A stretch of 54,321 nt of DNA, taken from Kaistia terrae (GTDB lineage: Bacteria > Pseudomonadota > Alphaproteobacteria > Rhizobiales > Kaistiaceae). Location of the stretch: contig NZ_JAPKNH010000017.1 of the NCBI RefSeq assembly GCF_026344005.1, forward strand, positions 1 to 54,321, in the 5' to 3' direction. The position numbers and the translations under genes were made by a program. Under the pieces are notes generated by a model that was not told the DNA's origin, searched no databases, and worked only from the letters and a program-made list of their open reading frames with translations. This document shows positions 1-54,321 of this stretch, one piece after another (position 1 is the stretch's first letter; every line of letters begins with the position of its first letter).

Positions 1-2039
1 TCCTGCACATCGCCGATCCCGACAACCTGGACCTGGCGCGACGTGTCGATGTCGTTCCACGAATACGCAGCACCACCGCGCACGGCCCAACCATCCGACT
101 GCCATCCGCCATAAAGCGCGACGTGATAGCTGTCGCTGGAACCGGAGGCCGCGATATCCGTGGCCTCGAAGGAGCTGTGGCTGTAGCCGCCGGCGATACC
201 GAAACGCCATGTCTCGGCGACCGATACATCCACGCCGGTGACGAGGCCGCCGATCGAATCCGTGACCCGCGTCGCGTTGCTGCTGCCGTCGAATGCGCCC
301 CAACTACCGAGGACCTGTCCCCACATCGCATAGGCCGGGTCAGACGCGGTCGCCGTCGCCGGATCGTTCGTCGCCGACAGGCCATCGATAGCCTGGAGCC
401 GGCCCGCGTTCGCGCCGGCCAGCCGGTTGATCACCGCGTCGCGCAGGAAATGCGATTGGTTGGACAATACGCTGAGCGCGCTGGCGTGAAAGGACGCCCC
501 GCCGAGGCTGGTGAAGGCGGAGCGTGCCTGCGCCTCGCTTGCGCCGACAACCTGCTCCCAGGCCGTGCCCGAACCGATCCCGTCCAGCACGTTCGCAACC
601 GCGATCTCGTTCGGCGTGGAAGCCAACTCCGCGAACCGCTCGCTGCTGCGCGACGTGGTGAGATAGCCGTTGAAGCCGTCCTCGCTCAGGGTAAAGTTCA
701 GGAACGGAAAATCGGCGACGGCGACCGTTGGCGATTGCACGGTGAGGCCGCCCGCAGTCTTCAGAATGGTATAGGTGGTGCCCGGCAAGACTGGCGACTG
801 CGCAGTATCGTAGCGCTGGATCTCGAACGTGGAACTCAGAATGGTTGCGCTTCCGCCGACATCGATGAGATCGCTTGCACTGCCGTTGATCTCGACCGTG
901 TAGTCCGACTCCGCCTCCATCGTCAGGTCGCCGCTGATATGCAGCGTGCCGATCGAATTGCCCGGTTCGATCTTGCCGTTGCCCTTGATGGTCGCGCTCT
1001 TCACGGCGCCATTGCCAGCCAGTACGCCCCACACATTGACGTCGGAACCGGCCAGCGAGCCCTTGACGACCAGCGTGCCCTTCTCGCGGACATTGGTGGT
1101 GCCGGTGAAGGCGCTGCTGTTGGCGGTCATCACGGTGGCGCCGTTGATGAACTCAAGGGTACCCGCGCCGGTGAATGCCGGCGCAAATTCGTATTTGCGG
1201 GTCTGGTCCGTGTGATTGAAGTTGATGGCGGCCCCGGATCGCAGGGAAATAACTCCCTGAAATTGTTTGACATATCCGGGCGCCACGGCGTCCGCCGCGT
1301 TGGTAGACCCCGCGCCAATGAACAGGTTCGAGGTGTTTTCCAGATCGGGGGACCCGTAGAGAGACAATTGCCCCCCGTCCGAGACGATGAATTTTCCAGC
1401 CTCCATGCGAAGATTGCCGGTCAGCCATTCCGATCCGGCTCCGGTGACCGTAATTGAACTGCTGCCGGACTTCAGATTGGTATTGTTCGAGCGGATATTT
1501 CCACCGTTGGACACAGTCACCGTACCTGTCCCGCCATTCGGGCCGAGTATGATGGTGCCGTTCGATATCCATGCGGCTCCCGCACTACTCACGGTCGCCG
1601 TGGTGACGTTATCGACGCCACTGCCCAGTTGCGCCGAATTCGTCGTCAGCGTCCCGCCTGCGGTGATAGCGAGCGAACTGTTGGAGCCGCCAAAGATGAT
1701 TCCAGCGACGGCGGCACCGGGGGTGCTGATGGTCGGTCCCGGGATATAGACGACGGCGGTGTCTGCCGGCTTCGGTACACCGTTGGGGCCACTCGGTGGA
1801 ATCTGCCAGTTTGCGGCGTCGAACCAGCTGCCTCCGGCAGGGCCTTTCCATTCGACGGTATCCGCGCGTGCAGCCGTGCCGGCCATCCACAGGCAGAGCG
1901 CCATCGCCGGCAGGATCGCGGCACCCGTCAACAGGCTGCGGCGATGACGTGTCAAACGGGCGTCCTGTCGCAAACCCTTTCGCGAAACCTGCATCGACTC
2001 GGCGCGATGCTGGATCGGACGATTTGTTGACTGCGCCAT
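1..2039 (-). CDS. Autotransporter (type V secretion), 3' end cut off by window edge
   Basis: The reading frame stays open from an ATG at 2039 to the first base of the window, so the gene is partial: about 679 residues are visible and the last strands of the barrel are missing. A GGGGGA ribosome-binding site lies about 5 bases before the ATG. The product has a long N-region signal peptide of about 55 residues ending ARA, a GGSWFDAANW motif typical of passenger N-termini, glycine/serine/threonine-rich beta-helix sequence, and a C-terminal autotransporter beta-domain starting near the motif YAMWGQVLGSWG. This beta-domain is very similar to that of the autotransporter at 4553-8839 (both contain DIAASGSSDSYH and RGGAAYSW), so the two are paralogues. 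Expected role: the passenger is exported through the C-terminal outer-membrane barrel to the cell surface. Its ligand is unknown. A divergently transcribed regulator lies next to it. Confidence 0.9.
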   Translation of the reverse strand, partial: MAQSTNRPIQHRAESMQVSRKGLRQDARLTRHRRSLLTGAAILPAMALCLWMAGTAARADTVEWKGPAGGSWFDAANWQIPPSGPNGVPKPADTAVVYIPGPTISTPGAAVAGIIFGGSNSSLAITAGGTLTTNSAQLGSGVDNVTTATVSSAGAAWISNGTIILGPNGGTGTVTVSNGGNIRSNNTNLKSGSSSITVTGAGSEWLTGNLRMEAGKFIVSDGGQLSLYGSPDLENTSNLFIGAGSTNAADAVAPGYVKQFQGVISLRSGAAINFNHTDQTRKYEFAPAFTGAGTLEFINGATVMTANSSAFTGTTNVREKGTLVVKGSLAGSDVNVWGVLAGNGAVKSATIKGNGKIEPGNSIGTLHISGDLTMEAESDYTVEINGSASDLIDVGGSATILSSTFEIQRYDTAQSPVLPGTTYTILKTAGGLTVQSPTVAVADFPFLNFTLSEDGFNGYLTTSRSSERFAELASTPNEIAVANVLDGIGSGTAWEQVVGASEAQARSAFTSLGGASFHASALSVLSNQSHFLRDAVINRLAGANAGRLQAIDGLSATNDPATATASDPAYAMWGQVLGSWGAFDGSSNATRVTDSIGGLVTGVDVSVAETWRFGIAGGYSHSSFEATDIAASGSSDSYHVALYGGWQSDGWAVRGGAAYSWNDIDTSRQVQVVGIGDVQ

Positions 2040-2372
2040 GGCGTCCCCCGTTTGCCGGTCGTCTTTGCGCACAGATGAATGACGGGGCTGGCCGGACACT
2101 ATGTCTATGCGGCCATTTCTGGCTCAGATCGCCTATAGCAGGCGATTGTTTGCCTGATATTTGAAAGCGGCCATCATTCGAACGGGGGCCGCGGTCACGT
2201 ACGACCCCTGCCGCCGGCAGACATGGACCGATCTTCGCCCGGCCGCCGCGTCCTGGGCATGGTAAGTTATGTGCCCTTACGGCATGGACCGAACCTCAAG
2301 CTTCGTACATTCTGCTGCCGTGGGTTTTCAGGGTTGCATGCCGTGTCGAGCGGCAGTCTGGGGCAAGTTCGG
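2040..2372. other. Divergent intergenic region between autotransporter and regulator
   Basis: No gene is seen here. The interval holds the promoter side of the minus-strand autotransporter, including the conserved element at 2085-2168, and must also hold the promoter of the plus-strand regulator. An upstream in-frame ATG at 2223 could extend the regulator by 50 residues, but it lacks a ribosome-binding site. Confidence 0.6.
2085..2168 (-). promoter_or_regulatory. Conserved upstream element, copy A (operator candidate)
   Basis: Read on the minus strand, this 84 bp segment matches 4370-4454 on the plus strand with roughly 11 differences by hand alignment. Its first 39 bases differ at only two positions. 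It contains a perfect inverted repeat TCGCCT-GCTAT-AGGCGA at 2129-2145. Each copy lies upstream of an autotransporter gene in the same relative orientation, so this is probably a shared promoter/operator. The regulator encoded between the copies is the obvious candidate to bind it, by inference. Copy A lies in a divergent spacer and could also serve the regulator's own promoter. Confidence 0.7.
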
Positions 2373-3992
2373 ATGAAGCGTGGGATACCGCAGCTCGGCG
2401 GATGGGTGCTGGGGGATGTCGTGTTGGACGAGACCTGCCTGTTCGCGCATCGCAACGGGGAGCAGATCCGCTTCACGCGCAGCGAGCGCGCCCTCCTTCT
2501 CGTGCTTTCCCGGAACCCGCACCGCCTGATGCAGCGCAGCCAGCTGCTCGACGCGATCGCGCCGACCCAGCCCGACGCGTCCGACCGCAATGTCGACTTT
2601 CTCGTCAACCGCCTGCGTACCAAGCTCGGCGATAGCGCACGATCCCCACGATTTATCGCCACGCAATATGGCGAGGGCTACGTCTGGATCGCGACGAGTC
2701 CGCCGCCCGTTGCCCCCAGACCCGATCCGGCCCCGGTCAGCGGGCTTCTGGGGATAGCCCCCGTCGTCCCGCCACATGACAAGCGCCTTACCGACCGTGC
2801 GGACGCTGTCACCACGCATCTGCGCGACAGCATCGCGGGCCGGCTCGGCGCCGGCGAGACCGTGATCGTCCTGGGGCGTGACGAGGGCTCGGCGACGCAG
2901 GCAACGCGCTATGTCCTGAAGGTAAGCTTCCAGCAGAACGGGGATCGATTGGATTGCACCGCTACCCTGCGCGATGGCCCGTCACGGCGCATTGTCCGGG
3001 CTTTCCGGCTCGAGTTCGGCAACGCCACGATGGCCTCGATTATTCCGGAGGTGGAACGCGCCTCGATCGGCATCGTCGAGGCATTGCAGCGCAATCTGGC
3101 CGAGGCCTCGGAGGGGCTAGGCACACCCGCCGATCAGCCGCACGAAATCCGCCTGCGCAAGGCGTCGACCCTGCTGTCGGCCTCCAATCCGAACTGGCTG
3201 GAGAAAGGGCTGCAACTGCGTGACGCGCGGGCGGCTAATCCGGCCAGTGCGGACATCGCCCTGCAATGGTGCCTGCATCTGTTTGCGCGCCTTGTCCTCG
3301 CCAATCCCTTCACCGGCATCGGCCGCGATGAGCGCGACGAGATCGAGAGCGAGATCGAGGCAACCGTGCTGGATTGCCTGCCACTCATCGACACCAACCC
3401 GCTGCTGACGCTGACCGCAGCCAAGCTGCTCTATTTCGTCGATCGCGGTCATCTCGAGCTTGCCGAGGATCTTGCAGACAGGGCTTTTGACCGTATGGCT
3501 GACTCGGCTGCCGCCCTGCCGGTGCTCGGGCAACTGCGGCAGGCACGCGGCGACTTCGCCGCTGCGGTGGCATTCTTCGATCGCGGCATCGAGATGGCCG
3601 ATCCCGATTCCGCGTTCGAAGTGCACATGCGGGTCCTCAAATATATCGCGCTGCTGGCGGCGGGCGACCGCGAGGCGCTGAATGTGCCGGCGGAGTTCTC
3701 CTACGAAAGCCCGCATTCGCCGCCGGACCTCAGCGTGATGGTCACCACACTGATCACGCCGGCCGGCCAACAACTGCCGAAGGCCGTCACCGATGTGCTG
3801 ATCGCAGCCGGCCGCGAAGGCGCGCGCAACGCGATCGAATACACCTACATGACGTCCGTGCGCCATCTCACCTCGCTGCAGGCGCGCGCCAACATCATGC
3901 GGGGGCTCATCGGCCATTTGACCAGGCTGCATGGCAAGGATGTGGTTTCGCCTGCCGTCCTTGTCGGAGCAGGTCTGATCGCGGCGGCCTAG
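2373..3992 (+). CDS. Winged-helix (OmpR/CadC-type) transcriptional regulator with helical repeat C-terminus
   Basis: The product is about 539 residues from the ATG at 2373. Residues 10-105 form a Trans_reg_C winged helix: a LGDVVLDE strand, ERALLLVLSRNP, SDRNVDFLVNRLRTKLG (recognition helix) and the YGEGYVW wing. A linker follows, then a segment resembling the TolB-like/adenylate-cyclase-associated region (YVLKVSFQQNGDRLDCTA), then an alpha-helical TPR-like C-terminal half. There is no receiver domain and no obvious membrane segment, so it resembles HilA-type regulators rather than response regulators. The gene sits between two autotransporter genes that share an upstream element, so it probably controls them. 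The start at 2373 was chosen because the winged-helix domain begins soon after it. A longer form from 2223 is possible. Confidence 0.82.
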   Translation: MKRGIPQLGGWVLGDVVLDETCLFAHRNGEQIRFTRSERALLLVLSRNPHRLMQRSQLLDAIAPTQPDASDRNVDFLVNRLRTKLGDSARSPRFIATQYGEGYVWIATSPPPVAPRPDPAPVSGLLGIAPVVPPHDKRLTDRADAVTTHLRDSIAGRLGAGETVIVLGRDEGSATQATRYVLKVSFQQNGDRLDCTATLRDGPSRRIVRAFRLEFGNATMASIIPEVERASIGIVEALQRNLAEASEGLGTPADQPHEIRLRKASTLLSASNPNWLEKGLQLRDARAANPASADIALQWCLHLFARLVLANPFTGIGRDERDEIESEIEATVLDCLPLIDTNPLLTLTAAKLLYFVDRGHLELAEDLADRAFDRMADSAAALPVLGQLRQARGDFAAAVAFFDRGIEMADPDSAFEVHMRVLKYIALLAAGDREALNVPAEFSYESPHSPPDLSVMVTTLITPAGQQLPKAVTDVLIAAGREGARNAIEYTYMTSVRHLTSLQARANIMRGLIGHLTRLHGKDVVSPAVLVGAGLIAAA

Positions 3993-4552
3993 GCACGCGG
4001 TTCACCGCACTTTCACACGGTTGAAAGGGGAACCGCGACGACGGCTGGACCCTGCCGGCACGAACCGGACGAAGACCGAAACGCGCCGTCAGGTTGCGAG
4101 AGTCCGGATTGTTGACCAGGGCTCGAGTGCCTCGGCGACGCGCCTGCTCGCACTTTGCGAATCCCGGCGTCGAGCCGAAAGAGCCCGTCACCGATGGCAG
4201 CCGTCCCGATACGATAGGACGCCTTCCAGGCAGACGCGTTTGACGGAGCCCCGTGACCAGCGAGGGACGGGCCGAAACAGATGAACAGCCCGCGCTCGTC
4301 TTGCCGATTTGTTCCCGGCGAGACGGACGATGCTGGTTGGACAGTCCGATCCGCCACGGAACGACTGTCGCTTTCAAATACCAGACAAACAATCGCCTGC
4401 TATAGGCGGATCTCAGCCAGTCATGGCCGCACAGGCAGATTGTCCGGCAAGCCCAGTAGTTCGGGGATGAGGTTTCCTCCAACAGCAGGCCACCGGAAAA
4501 GAAGTCGCGGTCGTGTCCCAAGGCGGCAGTGGTGCGGGGTTCGGGGGCGATC
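3993..4552. other. Intergenic region upstream of second autotransporter
   Basis: No convincing gene is found in this 560 bp stretch. Small reading frames on both strands lack ribosome-binding sites and family resemblance. The right half contains the conserved element at 4370-4454. The left half (3993-4369) shows nothing I can name. Confidence 0.55.
4370..4454 (+). promoter_or_regulatory. Conserved upstream element, copy B (operator candidate)
   Basis: This is the second copy of the 85 bp element found at 2085-2168, here on the plus strand about 100 bp before the autotransporter start. It keeps the inverted repeat CGCCT-GCTAT-AGGCG at 4394-4408 and the flanking CAAACAA and TGGCCGCA blocks. 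The sequence TGCTATAGG inside the repeat resembles an extended -10 element, which would place operator and promoter on top of each other. That last point is inference. Confidence 0.7.
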
Positions 4553-7500
4553 ATGGATAGCGAAACAATCCAGCGCGGCGGCGAACGGGTGACAGCGCGC
4601 CGGGCAACGTTTGCCGGCGTTCTTCGTCACGTCAATCCCCGCAATTCTATCTCGAGTTTCGCTTGCGTGATGCTCCTTGCGCTAGGGGTATCGGCGTACA
4701 CGGCGCCGGCCTTCGCGCATGAATACCACGTCAGCAGCGAGGCGGGCCTGCGCAGCGCCCTCGGCATGGCGACGTTCGGTGACTCGATCACCTTCACGTC
4801 CGACATCACGATCACCTCGGACCTTCCGGTGATCTACAAGAGCCTCACCATCAACGGCAACGGCAAGACGTTGTCCGGCGGCGGAACGGCGCGGGCGTTC
4901 AACGTCTATGCCGATACCAATCTCTTTCCCGATCGCCGCGTGGCGCTGGAAATCAACGACCTGACGATCGCCGACGCCAAGGTCGTGGGCGGCAAAGGCG
5001 GTGATTCATCCCGCCTTGACCAGCAGAACAACACGTTCGTTTCCGGGGCGGGCGGCGGCGGCGGCGGTCTTGGAGGCGGCCTGTATGTCGGCGCCGGCGC
5101 CGACGTCACGCTGACCAATGTCAACTTCTCGAACAATCTCGCCAAGGGTGGCGATGGCGGCAGCTTCAAGATCCAGGCGGGCGGCGGCGGCGGGGGCGGC
5201 GGCGGCACGCGCGGCGATGGCGGCGAACCCCTGGCTTTCGGGCATGGCGGCTATGGCGGTGCCGGCTATGGCGGCGCCGGTCGCGGCGGCGACGGCGCCA
5301 GCAGCAATCTTGGCGGCGGCGGCGCCTATCCGGCGCAAAATGGCGGCATTGGCGGCGGTGGCGGCGGCGCCGGGACGAGCAACGGCCCCGCGGGGAATGG
5401 CGGTATTGGCGGCGGCGGCGGCGGCAACAGTTCGGGCGGCAAGTTCGGGGACGCCGGCCAGGGTGGCTTTGGCGGCATCGGCGGCGGACATGGCGCTTTG
5501 TGGGTCGATGCCCAGAACAGGCAGGATGCCGGCGGCGGCGGCGGTGGCGGCGGGGTCGGCGGCGCCATCTTCGTCGAGAGCTCCGGCTCGCTGGTCCTCA
5601 AGGGAAATCTCACCATCGCCGGCAACCAGGTGGCCGGAGGGGCCGGCGGCGGCGCCCACGGCCAGGCGGGCACCGGCGCCATCACCGGCATCTTCCTGCA
5701 GGGGTCGGGTATGCTCACCCTGGCGCCCGGCGCCGGCCAGGTACAGCGCATCAGCGACGAGATCGGGACCGAAACCGGGGTCGCGGGGGCGGGTGGCGAC
5801 TATTACCTGTACAAGGAGGGGGAAGGCACCACCATCCTGACCGGCAGGAACCGCTTCACGGATCTGATCCAGATCGAAGCCGGAACCTTGCAGGGCAATG
5901 CGACGAGCCTCAGCGCTGATATCGAGAACAACGCCACGCTGATCTTCGACCAGTCCGTCGGCGGAACCTACGCCTACAACATCGCGGGCACGGGAATATT
6001 GTTCAAGGAGGGCGCCGGCACGCTCACCCTGACCGGAAACAACACCTATACCGGTCGCACCGGAATCCGGGATGGCACGCTGATCCTTGGCTCGTCCACC
6101 GCTCTCCATTTGTCCAGCCTCGTCACGCTCGACGGCGGCATGCTCGGCGTGGAAAACACCACGTTCAGCCTGGGCAACAAGGTCGAGATCTTCGAGGAGA
6201 CGGTTCGGCCGAGCGGATTCTATGCCGGAACCGGCGGAAGGCTGGAGGTCAATGGCGTCGTCAGCGGCGGCCACCTCACCAAGACGGGCGCCGGCGACGT
6301 CGCGCTCAACGCATCAAACACGTTCGATGGCGCCACAGTAGCGGGCGGCCGGCTGCTGTTCAGCACAGACGCCAATCTCGGCGCGGCTCTCGGCACCATC
6401 ATCCTCGACGGCGGCTACATCGGCACCACGAGCTCGGCCCCCGGCGGCCAGACCATCCAACGAAGCCTCGAACTTGCCAGCAATGGCGGCATCGACGTCG
6501 CTCAGAACACGCTGATCTGGGGCGGACAGATCTCGGGAAACGGCACCTTCGTCAAGACCGGAGAAGGCACGCTCCGCTTGACGAACGCCAATACCTATTC
6601 CGGCGGAACGGCCATCCTCGGCGGCACGCTGCGGGTCACGGCCGACAATGGGCTCGGCAAGGCCAAGACGGCCTTGAACATCGCCGGCGGGACGCTTTGG
6701 GCAAGCACAGGGTTCCAGAGTGACCGTCCCGTGACGCTCGGCATCGACGGCGGCGCCTTCAGGGTCAGCGATGGCGAGATTTTGACCCTCAGCGGCGAAA
6801 TCGGCGGCGGCGGCCTCATCAAATATGGCGAAGGCACTCTGGAGCTACGGGGCGAGAGCAACACCTATACCGGACCGAACACCATCTATGCCGGGACGCT
6901 GGCGGGCCAGAGCAACACGATACGTGGCGACGTCGCCTTCGTCCAGGATAGCGAAAATCCCGATCCGGGCGTGCTGCTCTTCAACCAGACGACGGACGGC
7001 ACCTTCGAATACAGCATCACGGGCGGCGGCTCGCTGGTGAAGGACGGGGCGGCAACCCTGACGCTGGCGGGAGTAAGCCGCTACACCGGCGGCACGACGG
7101 TGAACGCCGGCACGCTCAAGGGCAGCACGGTCAGCCTGCAGGGTGACATCCTCAACAACAGCGCGCTGGTGTTCGACCAATCGTTCGACGGCAGCCATAT
7201 CGGTGAGCTGAGCGGGTCGGGCACGCTGACCAAGCAGGGTACCGGCCGGGTCGCCCTGACCGGCCAGGACAGCGCTGGCGGCGGCACCGTGATCAATGGC
7301 GGCACGCTGGCCGTGAACGGCAAGCTGACCAGCAACGTGACGGTGAACAAGGGCGGCACCCTGGCCGGCGCCGGCAATGTCGTCGGCAATATCGACGTCA
7401 ATGGCGGCTCGATCGCGCCCGGCAATTCGATCGGAACGGTGCATATAAGCGGCGACCTGACAATGGCTGCCGGCTCCGACTATTACATCGAGATCAACGG

Positions 7501-8839
7501 TGCCGAGAGCGACCGGATCGACGTTGATGGCACGGCGACGATCCTCTCCTCGCGCTTCGAGATCGCGCGCTACGGCACGGCGAACGCGCCCGTCCTGCCC
7601 GGCAAGACCTATACGATCCTGACCACAGGCGGCGGTTTGACCGTGCAATCGCCGACAGTCGCCGTGGCCGACTTCCCCTTCATCAGTTTTGAGCTAAGCG
7701 AGGATGGCTTCAACGGCTATCTCACCACGGCAAGGAGCGACGAGCGCTTCGCCGACTACGCCGCGACGCCGAACGAGATCGCTGTGGCGAACGCGCTGGA
7801 TGCCGCCGCGGGAAGCGCCGCCTGGCAGCAGGTAGTCGGCGCGTCGGAGGCGCAAGCCGAAGCGGCCTTCAGCAGCCTTGCCAATGCCTCGATCCATGCC
7901 AGCGCCCTCGGCGTCCTGTCCGAGCAGTCGCATTTCCTGCGGGATGCGCTGAATGATCGGCTGCGCGGGGCGATCGGTGGCAAGGCCAGCCCGGCCGCAG
8001 CGGGTGTGACCACAGTGCCGTCTGGCACGGCCTATGCGATCTGGGGCCGGGCGCTCGGCAGTTGGGGCTCGGCGGATGGCGACGGCAACACGGCCGACAT
8101 CAGTTCCTCGATCGGCGGCATGATCTCCGGCGTCGACGTCACGGTCGACGATGCCTGGCGCTTCGGTATCGCCGGCGGCTATAGCCAGACGTCCTTCTCG
8201 TCGTCCGACATCGCCGCCTCCGGCTCCAGCGACAGCTATCACCTGGCGCTCTATGCCGGCTGGCAGGACGTGTCCGGCTTAGCGCTGCGGGGCGGCGCCG
8301 CCTATTCCTGGAACAAGATCGACACGACACGTCATGTCGCGGTGGTCGGTCTCGCCGGGCCGACGGAGGCCTCCTATGACGCGCCCACGGCCCAGGTTTT
8401 CGGAGAAGCCGCCTACAAGTTCGCCTATGGCGCAGCCGCCTTGGAGCCCTTCGCCAACCTCGCCTATGTGCATATCGACGGCGACATCAACGAGACCGGT
8501 ACTGCTGCGATGGCCGGCAGCTCGGAGCTCGACACGACCTATACGACGGTCGGACTGCGCGCCTCGGCCGCGCTTGCGGCGGGCCTGACGGTGCGCGGCA
8601 CCCTGGGATGGCGACATGCCTTCGGGGATGTCACTCCGGAAGCGACACTCGGGTTCCAGCCCGGCGCGGCGGCCTTTTCCCTTGCCGGCGTGCCGATCGC
8701 GGAAAACGCCCTCGTGACCGAACTCGGTGTCGACTTCGCGGTCAGCGAGAACGCCACGCTCGGCCTTTCCTATTCAGGCCAATACGCCACCGACGCCTAC
8801 GAGAATTCGGCTCAGGCCAACTTCTCATTGAAGTTCTGA
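4553..8839 (+). CDS. Autotransporter with glycine-rich passenger and PATR repeats
   Basis: The protein is 1428 residues from the ATG at 4553, which has a GGGGG ribosome-binding site. A GTG 24 bases earlier is less likely. A long signal peptide ends PAFA/HEYHV at about residue 54. Residues about 160-345 are extremely glycine-rich (GGGGGG and GGxGG runs). Beta-helix passenger sequence with several PATR motifs follows (GTLTLTGNNTYTG, GTLRLTNANTYSGG, GTLELRGESNTYTG). Residues about 1140-1428 form the autotransporter barrel, ending in the typical C-terminal aromatic residue (NFSLKF). It should display its passenger on the outer membrane. Whether the passenger is cleaved is not visible. It is a paralogue of the gene at 1-2039, and the upstream element at 4370-4454 is shared between them. 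Adhesion or aggregation is a guess from the repeats. Confidence 0.92.
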   Translation: MDSETIQRGGERVTARRATFAGVLRHVNPRNSISSFACVMLLALGVSAYTAPAFAHEYHVSSEAGLRSALGMATFGDSITFTSDITITSDLPVIYKSLTINGNGKTLSGGGTARAFNVYADTNLFPDRRVALEINDLTIADAKVVGGKGGDSSRLDQQNNTFVSGAGGGGGGLGGGLYVGAGADVTLTNVNFSNNLAKGGDGGSFKIQAGGGGGGGGGTRGDGGEPLAFGHGGYGGAGYGGAGRGGDGASSNLGGGGAYPAQNGGIGGGGGGAGTSNGPAGNGGIGGGGGGNSSGGKFGDAGQGGFGGIGGGHGALWVDAQNRQDAGGGGGGGGVGGAIFVESSGSLVLKGNLTIAGNQVAGGAGGGAHGQAGTGAITGIFLQGSGMLTLAPGAGQVQRISDEIGTETGVAGAGGDYYLYKEGEGTTILTGRNRFTDLIQIEAGTLQGNATSLSADIENNATLIFDQSVGGTYAYNIAGTGILFKEGAGTLTLTGNNTYTGRTGIRDGTLILGSSTALHLSSLVTLDGGMLGVENTTFSLGNKVEIFEETVRPSGFYAGTGGRLEVNGVVSGGHLTKTGAGDVALNASNTFDGATVAGGRLLFSTDANLGAALGTIILDGGYIGTTSSAPGGQTIQRSLELASNGGIDVAQNTLIWGGQISGNGTFVKTGEGTLRLTNANTYSGGTAILGGTLRVTADNGLGKAKTALNIAGGTLWASTGFQSDRPVTLGIDGGAFRVSDGEILTLSGEIGGGGLIKYGEGTLELRGESNTYTGPNTIYAGTLAGQSNTIRGDVAFVQDSENPDPGVLLFNQTTDGTFEYSITGGGSLVKDGAATLTLAGVSRYTGGTTVNAGTLKGSTVSLQGDILNNSALVFDQSFDGSHIGELSGSGTLTKQGTGRVALTGQDSAGGGTVINGGTLAVNGKLTSNVTVNKGGTLAGAGNVVGNIDVNGGSIAPGNSIGTVHISGDLTMAAGSDYYIEINGAESDRIDVDGTATILSSRFEIARYGTANAPVLPGKTYTILTTGGGLTVQSPTVAVADFPFISFELSEDGFNGYLTTARSDERFADYAATPNEIAVANALDAAAGSAAWQQVVGASEAQAEAAFSSLANASIHASALGVLSEQSHFLRDALNDRLRGAIGGKASPAAAGVTTVPSGTAYAIWGRALGSWGSADGDGNTADISSSIGGMISGVDVTVDDAWRFGIAGGYSQTSFSSSDIAASGSSDSYHLALYAGWQDVSGLALRGGAAYSWNKIDTTRHVAVVGLAGPTEASYDAPTAQVFGEAAYKFAYGAAALEPFANLAYVHIDGDINETGTAAMAGSSELDTTYTTVGLRASAALAAGLTVRGTLGWRHAFGDVTPEATLGFQPGAAAFSLAGVPIAENALVTELGVDFAVSENATLGLSYSGQYATDAYENSAQANFSLKF

Positions 8840-8848
8840 TTCCAAGGA

Positions 8849-8873
8849 CCGCCCCCGAAAACTGGCGGGGCGG
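8849..8873 (+). terminator. Hairpin after autotransporter gene
   Basis: CCGCCCC and GGGGCGG form a 7 bp GC stem 10 bases after the autotransporter stop codon. No T-tract follows, so a factor-independent terminator is only possible. Confidence 0.3.
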
Positions 8874-8931
8874 CGCATGTGCTGCCCGCTTGCAAGTCTT
8901 GAAGATAGCCAAAATCGGTCGGGAGATATGA

Positions 8932-10374
8932 ATGGCTTCAGCTGCGACTCTCGGACTATCGCTGTTTCGCCGCAAGCCGGTTCGCTCCATGGCCGAGCAC
9001 GCCGCCGCCAATGCGGTGCACGGCACCCTCAGCCGATCGATTGGCTTGTTCCCACTGGTGATGCTGGGTATTGGCGCAACGGTTGGCAGCGGCATCTTCG
9101 TCGCCCTAACGGCAGCCGTTCCGGTATCCGGGCCTTCCGTGATCCTGTCCTTCGTCATCGCCGGTATCACGGCAGGCCTGACCGCGCTTTGCTACGCTGA
9201 ATTGTCATCTACGATGCCCGTTTCGGGGTCCGCCTATTCCTACGCTTACGCAACGCTCGGCGAGTTCTCCGCCTTCGTCGTGGGGGCGTGTCTTTTGCTG
9301 GAATATGCGGTGTCGGCGTCGGCCATAGCGGTCGGCTGGGGACAGTATCTCAACGAGCTGTTCGGCGATGTAACCGGCTGGCGCATGCCGGACGCCATAT
9401 CTCAGCCGCCGGGCGAAGGTGGCGTCGTCAACCTGCCGGCAGTCGCGCTGATCGCCATCTGCGCCACGCTGCTGATCCGCGGCACACGGGAGTCGACGAC
9501 GGTCAATGCCATCCTGGTGGCCGTGAAGCTAGGCGTGCTGGCGCTATTCGTCGTCATCGCGCTGACAGCCTTCAGAAGCGAAAACCTCATCCCGTTCATG
9601 CCGCTTGGCTGGAGTGGCATCGGCACGGCGTCCGCGATGATCTTCTTCTCCTATATCGGTCTCGACACCATCTCGACCGCCGGCGACGAAGCCAAGGACC
9701 CGGCGCGGACTCTGCCGCTCGCCATCGTGATCTCCCTGCTGGTCGTGACGGCCATCTACCTGCTCGTGGCGATCGCCGCGGTCGGCGCCCAGCCATGGAC
9801 CGCCTTTTCGGACCAGAACGCGGGACTGGCTGTGATCCTGCGCAATGTCACGGGCGCCACGTGGCCATCGATCCTGTTCTCCATCGGCGCCATCGTCTCG
9901 ATCTTCAGCGTGACGCTGGCCGCGATGTTCGGACAGACCCGCATCCTGATGGCCATGAGCCGCGACGGCCTTCTGCCGACGGTCTTCGGCAAGGTGGACC
10001 CGGCGACGCAATCGCCCCGATACAACACCTATATCGTGGCGACATTCATTGCTGTCCTGGCGGCGGTGGTGCCGCTCGATGTGCTCGTCAATCTGACGAG
10101 TATGGGAACGCTGACGGCATTCGCCGTGGTTTCGCTCGGCGTCATGATCCTGCGCCGCACGCGCCCGGACCTCGAGCGTGGCTTCAAGGTGCCGCTCTAC
10201 CCGTTCGTGCCGGTCGCCAGCGTCGCCTTCTGCCTCTATCTGATCATCGAATTGCCCCGGCTGACCCATCTGCTCTTCCTGGCCTGGGTAACCGGAGCGC
10301 TGTTGCTGTATTTCAGCTACTCGTTTCGCAACTCGGTCCTGGCGAAACCGCAGCCAGCAGGTTCGCCGCTTTGA
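8932..10374 (+). CDS. APC-family amino acid permease
   Basis: The product is 480 residues with about 12 hydrophobic segments, placing it in the inner membrane. The first transmembrane region carries the APC signature GIGATVGSGIF (about residues 44-54). CYAELSSTMPVSGSAYSYAY and FFSYIGLDTISTAGDEAKDPARTLP are characteristic of the cationic amino acid transporter (CAT/YfnA) branch. The start ATG at 8932 has GGGAGA 5 bases upstream. It probably imports an amino acid by proton symport or exchange, but the substrate cannot be read from the sequence. The gene stands alone between an autotransporter gene and a convergent serine hydrolase gene. A link to the nearby LodA-like oxidase, which could use amino acids or amines, is speculative. 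Confidence 0.9.
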   Translation: MASAATLGLSLFRRKPVRSMAEHAAANAVHGTLSRSIGLFPLVMLGIGATVGSGIFVALTAAVPVSGPSVILSFVIAGITAGLTALCYAELSSTMPVSGSAYSYAYATLGEFSAFVVGACLLLEYAVSASAIAVGWGQYLNELFGDVTGWRMPDAISQPPGEGGVVNLPAVALIAICATLLIRGTRESTTVNAILVAVKLGVLALFVVIALTAFRSENLIPFMPLGWSGIGTASAMIFFSYIGLDTISTAGDEAKDPARTLPLAIVISLLVVTAIYLLVAIAAVGAQPWTAFSDQNAGLAVILRNVTGATWPSILFSIGAIVSIFSVTLAAMFGQTRILMAMSRDGLLPTVFGKVDPATQSPRYNTYIVATFIAVLAAVVPLDVLVNLTSMGTLTAFAVVSLGVMILRRTRPDLERGFKVPLYPFVPVASVAFCLYLIIELPRLTHLLFLAWVTGALLLYFSYSFRNSVLAKPQPAGSPL

Positions 10375-10409
10375 TCAGCAAGCAGGCCGCCGCCGCCGGC
10401 CCCCTCCCG

Positions 10410-12107
10410 TCATCGATGCCATGTCCCCATGCCGTTGCCGTCGAGATAGCCGACGCTGAAGGATACCGCCTTGCCGTCCTTCACCTCGAACTTGACCGAG
10501 GACAGCGAGCCAAAGGGCTGGTTCTCGCCGCGCGGGGCGACGGAGAATTCATCGCCGGTCCAAGGGGTGAGTTTCAGCCTGGCGGCTTTCGGACCGGCCG
10601 AAAAGAAGAGGTCCTGCCGGTCGAGATCGATCCTTGCCGGGCCAAAGTATTCGTTGAGATACGTGCCGACATAGGCAGCGGGCGCGCTGGCGGCAGCGGC
10701 TTTGGCGGGAGGCTTGGGGTCGACAAGATCGCCGGCCGGCTCGTAATAGTTCAGCAGGAGTGGGTGATACAGCGTGAACCAGTCGCGCGCCGAAGCGCCG
10801 TACCGGACGAAATCCATGAATTGGGTCGAAACGGTCTCCGCCGCTCCGACCGGGCCCGCATTCGTCAGCACGACGATCGCGACATCGGCGGTTGGAATCA
10901 TCTGCATGTTGGTGGCGCCCCCCAGCGAGAAGGCACCGGAGTGGCTCATCATCGGCCGCCCATCGGCATCGACGCTGACATTAAAGCCATAGCCGTAGAA
11001 GCCCGATCGGGCATCCGGCGCTGGCGCAGGCGCGCTGAAGGCCTGGGCGCGCAGCATCGGCGCCAGTGCCTCGGCGCTGATCATCTGCGTGCCGCCGAAC
11101 TTTCCGCCTGCCAGCAGAAGCTTCAGCCATTTGGCGAGATCGACAACATTCGACGACACCCCGCCGGCCGGGGACTGAGCGTCGGCATTCCGGTCATAGA
11201 GCGCCTGAAAGCGCCCATCCTCGAGAGCATGAAGCACGGTGCGGTTCTTGCGGGCGAGGAATTCCTGGTGCCGCGCGCTGGTGGACGCCATGCCCAATGG
11301 CGCAAACAGCGCCTTGGCGGCGAGTTCTTCCCATGTCTGTCCGGAGGCGGCGGCCACCGCCTCGGCGCCGGTTGTTATGCCGAAATTGGCGTAGTGATAG
11401 GAAATACGGAACGGGTCGAGCGGCAACAGGCGCAGCCGCTCGATGATGGTGCTCCGGTCGAAACCGAGATCCTCGAGATCATCACCCGCCGCGAGCGGCA
11501 AGCCCGAACGGTGCGCAAAGAAATCACCGATCGTGGCATTCGCTGTGACATAGGGATCGGCGAGCGCAAAGGAGGGCAGGAAGCGCACCACCTTGTCATC
11601 CCAGCTGACCTTGCCGGCAGTGACCTCGATGGCGGCAACCGTTCCGGAGATCGGCTTGGAAAGCGAGGCGATCTGGAACACCGTCTCTGGGTCGACGGCA
11701 GCGTCCTTGCCGATTTCGCGAACGCCGAAACCCTGGACGAAGACCGTCTTTCCGCCATGCACGACGGCTACCGCCAAGCCTGGAACCCCGCTCCGCTTCA
11801 TCGTGTCCTCGACGATGGCCGGGAGCGCGGCAATCCCCTTCTCGATACCGCCGGGCGCCAGGGCGATCATGTCCTGGGGCGGGATGGCGCCGAGTTCAAG
11901 CGGGATCGCCAGAGGCGAAGATGCGGTCTGCGCATGGACCGAGGTCGCGGCAAGGGCGATCGAGCCGAGGAAGATCGCGCAGGCGGCACCCCGTCCGGTT
12001 ACGCAGAATCTCGAAATGGCATGACGAAGCCGCAAGGCCGTAACCGCGCCACCGGCACGACCGCAATCGTCTCGCGACACCGTCACACTCATCTTGTTGG
12101 CCATCAT
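10410..12107 (-). CDS. Secreted serine hydrolase, class C beta-lactamase/D-aminopeptidase type
   Basis: The protein is 565 residues. All three active-site motifs of the beta-lactamase/penicillin-binding superfamily are visible: SLSK at 148-151 (nucleophile Ser148), YAN at 239-241, and HSG at 389-391 followed by AFSLGG. A signal peptide with a long N-region ends near residue 59 (SVHA/QT), so it is periplasmic or exported. The C-terminal ~120 residues form a beta-rich extension of the kind found in esterase/D-aminopeptidase members. The substrate could be a D-amino acid peptide, ester or beta-lactam. Resistance should not be assumed. It is transcribed away from the LodA-like gene and converges on the permease gene. 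Confidence 0.88.
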   Translation of the reverse strand: MMANKMSVTVSRDDCGRAGGAVTALRLRHAISRFCVTGRGAACAIFLGSIALAATSVHAQTASSPLAIPLELGAIPPQDMIALAPGGIEKGIAALPAIVEDTMKRSGVPGLAVAVVHGGKTVFVQGFGVREIGKDAAVDPETVFQIASLSKPISGTVAAIEVTAGKVSWDDKVVRFLPSFALADPYVTANATIGDFFAHRSGLPLAAGDDLEDLGFDRSTIIERLRLLPLDPFRISYHYANFGITTGAEAVAAASGQTWEELAAKALFAPLGMASTSARHQEFLARKNRTVLHALEDGRFQALYDRNADAQSPAGGVSSNVVDLAKWLKLLLAGGKFGGTQMISAEALAPMLRAQAFSAPAPAPDARSGFYGYGFNVSVDADGRPMMSHSGAFSLGGATNMQMIPTADVAIVVLTNAGPVGAAETVSTQFMDFVRYGASARDWFTLYHPLLLNYYEPAGDLVDPKPPAKAAAASAPAAYVGTYLNEYFGPARIDLDRQDLFFSAGPKAARLKLTPWTGDEFSVAPRGENQPFGSLSSVKFEVKDGKAVSFSVGYLDGNGMGTWHR

Positions 12108-12433
12108 GACGCCCCCTCCCTTTGCGTAGCGCCGGATGTACCGCCGCGATGATACACGAAGATGTTATTCTCCAGCCTGTCCGCGCGCCAGCGTGGCGCC
12201 TGCGAATTGCTTGGACCATCCGCATCGACGCTAGGGCAAGCGCTGCAATAGACCGGCCCCGTGCAGGGCTAGTGCGCATGCGGGAACAGCGCGGCCAGAA
12301 CTTATACTTGGTGACACTCCCGCGGTGGCGGGCGCACCAGCAATTGGATGCGCAAGTGATTGTTTCGTTCAGCTAATTTCGTGCCAATATGACGTTGGGT
12401 CAGCCTGCGAAAGGCGCCCGGCTTGGGGGAGCC
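12108..12433. other. Divergent intergenic region
   Basis: No gene is seen. This 326 bp space separates the divergent serine hydrolase and LodA-like genes and should hold both promoters. A GGGGGA ribosome-binding site immediately precedes the ATG at 12434. I see no clear -35/-10 pair. Confidence 0.5.
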
Positions 12434-14944
12434 ATGACAACCAGACGGGACTTTCTTCGGTACGCGGCGCTCGGGGCCGGCGCTTTCACCCTCTCACGCG
12501 CGTTGCCTGCCTTCGCGCATGAAGCGCCACGTCTGGTCGATGCGGTTTCGGCCGCCCTGGAACGCCTCGGCGGGGCGGGATGGCGATCGCTTCTCCTGGA
12601 AGCCACGGGCGGCGAACTGGATATCGGCGCACACGACCTTGCGAGCGAACTGACGAAGCCCTTGTCGCGCATCGACCGGACCTATCCCGGCTTCGGTGAT
12701 TTCTCGCTCGCCGGCAAAAGCGCGGTCGAACCGGGCAGCCCTGACCGGAGCCTGCTTTATCATGCGTTCGCCTCGCCAACCGTCGTCATGGACCGCGCCG
12801 GTCGATCGCTCGGCGACTTCCCGAGCCTTGCCGAAATCGAAGCGGTGGAGAACTTCGTCTACGGCGTCCATCCTCCGACCATGAAGGATCTGCGGGACCG
12901 CGCCGGGGGAAATCCGTTCGGCATCGTCGTGTTCGCGCCGCAATATCAGAATGCGCCGATGTCCGTGCATGGCCGCCATGCGGAGCTTTGCTTCTCCCGT
13001 TCCGGCATCGCGCGCCTCGGCACGCTCGCCCCGACCTACGACGCGAAAGAGCGCGGCTTCGTTGCGGCGGACGAGGCGCGACCGTTCGACTTCCCCGTTC
13101 TGCCGCGACGCTTCGCGCCCTATCTCGCGATCGAGATGACTGGCGCGGCGGAGACCTTTGGGCCCCAGGATCCGCAGCCTGGAGACGAGAAACGCGCCTT
13201 CTGGGTGCCAATCCACAAGCTCTTCGGCGGCAGCGAATGCATCGCGGATCTCGACCTGGAGGTCGATCTGCGCCGCAACCTTCGCAATGACGGCCTCGCG
13301 CAGTTCCACCGCTTTCTCGACCTGCAGGGCCTCAAGAACAACTGGCGCGGCGAGGATCTCGAGAATTTTCCGTTCCTGATCAAAGACGAAAGGATCGGCT
13401 CCCTCTCGCAACGGCGCGGGTTCGGTGGCGGTCTACTGGAACCCCGTGCCAATCCGCTCGTCACGGCTGCCCAGTATGAAGGACGGTTGCTGACGTTTCC
13501 GGTCGACGGGAAACACACGTCGGACCTCGGCAATCTGCAACTCTCCACGATGCAGGTCCTGCCATTGGGCGATGAGGACGATCAGCCGAGCTACATGCTG
13601 GATTCGGCGCAGGATGCGCAGCGGCCAGCCCCTGAATACATCAACATCCGTCACCGCGTCCTTCCCAACGGGCAGGTCGAGAACCTGAATCTCCGGCCGG
13701 ACATGGGCGAAATCATCGCGGCGGGAGGCTATGAGGCGCTGCACTACCATGATGGCGTCGGAGACGGCTGGATCGAGGCAATCTGCCCGCAACTCACCGA
13801 AAGCGTCGATGCGGTGAAGCCCGCCTATGCCATGGTGGCCCTGCCAGACTTCTTCCCTAGCGTCACGCAGCGCGACCTGATGACGTGGTGGCAGACCGAG
13901 GTTCCCGAGGCAATCCGGGGCTCGCTCTGGACCATCCACCCGCTCGCGCTTTCGCAGACGCGGATTGCCGGCAACATAACGCTGCCGGCCGGCTTCAGCC
14001 TGGACGACACCACGATCACGGCGATCGTCACCCAGCCCGGAGCGGCGCCTCGCGTCGCGCAGACGCCCAACGGCCCCTGGACGGTCCGCAAGACAGGCCT
14101 CCCGGACGGCTCGCCCGGTATGTTTGATCCAGGCTGGGATACGAGCCAAGGCCTCTATTATTCGGACCCGAACCTGCCGCTGCAGCGATTCATGGCCGGC
14201 TATGGCCTTGGCTCGCCCTTCATCGAGGATGCCAAGCTGTGTGCGGCGCTCGGGGCCTACTGGCCGGGCGTGGCGCCGGACTCGACGCGAACCTTCGCGC
14301 CCGACAAGCAGGCCGGCGGTCGCCCCTATTCCTATCCCACCATCGCCCCGCTGACGGATGAGGAAATCGGCAGCGCGCCGCTCGCCGACGGCCGGTATCT
14401 GTCCTGGGACGGCGTGCGCGGCCCGCAACTCATCGCCATCGAGGACCAACCGGTCGTCGCCTATCCCAATGCCTACCGGGTCGACTACATCGACATGGTC
14501 GGTACCATGACAGCCGCGCTGACCGCGCGCATCGATGCCAAGGAATACAAGCGACGCATCCTTGCCATGGCCGCCATCTACTGGGCGCTCGACATCCGCG
14601 ATCCAGATTTCGTCCAACGCTTCGGGGCCGTCGACGCGGTCAATCAGGCATTGCGGGAAAAGGCTACCTGGGCCGTCCTCTCCTTCCGCACCGTCCCGGA
14701 CGGCGATGCCGGGCTGAGCGAGGCCGAAACGGCGGCGTGCGAAAGCCTTGGCGATCCGGCTGGCGGTTCGCCCCGCTATCGGTTTCACGTCTTCCGCTGG
14801 GGCGCGCAGACGGTCGATCCGTCCGACATGCATACCACGCATGTCGAAGTGCTCGAGCAGGCAACAGCCTATGTCCGTGGCAACACAGTCTTGATAAAGC
14901 GCGCAGGGAAGCCATGGACCGCCGATCGTTCGATGCCGACATAG
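12434..14944 (+). CDS. LodA-like (CTQ) amino acid/amine oxidase with Tat signal
   Basis: The protein is 836 residues and belongs to the LodA/GoxA family, whose cofactor cysteine tryptophylquinone is formed from a Cys and a Trp of the protein itself. The motif DAKLC places Cys603 four residues after Asp599, the same spacing as Asp-Cys in LodA and GoxA. WDG at Trp658 is the best candidate partner, with Trp610 as the alternative. The N-terminus TTRRDFLRYAALGAGAF is a twin-arginine signal, ending near AFA/HEA at residues 29-32. The start is fixed by GGGGGA just before 12434. The next gene overlaps by 31 bases and encodes a LodB-like flavoprotein, the usual maturation partner. Expected reaction: oxidative deamination of an amino acid or amine with release of H2O2. 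The substrate is unknown. Confidence 0.88.
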   Translation: MTTRRDFLRYAALGAGAFTLSRALPAFAHEAPRLVDAVSAALERLGGAGWRSLLLEATGGELDIGAHDLASELTKPLSRIDRTYPGFGDFSLAGKSAVEPGSPDRSLLYHAFASPTVVMDRAGRSLGDFPSLAEIEAVENFVYGVHPPTMKDLRDRAGGNPFGIVVFAPQYQNAPMSVHGRHAELCFSRSGIARLGTLAPTYDAKERGFVAADEARPFDFPVLPRRFAPYLAIEMTGAAETFGPQDPQPGDEKRAFWVPIHKLFGGSECIADLDLEVDLRRNLRNDGLAQFHRFLDLQGLKNNWRGEDLENFPFLIKDERIGSLSQRRGFGGGLLEPRANPLVTAAQYEGRLLTFPVDGKHTSDLGNLQLSTMQVLPLGDEDDQPSYMLDSAQDAQRPAPEYINIRHRVLPNGQVENLNLRPDMGEIIAAGGYEALHYHDGVGDGWIEAICPQLTESVDAVKPAYAMVALPDFFPSVTQRDLMTWWQTEVPEAIRGSLWTIHPLALSQTRIAGNITLPAGFSLDDTTITAIVTQPGAAPRVAQTPNGPWTVRKTGLPDGSPGMFDPGWDTSQGLYYSDPNLPLQRFMAGYGLGSPFIEDAKLCAALGAYWPGVAPDSTRTFAPDKQAGGRPYSYPTIAPLTDEEIGSAPLADGRYLSWDGVRGPQLIAIEDQPVVAYPNAYRVDYIDMVGTMTAALTARIDAKEYKRRILAMAAIYWALDIRDPDFVQRFGAVDAVNQALREKATWAVLSFRTVPDGDAGLSEAETAACESLGDPAGGSPRYRFHVFRWGAQTVDPSDMHTTHVEVLEQATAYVRGNTVLIKRAGKPWTADRSMPT

Positions 14945-15942
14945 TCGTTGTCGGCGGCGGCCCGGCAGGCAGCGCCGCCGCCATTTCCTGCGCCCAGCGT
15001 GGGCTGAAGGTCATACTTTGCGAGCGCGAAAAAGGCGATCGCGACCGACCCGGAGAAACGCTGCATCCCGGCGCGGAGCCGATCCTGGCCCAGCTTGGCG
15101 TCGCCGGCCATCTTGCCGGCGTGACCGGCGCGCGCCACGAGGGGATCTGGATCGAAAAGTCCGGTAAACGCCACTTCGAGGCGTTCGGCGGCGGCGCCGG
15201 CGACCGCTGGATGGGCCTGCAGGTCTGGCGCGCCGATTTCGACGCCCTGCTGCTCGGCCGTGCCGCCGAGCTTGGCGTCGATATCCGCAGGGGATGCGCG
15301 CCGCGTGACGTGCTTCGCGCCGGCCCGTCCATTTGCGGCCTGCGGATGGCCGATGGCGATATCTCGGCCCGGATGGTGGTCGACGCAACAGGCTCCGCGC
15401 GCTGGCTCGGGCGCATTCTTGAGATCGATATGCCTCCCCGTTCGCCACGATTGATCGCCTTTTACGGCTACGTCGAGGGTGCATGCCCCGAACGTGACCT
15501 GGCTCCGCTCCTTGTCGCCGACGCCGCGGGCTGGACATGGACGGCACGCGTGAAACCGGGGCTCTATCAGTGGACGCGCATGCGGTTCGGCGAGACGGCC
15601 TCCGCGATCGTCCCACCCGAGGAACTGAGCCGCCTTGCTCCGGTCGGCCGCATGAAGGGGGCGGATGTCACATGGCGAATGGCGAGCCAAATCTCCGGTC
15701 CGGGTTGGTTTATCGTCGGCGACGCGGCGGCGGTGCTGGACCCGGCATCTTCGCATGGCGTGCTGAAGGCGCTGATGTCCGGAATCCTCGCCGGCCAGCT
15801 GATCGAGGCGAGCCTCTCCGGCAAGGCGCCGCCCGCCGAATTGTCGGCTAGCTATCACCGCTGGCTGGCCAGATGGTTCGAGACCGACATCCTTCAACTG
15901 GGGCGCTTCTATCGCGAACTCGGCGCGACGGAATTCGCCTGA
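14914..15942 (+). CDS. LodB-like FAD-dependent protein (quinone cofactor maturation)
   Basis: The protein is 342 residues. The N-terminal Rossmann motif VVVGGGPAGSAAA (residues 11-23) and the distal GDAAAVLDPASSHGVLKAL (FAD-contacting GD motif) define a group A flavoprotein of the tryptophan halogenase/geranylgeranyl reductase-like type that includes LodB. The start ATG at 14914 overlaps the upstream lodA-like gene by 31 bases and has AGGGA in front, so the two are probably translationally coupled. In the described lod and gox systems this flavoprotein is needed to form the cysteine tryptophylquinone of its partner in the cytoplasm. That role is inferred here from family and position. Confidence 0.85.
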   Translation: MDRRSFDADIVVVGGGPAGSAAAISCAQRGLKVILCEREKGDRDRPGETLHPGAEPILAQLGVAGHLAGVTGARHEGIWIEKSGKRHFEAFGGGAGDRWMGLQVWRADFDALLLGRAAELGVDIRRGCAPRDVLRAGPSICGLRMADGDISARMVVDATGSARWLGRILEIDMPPRSPRLIAFYGYVEGACPERDLAPLLVADAAGWTWTARVKPGLYQWTRMRFGETASAIVPPEELSRLAPVGRMKGADVTWRMASQISGPGWFIVGDAAAVLDPASSHGVLKALMSGILAGQLIEASLSGKAPPAELSASYHRWLARWFETDILQLGRFYRELGATEFA

Positions 15943-15949
15943 CCCGATC

Positions 15950-16150
15950 CGGCGTTCCGATGGGGAGCCGTCAACTTGATCGCCAGCGATCGGAGGGCAT
16001 CGCGCAGAGTCGTGGCTATGAACTCCGGGCCGTTGTCGTAGTGTACATAAGCGGGCGGCCCGCGCAGGATCATAAAGCGCGACGCTCCGACACCTTTAGC
16101 TCTGCCCGCACCTTGTCGATGCACGCCCGGCGACGGGAAGGGCTCAGAAG
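15950..16150 (-). pseudogene. IS3 transposase OrfB, internally deleted
   Basis: In one frame the orfB start is recognisable (LLSPSRRRACIDKVRAEL, then VSERRA) before a stop. In another frame the sequence resumes in the DDE core with VHYDNGPEFIATTLRDALR and then LTAPH. In intact elements these blocks are separated by roughly 150-200 residues, so a large internal deletion removed the first catalytic Asp region. The glutamate-bearing C-terminus is also missing. Confidence 0.8.
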
Positions 16151-16434
16151 TTTCCCCGGGCCGCCTCCGGCAGGATGAGCTTGTCAAGCGTCAGGTCCGG
16201 CACCGCACGACGCAGCCGCATGTTCTCGACCTCCAGCGCCTTCAGCCGTTTGACCTGGTCGGTCTTCATGCCGCCGTACTCCGACCGCCAGCGAAAGTAC
16301 GTCGTCTCCGTCACCACGATCGTCTTCACCGCCTCCGAGATCGACCGACTCCAACCTGTCAGCACGTCAACCTCCCGCAGCTTGGCTATCATCTGTTCGG
16401 GCTTGTGACGCTTCCTGGCCATGTTCGGCTCCAT
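16144..16434 (-). CDS. IS3-family transposase OrfA (helix-turn-helix subunit)
   Basis: The reading frame is 96 codons. The family block starts at ARKRHKPEQMIAKLREVDVL, contains a helix-turn-helix (TTYFRWRSEYGGMK) and ends with the leucine-zipper-like RLKALEVENMRLRRAV and the usual LTLDKLILPEAARGNF. Length and ends match a complete OrfA of the IS407-like group. The second methionine at 16422 is the more usual start. With OrfB broken, this is a relic. Confidence 0.8.
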   Translation of the reverse strand: MEPNMARKRHKPEQMIAKLREVDVLTGWSRSISEAVKTIVVTETTYFRWRSEYGGMKTDQVKRLKALEVENMRLRRAVPDLTLDKLILPEAARGNF

Positions 16435-16545
16435 TCATTCTGGTCATCAGACCAAGATAAGGAATGGATCACTTCAAAGGCGCAGACCAGTCAGCCAAGA
16501 CCTCCGATTTGACCGACACCGGAGGCCTCAAGGCTGGCATCAGCG

Positions 16546-17370
16546 CTAAAGACGATTGCCATCGGCCATCCAGCGCAGAAGAGCCATAACGACGTCAGAC
16601 CGATATCGCCCTTCGATGTCGAACCGTAGGGCGACATTAGGCGAGCGCTCCATGAGGGTTTTCTTATCGCTGGCGTAAACACTATACGGCTGACGAAGCT
16701 GATGACGATGTATGCCAAGTTCAAGCTGTCCTTTCAGTCGGCAGTGAGAAAGTTTGAGTGAGAAGCTGCCGTTGCTGATCGCCCCTTCTCTGTCGAGATA
16801 GATAGCGGTCATTCTCCGTGACCGCATGCTATCCAAAGCGACCGATACAACCGACTTGATCGGGGTGTCGCTCTCCATTCCGATCTTGACTGCGCCAGCG
16901 CGGAGGTCGGCACAAAGCTCCTCTAAGCATGGTTGAAATGTCAGCTTGCGGATTAACGACAGCAAATGGCGGATAGCCTTGTGGCGGCGTCCTTTAAAGA
17001 ACAAGCCCTCCTCGTTTTTTCTAACATGGGTGCCGTCGAGAAACATAATTTCCATGGTGGATGATTTAATGTACGGGATGAGATTCATCCGACTCTCAAA
17101 AGCGCCTCCCTCCACCGCAACTACGTCAGTGAAGCGATAATCCCTGTTTCCAATCGATATATGGGTATCGAAGACAGATATTTCTTCGAACTCCGCCATT
17201 GGAGCTTTCGGCCTGCTCTCCAAGGGGGCGGTATGGCTGCGCGTCGGGATAGCGACACCCTGAAGGGCTTCGAGACGCCTGCGGTAGTCGTCAACATCGA
17301 TTGCGCCTGTTGCGAGTTGCCGGTCGAGAGTTTGCTTAGCCGACCGATCCAGGCCTCCCATTTCAGTCAT
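16546..17370 (-). CDS. Protein of unknown function with N-terminal SHOCT-like motif
   Basis: The protein is 274 residues from the ATG at 17370, chosen because GGAGG lies 8 bases upstream. A GTG at 17397 is the longer alternative. Residues about 10-35 (LDRQLATGAIDVDDYRRRLEAL) resemble the short SHOCT oligomerisation motif. Residues about 60-150 look like a small beta-rich, PH-like domain (ISVFDTHISIGNRDYRFTDV). The remainder is not recognised. No signal peptide or membrane helix is visible. The gene is less GC-rich than its neighbours and lies between an IS remnant and an XRE regulator next to a tRNA gene, which suggests acquired DNA. I assign no function. Confidence 0.65.
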   Translation of the reverse strand: MTEMGGLDRSAKQTLDRQLATGAIDVDDYRRRLEALQGVAIPTRSHTAPLESRPKAPMAEFEEISVFDTHISIGNRDYRFTDVVAVEGGAFESRMNLIPYIKSSTMEIMFLDGTHVRKNEEGLFFKGRRHKAIRHLLSLIRKLTFQPCLEELCADLRAGAVKIGMESDTPIKSVVSVALDSMRSRRMTAIYLDREGAISNGSFSLKLSHCRLKGQLELGIHRHQLRQPYSVYASDKKTLMERSPNVALRFDIEGRYRSDVVMALLRWMADGNRL

Positions 17371-17450
17371 CCCCAAATCCTCCAGCGCGCATCGCACGTT
17401 ACATACTATAGTTGATAAAATCGAGGTGCGTAAACTGCGATCGATGGGCC

Positions 17451-17678
17451 ATGGACATTCGGGCCCTAGTTGGAAGGAATTTCGCGCGCATCCGGCGGGA
17501 GAAGGGGCTTACCCAAGAGCAAGTCGAAGAGCGCTCCGGCTTTAGTCAGCAGTACCTCAGCGGCCTCGAACGCGGTAAGCGAAACCCGACCATCCTCAGC
17601 CTACATGAGCTCGCACACGCCCTTGGCGTCACCCACCTAGATCTTGTTCGGCCGGACGGCCGAGAAGACAGCCGATGA
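17451..17678 (+). CDS. Small XRE-family helix-turn-helix regulator
   Basis: The protein is 75 residues and consists almost entirely of a Cro/C1-type helix-turn-helix: VGRNFARIRREKGLTQEQV, EERSGFSQQYLSGLERGKRNPT and LHELAHALGV. A TTG start 39 bases upstream would add residues without domain value. It is transcribed divergently from the unknown gene at 16546-17370, with under 100 bases between starts, so it may control that gene and itself. Single-domain regulators of this kind are common on mobile elements and in toxin-antitoxin or restriction modules, but no partner of those types is visible. Confidence 0.8.
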   Translation: MDIRALVGRNFARIRREKGLTQEQVEERSGFSQQYLSGLERGKRNPTILSLHELAHALGVTHLDLVRPDGREDSR

Positions 17679-18108
17679 GAGATCTATTCGTCGTGCGGTC
17701 GGAGCGCCTACTACATGACCGCGGCTAACGATGGCCGGTGGCTGGACCGCCTAAGGTAGTGCGATTAGCGTCGTCATCTTTCCGACGGGGCCGATCACGA
17801 AATGGCTCACCGATCCGGACGCCAAGTTAGCGGCGCAAAGCTGAGCGGAGTTCTACGTTGCGCTCACGCCCGCCTGTCACAGTGTAGCCATAGCTACAGA
17901 TCGGAATGCGGCTTCGCTGCCGCCGGGCTTTTCGTACTACGAGGCACCAGCCATCTGACGCCGGGATTTCAACGGTTTTGAGAAGCCTGCATTTCATGGC
18001 AGATTGAAGTCTCGCCCGAAGGACGTCGATACACTCCCATTTTGGTGAGTGCATGGTGAGTCGGTGGTTCGGTTCCCTAGGACAATACATCTAAGCTATT
18101 GAAATAAT
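17679..18108. other. Gene-poor stretch beside tRNA-Ala
   Basis: This 430 bp interval lies between the XRE gene and the 3' end of tRNA-Ala. A minus-strand frame at 17827-18090 (87 codons) has no family resemblance and no clear ribosome-binding site. The position and base composition suggest leftover DNA of an integrated element, but I found no integrase fragment and no copy of the tRNA 3' end. Confidence 0.45.
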
Positions 18109-18184
18109 TGGTGGAGCCGAGGGGAATCGAACCCCTGACCTCTGCAGTGCGATTGCAGCGCTCTCCCATCTGAGCTACGGCCCC
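18109..18184 (-). tRNA. tRNA-Ala (anticodon CGC)
   Basis: On the minus strand the sequence folds into a complete cloverleaf. The acceptor GGGGCCG pairs with CGGCTCC (one G-U pair). The D arm contains GTAGCTCAGATGGGAGAGC, the anticodon stem is CTGCA/TGCAG around loop ATCGCAC (anticodon CGC, reading GCG), and the T arm contains GGTTCGATTCC. The 3' CCA is encoded. The 3' end faces the decayed accessory strip at 16-18.1 kb, the usual orientation for tRNA-targeted integration. Confidence 0.95.
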
Positions 18185-18640
18185 GTCGCGTGGCGACGCC
18201 GATATTTAGGAAGACCGGCGGAAGGCTGTCAAGCGACACGAAAACGTCGCGGCAGCATCGTGCTCGCACTGGGTAAGCCCTCGTGCCAGAGGCCGAACCA
18301 CGCCTTGTGGGCGCCTCCTGCCAGCGGTCAGAACTTGGCACGTGGCATGCCGCTTCGCCTGGGGCCAGAACCGGGCCCGTGGATGCCGCTCCGCTGAGAG
18401 CGAAATCGGCGCCGCTTCGCGTGGCGAAAACGCGACCAAGCAGGGCGGTGGAGCCTTGCGCCGTTTCGGAGAGCCGACGAAATTCTCCAGCGGATGGCCC
18501 TTGCGCGAAAGCCTGGCGCTGCCGGCCGAGGGGCTGGCGCTTCGGCTCGGGGCTCGCGTTGTCGCCCGTGGGTTGCGGTGGGGGCAGCCGGTCGCTACAT
18601 CAGGACTTCCAAATTCTTCCGCGACCATCCCGGGAAACCC
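18185..18640. other. GC-rich intergenic region, no gene recognised
   Basis: Several overlapping frames are open on both strands, but none has a ribosome-binding site or a family match. They are open because of high GC content. Short degenerate repeats of the GGCGCCGCTTCGCGTGGCG type are visible. The downstream end should contain the promoter of the YggT gene. Confidence 0.5.
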
Positions 18641-18931
18641 ATGCGCGCTATCCTCGACGTCGTTATGATCGCCCTCAACCTCTATTGGTGGATCGTGATC
18701 GCCAGCGCCCTGTTCAGCTGGCTCTACGCTTTTGGCGTGGTCAATCCGCGCAACCAGGTCGTCGCCTCGATCGGAAAATTCCTGTACCAGGCGACCGAAC
18801 CGCTGCTGCGCCGGATCCGCGCCTTCATGCCAAGCCTCGGCGCCATCGACATTTCGCCGATCATCCTGCTGCTCGGTATCATCCTGATCCAGCAGGTCAT
18901 AATCCGCTACATCTACCCCAACGTCTTTTGA
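18641..18931 (+). CDS. YggT family membrane protein
   Basis: The protein is 96 residues with two long hydrophobic segments (about 5-27 and 65-88) separated by a loop, as in YggT proteins (the family related to plastid CCB3). The motif NLYWWIVIASALFSWL and the segment FLYQATEPLLRRIRAFMPSLG are family-typical. The start ATG at 18641 has GGGAAA upstream. It is an inner-membrane protein whose bacterial role is linked to osmotic tolerance and envelope organisation but is not settled. Its stop overlaps the start of the DUF167 gene, and this pairing is common in Proteobacteria. Confidence 0.9.
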   Translation: MRAILDVVMIALNLYWWIVIASALFSWLYAFGVVNPRNQVVASIGKFLYQATEPLLRRIRAFMPSLGAIDISPIILLLGIILIQQVIIRYIYPNVF

Positions 18932-19245
18932 GTGATAACGGCTTCTTTCGCGTCGGCGCCGACCATGTCGTGGTCCAGTTGCGCCTGACGCCGAAGGGCG
19001 GCCGGGACGGGATCGATGGGATCGGCGCGCTGGCCGACGGCCGCGCGGTCATCCTGGCCCGCGTGCGGGCAGCGCCCGACAAGGGGGCGGCCAATACGGC
19101 GGTCGAGATCGTGCTGGCGAAGGCGGTCGGTGTGCCGCGTTCGGCCGTGTCGCTGATCTCAGGCCATACGGCGCGGCTGAAGAGCCTGCGCGTCGACGGC
19201 GATGTTCCGGAAATTGTCGCACGGCTGGAGGCGCTGGCGGGGTAG
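18928..19245 (+). CDS. DUF167 (YggU) family protein
   Basis: The protein is 105 residues if translation starts at the TTG at 18928, which overlaps the yggT stop codon (TTGA). No ATG lies in a suitable place. The sequence has the DUF167 core VVVQLRLTPKGGRDGIDG, RVRAAPDKGAANTAV and SLISGHTARLKSLRV. Members are small alpha/beta cytoplasmic proteins of unsolved function. The overlap with yggT indicates one transcript and coupled translation. Confidence 0.85.
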   Translation: MSDNGFFRVGADHVVVQLRLTPKGGRDGIDGIGALADGRAVILARVRAAPDKGAANTAVEIVLAKAVGVPRSAVSLISGHTARLKSLRVDGDVPEIVARLEALAG

Positions 19246-19394
19246 GGCGCTTTCGAGCAACCTGTGCCCTGCCTGCCGACAGACCCTCACCCTGACGTCC
19301 CTCAAGCGGTGCGGGAGCGCACAGCGCCCGATCTCCCCGTGGACACCAGGCTGGTCGTAGCGCCCTGTCCCGCTGGGGGAGAGGGCGAAGGGCT

Positions 19395-19898
19395 TCAGTG
19401 CGAGTAGAGCCCGCGCAGGGATCTGTTCGGGAAGAGGATGTCGCGGATGCGCCAGCCGTCCTCGAGCAGCACGAGCTGCAGGTCGATCCGCTTGGCTTCG
19501 CCGAAATTCACGAAGGTGACATGGCCCTCGGCCCGCTCGGGCGTGCTCGCCTCGACATCGATGCGGATGTCGGCAATGTCCCAGTCCTGCGCGTCGATGA
19601 AGGGATCGCCGTCGAGTTTTGGCGCGTCGCCGATCGCCGCCGCTTCGGCGCTATCGTCGATCATCCGCTGGGCGAGGCGCGGCTCGAACAGGCTGCGGAT
19701 GGTTTCGGCGCTGTCGAGCGGCATGCCCTCGCCGCCGGGCTCATAGCGTTCGTAGATCGCCGAGACAAAAGCGGCCGGATCTCCGAAGAATGGCGGATCG
19801 TCGGCGGCAACCGACGATCCGATGCTTGTCGAGGTCAGGCTCACGCCGAGCGTTGCGACCAGCAGGAGGTGCGCGATGCCGCGCCGCGTGAGCGACAT
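19395..19898 (-). CDS. Secreted DUF3828-like protein
   Basis: The protein is 167 residues. A signal peptide (LLLVATLGVSLTSTSIGSSVAA) ends near residue 32, so it is probably periplasmic. The remainder (FVSAIYERYEP, LFEPRLAQRM, WDIADIRI, GHVTFVNFGEAKRIDLQLVLLEDGWRI) matches the general pattern of DUF3828 proteins, a fold related to NTF2-like small domains. The gene follows the pyrophosphatase gene after 5 bases and is probably co-transcribed with it. The function is unknown. Confidence 0.7.
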   Translation of the reverse strand: MSLTRRGIAHLLLVATLGVSLTSTSIGSSVAADDPPFFGDPAAFVSAIYERYEPGGEGMPLDSAETIRSLFEPRLAQRMIDDSAEAAAIGDAPKLDGDPFIDAQDWDIADIRIDVEASTPERAEGHVTFVNFGEAKRIDLQLVLLEDGWRIRDILFPNRSLRGLYSH

Positions 19899-19903
19899 CG
19901 AGA

Positions 19904-20434
19904 TCAGGCCTTCTTGGCGCGTTCGATGGCGTCGACGATCAGCTGCTGCGCCTCGTCAATGTCGCCCCAGCCGGTGATCTCGACCCACTTGCCGTTTTCG
20001 AGATCCTTGTAGTGGCGGAAGAAGTGCTCGATCTGCTGCAGCGTGATCTCGGGCAGGTCCTTGTAGGACTTCACGTTTTCGTAGCGGCGGGTCAGCTTGG
20101 TCGACGGCACGGCCAGGATCTTCTCGTCCTCGCCGCCCTCGTCGCGCATCTTCAGAACGCCGACCGGGCGGCAGTTCATGATCGCGCCGGGGATGATCGC
20201 GCGCTGGTTGGCGACGAGCACGTCGATCGGGTCGCCATCGCCGCAAAGCGTATGCGGCACGAAGCCGTAATTACCGGGGTAGCGCATCGGGGTGTAGAGG
20301 AAGCGGTCGACGTAGAGCGCGCCGGCCTCCTTGTCCATCTCGTACTTGATCGGCTCGCCGCCGACCGGAACTTCGATGATGACGTTGATGTCGTGCGGGG
20401 GGTTCTTGCCGATCGGAACAGCATCGATGTTCAT
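19904..20434 (-). CDS. ppa: Inorganic pyrophosphatase (family I)
   Basis: The protein is 176 residues, the standard length for bacterial family I enzymes, which hydrolyse pyrophosphate to phosphate in the cytoplasm and pull biosynthetic reactions forward. The signature [10 protein letters not shown] holds the metal-binding aspartates, preceded by [27 protein letters not shown] and followed by the active-site helix [15 protein letters not shown]. Nothing is missing. It is first in a likely two-gene operon with the DUF3828 gene. Confidence 0.97.
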
Positions 20435-20576
20435 AGCGGGTACCTCAATGGGAAAGAGGGCTTCCCTTTACGAGGCGCCATCCCGGCCTGCAAGCCCGAA
20501 TTCGCCGCAGCCCAGCTGTGCCCAAGGGGATCGCATGGGGGAACGGGGAACATGGGTGGATGGGATGATGCCCGGC

Positions 20577-21089
20577 TCAGCCGCGGGCGAAGGCGAAAGC
20601 GATCTTGACCAGCACCTTGTCACCGAAGCGTTCGCTGCCGCGCGCGATCTTGCGGCCGCCTGCATTCTTGTAGAAGCGGCAGGCGCCCTCGTTTTCGGCC
20701 AGCGCCCAGACGACGGCGGAATCGAAGCCGTGCCGCAGCAATTCGCGCCGGGCCGCCAGGAAAAGCCGCGTGCCCAGGCCGACGCCCTGATATTCCGGCC
20801 GCATGTAGATTTCGTAGACTTCGCCACGCTGGACCAGGTTTCGCGCCCGGTTGGGGCCATAGGTCGCGTAGCCGACCACCGTGCCGCCGACATCGATGAC
20901 GACGATGCCCGTGCCGCGCCGGATGGCTCGATGCCACCAGGCCGCGCCACGCCGCGTGATCATCCGGCCGAGTTCCCTGGCCGGGATCAACCCATCATAC
21001 GCCTGACGCCAAGCGCTATCGTGAACGGCGGCGATGGCCTCCGCATCACTGGCTTCTGCGCGACGTACATCGATCGACAGCGTGCTCAT
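20577..21089 (-). CDS. GNAT family N-acetyltransferase
   Basis: The protein is 170 residues from the ATG at 21089 (MSTLSIDVRRAEASDAEAI), which fits the usual start of the fold. An open frame extends 42 codons upstream but is not GNAT-like. The acetyl-CoA binding motif A is MRPEYQGVGLGTRLF, preceded by the beta-4 strand GEVYEIY and followed by VVWALAENEGACRFYKNAGGR (motif B). It should acetylate a small molecule or a protein amine. The substrate is not predictable. Confidence 0.85.
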   Translation of the reverse strand: MSTLSIDVRRAEASDAEAIAAVHDSAWRQAYDGLIPARELGRMITRRGAAWWHRAIRRGTGIVVIDVGGTVVGYATYGPNRARNLVQRGEVYEIYMRPEYQGVGLGTRLFLAARRELLRHGFDSAVVWALAENEGACRFYKNAGGRKIARGSERFGDKVLVKIAFAFARG

Positions 21090-21242
21090 GTCGACCAAGA
21101 TATGTCCGAGCTTCGCGTCGGGGAAGAGGCTTTTTGGTTTCCGTCGTTCGTCTTTGTCGCGACGTGACAAGGCGGTCACGCCAAAGCGCCGCGAAGGCTC
21201 ATGCGCCAGCACCAAAACCGGGGCGAGGCGCCGCCCGAAAAT

Positions 21243-21277
21243 GAAAGAAAAACGGCGGCGCCCTGGGGCGCCGCCGT
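21243..21277 (-). terminator. Rho-independent terminator after typA
   Basis: The arms CGGCGGCGCC and GGCGCCGCCG (21253-21276) form a near-perfect stem with a short loop, followed on the minus strand by a T-rich tract (TTTTTCTTTC). It lies about 50 bp downstream of the typA stop. Confidence 0.85.
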
Positions 21278-21326
21278 AAAATCTTCGTGCTTGAGGCGAG
21301 AGCCGCCGATCCGCAATCGTGCTGGA

Positions 21327-23147
21327 TCAGGCAGTCTTGCTGGAACGGTCAGCGCGCTTGCGGGCCGTGGGGTCGAGGATCGCCTTGCGCAGGCGGATCG
21401 ACTTCGGCGTCACTTCGACCAGCTCGTCATCCGAGATCCAGGAGAGCGAACGCTCGAGGGTCATGCGGATCGGCGGCGTCAGGCGGACGGCTTCGTCCTT
21501 GCCGGCCGAACGAACGTTCGAGAGCTTCTTGCCCTTGAGCACGTTCACTTCGAGGTCGTTGTCGCGGGTGTGCTCGCCGACGATCATGCCCTCATAGACC
21601 TTCCAGCCGGGCTCGATCATCATCGGGCCGCGATCTTCGAGGTTCCAGAGTGCGAAGGCGACAGCCTCGCCCGACTCGTTGGCGATCAGAACGCCATTGC
21701 GACGGCCGACGATCTCGCCCTTGTGCGGGGCGTAGGAGTGGAACAGGCGGTTCATGATCGCCGTGCCGCGCGTGTCGGTCAGAAGCTCGCCCTGGTAGCC
21801 GATCAGGCCGCGGGTCGGAGCGTGGAAGACCAGACGCAGGCGGTCGCCGCCGGAGGGGCGCAGCTCGATCATGTCGGCCTTACGCTCGGACATCTTCTGG
21901 ACGACGATGCCGGAATGCTCCTCATCCACGTCGATGATGACTTCTTCGATCGGCTCGAGCGTCTGGCCCGAAAGGTCCTTCTGGAAGACCACGCGCGGAC
22001 GCGAAACGCCGAGCTCATAGCCTTCGCGGCGCATGTTCTCGATCAGGATGGCCAGCAGAAGCTCGCCGCGGCCCGAAACGATGAAGGCGTCCTTGCCGTC
22101 CGACTCTTCGATCTTCAGCGCGACGTTGCCCTCGGCTTCCTTCATCAGGCGGTCGCGGATCATGCGGCTGGTGACCTTGTCACCTTCGGTGCCGGCGAGC
22201 GGGCTGTCATTGACCATGAAGGTCATCGACACGGTCGGCGGATCGATCGGCTGCGCCTTGATCGCCTCGGTGACGGCCGGATCGCAGAACGTGTCGGCGA
22301 CGGTGCCCTTGGTCATGCCGGCGATGGCGACGATGTCGCCTGCCACGCCTTCCTCGATCGGCTGACGCTCGATGCCGCGGAAAGCCATGATCTTGGAAAC
22401 GCGGAACGACTCGACCGTCGAGCCGTCCTGCGACAGGACCTTCAGCGTCTGGTTCGGCTTGACCGAGCCCGACGTGATGCGGCCCGTGATCAGGCGGCCG
22501 AGATAGGGGTTCGCCTCGAGCAGGGTTCCGATCATGCTGAACGGACCTTCCTCGACATGCGGCTCCGGCACATGCTTCAGCACCAGCTCGAACAGCGGCG
22601 TCATGCCATCTTCCGGCGAGCCGTCGGGCGAATTGGCCATCCAGCCGTTCTTGCCGGATCCGTAGAGGATCGGGAAGTCGAGCTGCTCGTCGGTGGCGTC
22701 GAGGGCGGCGAAGAGGTCGAACACCTCGTTCACGACTTCCTGGATGCGGGCGTCGGCCTTGTCGACCTTGTTGATCGCGACGATCGGCTTCAGGCCGAGC
22801 TTCAGCGCCTTGCCGACCACGAACTTGGTCTGCGGCATCGGGCCTTCAGCGGCGTCGACGAGAACGATCACGCCGTCGACCATGTTCAGGATGCGCTCGA
22901 CTTCGCCGCCGAAATCGGCGTGGCCCGGCGTATCGACGATGTTGATGCGGTTCTCGTGCCAGGTGATCGAGGTCGCCTTGGCGAGAATGGTAATGCCGCG
23001 CTCTTTTTCGATGTCGTTCGAATCCATGACGCGCTCGGCGACGCGCTGGTTGTCACGGAAAGAACCGGACTGCTGAAGCAGCTTGTCCACGAGCGTTGTT
23101 TTGCCATGATCGACGTGCGCGATGATGGCGATATTGCGAAGTGTCAT
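21327..23147 (-). CDS. typA: Ribosome-associated GTPase TypA/BipA
   Basis: The protein is 606 residues, full length for the family. The GTPase domain shows G1 AHVDHGKTTL (residues 10-19), G3 DTPGHADF and G4 NKVDKADA. EF-Tu domain 2-like and EF-G domain V-like regions follow (REGYELGVSRPRV), then the BipA-specific C-terminal domain. It binds the ribosome in the GTP form and supports 50S assembly and stress or low-temperature growth in other bacteria. It is a single gene with its own terminator. Confidence 0.97.
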   Translation of the reverse strand: MTLRNIAIIAHVDHGKTTLVDKLLQQSGSFRDNQRVAERVMDSNDIEKERGITILAKATSITWHENRINIVDTPGHADFGGEVERILNMVDGVIVLVDAAEGPMPQTKFVVGKALKLGLKPIVAINKVDKADARIQEVVNEVFDLFAALDATDEQLDFPILYGSGKNGWMANSPDGSPEDGMTPLFELVLKHVPEPHVEEGPFSMIGTLLEANPYLGRLITGRITSGSVKPNQTLKVLSQDGSTVESFRVSKIMAFRGIERQPIEEGVAGDIVAIAGMTKGTVADTFCDPAVTEAIKAQPIDPPTVSMTFMVNDSPLAGTEGDKVTSRMIRDRLMKEAEGNVALKIEESDGKDAFIVSGRGELLLAILIENMRREGYELGVSRPRVVFQKDLSGQTLEPIEEVIIDVDEEHSGIVVQKMSERKADMIELRPSGGDRLRLVFHAPTRGLIGYQGELLTDTRGTAIMNRLFHSYAPHKGEIVGRRNGVLIANESGEAVAFALWNLEDRGPMMIEPGWKVYEGMIVGEHTRDNDLEVNVLKGKKLSNVRSAGKDEAVRLTPPIRMTLERSLSWISDDELVEVTPKSIRLRKAILDPTARKRADRSSKTA

Positions 23148-23337
23148 TTGCGAATCCGAAAAGGCGCGGCGGCGTCGGACAGGTGCCTCGAGACGGCCAG
23201 CATATTTTGCGGCGCAAAATGATCGAAAAGGCTACGAAACGCAACCTCCCATCCTGAGCCGTTCTTTGCAGGCCACCTATCTCGCAATTGTGACGGGGTC
23301 AAGTGGGGAGGTGAAGCCGTGCCATCTGTTCGTCAGC

Positions 23338-23366
23338 TTGACTGTTTTATCGAATTTCCTGATAAT
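23338..23366 (+). promoter_or_regulatory. Sigma-70-type promoter of marR-like gene
   Basis: TTGACT (23338-23343) and GATAAT (23361-23366) are separated by 17 bases in an unusually AT-rich segment. Downstream, TTGGTATA occurs twice in direct repeat (about 23379 and 23391), and a second TATAAT lies at 23382. The repeat may be the autoregulatory operator of the MarR protein, by inference. Confidence 0.6.
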
Positions 23367-23424
23367 AAGATGAGAAATTGGTATAATAGTTTGGTATACT
23401 TATGCTTAATCGGAGAGTCACATC

Positions 23425-23877
23425 TTGGCCGCCATGATGGAAGATCCGCTCGGATTAGTGTTGGTTGACGTGGCGCGGTTACTGCGGAGGCGCTTCGAGA
23501 AGGCGCTTGAAAACGCAGGGCTCGGGTTGACGGTCGCCGAAGCGCGAACGCTTGCTTTCGTGAGCAGGCGTCCGGGGCTGCGACAATCGACCCTCGCCGA
23601 CGAGCTCAGCGTCGAGCCCATGACCCTGGTGGGGTTCCTGGATCGGCTGGAGGCTGCGACTCTGGTCGAGCGGATACAGGATCCTGCCGACCGTCGGGCC
23701 AAGCTGATCCGTCTCACCCCGAACGCCGCCGGCGTTGTCAGGCGCATCCGAACGATCGGAAAGTCCGTTCGTGAAGACGCTGAACGCGGCATCGATCCCG
23801 ACGTGGCCGAGACGATGCGGCTGGCGCTGCTGAAAATGCAGGATAACCTCTTGAGCCGCGACGACCTGCTCGCCTGA
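23425..23877 (+). CDS. MarR family transcriptional regulator
   Basis: The protein is 150 residues with a MarR winged helix: LTVAEARTLAFVSRRPGLRQSTLADELSVEPMTLVGFLDRLE (recognition helix), then the wing DPADRRAKLIRLT. The start is taken as the TTG at 23425 because GGAGAG stands 7 bases before it. The ATGs at 23434 and 23437 lie too far from that site. It is a dimeric repressor of unknown ligand. No obvious target operon is adjacent, since the next genes run convergently. Confidence 0.88.
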   Translation: MAAMMEDPLGLVLVDVARLLRRRFEKALENAGLGLTVAEARTLAFVSRRPGLRQSTLADELSVEPMTLVGFLDRLEAATLVERIQDPADRRAKLIRLTPNAAGVVRRIRTIGKSVREDAERGIDPDVAETMRLALLKMQDNLLSRDDLLA

Positions 23878-23909
23878 GCGGCCCCGTCAAAACTCGCTCC
23901 GTAATACAG

Positions 23910-23950
23910 AGCCCATTCCGTTCGGCCGATCGGATGGGCTTTCTTGTTTG
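23910..23950 (+). terminator. Terminator after marR-like gene
   Basis: GCCCAT-CCG and CGG-ATGGGC form a bulged stem at 23911-23939, followed by TTTCTTGTTTG on the plus strand, about 35 bases after the stop codon. Confidence 0.7.
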
Positions 23951-23984
23951 TGGGAGAGGGCCCCGCTTCTGAGCCGCCCCGCTT

Positions 23985-24020
23985 TTCTCACGCGATCTCG
24001 CGTCGCTCGAAAACGGCTAG
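23985..24020. repeat. Partial copy of short repeat family R4
   Basis: The pattern TTCTCACGCGAT...GTCGCTCGAAAACGGCTAG resembles the copies at 29021-29070 and 38441-38488. It overlaps the stop codon of the binding-protein gene. Confidence 0.5.
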
Positions 24021-24922
24021 TCCTTGCCGGGGGCGATGTTCAAGAATTCGGCCAGGTGTCGATAGAGCACGGGGTCGGCGGCGACGAAGCCACCGGGATA
24101 GCCGCGCTCGATGGCGTCATAGGCGTCGGGGTTGGTGTTGCGCATGTCCGTCAACGCTTGCAGCAGCCGCGATTTCGCCATGTCCGGCAAATCCTTTCGC
24201 ACCACATGCGGACCGAACGGGATCAGCTCGGATTGCCAGATCACCCGCAGGGTCGAGGGGGACAGCGCGCCATCGCCGGCAAGGACGGCGAGCGGGCCGG
24301 AGCCGATCGCCGGGCTGAGCGGCTCGCTGGACGAGGACCAGGCCGTGGCGAGATCGACCTCCCCGGCGATGAGCGCGCGCAGCGCCGTCTCGCTGTCAGC
24401 GGTCTCGACGATACGCAGGAAATAGCTTTCGGGATAGATCCCCTCGCTGGCAAGCCCCGCGAAGGGCGCGCGGCGGCCGGATAGCGAATCCTTGGCGCCG
24501 ACGGCAATCCGCGTGTTTCTCGCATCGGCGAGCGAGGTGATCGCGCTATCGCTCTTCGTCACCAGCAGGGCGCGAAAACCGCGAGCGTGGTCGGCTGTTG
24601 TCGGTTGAACCAGCGGCTCGGCGCAGACGCATCGCTGGTCGAGCGCGAGGAACGCGAGCGAAGACAGCACAGTATACTGGACGCGTCCGGTCGATTGCGC
24701 CTCGATCAGCGCTTCATAGGAGCGGGCCGGGAACAATTCGACTGGAACCGCCAGCGCGTAGTGCAGGTACGAGCGGAATTTTTCCAGCCGCGCCACCTCA
24801 TAGGCGGGATTGTCGCCCGCGATGAAGCCAACCCGCAACGTGCCGACATCGTCGCGCCAGTCCGCCAGCGCGGGCGAAGTGAGGGCCAGCAGCAGGGCGA
24901 ACCAGGCGATGATGTGGCGCAT
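24017..24922 (-). CDS. PhnD-like ABC transporter substrate-binding protein
   Basis: The protein is 301 residues with a signal peptide ending PALA/DW at about residue 20, so it is periplasmic. The fold markers of the phosphate/phosphonate/phosphite-binding (PhnD) family are present: LRVGFIAGDNP, ARSYEALIEAQSTGRVQYTVLSSLAFL, and IAVGAKDSLSGRRAPFAGLASEGI (anion-binding segment). It begins 9 bases after the add stop, so it is the third gene of a deoB-add operon. No permease or ATPase gene is nearby. The ligand might be related to nucleosides or phosphorylated sugars, but that is only inferred from the operon. Confidence 0.82.
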   Translation of the reverse strand: MRHIIAWFALLLALTSPALADWRDDVGTLRVGFIAGDNPAYEVARLEKFRSYLHYALAVPVELFPARSYEALIEAQSTGRVQYTVLSSLAFLALDQRCVCAEPLVQPTTADHARGFRALLVTKSDSAITSLADARNTRIAVGAKDSLSGRRAPFAGLASEGIYPESYFLRIVETADSETALRALIAGEVDLATAWSSSSEPLSPAIGSGPLAVLAGDGALSPSTLRVIWQSELIPFGPHVVRKDLPDMAKSRLLQALTDMRNTNPDAYDAIERGYPGGFVAADPVLYRHLAEFLNIAPGKD

Positions 24923-24931
24923 GTCTTGTCC

Positions 24932-25909
24932 TCAGCTGGGCAGTCGGGCGAGCAGGCGGGCCCGCGTCGGTTCATCGACGAAGGCGGCTTCAAGCGAGGT
25001 GCGCGTCGCCGCGATCAGCTCGGCGTCGGACAATCCGAGATCCGTCGACAACCACTCATATTCCGCCCCGATCGAAGAACCGAAATAGGGCGGATCGTCG
25101 GAACTGACAGTGACGCGGGCACCGGCATCCTGCAGGCGGCTATAAGGGTGGGCGGCAATGTCCGGATAAAGCCCGAGCGCGACGTTCGAGCCGGGGCAAA
25201 GCTCCAGCACGATGCCTTCCTCGACGATGCGGCGAACCAGGTCGGCATCCTCGATGGCGCGCACACCATGGCCGATCCGGCTGACGCCGAGATGGTCGAG
25301 CGCGTCGCGCACGCTCTGCGGGCCGCCGAATTCGCCGGCATGGACCGTCAAGCCAAGGCCGGCCTCGCCGGCAATGCGAAACGCATCCGCGAAATCGCGC
25401 GGGTGATGCATGCGTTCATCGCCCGCCACGCCAAAGCCGGTGACGAGCGGGTGCGGTTCGTTGGCGACCGTCTCGGCGGCGACCAGAATCCGGTCCGGGC
25501 CGTAATGGCGCACGCCGGTGGCGATCATCCGTCCGACGATGCCCGTCGCAGCCTCGGCGTCGCGAATGCCCTGCGCCAGCCCCTCGACATAATCCTTGTA
25601 GGTCAGGCCGGAGGCTATCGCGTGATCGGACGAGATGAAGACCTCGCCATAGATCGCGCCCTCGGCGGCAAGGCTGGAGAAGTAGGTGAAGGTGAGGTCG
25701 CGATAGTCTTCCGGCGTGCGGAACACCGCGGCGGCGCGGTCATAGGCGTTGAGGAAGCTGGTGAAATCATGCCAGGCGAAGTCGCCGTTCTCATCGAACA
25801 GGCCGGCGAGGTCGACGCCGTGCCGCGCGCCGATACGGCGCACGAGATCGGGCGAGGCCGCGCCCTCGACGTGGCAATGCAGTTCGGCCTTGGGGATATG
25901 GGCAACCAT
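24932..25909 (-). CDS. add: Adenosine deaminase
   Basis: The protein is 325 residues. Zinc and catalytic motifs are complete: ELHCHVEGA (HxH), TVHAGE (His and the catalytic Glu), IGHGVR, and VSSDDPPYF (metal Asp). It converts adenosine to inosine, or adenine to hypoxanthine in the adenine deaminase subgroup, in the cytoplasm. Its start codon directly abuts the deoB stop. Together with deoB it forms a nucleoside breakdown and salvage unit. Confidence 0.93.
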   Translation of the reverse strand: MVAHIPKAELHCHVEGAASPDLVRRIGARHGVDLAGLFDENGDFAWHDFTSFLNAYDRAAAVFRTPEDYRDLTFTYFSSLAAEGAIYGEVFISSDHAIASGLTYKDYVEGLAQGIRDAEAATGIVGRMIATGVRHYGPDRILVAAETVANEPHPLVTGFGVAGDERMHHPRDFADAFRIAGEAGLGLTVHAGEFGGPQSVRDALDHLGVSRIGHGVRAIEDADLVRRIVEEGIVLELCPGSNVALGLYPDIAAHPYSRLQDAGARVTVSSDDPPYFGSSIGAEYEWLSTDLGLSDAELIAATRTSLEAAFVDEPTRARLLARLPS

Positions 25910-27142
25910 CTAGAGAAGACTCCGTCCATGTCGTCCGGGCGCCAGCCCGAGATGCGCCGCGACCGTCTCGCCGATATCGGCAAAACTTTTTCGCGCGCCA
26001 ATGTTTTTTCCCGGCATCGGGGTGCCGTCCGCGTTTCGTCCGAAGGCGAGGATCGGCACCTGTTCGCGGGTATGGTCGGTGCCGCGCCAGGTCGGGTCGC
26101 AGCCATGATCGGCCGTGATGACGACGAGATCGCCGGGCCGAAGCGCCGCCTCGATCTCCGGCAGTCTTGCGTCGAACGCCTCCAGCGCCGCTGCATAGCC
26201 CGGAACGTCGCGACGGTGGCCGTAGAGCATGTCGAAATCGACCAGGTTGGCGAAGACGAGATCGCCGTCCTTCGCCGCTTCCATCGCGGCCAGCGTCGCA
26301 TCGGTCAGCGCTGCGTTGCCGGAAGCCTTGTTGACGTCGCTGATGCCCTTGTGGGCAAAAATGTCGCCGATCTTGCCGATGGCGAGCGTCCGGCCACCGG
26401 CTGAGATCACGCGGTCGAGCAGTGTCGGCTCCGGCGGCGGCACAGCGTAATCGCGCCGATTGCCGGTGCGCTCGAACGTCTCGGCCGTTTCGCCGATGAA
26501 GGGGCGGGCGATGACACGGCCGATTGAATAGGGGTCGACCAGCCGGCGCACGGTCTCGCAAAGCGCATAAAGCCGCTCGAGCCCGAAATGGCTTTCGTGC
26601 GCGGCGATCTGGAAGACGGAATCGGCCGAGGTGTAGCCAATCGGCTTGCCGCTTCGGATGTGCTCTTCGCCAAGCTCGGCCAGGATGGTGGTGCCGGAGG
26701 CGTGTTTGTTGCCGAGGATCCCAGGCACCTTCCCCTCGCGGACAATCGCGTCGGTCAATTCGGCTGGGAAGCAGGGCTCGGTTTCCGGAAAATAGCCCCA
26801 GTCGAACGGCACCGGCACGGCGGCGATTTCCCAATGGCCGGACGGCGTATCCTTGCCGTTCGAGACCTCCGCCGCATGTCCGTAGATCGCGTTCCTTCCG
26901 GGAGCGGGGAGGTTGGCCGGCCAGCTGCCGCTGGCGCCCTGGGCGGCTGCGCCAAATCCGAGACGGCCGAGATGGGGCAGAAGCAGGGGGCCGGAACGCA
27001 GGCCCTCCCGGTCGCCGCGCCCGCTCGCGCAGGCTTCCGCGATGTGGCCAAGCGTGTTTGCGCCCGCGTCGCCATAGGCCGAAGCATCCGGCGCGCCGCC
27101 GACGCCGACGGAATCAAGAACAATCAGGACGGCACGCGACAT
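25910..27142 (-). CDS. deoB: Phosphopentomutase
   Basis: The protein is 410 residues of the alkaline phosphatase superfamily. The N-terminal metal motif is [21 protein letters not shown] contains the catalytic Thr, and the C-terminal metal site is [20 protein letters not shown]. It interconverts (deoxy)ribose 1-phosphate and 5-phosphate, feeding nucleoside-derived pentoses into central metabolism. It is the first gene of the deoB-add-binding protein operon and is divergent from upp. Confidence 0.97.
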
Positions 27143-27318
27143 GAAAGGACAACCTGAACGATGGGACGCTCAGGATAGGCCGGGGTGCCCCCGCGCCACA
27201 AGCGGGACCGTTCCGTGGGGACAATCCGCGCTGCCGGGACATGTTGACGTGGCGGCGCGGTTTCCAGCGCTTGAACGGCAGGCTACGGTGCATGCAACCA
27301 AGACAAGCGAGGCCAATG

Positions 27319-27948
27319 ATGAACAGCGTGACGGTGATCAATCACCCCCTGGTGCAGCACAAGCTCACCATCATGCGCGACAAGCACACGTCGACGGCGG
27401 GCTTCCGCCGGCTGCTGCGCGAGATCTCGACGCTGCTTTGCTATGAAGTGACGCGCGATCTCGAAATGACGACGACGACGATCGAGACGCCGCTGACCGA
27501 GATGGAAGCCCCGACGCTCGCCGGCAAGAAGCTGGTGTTCGCCTCGGTGCTGCGCGCCGGCAACGGCCTGCTCGAAGGCATGCTCGACCTCGTGCCGGCG
27601 GCGCGCGTCGCCCATGTTGGCCTCTATCGCGATCCGAAGACGCTGCAGGCGGTCGAATACTACTTCAAGGCGCCGGACAGCCTCGACGAGCGGCTGACCA
27701 TCGTTGTCGATCCGATGCTGGCGACCGGCAATTCGGCGATTGCCGCCGTCGACAAGCTGATCGAGCGCGGCGCCAAGGATATCCGCTTCCTGTGCCTGCT
27801 CGCCTCGCCGGAGGGCATCGCCAAGTTCCAGTCCGTCCATCCGACCGTTCCGATCTTCACCGCCTCGATCGACAAGAACCTGAACGAAAAGGGTTATATC
27901 ATGCCGGGTCTAGGCGATGCCGGCGACCGGATGTACGGCACCAAGTGA
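27319..27948 (+). CDS. upp: Uracil phosphoribosyltransferase
   Basis: The protein is 209 residues from the ATG at 27319, which has GAGG 6 bases upstream. The ATG at 27316 is too close. The start [20 protein letters not shown], the PRPP-binding loop [17 protein letters not shown] and the C-terminal [15 protein letters not shown] are diagnostic. It makes UMP from uracil and PRPP. The last 39 bases overlap the convergent transglutaminase-like gene. Confidence 0.96.
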
Positions 27949-28839
27949 TCCGTCACCCAGCGATCCGTCACCAACGGATCCGCTAGCGGGTCGGTCGATC
28001 TCGGCCGGCGATTGGCTGTCGAGGAGTCCCGGCTTCTCGATTTCCTCGGTCCGCACGGTAAAACTCACCAGCGTGGCGTTGCCAAAACTATTGGTCAGCG
28101 CCACGTCGGTTGCGTCGCGGCCCCGCGCCATCACCACGCGGCCGATGCGCGGCTTGTTGTGGCGGGCGTCGAACGTATACCAGCGACCGTCGAGATAGGC
28201 CTCGAACCAGGCCGAGAAATCCATCGGCGCCGGATCGTAGGGAACCCCGATATCGCCCAGATAGCCGGTGCAGTAGCGCGCCGGAATGTTCATGGCGCGG
28301 CATAGCGCGATGGCGAGATGGGCGAAGTCGCGGCAGACGCCGAAACGCTCATTATGCGCCTCGAGCGCCGTGCGGGTCGGCCTTGCCAGTGGATAGCTGA
28401 AGGTCAGGTGATTGTGCACATAGGAGACGATCGCCTGCACGCGCGAGCCATTTTCCGGCAGATGACCGAACAGCGGCCAGGCGACGAAGCCAAGATGGTC
28501 GGTCTCGCAATAGCGGCTGCCGAGCAGGTAGACGAGGCATTCTTCCGGCAGTTCCTGCACCGGCAGGATGCGCGCCTCCGGCGCAACCACATCGGGCTCG
28601 CCGTGATCATAGACGACGCCCTCGGTCCAGATCCGGGTTCGGCCGGCCGGCAGCACCGTCCGGCTGGCGAGATTGCCAAAACCGTCTAGATAGGTGTCGA
28701 TCGACACCACCGGATCGGAAACGAGATAATCCTGCTGGATCATGCGGTCGCCGATACTGGGATGCACCCGGAGCATCATCAGCATGGGCGTGGGCTGCGG
28801 GCATTCGAAAGCAATGTCGAATCCGATGCGGATGTGCAT
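27910..28839 (-). CDS. Transglutaminase-like protein with altered catalytic triad
   Basis: The protein is 309 residues from the ATG at 28839 (AGAGG ribosome-binding site). It has the Bact_transglu_N-like N-terminus and a transglutaminase-like core. The nucleophile motif [12 protein letters not shown] gives Cys169, and the third-residue region is [11 protein letters not shown]. The position expected to hold the catalytic His (HAW in relatives) reads [10 protein letters not shown], so it is Ser209. The protein may be an inactive or modified member. The C-terminal 20 residues contain [11 protein letters not shown], encoded by short direct repeats in the overlap with upp. The usual family role is peptide hydrolysis or transfer. 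The substrate is unknown. Confidence 0.85.
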
Positions 28840-29020
28840 GACGCCTCTCTCCACGAAATGGGTTTGATTTCCCAATGCGTCGGCGGGCCGAAGCGTTCCG
28901 TAGCGGTCTGGCGGTAGTTTAGGCAGTCGCTGCCGCCATATTGTCCATTGATCCAGGGTGGGCAGTGACTTGGAGCCTCGGGCCCTTCGCAAAAACGGAG
29001 AAGGCTCTGGCTCCTGCCGC

Positions 29021-29070
29021 GTCGCGTTTCTTCACGCGAACCGCTGCGCATGTCGCTCGAAACGCTCTAG
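29021..29070. repeat. Short repeat family R4
   Basis: The pattern is TCGCGT-TTCTTCACGCGAACCG, then GTCGCTCGAAACGCTCTAG, immediately before the MoeB-like gene. The same pattern occurs at 38441-38488 and, partially, at 23985-24020. Confidence 0.6.
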
Positions 29071-29078
29071 GATGGGCG

Positions 29079-29840
29079 ATGACCTTTTCTTCGGATGAAA
29101 TCGAGCGCTATGCGCGTCACCTGTTGCTGGCGGAAGTCGGCGGGCCGGGGCAGCAGAAGTTGAAGGCGGCGCGCGTGCTGGTGCTGGGCGCTGGTGGGCT
29201 CGGCGCGCCGCTGATCCAGTATCTGGCGGCGGCCGGCGTCGGCACGATCGGCGTCGTCGACGATGACCGTGTCGCGCTGTCCAATCTGCAGCGGCAGGTG
29301 ATTCACGATACGGCCGGCATCGGCAGGTTGAAGGTCGAGAGCGCTCGCGACGCCGTGCAGCGCCTCAATCCGAATGTCGCGATCGAGACGCACGCCCTGC
29401 GGCTCGATGCGCAAAATGCCGATGCGCTGCTGTCGACCTATGATGTCGTGGCGGACGGCACCGACAATTTCGAGACGCGCTTCCTCGCCGCCGATCGCTG
29501 CGCCGAATTGCGGAAGCCGCTGGTCACGGCGGCGGTCGGGCGCTTCGACGGCTCGCTGACGACACTTCTTCCTTGGGCCAGCAACGCCGAAGGCGTCCGC
29601 AATCCTGGATTTCGCGACCTGTTTCCCGCGCCGCCGCCGCCCGGCCTGGTGCCGAGCTGCGCCGAGTCCGGCATTTTGGGCGCGCTCACGGGTGTGCTGG
29701 GCAGCCTGCAATCGGTCGAAGTCTTGAAGCTGATCGTCGGCATCGGCGAGCCGCTGATCGGCCGGCTGCTCCTCGTCGATGCGTTTTCCATGCGCTTCGA
29801 GACCATCCGCTACAAGCGGAAGACACCTGCGCGAGACTAA
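29079..29840 (+). CDS. HesA/MoeB/ThiF family adenylyltransferase
   Basis: The protein is 253 residues from the ATG at 29079. It is an E1-like enzyme: nucleotide-binding VLVLGAGGLGAPLIQYLAAAGVG, VDDDRVALSNLQRQV with the catalytic Arg, and ADGTDNFETRFLAADRC. Such enzymes adenylate the C-terminal Gly-Gly of a sulfur carrier (MoaD or ThiS). The two CxxC zinc pairs of E. coli MoeB are absent and there is no C-terminal rhodanese domain. In place of the usual Cys-rich stretch it reads FRDLFPAPPPPGLVPSCAESGILG. The partner cannot be assigned, because no moa or thi genes are nearby. Confidence 0.87.
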   Translation: MTFSSDEIERYARHLLLAEVGGPGQQKLKAARVLVLGAGGLGAPLIQYLAAAGVGTIGVVDDDRVALSNLQRQVIHDTAGIGRLKVESARDAVQRLNPNVAIETHALRLDAQNADALLSTYDVVADGTDNFETRFLAADRCAELRKPLVTAAVGRFDGSLTTLLPWASNAEGVRNPGFRDLFPAPPPPGLVPSCAESGILGALTGVLGSLQSVEVLKLIVGIGEPLIGRLLLVDAFSMRFETIRYKRKTPARD

Positions 29841-29873
29841 GTCAGGAAACGCCCTCTGCATTACTCCGCCCTC

Positions 29874-29999
29874 AACATCCTGAGGAGGCCCGCAGGGCCG
29901 TCTCGAAGGACGCAAAGAGGACATGCAAACCCAAAGGAAACTCCTTTAGGCTGTGCGTCCTTCGAGACGGCTTTCTCCGAAAGCCTCCTCAGGATGTTG
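29874..29999. repeat. Long palindromic repeat, family R2
   Basis: The ends ACATCCTGAGGAGGC and GCCTCCTCAGGATGT are complementary, with inner arms GCCGTCTCGAAGGACGCA and TGCGTCCTTCGAGACGGC. The unit can fold into one long hairpin. Related elements are at 31754-31888 and 50280-50397. Confidence 0.8.
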
Positions 30000-30085
30000 G
30001 ACATTGGGGCTGCACCTATCAGCGTTCTGTAGCGCGAGGTGAGAAGCTGGACTTCCGCGAAGTTCGCTTGCCTGAAACATCCTTC

Positions 30086-30206
30086 CTCACCTCTCCCTGA
30101 GGGAGAGGTCGACAGCCAAAGGCTGGCGGGTGAGGGTTTACGGCCTCACCGGATGGTTTCCTTAACGCTCACCCGGAGCTGCGCTTCGACCTCTCCCTCA
30201 GCGGGG
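30086..30206. repeat. Long palindromic repeat, family R1 (copy a)
   Basis: It is bounded by CACCTCTCCCTGAGGGAGAGG and CGACCTCTCCCTCAG, with the internal GGGTGAGGGTTTACGGCCTC block shared with copies at 44173, 45400 and 48335. Its orientation matches the 44173 copy. Confidence 0.8.
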
Positions 30207-30240
30207 CGCAAAGCGGGAATCGACCCAGATGTTTCTTGCT

Positions 30241-30414
30241 TTAGCGGATAAGGCCGAACAGACCGAGTAGGCCGATAAAGGGAATGGCGGGATGGCGCGA
30301 TCCGCGCAGGCCGTCCTGCGGCGGTGTCTCGGCGCGCCGGCTCTGTGCGGGCGGAAGCTCGCGCTCGAAGCGGTCCTGATACAGGCTCTTGAACAGATAA
30401 GTGGCGGGAATCAT
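30241..30414 (-). CDS. Small protein (57 residues) divergent from a LacI regulator
   Basis: A short reading frame starts at ATG 30414 with a near-consensus GGAGGA ribosome-binding site 7 bases upstream. The product is basic in the middle (LPPAQSRRAETPPQDGLRG) and ends in a hydrophobic tail IPFIGLLGLFGLIR, so it may associate with membranes. No family is recognised. The operator-like palindromes at 30440-30537 lie just upstream, so it is a likely target of the LacI protein encoded on the other side. A longer frame to 30549 exists but would run through the operators. Confidence 0.6.
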   Translation of the reverse strand: MIPATYLFKSLYQDRFERELPPAQSRRAETPPQDGLRGSRHPAIPFIGLLGLFGLIR

Positions 30415-30439
30415 GATGACTCCTCCTGATCGATGAATT

Positions 30440-30453
30440 ATGAATCGATTCAA
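30440..30453. promoter_or_regulatory. LacI-type operator candidate O1
   Basis: TGAATCGATTCA is a perfect 12 bp palindrome, within ATGAATCGATTCAA, 26 bases upstream of the 57-residue gene. It has the central CG step typical of LacI/GalR sites. Confidence 0.6.
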
Positions 30454-30475
30454 TTCACGGTCGCACGCACGTCGA

Positions 30476-30489
30476 TTGAACCGGTTCAA
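30476..30489. promoter_or_regulatory. LacI-type operator candidate O2
   Basis: TTGAACCGGTTCAA is a perfect 14 bp palindrome with the central CG step of LacI-family operators. It lies 36 bp (centre to centre) from O1. Confidence 0.7.
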
Positions 30490-30523
30490 GATAGGTCTTC
30501 GCAAAAAGCTGGTCAAGCGAAAA

Positions 30524-30537
30524 TTGAACCGATACAA
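30524..30537. promoter_or_regulatory. LacI-type operator candidate O3
   Basis: TTGAACCGATACAA is a near-copy of O2 with the same left half and an imperfect right half. It lies 48 bp from O2 on the regulator side. Confidence 0.6.
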
Positions 30538-30683
30538 GGATGGTGTCAAAAATTCTGTTCCCGCGACCAGCGAGCGCGGGGCAGGCGGGTGTCGGGCTGA
30601 CCGCGTGGCGCTAGAATGTCTCGACGCGGAGGCGCGCGGCGGTATCGCCGTCCGCAGCGGAGCGGAAGGAACGTGAAACCGGA

Positions 30684-31736
30684 ATGAAGCGCGCGATCAA
30701 GCTTTCGGATGTGGCCAAGGCCGCTGGTGTCTCTCAGGGCACGGCCTCGAATGCCTTCAATCGGCCGGAGATCGTCCGTCCGGAAGTGCGCGAACGGATC
30801 GAAGCGGCGGCGCGTGAGCTTGGCTATGCCGGGCCGGATCCCAAGGGTCGCCTGCTGCGCGCCGGCAAGGTCAACGCCATCGGCGTCGTCACCACATCGC
30901 CGCTGGGCTATTTCTTCGAGGATCCCTACGCCCGCGCCATCATGACGAGCATTTCCGAGGCGTGCGACGTGCATGGCGCCGGCATTTCCCTGGTTTCGGC
31001 GGCGAACGAGGAAAAGCTCGCCTGGAACATCCAGAGTGCGATTGTCGACGGCTTCATCCTGTTCTGCATCGAAGGCGGCGCCCGGCTTGTCGAGCTGACC
31101 CGCGAACGGCGGTTGCCCTTCATCGCCCTTCAGCTCGAAGGTCTGGATGAGACGATTTCGGCCATCGGCATCGACGAGTTCTCATCGGCGCGAACTGCCG
31201 GACGCCACATCATGGCGCTCGGTCACCGCGACGTCGCCATTTTGGCGCTGGAACTCACGGAAGGCCATATCGGGCCGGTGTCGGAGACGGAGGTTGACGC
31301 CGCGCTCTATTCGACGACGCGAAACCGCATCCGCGGCTATCAGGCGGCGATGGTGGAATTCGGCGTCGACGCTGCGACGGCGCCGATCTTCGAGACGGAT
31401 CACACTTCGGCCAGCGTCGAGGCCGCGCTGGCAGAGCTGTTCGGCTCCGACCGCCCGCCCACGGCGCTGCTTTGCATGTCCGACCGTGTCGGGTTGATCG
31501 CGCTAGATTGGCTGCGGGCGCGAAAAATCTCCGTGCCGGGCGATGTTTCGGTGATCGGATTCGACGGTGTGCCGGACGGCGAAATTTCCAATCCGCCGCT
31601 CACGACCGTGGCGCAGCCGATCGCCGCCATGGGCCGCCAGGCCGCCGACATGATTCTGGGCGGCATGAATGAACCGCACCGCGAGCAACTCCCCGTCGAC
31701 CTGATCGTCCGCGCGTCAACCGCCGCGCCGGGGTAG
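30684..31736 (+). CDS. LacI/GalR family transcriptional regulator
   Basis: The protein is 350 residues. The N-terminal helix-turn-helix and hinge are complete: IKLSDVAKAAGVSQGTASNAFNRPEIVRPEVRERI, then ARELGYAGPDPKGRLLR. The C-terminal sugar-binding-like domain includes ISAIGIDEFSSARTAGRHIMALGHRDVAIL and SVIGFDGVPDGEISNPPLTTVAQP. The recognition helix reads QGTASNAFN. Three operator-like palindromes lie in its upstream region, so autoregulation and control of the divergent 57-residue gene are likely. The effector is unknown and no sugar transport genes are adjacent. Confidence 0.93.
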   Translation: MKRAIKLSDVAKAAGVSQGTASNAFNRPEIVRPEVRERIEAAARELGYAGPDPKGRLLRAGKVNAIGVVTTSPLGYFFEDPYARAIMTSISEACDVHGAGISLVSAANEEKLAWNIQSAIVDGFILFCIEGGARLVELTRERRLPFIALQLEGLDETISAIGIDEFSSARTAGRHIMALGHRDVAILALELTEGHIGPVSETEVDAALYSTTRNRIRGYQAAMVEFGVDAATAPIFETDHTSASVEAALAELFGSDRPPTALLCMSDRVGLIALDWLRARKISVPGDVSVIGFDGVPDGEISNPPLTTVAQPIAAMGRQAADMILGGMNEPHREQLPVDLIVRASTAAPG

Positions 31737-31753
31737 GGCACTTAAACTCGACC

Positions 31754-31888
31754 ATCATCCTGAGGTGCCCGGCAAAGCCGGGCCTCGAAGGAGGGTCCAG
31801 GGATAACCACTTGTTGCACGCACGTCGTCTGCAAGCCGGCGTGCTGGACCCTCCTGACTTCGCTTGCGCGAAGCACCGCAGGATGATG
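31754..31888. repeat. Long palindromic repeat, family R2
   Basis: The ends CATCATCCTGAGGTGC and GCACCGCAGGATGATG are near-complementary, with inner arms GGAGGGTCCAG and CTGGACCCTCC. It lies between the LacI gene and the convergent dehydrogenase gene. Confidence 0.75.
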
Positions 31889-31958
31889 GCGGAGGGGGCG
31901 GCCGAAGCGACGCTCCCGAAAAAATCCGAATCCGGCTTAGCGGTGATGCTTAGCCGAC

Positions 31959-32954
31959 TCAGAGCATCGAGGGCAGGACGCGATCCGGCGGCTTGTGGCC
32001 GTCGAAATAGGCGCGGATGTTGATGAGAACTTTTTCGCCCATGGCGATGCGGCCCTCGATCGTCGCCGAGCCCATATGCGGCAGCAGCACGGCCTTGCCC
32101 TTGGCGGCGAGGCGCAGCAGCTTCGGGTTCACGGTCGGCTCATGCTCGAACACGTCGAGGCCCGCGCCGGCGATAGCGCCGGTCTCCAGCAGCTTGGCCA
32201 GCGCGTTTTCGTCGATGACGTCGCCGCGCGAGGTGTTGACTACATAGGCTTCGGGTCGCAGCAGCTTCAGCCGTCGTTCCGACAGCAGGTGGAAGGTGCC
32301 GGGCGTGCGCGGGCAATTGACCGAGATGATGTCCATCCGGGCCAGCATCTGGTCGAGGCTGTCCCAATAGGTCGCCTCCAGCCCTTCCTCGATCTCCGTC
32401 GAGAGGCGATGGCGGTTGTGGTAGTGGATCGACAGGCCAAACGCCTTGGCGCGGCGGGCCACGGCCTGGCCGATCCGGCCCATGCCGACAATGCCGAGCC
32501 GCTTGCCTGCCATGCGCCGTCCCAGCATCCAGGTCGGCGACCAGCCGGCCCAGTCATGGTCCGGCGTCAACACGCGCGATCCTTCTACCACCCGGCGCGG
32601 CACGGCCAGAATCAGCGCCATCGTCATGTCGGCCGTGTCCTCGGTCAAAACGCCGGGGGTGTTGGTGACGGTGACTCCGCGGGCGAGAGCTTTTTCCACA
32701 TCGATGTGGTCGAAGCCGTTCGAGAAGCTGGCGATCAGCTTCAGTTGAGGGCCGGCCTCGGCGAGGATCGCGCCGTCGATGCGGTCGGTCACGGTCGGAA
32801 CCAGAACGTCGGCGACTTTCACCGCCTCGATCAGCGCTGCCTGCGACATCGGCCGGTCGTCGATGTTCAGCTGCGTGTCGAATAATTCGCGCATTCGCGT
32901 TTCGACCGCGTCCGGCAGCCGGCGCGTGACGATGACAAGCGGCTTCTTCTTCAT
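31959..32954 (-). CDS. D-isomer 2-hydroxyacid dehydrogenase (glyoxylate/hydroxypyruvate reductase type)
   Basis: The protein is 331 residues. The NAD(P) Rossmann motif is GIVGMGRIGQAVARRAKAFG. The catalytic Arg lies in VNTSRGDVIDENAL, the Glu in DVFEHEP, and the His in LLPHMGSAT. The start ATG at 32954 gives the usual N-terminus KKPLVIVTRRLP. It reduces a 2-keto acid such as glyoxylate to the D-hydroxy acid in the cytoplasm. The GxGxxG is followed by an HNRHRL segment, which is more typical of NADPH users, but coenzyme choice is not certain. Confidence 0.9.
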   Translation of the reverse strand: MKKKPLVIVTRRLPDAVETRMRELFDTQLNIDDRPMSQAALIEAVKVADVLVPTVTDRIDGAILAEAGPQLKLIASFSNGFDHIDVEKALARGVTVTNTPGVLTEDTADMTMALILAVPRRVVEGSRVLTPDHDWAGWSPTWMLGRRMAGKRLGIVGMGRIGQAVARRAKAFGLSIHYHNRHRLSTEIEEGLEATYWDSLDQMLARMDIISVNCPRTPGTFHLLSERRLKLLRPEAYVVNTSRGDVIDENALAKLLETGAIAGAGLDVFEHEPTVNPKLLRLAAKGKAVLLPHMGSATIEGRIAMGEKVLINIRAYFDGHKPPDRVLPSML

Positions 32955-33146
32955 CGCGTCGGCCTCTCCGTTGAGAGCTCCTTAACCATGGAGCGTCACA
33001 CTATGCGCGTCGGCTGGTATACCCCGTCGCTGCGTATCTCGATCCTCTACCAGACAGCCCGTCGATCATAAATGGTTCGGAGGTCGGGCGTTCGGGAAAG
33101 AACTTCCGGTCGCAGCCTCGGGCGATAGAAGAGGGGTGATTACGCG

Positions 33147-33737
33147 ATGGTTTTGTCTGCAATCCAGGGAATGTCCGCTCGGCTGCGTTTTGCGCGCCAG
33201 GTCCCTCGTGCGCTGGCCGTCGCGTTGGTGGCCTCCCTCGCTCTCGTTGCCCAGCCGAGCCTGCCCGCCGTCGCCCAGGGCGCGGCCGGCGCGACGCCAA
33301 AGCTCGGGCCGAGCGGCCTGCCGCTACCACGCTTCGTCTCGCTCAAGGCCGGCCGCGTCAATGTTCGCGTCGGTCCCGGCCAGGGCTACAAGGTCTCGTG
33401 GGTGTTCACCCGTTCCGCTCTGCCGGTCGAAATCGTCCAGGAATTCGACAACTGGCGCCGCATCCGCGATTCGGACGGCGCCGAGGGCTGGGTTTTCCAC
33501 AGCCTGCTCGTCGGCAAGCGCACGGCCGTCATCGCGCCCTGGCAGGATGGCGACCCGCTGCCGATCCGCGCCAACCCGATCGACACGGCCGAAATCACGG
33601 CCTATCTGCAGCCCAAGGTCGTTTCGTCGGTTTCAAAGTGCGAGGATGGCTGGTGCCGGCTGATCGACAAGCGCTTTCGCGGCTGGATCAGGCAGAGCAA
33701 TCTCTGGGGTGTCTATCCGGACGAGGACCTCGAGTAA
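33147..33737 (+). CDS. Secreted SH3-domain protein
   Basis: The protein is 196 residues. A signal peptide ends near residue 43 (PAVAQ), so export to the periplasm is expected. Two SH3b-like units follow: FVSLKAGRVNVRVGPGQGYKVSWVFTRSALPVEIVQEFDNWRRI and the segment ending SSVSKCEDGWCRLIDKRFRGWIRQSNLWGVYP. It probably binds cell-wall peptide or assists envelope assembly. This domain arrangement is common in Hyphomicrobiales, and no enzyme domain is attached. Confidence 0.87.
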   Translation: MVLSAIQGMSARLRFARQVPRALAVALVASLALVAQPSLPAVAQGAAGATPKLGPSGLPLPRFVSLKAGRVNVRVGPGQGYKVSWVFTRSALPVEIVQEFDNWRRIRDSDGAEGWVFHSLLVGKRTAVIAPWQDGDPLPIRANPIDTAEITAYLQPKVVSSVSKCEDGWCRLIDKRFRGWIRQSNLWGVYPDEDLE

Positions 33738-33770
33738 GCAAGCCTTGAGGGGAGCAGCCTTGAAGTAAGC

Positions 33771-33804
33771 AAGCCCTCGCCCGCAAGCGGCCGAGGGCTT
33801 TTTG
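33771..33804 (+). terminator. Rho-independent terminator
   Basis: AGCCCTCG and CGAGGGCT form a stem around a short loop, followed by TTTTT. It lies about 35 bases after the SH3 protein stop. Confidence 0.85.
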
Positions 33805-34025
33805 GCATGCGCGTTCATATGTGCGCGTCATCCCGCCAAACGCACGCGCGTCGCCCTCGTGGAGAGGGCTGATGGTCTTTCAGGAGATGCTCACAAAAAA
33901 AACGGACCGCCAGCGATCCGGGATTGGGATCGATCCGGCAATCCGGCGCGACAGGGCAGGGGCCGCCCCGTCTGCGCAAATCCTTCGGTCTCGCTCGGTG
34001 AATCGGACGAGACGCCTTCAGGCGA

Positions 34026-34478
34026 TCAGTTGCCGATGCGGCGCAGGCGGACGACGATGTCGACGCGCGTGATTTCCATGCCCTCGGGCGGCACCGGAAC
34101 GTCTTCGACCCGCAGCGTCGACATCGGGATATCGAGAACGCGGTTCTCACCCTCGACGTAGAAGTGGTGGTGATCGTCGACATTGGTGTCGAAATAGGTC
34201 TTCGAGCCGTCAACCGCGACTTCGCGCAGCAAGCCGGCTTCGGTGAACTGGTGCAGCGTGTTGTAGACCGTCGCCAGCGACACCGGCACGCGATGGCTCA
34301 TCGCCTCTTCGTGCAGGCCTTCGGCCGAGATATGGCGATTGCCGCGCTCGAACAGGATCTCCGCCAGGGCCAGGCGCTGACGCGTCGGACGCAAGCCCGC
34401 CGTACGCAGCATGACGCGCACTTCCGAAACCTTCTTGTCGGCGGTGCGGGTTGCTTTTCTGACGAGGTCCATACGCAT
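34026..34478 (-). CDS. irr: Iron response regulator Irr (Fur family)
   Basis: The protein is about 150 residues from the ATG at 34478. A second ATG 6 bases on is equally possible. The Fur-type winged helix is GLRPTRQRLALAEILFERGNRHISAEGLHEEA, then SLATVYNTLHQFTEAGLLREV. The DDHHHFYVEGENRVLDIP segment with His103-105 is the haem-interaction site typical of rhizobial Irr. The C-terminal CxxC zinc sites of Fur are absent, and the N-terminal GCPWHD haem motif of the Bradyrhizobium protein is missing. It represses iron-storage and haem genes when iron is scarce. A likely target site lies in front of bfr at 36544-36561. Confidence 0.88.
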   Translation of the reverse strand: MRMDLVRKATRTADKKVSEVRVMLRTAGLRPTRQRLALAEILFERGNRHISAEGLHEEAMSHRVPVSLATVYNTLHQFTEAGLLREVAVDGSKTYFDTNVDDHHHFYVEGENRVLDIPMSTLRVEDVPVPPEGMEITRVDIVVRLRRIGN

Positions 34479-34563
34479 TTGGGATCTGTCCGTATCTTGA
34501 CGTTCGAGGCAGCGAAACTGGCCCTCATCCCCGGAAGGCCGGGCCAGTCCAGATAACCTAACT

Positions 34564-34580
34564 CTAAAGTGAAGCTTTAG
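34564..34580. promoter_or_regulatory. Palindrome upstream of irr
   Basis: CTAAAG-TGAAG-CTTTAG is a 6+6 bp inverted repeat about 90 bases upstream of the irr start. It resembles half of an iron control element, so autoregulation is conceivable. Confidence 0.3.
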
Positions 34581-34607
34581 CAACAGGCCAAAAAACTGGC
34601 CTGTTGC
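34580..34607 (-). terminator. Hairpin between argG and irr
   Basis: GCAACAGGCC and GGCCTGTTGC form a perfect 10 bp stem with an A/T-rich loop, 16 bases after the argG stop. The T-run lies in the loop rather than after the stem, so efficiency as a terminator is uncertain. Confidence 0.5.
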
Positions 34608-34622
34608 CTCGCTTCTGGAGCG

Positions 34623-35837
34623 TCAGCCCAGCTTGTTGCGGGCTGCGAGCGTGCGCAGACGAAGCGCATTCAGCTTGATGAAGCCTGCCGCGTCCTTCTG
34701 GTCGTAGGCGCCGCGATCGTCCTCGAAGGTGACGAGCGCGTCGGAATAGAGCGACTTCGGCGACGAACGACCGACGACGATGGTGTTGCCCTTGTAGAGC
34801 TTCAGCCGGACCGTGCCCTCGACATGCTCCTGGCTCTTGTCGATCAGGGCCTGCAGCATCTCGCGTTCCGGCGCGAACCAGAATCCGTAATAGATCAGCT
34901 CCGCATAGCGGGGCATGATCGAATCCTTGAGATGCGCGGCCTCGCGATCGAGCGTCAGGCTTTCGATGGCGCGGTGGGCGGCGAGCAGGATGGTGCCGCC
35001 GGGCGTCTCGTAGATGCCGCGCGACTTCATGCCGACGAAGCGATTCTCGACCAGGTCGAGACGGCCGATGCCGTTATCGCGGCCCAGGTCGTTCAGCTTG
35101 GTCAGGATGGTTGCCGGCGACATGTGGACGCCATCGATGGAAACCGCGTCGCCCTTCTCGAAGCCGATCTCGACATAGGTCGCGACATCGGGAGCGTCCT
35201 CGGGCGCCACGGTGCGCATGAAGACGTAGGGCGGGGCTTCCTGCGACGGGTCTTCCAGAACCTTGCCCTCGGAAGACGAGTGCAGCAGGTTGGCGTCGAC
35301 GGAGAACGGCGCTTCGCCGCGCTTGTCCTTGGGAACCGGGATCTGGTTCTTCTCGGCGAAATCGAGCAGGTCGGTGCGGGACTTGAAGTCCCACTCGCGC
35401 CAGGGTGCGATGACCTTGATGTTCGGGTTCAGCGCATAAGCCGAGAGTTCGAAGCGGACCTGGTCGTTGCCCTTGCCGGTGGCGCCATGGGCGATCGCAT
35501 CGGCGCCGACTTCCTTGGCGATCTCGACGAGGCGCTTGGCGATCAGCGGCCGGGCGATCGAGGTGCCGAGCAGGTAGGTGCCCTCATAGAGGGTGTTGGC
35601 GCGGAACATCGGGAACACGAAGTCGCGGACGAATTCCTCGCGCACATCCTCGATGTAGATCTGCTTGATGCCCATCATCTCGGCCTTCTGGCGGGCCGGC
35701 TCGAGCTCTTCGCCCTGGCCGAGATCGGCCGTGAAGGTGACGACTTCCGCGCCGTATTCCAGCTGGAGCCACTTCAGGATGATGGAGGTGTCGAGCCCGC
35801 CGGAATAGGCGAGGACGACCTTCTTGACATCGGACAT
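34623..35837 (-). CDS. argG: Argininosuccinate synthase
   Basis: The protein is 404 residues from the ATG at 35837 ([20 protein letters not shown]). The open frame upstream of it is not conserved-looking. The ATP pyrophosphatase P-loop is AYSGGLDTS, and [13 protein letters not shown] and [17 protein letters not shown] are family-specific. It joins citrulline and aspartate using ATP in arginine synthesis. No other arg genes are in the window. Confidence 0.96.
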
Positions 35838-35940
35838 TGTGAGGCCGTTTCCGCGAAAATGAAGGATGGCTGCGCTTATAGTATGCCGGCAACCGGCCAG
35901 CAACCGCGGCCGGGTTCCCGCCGCCCTGACAGCCTGGCTC

Positions 35941-35988
35941 AAAAAAAATCCGGCGCCGCTGCGGTGTGGTGAACCGCTGCGGCGCCGG
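35941..35988 (-). terminator. Strong Rho-independent terminator after bfr
   Basis: CCGGCGCCGC and GCGGCGCCGG, extended by a further near-complementary block, form a long stem. On the minus strand it is followed by eight T residues. It lies about 60 bases downstream of bfr. Confidence 0.9.
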
Positions 35989-36045
35989 AGAGCCTCGGGT
36001 ATCCCCAAGGCTACGCAAACAGGTGAACCTGCTTGAGCGAATGCG

Positions 36046-36531
36046 TTATTCGGCGTCGTTGCTCGGCGCGGCCTGGAGCTGGCAATACAGTTCCTTGCCA
36101 AGCTCGTTGTAGAGGCCGAGCTGGGTCTCGAGGAAGTCGATGTGACCTTCCTCGTCATGCATCAGCTCTTCGAACAGGGCCATCGAGACATAGTCCCCGG
36201 CGGCGAAGCAGACGTCGCGGCCTTCCTTGTAGTAGTTCCGCGCCACGTATTCGCCGCGCAGATCCGCCTCAAGGACTTCCTTGACGTTCTGGCCGATTTC
36301 GAGCGGGTCGAGAACCTGCAGATTGGGGAAACCGTCGAGGAAGATGATGCGCGCGATCAGCTTGTCGGCGTGATGCATCTCTTCGATCGACTCGGCCCGC
36401 TCCTTCTTGGCGAGCTTCGTGAAGCCCCAATCCTCGGTCAGGCGGTAGTGCAGCCAGTATTGGTTGACAGCCGTCAGCTCCAGGCGAAGCGCACGGTTGA
36501 GATACTCGATGACCTTGGCATCGCCCTTCAT
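36046..36531 (-). CDS. bfr: Bacterioferritin
   Basis: The protein is 161 residues from the ATG at 36531, with AAGGA 8 bases upstream. All six ferroxidase ligands are at the textbook positions: Glu18, Glu51, His54, Glu94, Glu127 and His130. Met52 is present as the haem ligand. It forms a 24-subunit shell that oxidises and stores iron in the cytoplasm. It is encoded 95 bases downstream of bfd on the same strand, and an Irr-box-like site lies between them. Confidence 0.96.
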
Positions 36532-36543
36532 GGCGGCATCCTT

Positions 36544-36561
36544 TTCTGGAATTGTTCTAAA
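36544..36561 (-). promoter_or_regulatory. Irr box (iron control element) candidate upstream of bfr
   Basis: On the minus strand TTTAGAACAATTCCAGAA resembles the Irr iron control element, an inverted repeat of TTTAGAA. The left half matches fully and the right half partly. It lies about 13 bases before the bfr start, where a bound repressor would block expression. Confidence 0.5.
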
Positions 36562-36626
36562 TCCAGAATAGGGCGCAAGGTCGCTATCGTCAAATGACAA
36601 TTCGGAATCGGGACTCCGGCGAGGCA

Positions 36627-36878
36627 TCAGCCGAAGGCGGCGATGTCCTCGGTTTCCTCGGAGCTGCTGCCGAGCGGCTCGGGGCAGGTGACGATGGCGC
36701 CGGACTCAGCCAGCAGTTTTCGCACGAGGATGAAACAGACGGTGCACTGCGCCTTGGCGCCGAGTGCACGGTAGACGCGGGCGGGCGTCAGCGGGCGGCC
36801 CGGCGTCTCGCGCGCCAAACGCTCGGCCGTCTCGAGGATGAGGGTCTTGGTGAGGTAGTTGCAGGAACAAACGATCAT
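36627..36878 (-). CDS. bfd: Bacterioferritin-associated ferredoxin
   Basis: The protein is 83 residues. Four cysteines in the BFD pattern C4-x-C6 ... C45-x2-C48 ([10 protein letters not shown] and [14 protein letters not shown]) bind a [2Fe-2S] cluster. It delivers electrons to bacterioferritin so that stored ferric iron can be reduced and released. It lies immediately upstream of bfr. The C-terminal 20 residues are acidic and likely flexible. Confidence 0.93.
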
Positions 36879-37048
36879 GACAGCGGACTAGGTTGCCTCC
36901 GTGGGCTTCCGTTTTCCAAGAGATAAGCCTTTGTGACCGCGCCCGCCAGCCGTTCCTCGACCGCCGCCGCCATGAGTCGCACGCGCATAGGTGGGCGCTT
37001 GTCTCGTACCGCTTTGGCCGGGACCGGCAAATCGCTCGCCCTATTTCG

Positions 37049-37855
37049 TCACGACGAACCAGCCGCCGCCACGGCGCGCTTCGCCATTACCTTGACGAGG
37101 TTGGCCCGGTATTCGGCCGAGCCGTGCAGGTCGGCCAGCATGTTGGCCGGATCGACGACGATGGCATCGAGCGCGGAGGGCTGGAAATCCGCCGTCAGCG
37201 CCACCTCGAACGTGGCGTCGCGGTAGACGCCGTCCTGGCCGGCCCCGGTGACACCGACCCGCACGCTGCCATCCTCAAGTATCGCGACGAACACGCCCGC
37301 CATCGCATAGCGCGACGCCGGATTGGGGAATTTGGCGTATGCCGCCTTCGCGGGGATCGGGAAGGCGACGGAGACGAGGATCTCGCCATCCTCCAATGCC
37401 GTCGTGAACAGGCCCTGGAAGAAATCGGCGGCTTCGAGCGTGCGCTGCGTCGTCACGATCGTGGCGTCTAGCGCCAGCACCGCGGCCGGATAGTCGGCGG
37501 CCGGGTCGTCATTGGCGAGCGACCCGCCGATCGTGCCGCGATGGCGCACATGCGGATCGCCGATCTGGCCGGCCAGGGCTGCCAGCGCCGGGAACACGGC
37601 CCGGATTTCGGCCGATGTCGCCACTTCGGCATGGGTGACGGCAGCGCCGATCGTCACCGTGTCGGCGGTCACGACGATGCCCTTCAGTTCCACCAGCCGG
37701 GCGAGGTCGACAAGGTCGGACGGCGCGGCGAGGCGCTGCTTCATCGTCGGCAGCAACGTCATGCCGCCGGAAAGATAGCGCCCCTCGGCGGCAGCGGCGA
37801 ACAGGCTCTTCGCTTCGTCGAGGTCGCGCGGGCGATGATAATTCGTCTCATACAT
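37049..37855 (-). CDS. CoxM-like FAD-binding subunit of a molybdenum hydroxylase
   Basis: The protein is 268 residues of the xanthine dehydrogenase/CO dehydrogenase medium-subunit family. The FAD-binding motifs are YLSGGMTLLPTMKQRL (near 30-45) and GDPHVRHRGTIGGSLANDDPAADYPAA. It passes electrons from the iron-sulfur subunit to FAD. It starts 6 bases after the CoxS-like gene. The large molybdopterin subunit gene normally found beside it is absent from the window, so the physiological substrate cannot be stated. It need not be CO. Confidence 0.9.
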   Translation of the reverse strand: MYETNYHRPRDLDEAKSLFAAAAEGRYLSGGMTLLPTMKQRLAAPSDLVDLARLVELKGIVVTADTVTIGAAVTHAEVATSAEIRAVFPALAALAGQIGDPHVRHRGTIGGSLANDDPAADYPAAVLALDATIVTTQRTLEAADFFQGLFTTALEDGEILVSVAFPIPAKAAYAKFPNPASRYAMAGVFVAILEDGSVRVGVTGAGQDGVYRDATFEVALTADFQPSALDAIVVDPANMLADLHGSAEYRANLVKVMAKRAVAAAGSS

Positions 37856-37861
37856 CGTCGT

Positions 37862-38368
<507 letters not shown>

Positions 38369-38440
38369 CTCTCCCTCTCATCTCCGGCGGCCTGTGGTGG
38401 GCGAACCGGAAAGTTGACGCGCACCGTGCTCCTTGTTGGC

Positions 38441-38488
38441 TCGCGTCTTCACGCGAACCGGAACCCTGGTCGCTCGAAGACGCTTTAG
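38441..38488. repeat. Short repeat family R4, overlapping coxG stop
   Basis: TCGCGT-CTTCACGCGAACCG and GGTCGCTCGAAGACGCTTTAG match the copy at 29021-29070. The element supplies the stop codon of the coxG-like gene. Confidence 0.6.
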
Positions 38489-39153
38489 CGGGTTGTGACC
38501 GCCAGGAAGCCGATCACGACGATCAACGCCAGCAGCCCCCAGACATAAGGCCCGCCGAGGAAGCCGCGTCCTGCCGCGACCTCGACCTCTTTCTCGATCT
38601 CTTCCGCGACCTCGGCCAGATCCTGCGATTCGTCGTCGATCTGGTGTTCGATCCGGTCGGTTTCCAACTCGTCGGCGATCTCGGCTTCGCCCGGCGTCGC
38701 CAGCGGCGGCGCTTCGCCGCTGAGGCGGGCGGCGAACGCGCCGAAGAATTCGTCGGCCATCTTCTTCGCCGTGGTGTCGATCAGCCGCGAGCCAAGCTGC
38801 GCCAGCTTGCCGCCGACCTGTCCCTGCACGTCATAGGTCAGGATGGTGTCGTCGCCATCCTCGGCGAGCCGTACATTGGCGCCGCCATTGGCAAAGCCCG
38901 CGACGCCGCCCTTACCTTCGCCGCGGATCGTGTAGCTCTCGGGAGCGACGACATTGGAGAAGGTGACGTTGCCGACGAAGGTCGCCTTGACCGGTCCGAC
39001 CTTGGCCACGACCTTGGCGGTCATGGCGTCGTCCGCCGTCCGGGTCAGTTCCTGGCAGCCGGGAATGCAGGCCTTCAGGACTTCGGGGTCGTTCAGCGCC
39101 CGCCAGACATCATCGCGTCCGGCCGGAATTCTGTATTCGCCCGTCATTTCCAT
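38485..39153 (-). CDS. CoxG-like SRPBCC protein with C-terminal membrane anchor
   Basis: The protein is 222 residues. Residues 1-150 are a START/SRPBCC domain of the CO dehydrogenase subunit G type (EYRIPAGRDDVWRALNDPEVLKACIPGCQEL, GQVGGKLAQLGSRLIDTTAKKMADEFF). An acidic, coil-like linker (about 170-190) and a final hydrophobic helix (YVWGLLALIVVIGFLAV) follow. CoxG proteins recruit the molybdenum hydroxylase to the membrane in CO oxidisers. Here it heads an operon with coxS and coxM but no coxL. Confidence 0.88.
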   Translation of the reverse strand: MEMTGEYRIPAGRDDVWRALNDPEVLKACIPGCQELTRTADDAMTAKVVAKVGPVKATFVGNVTFSNVVAPESYTIRGEGKGGVAGFANGGANVRLAEDGDDTILTYDVQGQVGGKLAQLGSRLIDTTAKKMADEFFGAFAARLSGEAPPLATPGEAEIADELETDRIEHQIDDESQDLAEVAEEIEKEVEVAAGRGFLGGPYVWGLLALIVVIGFLAVTTR

Positions 39154-39434
39154 GGATCATTGTCCTTGTGAGCCAGGCAGAAGATGATTGTCGCCAATCC
39201 GCTGCCCGTCCGCGCGTTGTGGCGGAGGTCTTGTCTGGAATGATTATGCTTGCATGCGTCTTGGGCGACGGCAAGCCGCGACTTGGACGACGTCAAGCCG
39301 CCCTTTCGTCGATCGCGGCAAGGGCGTGCGGCGCCGAGAACAGCCGGCCCGCTGCGTCAATAACGGCGCGCCGCGCATCACGTTCCTTGCGCGGATCGAT
39401 TGGCTTTCGGCGCGGCGAACGCTATGAACCGAAC

Positions 39435-40415
39435 ATGACGACTGCTCCCGAGATTTCCATCGCCCCCTCCGCTTCCCAGACCCCGGCTTCGCGCTGGCCG
39501 GTCATGCTGACGACCGAGGGTTGGTCCGACTATGCGTTGATCGATTCCGGCCACGGCCGGAAGCTCGAACGCTATGGTCCGTTCCGGATCGTCCGCCCCG
39601 AGGCGCAGGCGCTCTGGACGCCGCGTCTCTCCGCCGAGGAATGGGATCGCGCCGATGCGATCTTCACCGGCGCCAAGGACGAGGATTCCGACGGCCGCTG
39701 GAAATATCACAAGCCGCTGGGCGAGACCTGGCCGATGGTCTGGCCGCTGCCGCGCGCCGTCGGCGAGGGCGAAATGCGCTTTCTCGGGCGCTTCACAGCC
39801 TTCCGCCATGTCGGCTTCTTCCCCGAGCAGGAAATGCACTGGGCCTGGTTCGGCCAGAAGATCCGCGAGGCGAAATACGCGGATCCCAAGCGCCAGCCCA
39901 AGATCCTGAACCTGTTCGGCTATACCGGCATCGCCTCCTTCGTCGCGGCGATGGCCGGCGCGCAGGTGACGCATGTCGACGCCTCGAAGAAGGCGATCGG
40001 CTGGGCGCGCGAAAACCAGACCATGTCGGGCATCGCCGATCTGCCGGTGCGCTGGATCGTCGACGACGCGATGAAGTTCGTGCAGCGCGAAGTGCGCCGT
40101 GGCTCGAAATATGACGGCATCATCCTCGATCCGCCAAAGTTCGGCCGTGGTCCGAATGGCGAGGTCTGGGACATCTTCGAGCGCCTGCCCGAGATGATGG
40201 CGCTCTGTCGCCAGCTGCTCTCCGACGACGCGCTGTTCCTCTGCCTGTCGGCCTATTCGATCCGCGCCTCGTTCATGGCGATCCACGAGACCTCGGCCGA
40301 GGCGCTCGCGGGCCTGCCAGGCACGCTCGAATCCGGCGAGTTGCTGATCCGCGAGGAAGGCGGCGGCCGCACCCTTTCCACCTCGCTCTTCTCCCGGTGG
40401 TCCCGCGATGCCTGA
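39435..40415 (+). CDS. SAM-dependent RNA methyltransferase (RlmI-like, class I)
   Basis: The protein is 326 residues from the ATG at 39435. Rossmann motif I is ILNLFGYTGIASFVAAMAGA, followed by VTHVDASKKAIGWARENQ. The catalytic-site region IILDPPKFGRGPNGEVWD is the DPPKF form seen in rRNA cytosine methyltransferases of the RlmI/RlmK type. The N-terminal PUA domain typical of RlmI is not obvious. It overlaps the next methyltransferase gene by 8 bases, so the two are co-transcribed. The exact rRNA position is unknown. Confidence 0.87.
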   Translation: MTTAPEISIAPSASQTPASRWPVMLTTEGWSDYALIDSGHGRKLERYGPFRIVRPEAQALWTPRLSAEEWDRADAIFTGAKDEDSDGRWKYHKPLGETWPMVWPLPRAVGEGEMRFLGRFTAFRHVGFFPEQEMHWAWFGQKIREAKYADPKRQPKILNLFGYTGIASFVAAMAGAQVTHVDASKKAIGWARENQTMSGIADLPVRWIVDDAMKFVQREVRRGSKYDGIILDPPKFGRGPNGEVWDIFERLPEMMALCRQLLSDDALFLCLSAYSIRASFMAIHETSAEALAGLPGTLESGELLIREEGGGRTLSTSLFSRWSRDA

Positions 40416-41244
40416 TCATTCCTCGATTGCCGCTCCCGGCTCGGTCAAGACCGTCACCAGCCTGACCAATCCGACGATCAAGGATATTCGCGGCCTGGCG
40501 CTGCCGAAGAACCGCAAGGAAAGCGGTCTGTTCGTCACTGAGGGCATGAAGCTGGTCGCCGACGCGGTCGAGGAAGACTGGCCGATCAAGATTCTCGTCT
40601 ACGGCGCCAAGGTTGCCGACCATCCGGTAGTCCGGCGCGTCGCGACGACCGCGCATGCCCGTGGCGGCGACGTGCTGGAAGTCTCGGAAGCGGTGCTGGC
40701 CAAGATTACCCGCCGCGAAAATCCGCAGATGGTCGTCGGCGTGTTCGAGCAGAAGCTGACGCCGAAGAGCGACATCAAGCCCGGCCCGACCGGCGTCTGG
40801 GTGGCGCTGGAAGGCATCAAGGACCCCGGCAATCTCGGCACCATCATTCGCACCGCTGACGCTGTGGGCGCCGAGGGTGTCATCCTGGTCGGCGACACGG
40901 TCGATCCGTTCGGCGTCGAGGCGGTGCGCGCCACCATGGGCTCGATCTTCCACATGAAGCTCGCCCGCATGAGCGTTGCCGAATTCAAGGAATGGCGGAA
41001 GGGCTGGCCCGGCATCGTCGTCGGCACGCATCTCTCCGGCAAGTCGGATTACCGCACCATCGATTATGACCGGCCGGTGATGCTGTTCATGGGCAACGAG
41101 CAGTCGGGCCTGCCGGAAGATCTCGCCGCCACCTGCGATCATCTGGTCAAGATCCCGCAGGCGGGCAGGGCGGATTCGCTCAATCTGGCGATTGCCACGG
41201 GCGTGATGCTCTATGAAATCCGCCGCGACCGGCTGAAGCTCTGA
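40408..41244 (+). CDS. TrmH/SpoU family RNA 2'-O-methyltransferase
   Basis: The protein is 278 residues. A substrate-binding N-terminal domain (NPTIKDIRGLALPKNRKESGLFVTEG) is followed by the SPOUT knot with its three motifs: DPGNLGTIIRTADA, VMLFMGNEQSGLPEDL and IPQAGRADSLNLAIATGVMLYE. It methylates a ribose in rRNA or tRNA. The target cannot be named. It overlaps the upstream methyltransferase gene and is followed after 5 bases by lspA. Confidence 0.92.
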   Translation: MPDHSSIAAPGSVKTVTSLTNPTIKDIRGLALPKNRKESGLFVTEGMKLVADAVEEDWPIKILVYGAKVADHPVVRRVATTAHARGGDVLEVSEAVLAKITRRENPQMVVGVFEQKLTPKSDIKPGPTGVWVALEGIKDPGNLGTIIRTADAVGAEGVILVGDTVDPFGVEAVRATMGSIFHMKLARMSVAEFKEWRKGWPGIVVGTHLSGKSDYRTIDYDRPVMLFMGNEQSGLPEDLAATCDHLVKIPQAGRADSLNLAIATGVMLYEIRRDRLKL

Positions 41245-41249
41245 TCCGC

Positions 41250-41762
41250 ATGTCCGAAACGCCGTCCGAAACCACCGTCGCCGCCCGCATTCCCGGCCCG
41301 TTCTCGGCGCTGGGCCTGTCGGTCATGGCGCTGACGATCGTCATCGATCAGATTTCCAAGTGGATCGCCGACGCCAATCTCGTCTACCAGCAGGGCGTCG
41401 AATTCCTGCCTTTCGTCGCGCTCTACCGGGTCAACAATACCGGTATCGCCTTCTCGCTCGGCAACAGCGCCGACAGCCTGATCCTCATCGTCCTGACGGC
41501 GATCGTGACGGGGATCGTGCTTTACGTCTGGCGCGGCTCGACCGACGGTGGCCGGCTTGCCACCACCGGCTTCGCGCTGATTGCCGGCGGCGCGGTGGGA
41601 AATCTGATCGACCGTGTCTGGCACGGCCATGTGATCGATTTCCTGTATCTGCATTGGGGCGAGCGCGGCTTCTTCGTCTTCAATCTCGCCGACGTCGCCC
41701 TGACCCTCGGCCCGATCCTGCTCGCCTGGGTGTTTCTGTTCCAGGGCGGGAAAAAGGGCTGA
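41250..41762 (+). CDS. lspA: Lipoprotein signal peptidase (signal peptidase II)
   Basis: The protein is 170 residues with four membrane helices. The conserved blocks VIDQISKWI, RVNNTGIAFSLG, GGAVGNLIDRVWHGHVIDFL and FFVFNLADVALTLG include the two catalytic aspartates (in NLIDR and NLADV). It cleaves the signal peptide of diacylglyceryl-modified prolipoproteins in the inner membrane. It is the third gene of an operon with two RNA methyltransferases. Confidence 0.96.
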   Translation: MSETPSETTVAARIPGPFSALGLSVMALTIVIDQISKWIADANLVYQQGVEFLPFVALYRVNNTGIAFSLGNSADSLILIVLTAIVTGIVLYVWRGSTDGGRLATTGFALIAGGAVGNLIDRVWHGHVIDFLYLHWGERGFFVFNLADVALTLGPILLAWVFLFQGGKKG

Positions 41763-41771
41763 GATCGTCTT

Positions 41772-42218
41772 TCAGCGACCAAACGCGTCGATTGCTGCGC
41801 CCTGACATGCACCGACGGCTCCAGCGAAGAGCAACTCGCCAACTGTCGTCTTTGCTCGGCCCAGTTGTCGGCGCAGTTCGCCACGGACCGGCTCGACAGC
41901 GCCGAGTGGTTTCGACGATTGGGCGAAGAGGTCCCGTGCCATGCCACGCGTACAAGACGCGACGCGAGCGGCGATGGGCTGGACCCCACACGCGGCGCCA
42001 GCCGGGTTCAGCGGAATTTCGTTCCAGGCTTCTGTCTTCTTCTTAAGATAGGCCATCGATGCTGCGCGCTGGGTCGCACTCAGTCCGGCCTTGCTCAACA
42101 AGGATGACGTTGCAGTTGTCTCCTTGCGTAGATCTAGGGTCGGGCAACCCGGCGCGGCGCCTGCCAGATCGAAGGCCAGTAGGCTGAAAGTCAATGCGAC
42201 GGAGATCTGCTTTATCAT
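41772..42218 (-). CDS. Secreted small cysteine-containing protein of unknown function
   Basis: The protein is 148 residues from the ATG at 42218 (MIKQISVALTFSLLAFDLAGAA), a classical signal peptide cleaved near residue 22. The mature part contains CPTLDLRKE, AACGVQ, ASCTRG and ACQGAA, so two disulfides are possible. Nothing else is recognised. A longer frame upstream to 42359 would mask the signal peptide and is rejected. It converges on lspA. Confidence 0.6.
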   Translation of the reverse strand: MIKQISVALTFSLLAFDLAGAAPGCPTLDLRKETTATSSLLSKAGLSATQRAASMAYLKKKTEAWNEIPLNPAGAACGVQPIAARVASCTRGMARDLFAQSSKPLGAVEPVRGELRRQLGRAKTTVGELLFAGAVGACQGAAIDAFGR

Positions 42219-42359
42219 TCGTACATCCAGTTCGTGGTGTGCCTGCATTCGGTGTCCGAGCGGATGTGAAGGTCTGCCTCTAAAGCACCGTCCCGTCGTT
42301 TTCGATGCGCAGCGCCGGCCCGCCATCGACGTGCGTTTCCGGATCCTGCGTCCACCCAC

Positions 42360-43535
42360 CTAAGTGACGGCTTGCATCACCTTGGCCAGCGGCAACGCCT
42401 CGGCGTCGAGCCCGAGCTTTTCACGCACCAGCACGGCGACGCTGTCGAGCAGCGCCACCGTCAGCGCCCGCCCTTCGACGGTGAATTCGTCCCCGTCCAG
42501 CGAACGCTTGCCGGCCGGGGCATGCCTCGGCACCAGAACGCCAGCGTCCAGGAAAAGCGTGCCGATGCGGTCGTCCGGAATCCCCGTCAACACGTCCAGA
42601 TCAACCACCTCGACCCCGGTCCAGAGCAGTGGTTCGATGAGAGAGTAGCTCAGCCATTGTGCCGGCTGGTGCAACGGTACCAGGCCGCTGGTCGGGTCGT
42701 CCGTCACGAGCTTTGCATGTTCGAACGTGTCGCCCAGCGCCACGCCGTCGCGCAGCAGGGAACCTGGCCAGAGCGGGCCGAGCGCTTCCTGTACCAGGTC
42801 GAAAATCTGGAGCGCCGAAACCCTCCCGTCCTCGTCGGCAGTGGCCAGCACCTTGGCGAACAAGCCGCCCGGCCGCGCTTCGCCTTCGCCAAACAGATCG
42901 GCGCGGTCGGCAACGATCCGCCCGAGCTTGTTGAGGAGCCGGACACGGTCTTCAAGCCCGGCCATCGGGTTTTCGGGTGTTACCTGAAAGGCTTCGGCGA
43001 GATCGGCAGCATCCAGAACGGCCAGCGCCGCCGCATCGACGCGCAGCGGGTCGGCCGGGTCCTGCGAGAACAGGCCGGAGGCGAACAGGACGAGGCTCGC
43101 CACCCCAACGCCCTCGGAGCCCGACAAAGTCTCGCCCGTCATCGCCTCGTGATAGTGCCAGTCCGGTCCGGGATCGGAGTCGAGAGCCACGCTGACGATG
43201 GCGAGATCAAAGGCGGCGCGGCCGAAGACGAGCGGATCGGTGATGCCGGCGGCATCCACCAGCCCGCCAAAACGATCGATCTGCCCGGCCTCGAAATCGC
43301 GCCAGCGCGAATGGAAGGGGATGTCGAGATCGGGATAGTCGGCGCGGATCGTTTCGATGACGGCGTCCGCCGCCGCCGGCAGCTTTTTGAGATCGACAAC
43401 AAAGTGGTCGAGCTTTCCGGCGATACCGAGTTCGAGCAGAAGGTTTGCACGCTCGCGCACGGCGCTGGCGGAGAGCAGGGAGGAAATGGCGGCCAAGGGG
43501 TTCTCCGTCAAAGCGATGGGCGAGGGATCTCTCAC
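42360..43535 (-). CDS. DUF1688 / URC4-like protein (uracil catabolism family)
   Basis: The protein is 391 residues starting at a GTG (43535). The family pattern is clear from the N-terminus: NPLAAISSLLSASAVRERA, KLDHFVVDLKKLPAAADAV and IPFHSRWRDFEAGQIDRF. In fungi URC4 is required for the reductive-independent uracil catabolic route that also needs a uracil phosphoribosyltransferase. The bacterial homologues cluster with GTP cyclohydrolase II-like URC1. No URC1-like gene is in this window, although upp (27319-27948) and a nucleoside hydrolase (47354-48313) are. The enzymatic step is not established. Confidence 0.82.
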   Translation of the reverse strand: MRDPSPIALTENPLAAISSLLSASAVRERANLLLELGIAGKLDHFVVDLKKLPAAADAVIETIRADYPDLDIPFHSRWRDFEAGQIDRFGGLVDAAGITDPLVFGRAAFDLAIVSVALDSDPGPDWHYHEAMTGETLSGSEGVGVASLVLFASGLFSQDPADPLRVDAAALAVLDAADLAEAFQVTPENPMAGLEDRVRLLNKLGRIVADRADLFGEGEARPGGLFAKVLATADEDGRVSALQIFDLVQEALGPLWPGSLLRDGVALGDTFEHAKLVTDDPTSGLVPLHQPAQWLSYSLIEPLLWTGVEVVDLDVLTGIPDDRIGTLFLDAGVLVPRHAPAGKRSLDGDEFTVEGRALTVALLDSVAVLVREKLGLDAEALPLAKVMQAVT

Positions 43536-43623
43536 GGCCCAAGCGGGCTTCGCTCTAGCAGATATTCACGCTCGCCGTCATGCCGGATGAGAGCGAGCAA
43601 GGCACGCATCCGGCGCTCGGTGT

Positions 43624-43651
43624 GAAAAAGGCAGGCCTTTGGCCTGCCTTG
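43624..43651 (-). terminator. Rho-independent terminator after Tudor-like gene
   Basis: AAGGCAGGCC and GGCCTGCCTT form a perfect 10 bp stem with a 3-base loop, followed on the minus strand by TTTTT. It lies 6 bases after the stop codon. Confidence 0.9.
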
Positions 43652-43656
43652 GCGTC

Positions 43657-44031
43657 CTACTTGGTTCGGCAGCGGCCGGTCTTGGTCGTTTCCTTGTCGC
43701 CGTCGTCATAGGCGATGCCGATCTTCTCGCCGGCCAGGGAAGAGATCGTCCCGGCGTACCAACTGCCGGCGCCCTTGTAATTGCACTCGACCTTGGTGCC
43801 GATGGTCCAGTTATAGGGGCGGACCGCCTTGATCTTTACGGTTTCCCGATCGCCGTCATCATAGCGAACGGTGATGTCGTCGCCCTGCAGCTTTTCGATG
43901 ACGCCCGGAAACCAGTAGCCGGCGTTCTTGTAGTTTCCAAGAACCCAGTCACCAGCCGTCTGCGCGCTCGCGCCGCCGATTGTTGCAAGAACAACGGTTG
44001 CCGCCAGCAGGATCGAAGTCGATTTTTTCAT
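43657..44031 (-). CDS. Secreted protein with two Tudor/Agenet-like repeats
   Basis: The protein is 124 residues from the ATG at 44031 with a signal peptide ending GGASA near residue 23. The mature part is an internal duplication. Repeat 1 is NYKNAGYWFPGVIEKLQGDD with ITVRYDDGDRETV. Repeat 2 is NYKGAGSWYAGTISSLAGEK with IGIAYDDGDKETT. The pattern W-x-x-G-x-I ... Y-D-D-G-D is that of Tudor/Agenet-type small barrels. Two cysteines (VECNYK and GRCRTK) fall in repeat 2. The function is unknown. A periplasmic binding or structural role is a guess. Confidence 0.8.
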   Translation of the reverse strand: MKKSTSILLAATVVLATIGGASAQTAGDWVLGNYKNAGYWFPGVIEKLQGDDITVRYDDGDRETVKIKAVRPYNWTIGTKVECNYKGAGSWYAGTISSLAGEKIGIAYDDGDKETTKTGRCRTK

Positions 44032-44172
44032 GAAGCCCCCAAACGAAGAATGCGCCGATCCACGAATGGATCGACGCACCTGCCTTATACGGAAGTTCGC
44101 CGCTTCGCCATGAAGGCTCGATGCCGGAGGCAACGACGAAAACAAGATCCATCCGCTTTGGAGCGCCATTCT

Positions 44173-44296
44173 TCACCTCTCCCTGAGGGAGAGGTCGACG
44201 GCCAAGGGCCGGCGGGCGAGGGTTTACGGCCTCACCGGAGGGTTCCCTAAACCCTCACCCGGCTCTTCGAGCCGACCTCTCCCTCAGGGAGAGGTA
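44173..44296. repeat. Long palindromic repeat, family R1 (copy b)
   Basis: It is bounded by CACCTCTCCCTGAGGGAGAGG on the left and CCTCTCCCTCAGGGAGAGGT on the right, with inner blocks GGTTTACGGCCTCACCGG and AAACCCTCACCCGG. It is inverted relative to the copy at 45400-45524, so the two bracket galM. Confidence 0.85.
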
Positions 44297-44323
44297 AGCA
44301 CAGATGTTTGGAGCTTTCTCCGC

Positions 44324-45337
44324 TCAGCCTGTGCGGCTGAAGCGGAAAATCGTCTCCTGCCGATAGGTCTCGCCGGGGCGCAGAATGGCGTCCGGGAAAT
44401 CCTTCTGGTTCGGCGCGTCGGGGAACAGCTGCGCTTCGAGGCAGAGGCCGGAATTGGCGCCGTAGATCTCGCCGTTGAGGCCTGGATCCTGCGCCTTGGT
44501 CATCTGGCCGCCGTAAAACTGCACGCCGGGCTCGGTCGAGGTGACATCGAGCGCCAGGCCGCTCTTCGACGAGGCAAGGCGGGCGAGCGTGTGCGGCGTT
44601 GCCGTCTTCTCGCGCGTCACGACGAAGTTATGGTCGTAGCTGTCGACGATGCGGTCATGCCCGTCGCCGACCGGGCGACCGGCGCGGAAATCATATTCCG
44701 TGCCTTCGACAGGGCGGAACTCGCCGGTCGGGATCTTGCCTTCGTCAACCGGCAGATAGGTTTCGGCCGGAATGGTCAGGACGTGGCCGCGGATTGTCCC
44801 CGCGCCATCGAGATTGAAGTAGCTGTGCTGGGCCAGATTGACCGGCGTCGGCTTGGTCGTGGTGGCGGTGATCGAGGTCTTGAGCGTGCCCGGCGCATCG
44901 ATCGAATAGGTCAGCTCGACCTCGAGCTTGCCCGGATAGCCCTCGTCGCCATCCTCGCCGGTGATGGCTAGCGTCACGCTCGAGGCATCCGAGCGGACCA
45001 GCTTCCAGACGCGGGTGCCAAATCCCTTGAAGCCGCCATGCAGATGGTTCGGCGCCTCATTGGGCGAGACCTGGAAATCCTCACCGTCGATGGTGAAGCG
45101 GCCACCGGCGATGCGATTGGCGAAACGGCCGGCGACGGCGCCGAAATAGTTGGGATTGCGGACATAGCCTTCGATCGTGTCGTAGCCGAGCACGAGCGGA
45201 TGCGGCACGCCGGCAAGGCGGATGTCCTGGATCACGGCGCCATAGGTCAGGATCGTGGCGGTCAGGTCGCCATGGGCGATGGTCACGGCTTCGACGGCGG
45301 TGCCGTCCGGCAGGGTGCCAAAGGAGCGGGCGGACAT
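44324..45337 (-). CDS. galM: Aldose 1-epimerase (mutarotase)
   Basis: The protein is 337 residues from the ATG at 45337, with GGAGA upstream. Catalytic residues lie in GRFANRIAGGRF (Arg), PNHLHGG (His), AQHSYFNLDG (His) and LCLEAQLFPDAPN (Glu). It interconverts alpha and beta anomers of glucose or galactose. It is a single gene flanked by inverted copies of repeat R1. No galactose operon is nearby. Confidence 0.94.
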   Translation of the reverse strand: MSARSFGTLPDGTAVEAVTIAHGDLTATILTYGAVIQDIRLAGVPHPLVLGYDTIEGYVRNPNYFGAVAGRFANRIAGGRFTIDGEDFQVSPNEAPNHLHGGFKGFGTRVWKLVRSDASSVTLAITGEDGDEGYPGKLEVELTYSIDAPGTLKTSITATTTKPTPVNLAQHSYFNLDGAGTIRGHVLTIPAETYLPVDEGKIPTGEFRPVEGTEYDFRAGRPVGDGHDRIVDSYDHNFVVTREKTATPHTLARLASSKSGLALDVTSTEPGVQFYGGQMTKAQDPGLNGEIYGANSGLCLEAQLFPDAPNQKDFPDAILRPGETYRQETIFRFSRTG

Positions 45338-45399
45338 GGGAGCGTCTCCGGAAAGTTTGTCGTGTTCTAGGGCCAGATCATATCGGAGGATCCGGCATT

Positions 45400-45524
45400 T
45401 CACCTCTCCCTGAGGGAGAGGTCGGAGCGCAGCTCCGGGTGAGGGTTTAGGGAACCATCCGGTGAGGCCGTAAACCCTCACCCGCCGGCCTTCGTCCGTC
45501 GACCACTCCCTCAGGGAGAGGTGA
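45400..45524. repeat. Long palindromic repeat, family R1 (copy c)
   Basis: This copy is complete, with the same terminal CACCTCTCCCTGAGGGAGAGG and the inner GGTGAGGGTTTAGGGAACC and GTAAACCCTCACCCGCCGG. Its orientation is opposite to copy b at 44173-44296. Confidence 0.85.
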
Positions 45525-45573
45525 AGAAGTGCGCTGGTCTTCCACGTTTCTGTCCTGTTCTGGCGCAGAGGCC

Positions 45574-47073
45574 TCAGATGGTCTGGTTGTAGGCGCCGAC
45601 TTCCGGATTCTCGCGCAGCGTCTCGTCGACGGCCTTGAACATTTCGCGCATCCGCGCTTCCGAAACCGGGCTTTCGACGACGACGACCATTTCCGGCTTG
45701 TTCGACGAAGCGCGGACGAGGCCCCAGGTGCCGTCCTCGTTGACGACGCGCACGCCGTTGACGGTGATCAGATCGACGATCTTCTGGCCGGCGACGAGTT
45801 CGCCCTTGGCCCGCTTTTCCTCAAAGCGCGCGACCACCTTGTCGATGACGCCATACTTCTTTTCGTCGTCGCAATGTGGCGACATGGTCGGCGAGCCCCA
45901 GGTCTTGGGCAGCGCATCCTTCAGCTCGGCCATCGACCTGCCGGGGTTGCGATCGAGCATGTCGAGGATGGCGAAGGCGGAGACCAGGCCGTCGTCATAG
46001 CCACGGCCGATCGGCTGATTGAAGAAATAGTGGCCGGACTTTTCGAAGCCGGCGAGCGCGCCCAGCGCGTTGACGCGGCGCTTGAGATAGGAATGGCCGG
46101 TCTTCCAGTAATCAGTCTTCGCGCCATTGGCGAGCAGCACCGGATCGGTGGCGAACAGGCCGGTCGACTTGACGTCGACGACGAAGGTCGCGTTCGGATT
46201 GAGCGCCGAAAGGTCGCGCGCCAGCATCACGCCGACCTTGTCGGCAAAAATCTCGTCGCCGGTATTGTCGACGACGCCGCAGCGGTCGCCATCACCGTCA
46301 AAGCCGAGGCCAACCGCCGCGCCATGCTCCAGCACCGCATCGCGGATCGCGTGCAGCATCTTCATGTCTTCGGGGTTCGGATTGTAGCGCGGGAAGGTGA
46401 AATCGAGATTGGCATCCATCGGGATGACTTCGGCGCCGATCATCTCCAGCGCTTTCGGCGCGAAGGCGCCGGCCGTGCCGTTGCCGCAGGCGGCGATCAC
46501 CTTGATCGGGTGCTTCAGCTTCGGCCGGTTGGTGATATCGGCGAGATAGCGCGCCGGGAAGTTTTCATGGAAGACGTAAGCGCCGCCGCCGCGAAGATCG
46601 AAGGCGGCCGTCAGCACGAGCTCCTTCAGGCGGGTCATCTCGTCCGGGCCGAAGGTCAGCGGTCGCGCCGCGCCCATCTTGACGCCGGTCCAGCCATTCT
46701 CGTTATGCGAGGCCGTGACCATGGCGACGGCCGGCACGTCGAGATCGAACTGGGCAAAATAAGCCATCGGCGTCACCGCGAGGCCGATGTCATGCACCTT
46801 GACGCCGGATGCCATCAGCCCGGTGACGAGCGCCAGCTTGATCGAGGCGGAATAGGAACGGTAGTCGTGGCCGGTGACGAGCTCGCGCTTGACGCCCATC
46901 TCGCCGAGCAGCGTGCCGAGACCCATGCCGAGCGCCTGCACGCCCATCAGGTTGATCTCGTCGCCGAACAGCCAGCGCGCGTCATATTCCCGGAAGCCCG
47001 TCGGCTTCACCATCGGCTTCGATTCGAAGTCGTAGGTGTTCTGGACAAGCTTGGGCACCGGCGTCGGAAACAT
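45574..47073 (-). CDS. Phosphomannomutase/phosphoglucomutase
   Basis: The protein is 499 residues from the ATG at 47073, with GGGAG upstream. The alpha-D-phosphohexomutase signatures are TASHNENGWTGVKMG (phosphoserine loop), LGFDGDGDRCGVVD (metal loop), GFEKSGHYFF (sugar loop) and the phosphate-binding GLVRASSNKPEMVV near the C-terminus. It interconverts hexose 1- and 6-phosphates for nucleotide-sugar and polysaccharide synthesis. It is similar to the AlgC/ManB group, and the preferred sugar is not certain. Confidence 0.93.
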   Translation of the reverse strand: MFPTPVPKLVQNTYDFESKPMVKPTGFREYDARWLFGDEINLMGVQALGMGLGTLLGEMGVKRELVTGHDYRSYSASIKLALVTGLMASGVKVHDIGLAVTPMAYFAQFDLDVPAVAMVTASHNENGWTGVKMGAARPLTFGPDEMTRLKELVLTAAFDLRGGGAYVFHENFPARYLADITNRPKLKHPIKVIAACGNGTAGAFAPKALEMIGAEVIPMDANLDFTFPRYNPNPEDMKMLHAIRDAVLEHGAAVGLGFDGDGDRCGVVDNTGDEIFADKVGVMLARDLSALNPNATFVVDVKSTGLFATDPVLLANGAKTDYWKTGHSYLKRRVNALGALAGFEKSGHYFFNQPIGRGYDDGLVSAFAILDMLDRNPGRSMAELKDALPKTWGSPTMSPHCDDEKKYGVIDKVVARFEEKRAKGELVAGQKIVDLITVNGVRVVNEDGTWGLVRASSNKPEMVVVVESPVSEARMREMFKAVDETLRENPEVGAYNQTI

Positions 47074-47353
47074 ACGAAACTCCCGTTCGAAACATCGGGT
47101 CGGAGAGTGGCGTGTAAATCGTTGCCAAAGCAACACTGCGCACGCGAGAACCGATGGAGAAGATAGGCCGGCACATGCGTCGGTCCTGTGTCGGGCGGGA
47201 TGGCGCGCGGTTCGTTGCGGACATGCGGCCAACTCGGTTTCCGTCGTCTTGACGCTAGCCGGCGCTCGCCCCTAACGTCCTGACGCCTCTTTTGGATTCC
47301 CGCCTTGCGGAGAGTCGAAAAGACCCTTTCCCGACCCGCATGGAGTTCGCCGC

Positions 47354-48313
47354 GTGGCCCAGAAGCTCATTCTCGACGTCGATACCGGAACCGATGACGC
47401 GGTCGCCATCATGCTGGCGGCGCTGCATCCGGCGATCGAGCTGATCGGCGTCACCACCGTCAACGGCAATGTCGAGGTCAAGTTCTGCACCGACAATACG
47501 CTGCGCGTCCTCGACCATATCGGTCGCTCCGATATCCCGGTTTATGAGGGGTCGAACCGTCCCTTCGTGCGCGACAATTTCCCGGTCGCGCGCGGCGTCA
47601 GCGACCAGGCTTCCAAATTCCATGTCGAGACGCTGCCGGTTCCGGCGGCGAAGTCGAAAAGGGCCGACAAGGGCGCCGTCGACTATCTGGTCGAGACCTA
47701 TCGCAATGCCAAGGAGCCGATCGTGCTGATGCCGGTCGGCCCGCTGACCAATATCGCGGCAGCCCTCGCCGCCGATCCGGATTTCGCCAAGCGCGTGCCG
47801 GAGCTGATCATCATGGGCGGCGGCCACGAGATCGGCAACATGACGCCCTCGGCGGAGTTCAATATCTGGGCTGATCCGGAAGCAGCCGCCCGCGTGTTCT
47901 CGGCCGGCTTCGAGAAGGTGACGCTGGTGACCCTCGACGCGACGCACCGGGCGCTGATTTCCTACGCCGATTGCGATCGCCTGAAGGCGCTGGGAACCCC
48001 GGCTGGTCAGGCAACGTCCGACATCGTCCGTTTCCGCATCGAGATGCACGACATCGCCCAGAAGATGGACGTGCTCGGCACCGCGCCGGTGCATGACGCC
48101 GTCTGCGTCGCCTATCTGGTCAATCGCGACGTGCTGACGACGCGCCATCTGCACGTCGATGTCGAGACCGGCGGCGCGCTGACGGTCGGCCGCACGGTGA
48201 TCGACACGCATTTCCGCGGCAACCGCGCCCCGAACGCCCACGTCGCCTTCGACGCCGACACCACGCTCTTCGTCGACATGCTCGCCGAAATCTTTGCCCG
48301 CCCGCACGGGTAG
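47354..48313 (+). CDS. Nucleoside hydrolase (inosine/uridine-preferring type)
   Basis: The protein is 319 residues starting at GTG 47354. The calcium-binding cluster LILDVDTGTDDAVA is at the N-terminus (Asp8, Asp10, Asp14, Asp15). The other active-site segments are GPLTNIAAALAADP, IMGGGHEIGNMTPSAEFNIWADPEAA and the C-terminal PVHDAVCVAYL with the catalytic His-Asp pair. It cleaves the N-glycosidic bond of nucleosides to base and ribose. The base specificity cannot be told. Confidence 0.93.
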   Translation: MAQKLILDVDTGTDDAVAIMLAALHPAIELIGVTTVNGNVEVKFCTDNTLRVLDHIGRSDIPVYEGSNRPFVRDNFPVARGVSDQASKFHVETLPVPAAKSKRADKGAVDYLVETYRNAKEPIVLMPVGPLTNIAAALAADPDFAKRVPELIIMGGGHEIGNMTPSAEFNIWADPEAAARVFSAGFEKVTLVTLDATHRALISYADCDRLKALGTPAGQATSDIVRFRIEMHDIAQKMDVLGTAPVHDAVCVAYLVNRDVLTTRHLHVDVETGGALTVGRTVIDTHFRGNRAPNAHVAFDADTTLFVDMLAEIFARPHG

Positions 48314-48334
48314 GGCAGTAGGCCGAGCTCTGTC

Positions 48335-48424
48335 TTCACCTCTCCCTGAGGGAGAGGTCGGAGCGGAGCTCCGGGTGAGGGTTTAGGGAACTATCGGGTG
48401 AGGTCGTAAACCCTCACCCGCCGC
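48335..48424. repeat. Long palindromic repeat, family R1 (copy d, right end missing)
   Basis: It starts with CACCTCTCCCTGAGGGAGAGG and GGAGCTCCGGGTGAGGGTTTA, in the same orientation as copy c, but ends after ACCCTCACCCGCCG without the second CCTCTCCC arm. An R3 element follows at once. Confidence 0.75.
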
Positions 48425-48448
48425 ACGCAGCCGCCAGCCCCAAACTCC

Positions 48449-48552
48449 GGCGTCATCCTCGCGTAGGCGAGGATCCATTCAGCCGGGTTTCCGGGAGTTT
48501 CACGCGAAAAAACCTCGGCTGCATGGGTCCCGGGTCAAGCCCGGGATGACGG
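48449..48552. repeat. Palindromic intergenic repeat, family R3
   Basis: The ends GCGTCATCCTCGCG and GGGATGACGGC are partly complementary. Internal hairpins CTCGCGTAGGCGAG and CCCGGGTCAAGCCCGGG are visible. It lies between the nucleoside hydrolase and the convergent urocanase-like gene. Confidence 0.7.
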
Positions 48553-48590
48553 CGAGGGTGGGGCAGGGGACGGTGGACGGATGATGTCGA

Positions 48591-50261
48591 TCACCCCCGC
48601 CGGACCACCTTTTCCGACGGCACGTCAAACCGCTGGATGCCCTTCGCCGCCGCTTCGTCGAGCGCGTCCTCATAGCCGGCGTCGGCATAGCGCATGACAC
48701 CGAGCGAGGTGTCGTTGGTGAGCGCGCGCGAAAGGCGCTCGCCGGCAGCCGGGGTGCCGTCCGCGACCAGCGTCACGCCGGCCGAGGTCATGTAGCCGGC
48801 ATAGCCGCCGCCGCCCGAATGCACGGTGACGAGATCGGCGCCGGAAGCCGACAGCGCCATCGCGTCGAGCAGCGGCCAGTCGGCGATCGCATCGGAACCA
48901 TCGCGAAGATTCTCGGTCATGATGTTGGGATGCGCCATCGCACCGGCATCGAGGTGATCGCGGGAGAAGGCAATCGGGCCTGACAGCGCGCCCGCCGCCA
49001 CCATGTCGTTGACGGCGAGCGCCAGCTCGGTGCGCGCGCCATGGCCGAGCCAGGCGATCCGTGCCGGCAGCCCCTCGAACGGTACGTTTTCCCGCGCCAG
49101 CCTAATCCAGTTGGTGACGATCTGGTTGTCGGGAAAGCGTTCCAGCACGAGATCGTCGATGCGGCGGATGTCGTCGGGATCGTTGGAGAGCGCCATCCAG
49201 CGGAACGGCCCGATGGCGCGGGCGAACAGCGGCCGCAGATAGGCTTCGGTGAAGATCGGGATGTCGAAGGCGTTTTCGACGCCCGCCTCGCGCGCCTGGG
49301 TGCGGATCAGATTGCCGTTGTCGAACACGACCGAGCCGTGCTTCTGGAAATCGAGCATAGCGCGGACATGCGGGACGATGGACGCGCGCGAAAGCGCCAT
49401 GAGTTTCGCCGGATCGCTTTGCCGCAACGCCCGAACCTCGGCGAGGGAGATGCCAGCCGGCACATAGCCATAGACGAGGTCATGCGCCGAGGTCTGGTCG
49501 GTGACGATGTCGGGATAGATGCCGCGCCGGAAGATTTCTGGATAGATCTCGGCGGCGTTGCCGACGAGCGCCACCGACAGCGCCTCGCGATGATGGCGTG
49601 CGTGGGCGATGCGCTGCAGCGCGGTGTCGAGGTCGGGCGCGATCTCGTCGACATAGCCGATCGCCTTGCGCTTTTCCGCCCGCTCGGAATCGACGTCGAC
49701 GGTGAGGATGGCGGCATTGGCCATGCGGCCGGCCAGTGGCTGCGACCCGCCCATGCCGCCGAGGCCGGCGGTCAGGATGAAGCGGCCCCGGAGATCGCCG
49801 CCGAAATGCTTCTCGGCGATGCGCATGAAGATCTCGTAGGTGCCCTGGATGACGCCCTGGCTGCCGATATATTGCCAGGCGCCGGCGGTCAGCCCACCCC
49901 AGCAGATCAGCCCCTTCTGCTCCAGCTCGTAGAAATATTCGGCCTTCGCCCATTGGCCGACGATGTTGCAATTGGCCATGATGACGATCGGCGCCTGGAC
50001 CTGCGTCTTCAAAATGCCGATCGGCTTGCCGGACTGGACGATCAGCGTTTCGTCCTCGTCCATGGTCTTCAGAGCCCGGACGATGGCGTCATGCGCCGCC
50101 CAGTTGCGCGCTGCCTTGCCGAGCGCCGCATAGACGATCAGGCTGTCCGGATCCTCGCCGACCGAGAGCACGTTTTCCAAGAGCCGCAGCAGGCCCTCCT
50201 GCCGCCAGCCCTTGCAGCGCAGCGTCGTTCCCGAGGTGACGGGATAGCGGGGATTCGGCAT
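48591..50261 (-). CDS. Urocanase homologue, candidate (S-methyl-)thiourocanate hydratase
   Basis: The protein is 556 residues from the ATG at 50261, the full length of urocanate hydratase, and the NAD-binding core is kept (LTAGLGGMGGSQPLAGRMA and RDHLDAGAMAHPN). Several active-site motifs differ from what I recall of authentic HutU. YGGIG near Tyr52 is YAALG here (Tyr44). The PARICW motif holding Cys410 is PARIAW (Ala403). LHHGGGVGMGFSQHSG is VHSGGGGYAGYMTSAG (from Val480). It is the last gene of an operon with a DUF917 protein, a carbamoylase and a hydantoinase-like enzyme. Hydration of thiourocanate or S-methyl thiourocanate in ergothioneine breakdown fits better than histidine degradation. 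Plain urocanase activity is not excluded. Confidence 0.82.
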   Translation of the reverse strand: MPNPRYPVTSGTTLRCKGWRQEGLLRLLENVLSVGEDPDSLIVYAALGKAARNWAAHDAIVRALKTMDEDETLIVQSGKPIGILKTQVQAPIVIMANCNIVGQWAKAEYFYELEQKGLICWGGLTAGAWQYIGSQGVIQGTYEIFMRIAEKHFGGDLRGRFILTAGLGGMGGSQPLAGRMANAAILTVDVDSERAEKRKAIGYVDEIAPDLDTALQRIAHARHHREALSVALVGNAAEIYPEIFRRGIYPDIVTDQTSAHDLVYGYVPAGISLAEVRALRQSDPAKLMALSRASIVPHVRAMLDFQKHGSVVFDNGNLIRTQAREAGVENAFDIPIFTEAYLRPLFARAIGPFRWMALSNDPDDIRRIDDLVLERFPDNQIVTNWIRLARENVPFEGLPARIAWLGHGARTELALAVNDMVAAGALSGPIAFSRDHLDAGAMAHPNIMTENLRDGSDAIADWPLLDAMALSASGADLVTVHSGGGGYAGYMTSAGVTLVADGTPAAGERLSRALTNDTSLGVMRYADAGYEDALDEAAAKGIQRFDVPSEKVVRRG

Positions 50262-50279
50262 GGAAGAGGCCTCGCGGAT

Positions 50280-50397
50280 CAAGGGTGCGTGCTTCGAGGC
50301 CACCCTGCGGGCGGCACCTCGGCATGATGGACAATGGGATTTGCAAAACCAGCCCCCATCCGGCTGAGGTGCGAACGCAGCGAGCCTCGAAGACTCG
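50280..50397. repeat. Palindromic repeat, family R2-like, inside operon
   Basis: GTGCTTCGAGGC...GGCACCTCGGCATGATGG on the left and CCGGCTGAGGTGCGAACGCAGCGAGCCTCGAAG on the right are complementary in blocks. It sits between the DUF917 gene and the urocanase-like gene, separating otherwise packed genes. Confidence 0.6.
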
Positions 50398-51531
50398 CTA
50401 CTTCTTCTTCCGCTTCTTCTTCGCCTCGTCGGCAAATACATAGCGCGCGATCTCAATGCCCATCGCCGCCTCGACCGGCGGATAGACGGAGGGGTCGAGC
50501 ACGCCGGCCGAGAGCGGGATGATCGCCTTGGGCACATGCAGCACATGCACGGTCATGCCGACGCTGAGTTGGCCGACCGAAAGCGGCTCGCCGTCCTTGT
50601 CGAGCGTGGTGATGACATCCGGGAAGGTGGCGAGCCGGGCGCCGCCGGCATCGTCGATCGCCATGTACTCGTTCATCACATGTAGCGTCACCGCCTTGTC
50701 GCCGGCGCCGATGACGACGGTGCCGATGTCGAAGGCGGCGTTGGTATAGACGACGTCCTTTTTCGCGATCCGGCCGGAAACGGCGATATGGCCGCCGGTC
50801 GCCTTGCAGATCGCATCGATGACGGCGGTGGCGCTGCCCCGGCCGCTGCCCTTGCCTTCCGCCGCGAGGATCGCCTCGCCCAGCGAAAGCGCCATCGAGA
50901 TGCCGCCAAGCGCCGCGTTCTTGCGCACATAGGAAGCGCGAACCGGATTGCGGGCCGAGGCGATGAAGCCCCCCGACATGTCGGATGCCGTGCGCAGGAT
51001 CGGCGACACCTTGGCCGTCGCGCCGCGCACCACCAGCTCGATATAGCGGTTGTCGGCGCGGTTGCCGCCGACGGCCGTCTGGATTGTTGCTTCCGGCGAG
51101 GCAGCCAGCCCGATCGAGCCCATGTCGCCGGTCGGATGCGCGCGGATGTCGCCGACCGCGTCGAGCACCTTGGTGCCGAGGATGGCGGAGGGCAGCCAGC
51201 CATTCAGCGTCGACGAGCGGCCGTTCTGGCCGACCATCAGCGCCGTGATCGTTTCGCCAAGCGCCTCTTGCAGAAGCCGCACGGCGTTCACATAGTCGAC
51301 GCCCTGCATTTCCCAGGCGGTGGTTCCGGCCGGCGCGCCGATGGCGGCGGCGGTGGCCACCCAGTCATTCTTGTCGAGTTCGTCGACCGTGACCAGTTCC
51401 GGCTTGCCGATCCGTACGGCGGCGAGCCCCAGCATCCGGCCGTGATCGGCCCAGCCGCCGCCACCGGCCGCGTAGACGGAGCCGCCGCGCACGGCGGGTT
51501 CGACGTCTTTTTCGGTCAGGATGCGGCCCAT
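50398..51531 (-). CDS. DUF917 family protein, candidate (S-methyl) thiohydantoin desulfurase
   Basis: The protein is 377 residues covering both halves of DUF917: the N-terminal GGSVYAAGGGGWADHGRMLGL through GDMGSIGLAASPEATIQTAVG, and the C-terminal YTNAAFDIGTVVIGAGD through SVGMTVHVLHVPKAIIPLSAGVLDPSVYPPVE. It ends in a lysine-rich tail. The family was formerly of unknown function and is now associated with removal of sulfur from (S-methyl) thiohydantoins. It lies between the carbamoylase and urocanase-like genes. The inferred step converts the thiohydantoin propionate to hydantoin-5-propionate. The precise substrate needs testing. Confidence 0.8.
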   Translation of the reverse strand: MGRILTEKDVEPAVRGGSVYAAGGGGWADHGRMLGLAAVRIGKPELVTVDELDKNDWVATAAAIGAPAGTTAWEMQGVDYVNAVRLLQEALGETITALMVGQNGRSSTLNGWLPSAILGTKVLDAVGDIRAHPTGDMGSIGLAASPEATIQTAVGGNRADNRYIELVVRGATAKVSPILRTASDMSGGFIASARNPVRASYVRKNAALGGISMALSLGEAILAAEGKGSGRGSATAVIDAICKATGGHIAVSGRIAKKDVVYTNAAFDIGTVVIGAGDKAVTLHVMNEYMAIDDAGGARLATFPDVITTLDKDGEPLSVGQLSVGMTVHVLHVPKAIIPLSAGVLDPSVYPPVEAAMGIEIARYVFADEAKKKRKKK

Positions 51532-51550
51532 GGCGTTTCTTCCCCTTTGG

Positions 51551-52810
51551 CTAGGCGAGCATTTTGTCGAGGCGGAGCACGGTCTCGTGCAGCACGGCGG
51601 CGCCGGCGGCGATCTCGCCCGGCTCCGACCATTCTTCCGGCGTGTGGCTGCGCCCGTCCTTGGACGGGATGAAGATCATCGCCGAGGGCGCAACGCGTGA
51701 AAACCAGGCCATGTCATGGCCGGCGCCCGACGCCATGCGGCGCGGCCCGAGGCCCAACGCCTCGGTCGATTGTTCCAGAACGTCGAGCAGCAGCGGATCG
51801 GAAAGCGCCGGGCGGTTGTCGGAAATGGCGCGGAATTCCGTGATCCGCGCGCCCGTGCCGGACATGGCGCGCAAGATCAGCGGCTGCAGTTCGGCGACAA
51901 AACCTTCCATGAAGCTCCGTTCCTCGGCGCGCGTATCAACCAGCAGCGTCACCCGGTTCGGCACAACATTGGCGGCGTTGGGTTCGACACGGAATTCGCC
52001 GACGGTAGCGACGAAGTGGCCGTGCCCTGCCTTGGCCCGGCGGCGCGCATCCTTGGCAATGACCGAGACGGCGGCGGCGGCCCCGGCCAGCGCATCCTGG
52101 CGCACATGCATCGGCGTCGTGCCGGCATGGTCGGCCCGGCCCTCGATGACGATTTCCAGCCGCGTGATGCCTGCGATCGCTGTGACGATGCCGATGTCGA
52201 GGCGCTCGTCCTCAAGAACCGGACCCTGCTCGATATGCATCTCAAGATAGGCGGCGATGTCGCCGCGCTGGGCCTCGTCCAGATAGGCGGCGTCGCCTCC
52301 CATGCGATCGATGGCGTCGCGCAGGATCTCGCCCGATTCCGGCGCCGCGCGATCGAGCTGGTCGGCTTTCAACTTCCCGCAAATGGCGCGGCTGCCGATG
52401 CAGGAAAGGCCGAAGATGGAAACCTCTTCCGCCAGGCAGTCGATCACCTCGAACGGATGGTCCAGCTCCGTGCCGTCGCGCTGGAAGCTGCGGGCGACGG
52501 CGATGCCGGCCATGACGCCAGCCGTGCCGTCGAAGCGGCCGCCATCCGGCACGGTGTCGCTGTGCGAGCCGATGACAATGGCCTTGTGTTCGGAAAAGCG
52601 ACCTTCGCGCCGGCCGATCATGTTGCCGGCGGCGTCGAGCCGAACGGTGAGCCCCGCCTCGCGCATTCGCCCGGCGACGAAGGCACGGCCTTCGAGGAAC
52701 ACCGTTGAAAAGGCACGGCGAGTCCAGGGCCGCTCCGGTTCGGTGATGGTGGCGAGCACCATCAGATCGTTCCAGAGCTCCGTCTCGTCGATCGGCAGGT
52801 TGTTGCGCAT
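51551..52810 (-). CDS. M20-type N-carbamoyl-L-amino acid hydrolase (candidate N-carbamoylglutamate amidohydrolase)
   Basis: The protein is 419 residues from the ATG at 52810, 7 bases after the upstream stop. It is a hydantoinase/carbamoylase-family zinc amidohydrolase. The metal ligands are in GSHSDTVPDGGRFDGTAGV (His and Asp), CLAEEVSIFG (Glu), EMHIEQGPVLE (His) and SGAGHDMAW (His). The lid-domain motif is RADHAGTTPMHVRQDALAGAA. It removes the carbamoyl group from N-carbamoyl amino acids or allantoate. In this operon N-carbamoyl-L-glutamate is the expected substrate, releasing glutamate. Confidence 0.88.
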   Translation of the reverse strand: MRNNLPIDETELWNDLMVLATITEPERPWTRRAFSTVFLEGRAFVAGRMREAGLTVRLDAAGNMIGRREGRFSEHKAIVIGSHSDTVPDGGRFDGTAGVMAGIAVARSFQRDGTELDHPFEVIDCLAEEVSIFGLSCIGSRAICGKLKADQLDRAAPESGEILRDAIDRMGGDAAYLDEAQRGDIAAYLEMHIEQGPVLEDERLDIGIVTAIAGITRLEIVIEGRADHAGTTPMHVRQDALAGAAAAVSVIAKDARRRAKAGHGHFVATVGEFRVEPNAANVVPNRVTLLVDTRAEERSFMEGFVAELQPLILRAMSGTGARITEFRAISDNRPALSDPLLLDVLEQSTEALGLGPRRMASGAGHDMAWFSRVAPSAMIFIPSKDGRSHTPEEWSEPGEIAAGAAVLHETVLRLDKMLA

Positions 52811-52817
52811 AAAGGGT

Positions 52818-54191
52818 TCAGATCTCGATCGGCAGAGTGGGGGGAGGCCGTACGAAACGTCCGAAGCCGGGTTGGGCCAGGACGTCGCGTCCGTCGAAGG
52901 CCTGGATTCCGCGCACAAACGTGCCGCTCACCCGCCAGGGAAGCGTCATGCCGTGATACGGACTCCAGCCCACCACATTATGCCCACTCGCCGCCGCATC
53001 ATAGAGCGCCGGCTCATGAGTCAGCACGGCGATATCGGCGTCCTTGCCGACCTCCAGCGCGCCCTTCTCGTGATCGATACGGAAATGGCGGGCGGGGTTT
53101 TTCGCCATCAGCCGCGCAGCCCATGTCAGCGGCAGGCCGCGTTCCAGCGCGCCCTTGATGAAGAGCGGCAGCATGACTTCGAGCCCCGGCACGCCGGAGG
53201 CGTTGTCGAGCATGGCGGGCTTGGTCTTGCGGTCCTCCGACCAGGAAACGTGATCGGTCGAGACCAGCGTGACGTTGCCGAGCGCCAGTTGTCGCCACAG
53301 CGCCTCAACCTCGGCGCGCGGCCGGATCGGCGGGTTGATCTTGGCCTTGCCGCCCAGCCGGCAGACGTCGTTTTCCTCGTCCAGCGTCAGGTAATGGATG
53401 CAGACTTCCACCGTTGCCGCATGCCCCTCGGCCCGGTAGCGCGCCGCCAGCTCCGCCCCGCGCGCCAGCGACGAATGCACGACATGCGCCGGGCAGCCGG
53501 TCAGCGCCCCGGTCTCGAAAATCTCGACATCGGCGAGCAGTTCGGTGATCGGCGGCCGCGACAGGCCATGCGCCCGCCAGTCGGTGATGCCGGAAGCGCG
53601 GACGCGGGCCATATGCGCGTCGACCGCTTCGTGAATCTCGTTATGGACGCCGGCCGTCAGCCCGGTCGGCGCGATCGCGGCAAAGCAATCGGCGAGCAGC
53701 GCCGGAGGAATGCGTGGAAAGCGCTTTGCGTCGGTGCCGAAGGTGGAAAATTTGAACGCGGCGACGCCGGCTGCCACCATTTCGCGGATGCGCGCGGTGC
53801 CTTCCTGCGGGTCGATGGTGCCATAAAGCGCAAAGTCGACGCGCGCCTGCGGTCCGGCATGGTCGAGCTTTCGTTGCACCGCCTCTGCCGAGCAGACGAG
53901 ATTGCCCTCGTCATAGGGCATGTCGACGATGGTGGTGACGCCGCCGGCCGCCGCCGAGCGGGTCGACCAGATGAAGTCTTCCTGGTCTTTCTGGCTCAGC
54001 GAATGCACTTGGGCGTCGATGGCGCCGGGCAGGATCAGCGCGTTTCCTAACGCGTGTTTTTCGCGCGCCGAGGGCGCTTCGCCCTGGCCGACCATGGCGA
54101 TCTTGCCGTCGCGCACGGCGACAAAGCCGCCTTCGATGACGCGTTCGGCGGTGACGACGGTTCCGGAAAGGACGAGATCGAAATCGCTCAT
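52818..54191 (-). CDS. Hydantoinase/allantoinase-like cyclic amidohydrolase with QxH metal motif
   Basis: The protein is 457 residues and a dihydropyrimidinase/allantoinase-type amidohydrolase. The beta-1 metal motif, normally HxH, reads DAQVHS (Gln61, His63). The other ligand positions are kept: Lys147 (FKFSTF, the lysine usually carbamylated), His183 (GVHNE), His239 (AHVVHSS) and Asp313 (STDHVSW). The AxxGGxTTIVDMP block is present. In the operon it should open the ring of hydantoin-5-propionate to N-carbamoylglutamate. The missing first His suggests a single or altered metal centre. It is the first gene of the operon visible in the window. Further upstream genes may lie beyond the right edge. 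Confidence 0.87.
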   Translation of the reverse strand: MSDFDLVLSGTVVTAERVIEGGFVAVRDGKIAMVGQGEAPSAREKHALGNALILPGAIDAQVHSLSQKDQEDFIWSTRSAAAGGVTTIVDMPYDEGNLVCSAEAVQRKLDHAGPQARVDFALYGTIDPQEGTARIREMVAAGVAAFKFSTFGTDAKRFPRIPPALLADCFAAIAPTGLTAGVHNEIHEAVDAHMARVRASGITDWRAHGLSRPPITELLADVEIFETGALTGCPAHVVHSSLARGAELAARYRAEGHAATVEVCIHYLTLDEENDVCRLGGKAKINPPIRPRAEVEALWRQLALGNVTLVSTDHVSWSEDRKTKPAMLDNASGVPGLEVMLPLFIKGALERGLPLTWAARLMAKNPARHFRIDHEKGALEVGKDADIAVLTHEPALYDAAASGHNVVGWSPYHGMTLPWRVSGTFVRGIQAFDGRDVLAQPGFGRFVRPPPTLPIEI

Positions 54192-54321
54192 GCTGTCACC
54201 GGGCGGTTGTTGCGGTTCAGGGCCTTGGGGCGGCGTGCGTGGTTCGAGACGCAGCCTTCCGGCCGCTCCTCACCATGTTGAAGGTTTTGGTGGGGGAGAG
54301 GAAGGCTGGAGAGAAGACCAA
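54192..54321. other. Right edge, upstream region of the operon
   Basis: No gene is recognised in the last 130 bases. They lie upstream of the amidohydrolase gene and may hold the operon promoter or the intergenic space to a preceding gene. No clear promoter is seen. Confidence 0.4.

Follow-up and report, generated by a model that had tools for sequence, protein, structure and literature searches.

The window analysed here is the whole of a 54,321-nucleotide contig (C9) of Kaistia terrae, near one end of which four genes lie on the minus strand, running from 54191 down to 48591 and separated, in operon order, by gaps of 7, 19 and 136 bp. The features, with the functions predicted for them, are as follows:

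52818..54191, minus strand: predicted ErtD, hydantoin-5-propionate amidohydrolase (hydantoinase family), 457 aa; NF058538
51551..52810, minus strand: predicted ErtE, N-carbamyl-L-glutamate amidohydrolase (M20 carbamoylase), 419 aa; NF058540
50398..51531, minus strand: predicted thiohydantoin desulfurase (former DUF917 / S-Me-THD family), 377 aa; NF058529
48591..50261, minus strand: predicted thiourocanate hydratase (urocanase family), 556 aa from a start placed by homology; NF058530
54192..54321, no strand: stretch between ErtD and the contig end, with a partial match to the permease-ErtD spacer of relatives

The reading frames and a Pfam scan (Amidohydro_1, Peptidase_M20, S-Me-THD_N/C and three urocanase domains, all over cut-off) agree with the same-strand genes, their order and their families as the original prediction had described them, and the first two gaps match its values of 7 bp and ‘about 20 bp’. 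The mechanical start of the urocanase frame was 50546, which homology shifts to 50261. A promoter/terminator scan of 47000-54321 found no sigma-70-like promoter and 7 terminator-like sites, where 5.5 were expected, which is near chance. A nucleoside hydrolase gene adjoins at 47354-48313 on the opposite strand, and on the other side only 130 bases separate the upstream end of ErtD from the contig end at 54321.

Each of the four proteins scores above the equivalog cut-off of an ergothioneine-branch (ert) model (NCBIfam NF058530, NF058529, NF058538 and NF058540, release of June 2026), the best NCBIfam scores being 578 to 1042 bits, which bears out the proposal of a lower ergothioneine catabolic route with one candidate per step. 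Given these scores, and the same ErtD-ErtE-desulfurase-hydratase order in 74 of 80 related loci, chance is excluded. Specifically, ErtD scores 772.8 bits on NF058538 (cut-off 600), while a second ErtD type (NF058539) was over cut-off in 0 of 398 genomes. Alignment to 1gkr and 1nfg picks out Q61, H63, K147, H183, H239 and D313 of ErtD, which we take to be the metal ligand positions, and the first metal His is replaced by Gln in every one of the 81 ErtD rows aligned. ErtE scores 582.2 bits on NF058540 (cut-off 520) but is likewise over the cut-off of a less specific model for Zn-dependent hydrolases, NF009531 (563 vs 486); its residues H83, D94, E128, E129, H192 and H389, presumably the metal and catalytic positions, are invariant in 88/88 rows.

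The desulfurase carries the Pfam domains PF06032 and PF20906, and its 577.7 bits on NF058529 (cut-off 440) support the suggestion that this DUF917 protein may act as a thiohydantoin desulfurase. Two further DUF917 genes, on contig C12 of the same genome, were taken as another subfamily: a tblastn search with the window desulfurase was empty there at E 1e-6, and their first 157 residues reach 43-44 and 41-43 bits on two desulfurase models. The hydratase scores 1042.3 bits on the thiourocanate hydratase model NF058530 (cut-off 930), its closest PDB chain is 7ned (789 bits; next 624), and searches of the source genome found no second urocanase.

The arrangement in relatives suggests that the operon extends beyond the point where the window ends. 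In all five genomes of the same genus whose hydratase is over cut-off, the genes run lyase, binding protein, permease, ATPase, permease, ErtD, ErtE, desulfurase, hydratase, that is, with a lyase-transporter block directly upstream of ErtD. More widely, nine of the 80 related loci have no lyase match, at least six of these being uncut on that side, and in one relative (G025) no lyase or transporter match was found within the 19 kb examined. Some relatives have a TfoX_N gene inside the operon. No Rfam match at gathering score for an RNA element was found in the operon of one relative (L038).

In the source genome, the single aromatic-lyase match lies at the end of another contig, C36, together with an OsmF-type betaine ABC transporter. 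The lyase and transporter had been said to lie outside the window; this stands, because the contig ends at 54321, and candidates for both are found on C36. Most probably the two contigs meet there, the end of C36 joining on to that of C9. The C36 lyase has no MIO triad, a lack shared by all 78 lyase rows examined from ert loci. Its family profile has the ergothionase 6s7j as its best match (251.5 bits; next 210.5), and of the 50 rows listed by Foldseek the highest TM-scores (0.85 and 0.89) are those of 6s7j_A, but the lowest Foldseek E-value belongs to a histidine ammonia-lyase, and as a single sequence the protein scores slightly higher against a histidine ammonia-lyase (134.9) than against ergothionase (130.6). 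The C36 binding protein is of the OsmF type (NF049931 508, cut-off 400) and scores 475 bits to 5teu vs 107.6 to EgtUC 9egi. A MIO-less lyase followed by a betaine-type importer fits a trimethylammonium substrate.

It is therefore very likely that this Kaistia-type alphaproteobacterium carries an ergothioneine utilisation (ert) operon, of which the four genes are the lower part. Curated models, the urocanase tree and synteny support this reading, as do the candidates recovered for the lyase and the transporter; the individual catalytic activities and ergothioneine transport we infer. In the proposed route, the OsmF-type ABC importer would take up ergothioneine, an antioxidant known from mushrooms, and the MIO-less HAL-fold lyase (ergothionase) would split it into thiourocanate and trimethylamine. 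The urocanase homologue would then add water to thiourocanate to give thiohydantoin-propionate, in which the DUF917 enzyme would swap sulfur for oxygen to yield hydantoin-5-propionate. ErtD is predicted to open this ring, giving N-carbamoyl-L-glutamate, from which ErtE would remove the carbamoyl group to leave L-glutamate.

Since the same enzyme families serve S-methyl-ergothioneine breakdown, the hydratase and DUF917 enzyme might instead use S-methylated intermediates, with release of methanethiol, an alternative that the original prediction had kept alongside its main proposal. The window proteins are indeed homologous to the S-methyl enzymes, but they stay under the cut-offs of those models (hydratase 761.1 bits on NF058531, cut-off 880; desulfurase 281.5 on NF058532, cut-off 450) while exceeding those of the thio branch. 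The reverse pattern is seen at a locus with an S-methyl-type hydratase (L133), 51% identical to the window protein, which scores 889.7 on the S-methyl hydratase model and fails the thio model; the desulfurase of that locus likewise favours the S-methyl model (409.5 vs 261.8), although it remains below the cut-off of 450, as does every one of the 240 genomes of the class (best 409 bits). On these scores the S-methyl route appears very improbable. The further suggestion of a new order or specificity was not upheld either, as most of the loci found share this gene order and the top-scoring models are those already known for the thio branch.

A different objection is that the urocanase could be a relocated HutU of histidine utilisation, with the hydrolases drawn from another (purine or pyrimidine) pathway. 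The hydratase does pass the general hutU model TIGR01228 (709.2 vs 375), a cut-off also passed by ert-type and S-methyl-type urocanases, and the adjoining nucleoside hydrolase gene would suit such a reading. However, in a tree of the window protein with 18 ert-locus rows, 15 lower-scoring HutU-like rows (only one of which, L025, got its HutU name from a model) and the S-methyl-type row from L133, the window hydratase shares one branch with the 18 ert rows at a support of 100/100, and the other 16 rows fall outside it. Grouping with HutU had been named beforehand as a refutation, and the tree places the protein with the ert rows instead. Moreover, the best allantoinase model gives ErtD a score of 260, where its own model gives 773, ErtE lies just below the cut-off of the best-scoring allantoate amidohydrolase model (391.7 vs 399), and the four genes keep together in relatives. 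The original prediction had remarked that no hutH accompanies the urocanase homologue, and this extends to the whole genome, in which no MIO-dependent HutH-type lyase was found, the sole aromatic-lyase match being MIO-less. Histidine utilisation is thus extremely improbable, and it and the S-methyl reading were rejected on scores, tree and synteny. It is just as improbable that the substrate is a primary amine, such as 2-thiohistidine or another thiol-bearing histidine, which would lose its amino group and then feed the same lower pathway. In its favour, the alphaproteobacterium G146 (locus L134) has a HAL-like lyase with a MIO triad beside a desulfurase and a hydratase that are both over the thio-branch cut-offs, so that other amines too might be channelled into the lower route; in the source genome, the lyase is MIO-less and followed by the betaine-type importer, as the ergothioneine reading would have it.

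With ergothioneine as the favoured substrate, this alphaproteobacterium seems equipped to consume ergothioneine that it does not itself produce: no match to EgtD, of ergothioneine synthesis, was found in its genome, although this search was weakly controlled, as none of 14 control genomes passed the model cut-off. In relatives, the MIO-less lyase family and the candidate importer are placed beside the lower pathway, which, if the reading is true, would make it easier to annotate ergothioneine turnover and the release of trimethylamine by environmental bacteria. The less familiar features are (i) a candidate importer that is not EgtU-like, (ii) the Gln of ErtD and (iii) the TfoX_N gene in some relatives' operons. 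Tentatively, and with somewhat more doubt than confidence, it may be proposed that Kaistia and a few other Hyphomicrobiales use the OsmF-type transporter, whose genes stand between those for the MIO-less lyase and ErtD, specifically to supply ergothioneine for catabolism, which would make it a second class of ergothioneine importer distinct from EgtU, and jointly that ErtD is a hydantoinase with an altered, possibly single-metal site (QxH for HxH). Within the collection of papers searched, none joined ergothioneine, Rhizobium, catabolism and nitrogen source, and those listed for ergothioneine with OsmF/YehZ were off topic, as judged by title.

A five-step bacterial ergothioneine catabolism was reportedly set out by Beliaeva, Leisinger and Seebeck in ACS Chem Biol in 2021. 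The system described here is like that pathway in having one candidate gene per lower step, with an ergothionase-like lyase encoded at another site in the genome, and shows no clear chemical difference from it. As the gene order is common and the pathway is already in print, the system is of a known type and the window locus is a further example. Relative to the NCBIfam ert models, the four window proteins lie above cut-off, and no ergothionase model responded to the C36 lyase, which is remote from the solved Treponema denticola ergothionase (the Foldseek alignment shows 26% identity). The S-methyl-ergothioneine branch (NF058531, NF058532) employs the same enzyme families at scores that the window proteins do not reach. 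The candidate importer resembles EgtU (PMC9732360) in being an ABC importer of the betaine type whose substrate-binding domain is homologous, but unlike EgtU it has its binding protein encoded by a separate gene and is OsmF-like by overall score.

The original prediction, a four-gene operon for the lower ergothioneine or S-methyl-ergothioneine route, proved right in substance: the proteins pass the models of the ergothioneine branch, and the hydratase falls among rows from loci for ergothioneine catabolism (ert loci) in a urocanase tree. The genes and their left neighbour are laid out as follows.

54191-52818, minus strand: ErtD gene, Amidohydro_1 (ORF list and Pfam)
start 52810, end 51551, minus strand: ErtE gene, Peptidase_M20 (ORF list and Pfam)
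51531-50398, minus strand: desulfurase gene, S-Me-THD_N/C, the former DUF917 (ORF list and Pfam)
start 50261, end 48591, minus strand: hydratase gene, Urocanase, 556 aa (Pfam; start from relatives)
47354-48313, opposite strand to the four genes: nucleoside hydrolase (Pfam/NCBIfam)

The gaps within the set are, in order, 7, 19 and 136 bp. The urocanase start in the mechanical ORF list (50546) is too far upstream: the first residue of the relatives corresponds to the codon at 50261. The left neighbours, namely this nucleoside hydrolase, a phosphohexomutase and an aldose epimerase (Pfam/NCBIfam), have no evident part in the pathway.

Scans with protein models (NCBIfam, June 2026 release, at the models' cut-offs) gave 772.8 bits for ErtD (cut-off 600), 582.2 for ErtE (520), 577.7 for the thiohydantoin desulfurase (440) and 1042.3 for the thiourocanate hydratase (930). 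The S-methyl models stayed below cut-off on both the window hydratase (761.1; cut-off 880) and the window desulfurase (281.5; cut-off 450). In a comparison locus from an alphaproteobacterium (L133), the hydratase passes the S-methyl model (889.7) and fails the thio model (695.8), while the desulfurase, at 409.5, is under the S-methyl cut-off yet above its own thio score (261.8). The general hutU model is also passed by the window hydratase (709.2; cut-off 375), but it is non-discriminating, since S-methyl-type and thio-type hydratases from other genomes pass it too. ErtE, which also passes an unspecific Zn-dependent hydrolase model (563; cut-off 486), is, as judged by sequence models, the least distinct of the four proteins. 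The nearest PDB chains to the hydratase are 7ned (789 bits), then 1x87 (624); the score to 8q9u is 605. Both 7ned and 8q9u are named urocanate hydratase in the PDB, and we take them to be a thiourocanate hydratase and an S-methyl-type hydratase, respectively.

The urocanase tree, also proposed at the outset, comprised 35 sequences: the window row, 18 chosen ert-locus rows, 15 rows with lower scores and one S-methyl type (L133). Support is 100/100 for a branch uniting the window row with the 18 ert rows, apart from the lower-scoring rows, which fall together on one side of a split supported at 100/97; these 15 were taken as HutU, only L025 being named so by a model. L133 and L025 have long branches, and their exact places are therefore unsure.

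The prediction's suggestion of a new order found no support. A pattern search gave 535 hits, 456 of them encoding a desulfurase relative, and among the best 80 of these 456 the order ErtD-ErtE-desulfurase-hydratase occurs in 74, an upstream lyase match in 71, and an OsmF-type binding protein as well in seven. Of the nine loci without a lyase match, three are truncated upstream by a contig end (L049, L053, L081) and six are not (L082, L088, L106, L111, L114, L119). The named relatives are Kaistia defluvii, K. adipata and K. granuli. The cluster is patchy, since the desulfurase is over cut-off in only 6/398 genomes of an even sample of the phylum, the window's included. The window's genome has a single urocanase match, so no separate HutU was found; a search of it for EgtD gave no match, a model whose cut-off no control genome passed either. 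The pathway itself is already published, reportedly by Beliaeva et al. in 2021; what is added here are lyase and importer candidates located on a different contig of the window's genome.

Several variants were seen among the ert loci. Five (L088, L101, L114, L119, L125) have no ErtD match at the site, and L125 no ErtE match either; the ring-opening enzyme may be encoded elsewhere. A gene of about 109 aa lies between desulfurase and hydratase (e.g. L055:11102-11431, L065:11111-11440) in 45/78 loci, by a motif search that could have missed some; the two products scanned are TfoX_N (Pfam), and neither the window nor Kaistia loci L048, L050 and L051 leave space for such a gene. In G010, of the same genus, the intact hydratase gene is followed downstream by a detached copy of its last 50 residues (L041:4650-4799, 88% identical).

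The window is an entire contig (C9), whose last base is 54321, and holds 130 bases of sequence upstream of ErtD. The prediction had advised looking past this right edge; candidates for a lyase and a betaine-type ABC transporter were found on contig C36 (examined as locus L037).

C36:177581-179149 (L037:12582-14150): aromatic-lyase match, the only one in the genome (search of genome)
L037:14214-18158 (C36): OsmF-type betaine ABC transporter, in relatives between the MIO-less lyase and ErtD (model scans)

Following the lyase are genes for an OsmF-type binding protein, one permease, a ProV-like ATPase and another permease, and C36 ends 247 bases past the last of these. Among 13 same-genus genomes, the hydratase is over cut-off in five (G002, G003, G010, G011, G012) and fragmentary in G007; in all five, lyase, binding protein, permease, ATPase, permease, ErtD, ErtE, desulfurase and hydratase follow on one strand, which argues that the ends of C36 and C9 most likely adjoin. 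Among other relatives with the hydratase over cut-off, the lyase-transporter block recurs in G032, G049 has only its lyase, and neither part was found in the 19 kb of G025 examined. In the five genomes the permease-ErtD spacer measures about 115 to 785 bp and holds repeats common to other places in the loci; such repeats plausibly caused the assembly break. Those at the two contig ends (L037:18159-18405 and window 54192-54321) have matches at several sites of relatives' loci, in either orientation.

At the MIO position, where histidine ammonia-lyases have Ala-Ser-Gly, the C36 lyase reads GSIGAADIG and is one residue shorter, like ergothionase 6s7j (SSIGEGDI). The triad is absent from all 78 ert-locus lyase rows above 430 aa and present in two of three HAL-like comparison rows (absent in L046b). 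Ergothionase is described in PMC13405746 as lacking MIO and yielding trimethylamine and thiourocanic acid. As a single sequence the lyase scores 134.9 bits to histidine ammonia-lyase versus 130.6 to ergothionase; a profile from 18 of the ert-type lyases places ergothionase on top (251.5; next 210.5). Its predicted model (mean pLDDT 81.5; MIO loop 155-160 below 50) has, among the 50 Foldseek matches listed, its top TM-scores with 6s7j_A (0.85 and 0.89, rmsd 3.1) and its lowest E-value with a histidine ammonia-lyase. No ergothionase model responded in the NCBIfam scan. The assignment as ergothionase is thus good, but weaker than for the window genes. Two HAL-like genes deserve mention: L046:13739-15124 (G009), near a triad-bearing HAL-like gene, lacks the triad (GSVGY, then a gap), and at L134:7084-11591 (G146, contig C3) a triad-bearing HAL-like lyase gene neighbours genes whose products exceed the thiohydantoin desulfurase and thiourocanate hydratase cut-offs, an arrangement that may represent a version of the route for thiohistidine, a primary amine.

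ErtD deviates from the canonical metal site. Gln61 (window 54009-54011), aligned with His of 1gkr and 1nfg, replaces the first His of the amidohydrolase HxH motif in 81/81 ErtD rows, the remaining five metal positions being canonical throughout; the remoter relative L144 (43% identity) also has QTH, and five remoter relatives have HxH. Loss of a metal-site residue has precedents in a single-metal QXN motif in NagA of E. coli and V. cholerae (PMC6016474) and a mononuclear dihydroorotase (PMC3880350). The binding protein is OsmF-like, scoring 475 bits to 5teu versus 107.6 to EgtUC 9egi; should it transport ergothioneine, its importer class would therefore differ from EgtU. The OsmF-type transporter is thus a candidate ergothioneine importer outside the EgtU group, which is nearly exclusive to Firmicutes according to PMC9732360.
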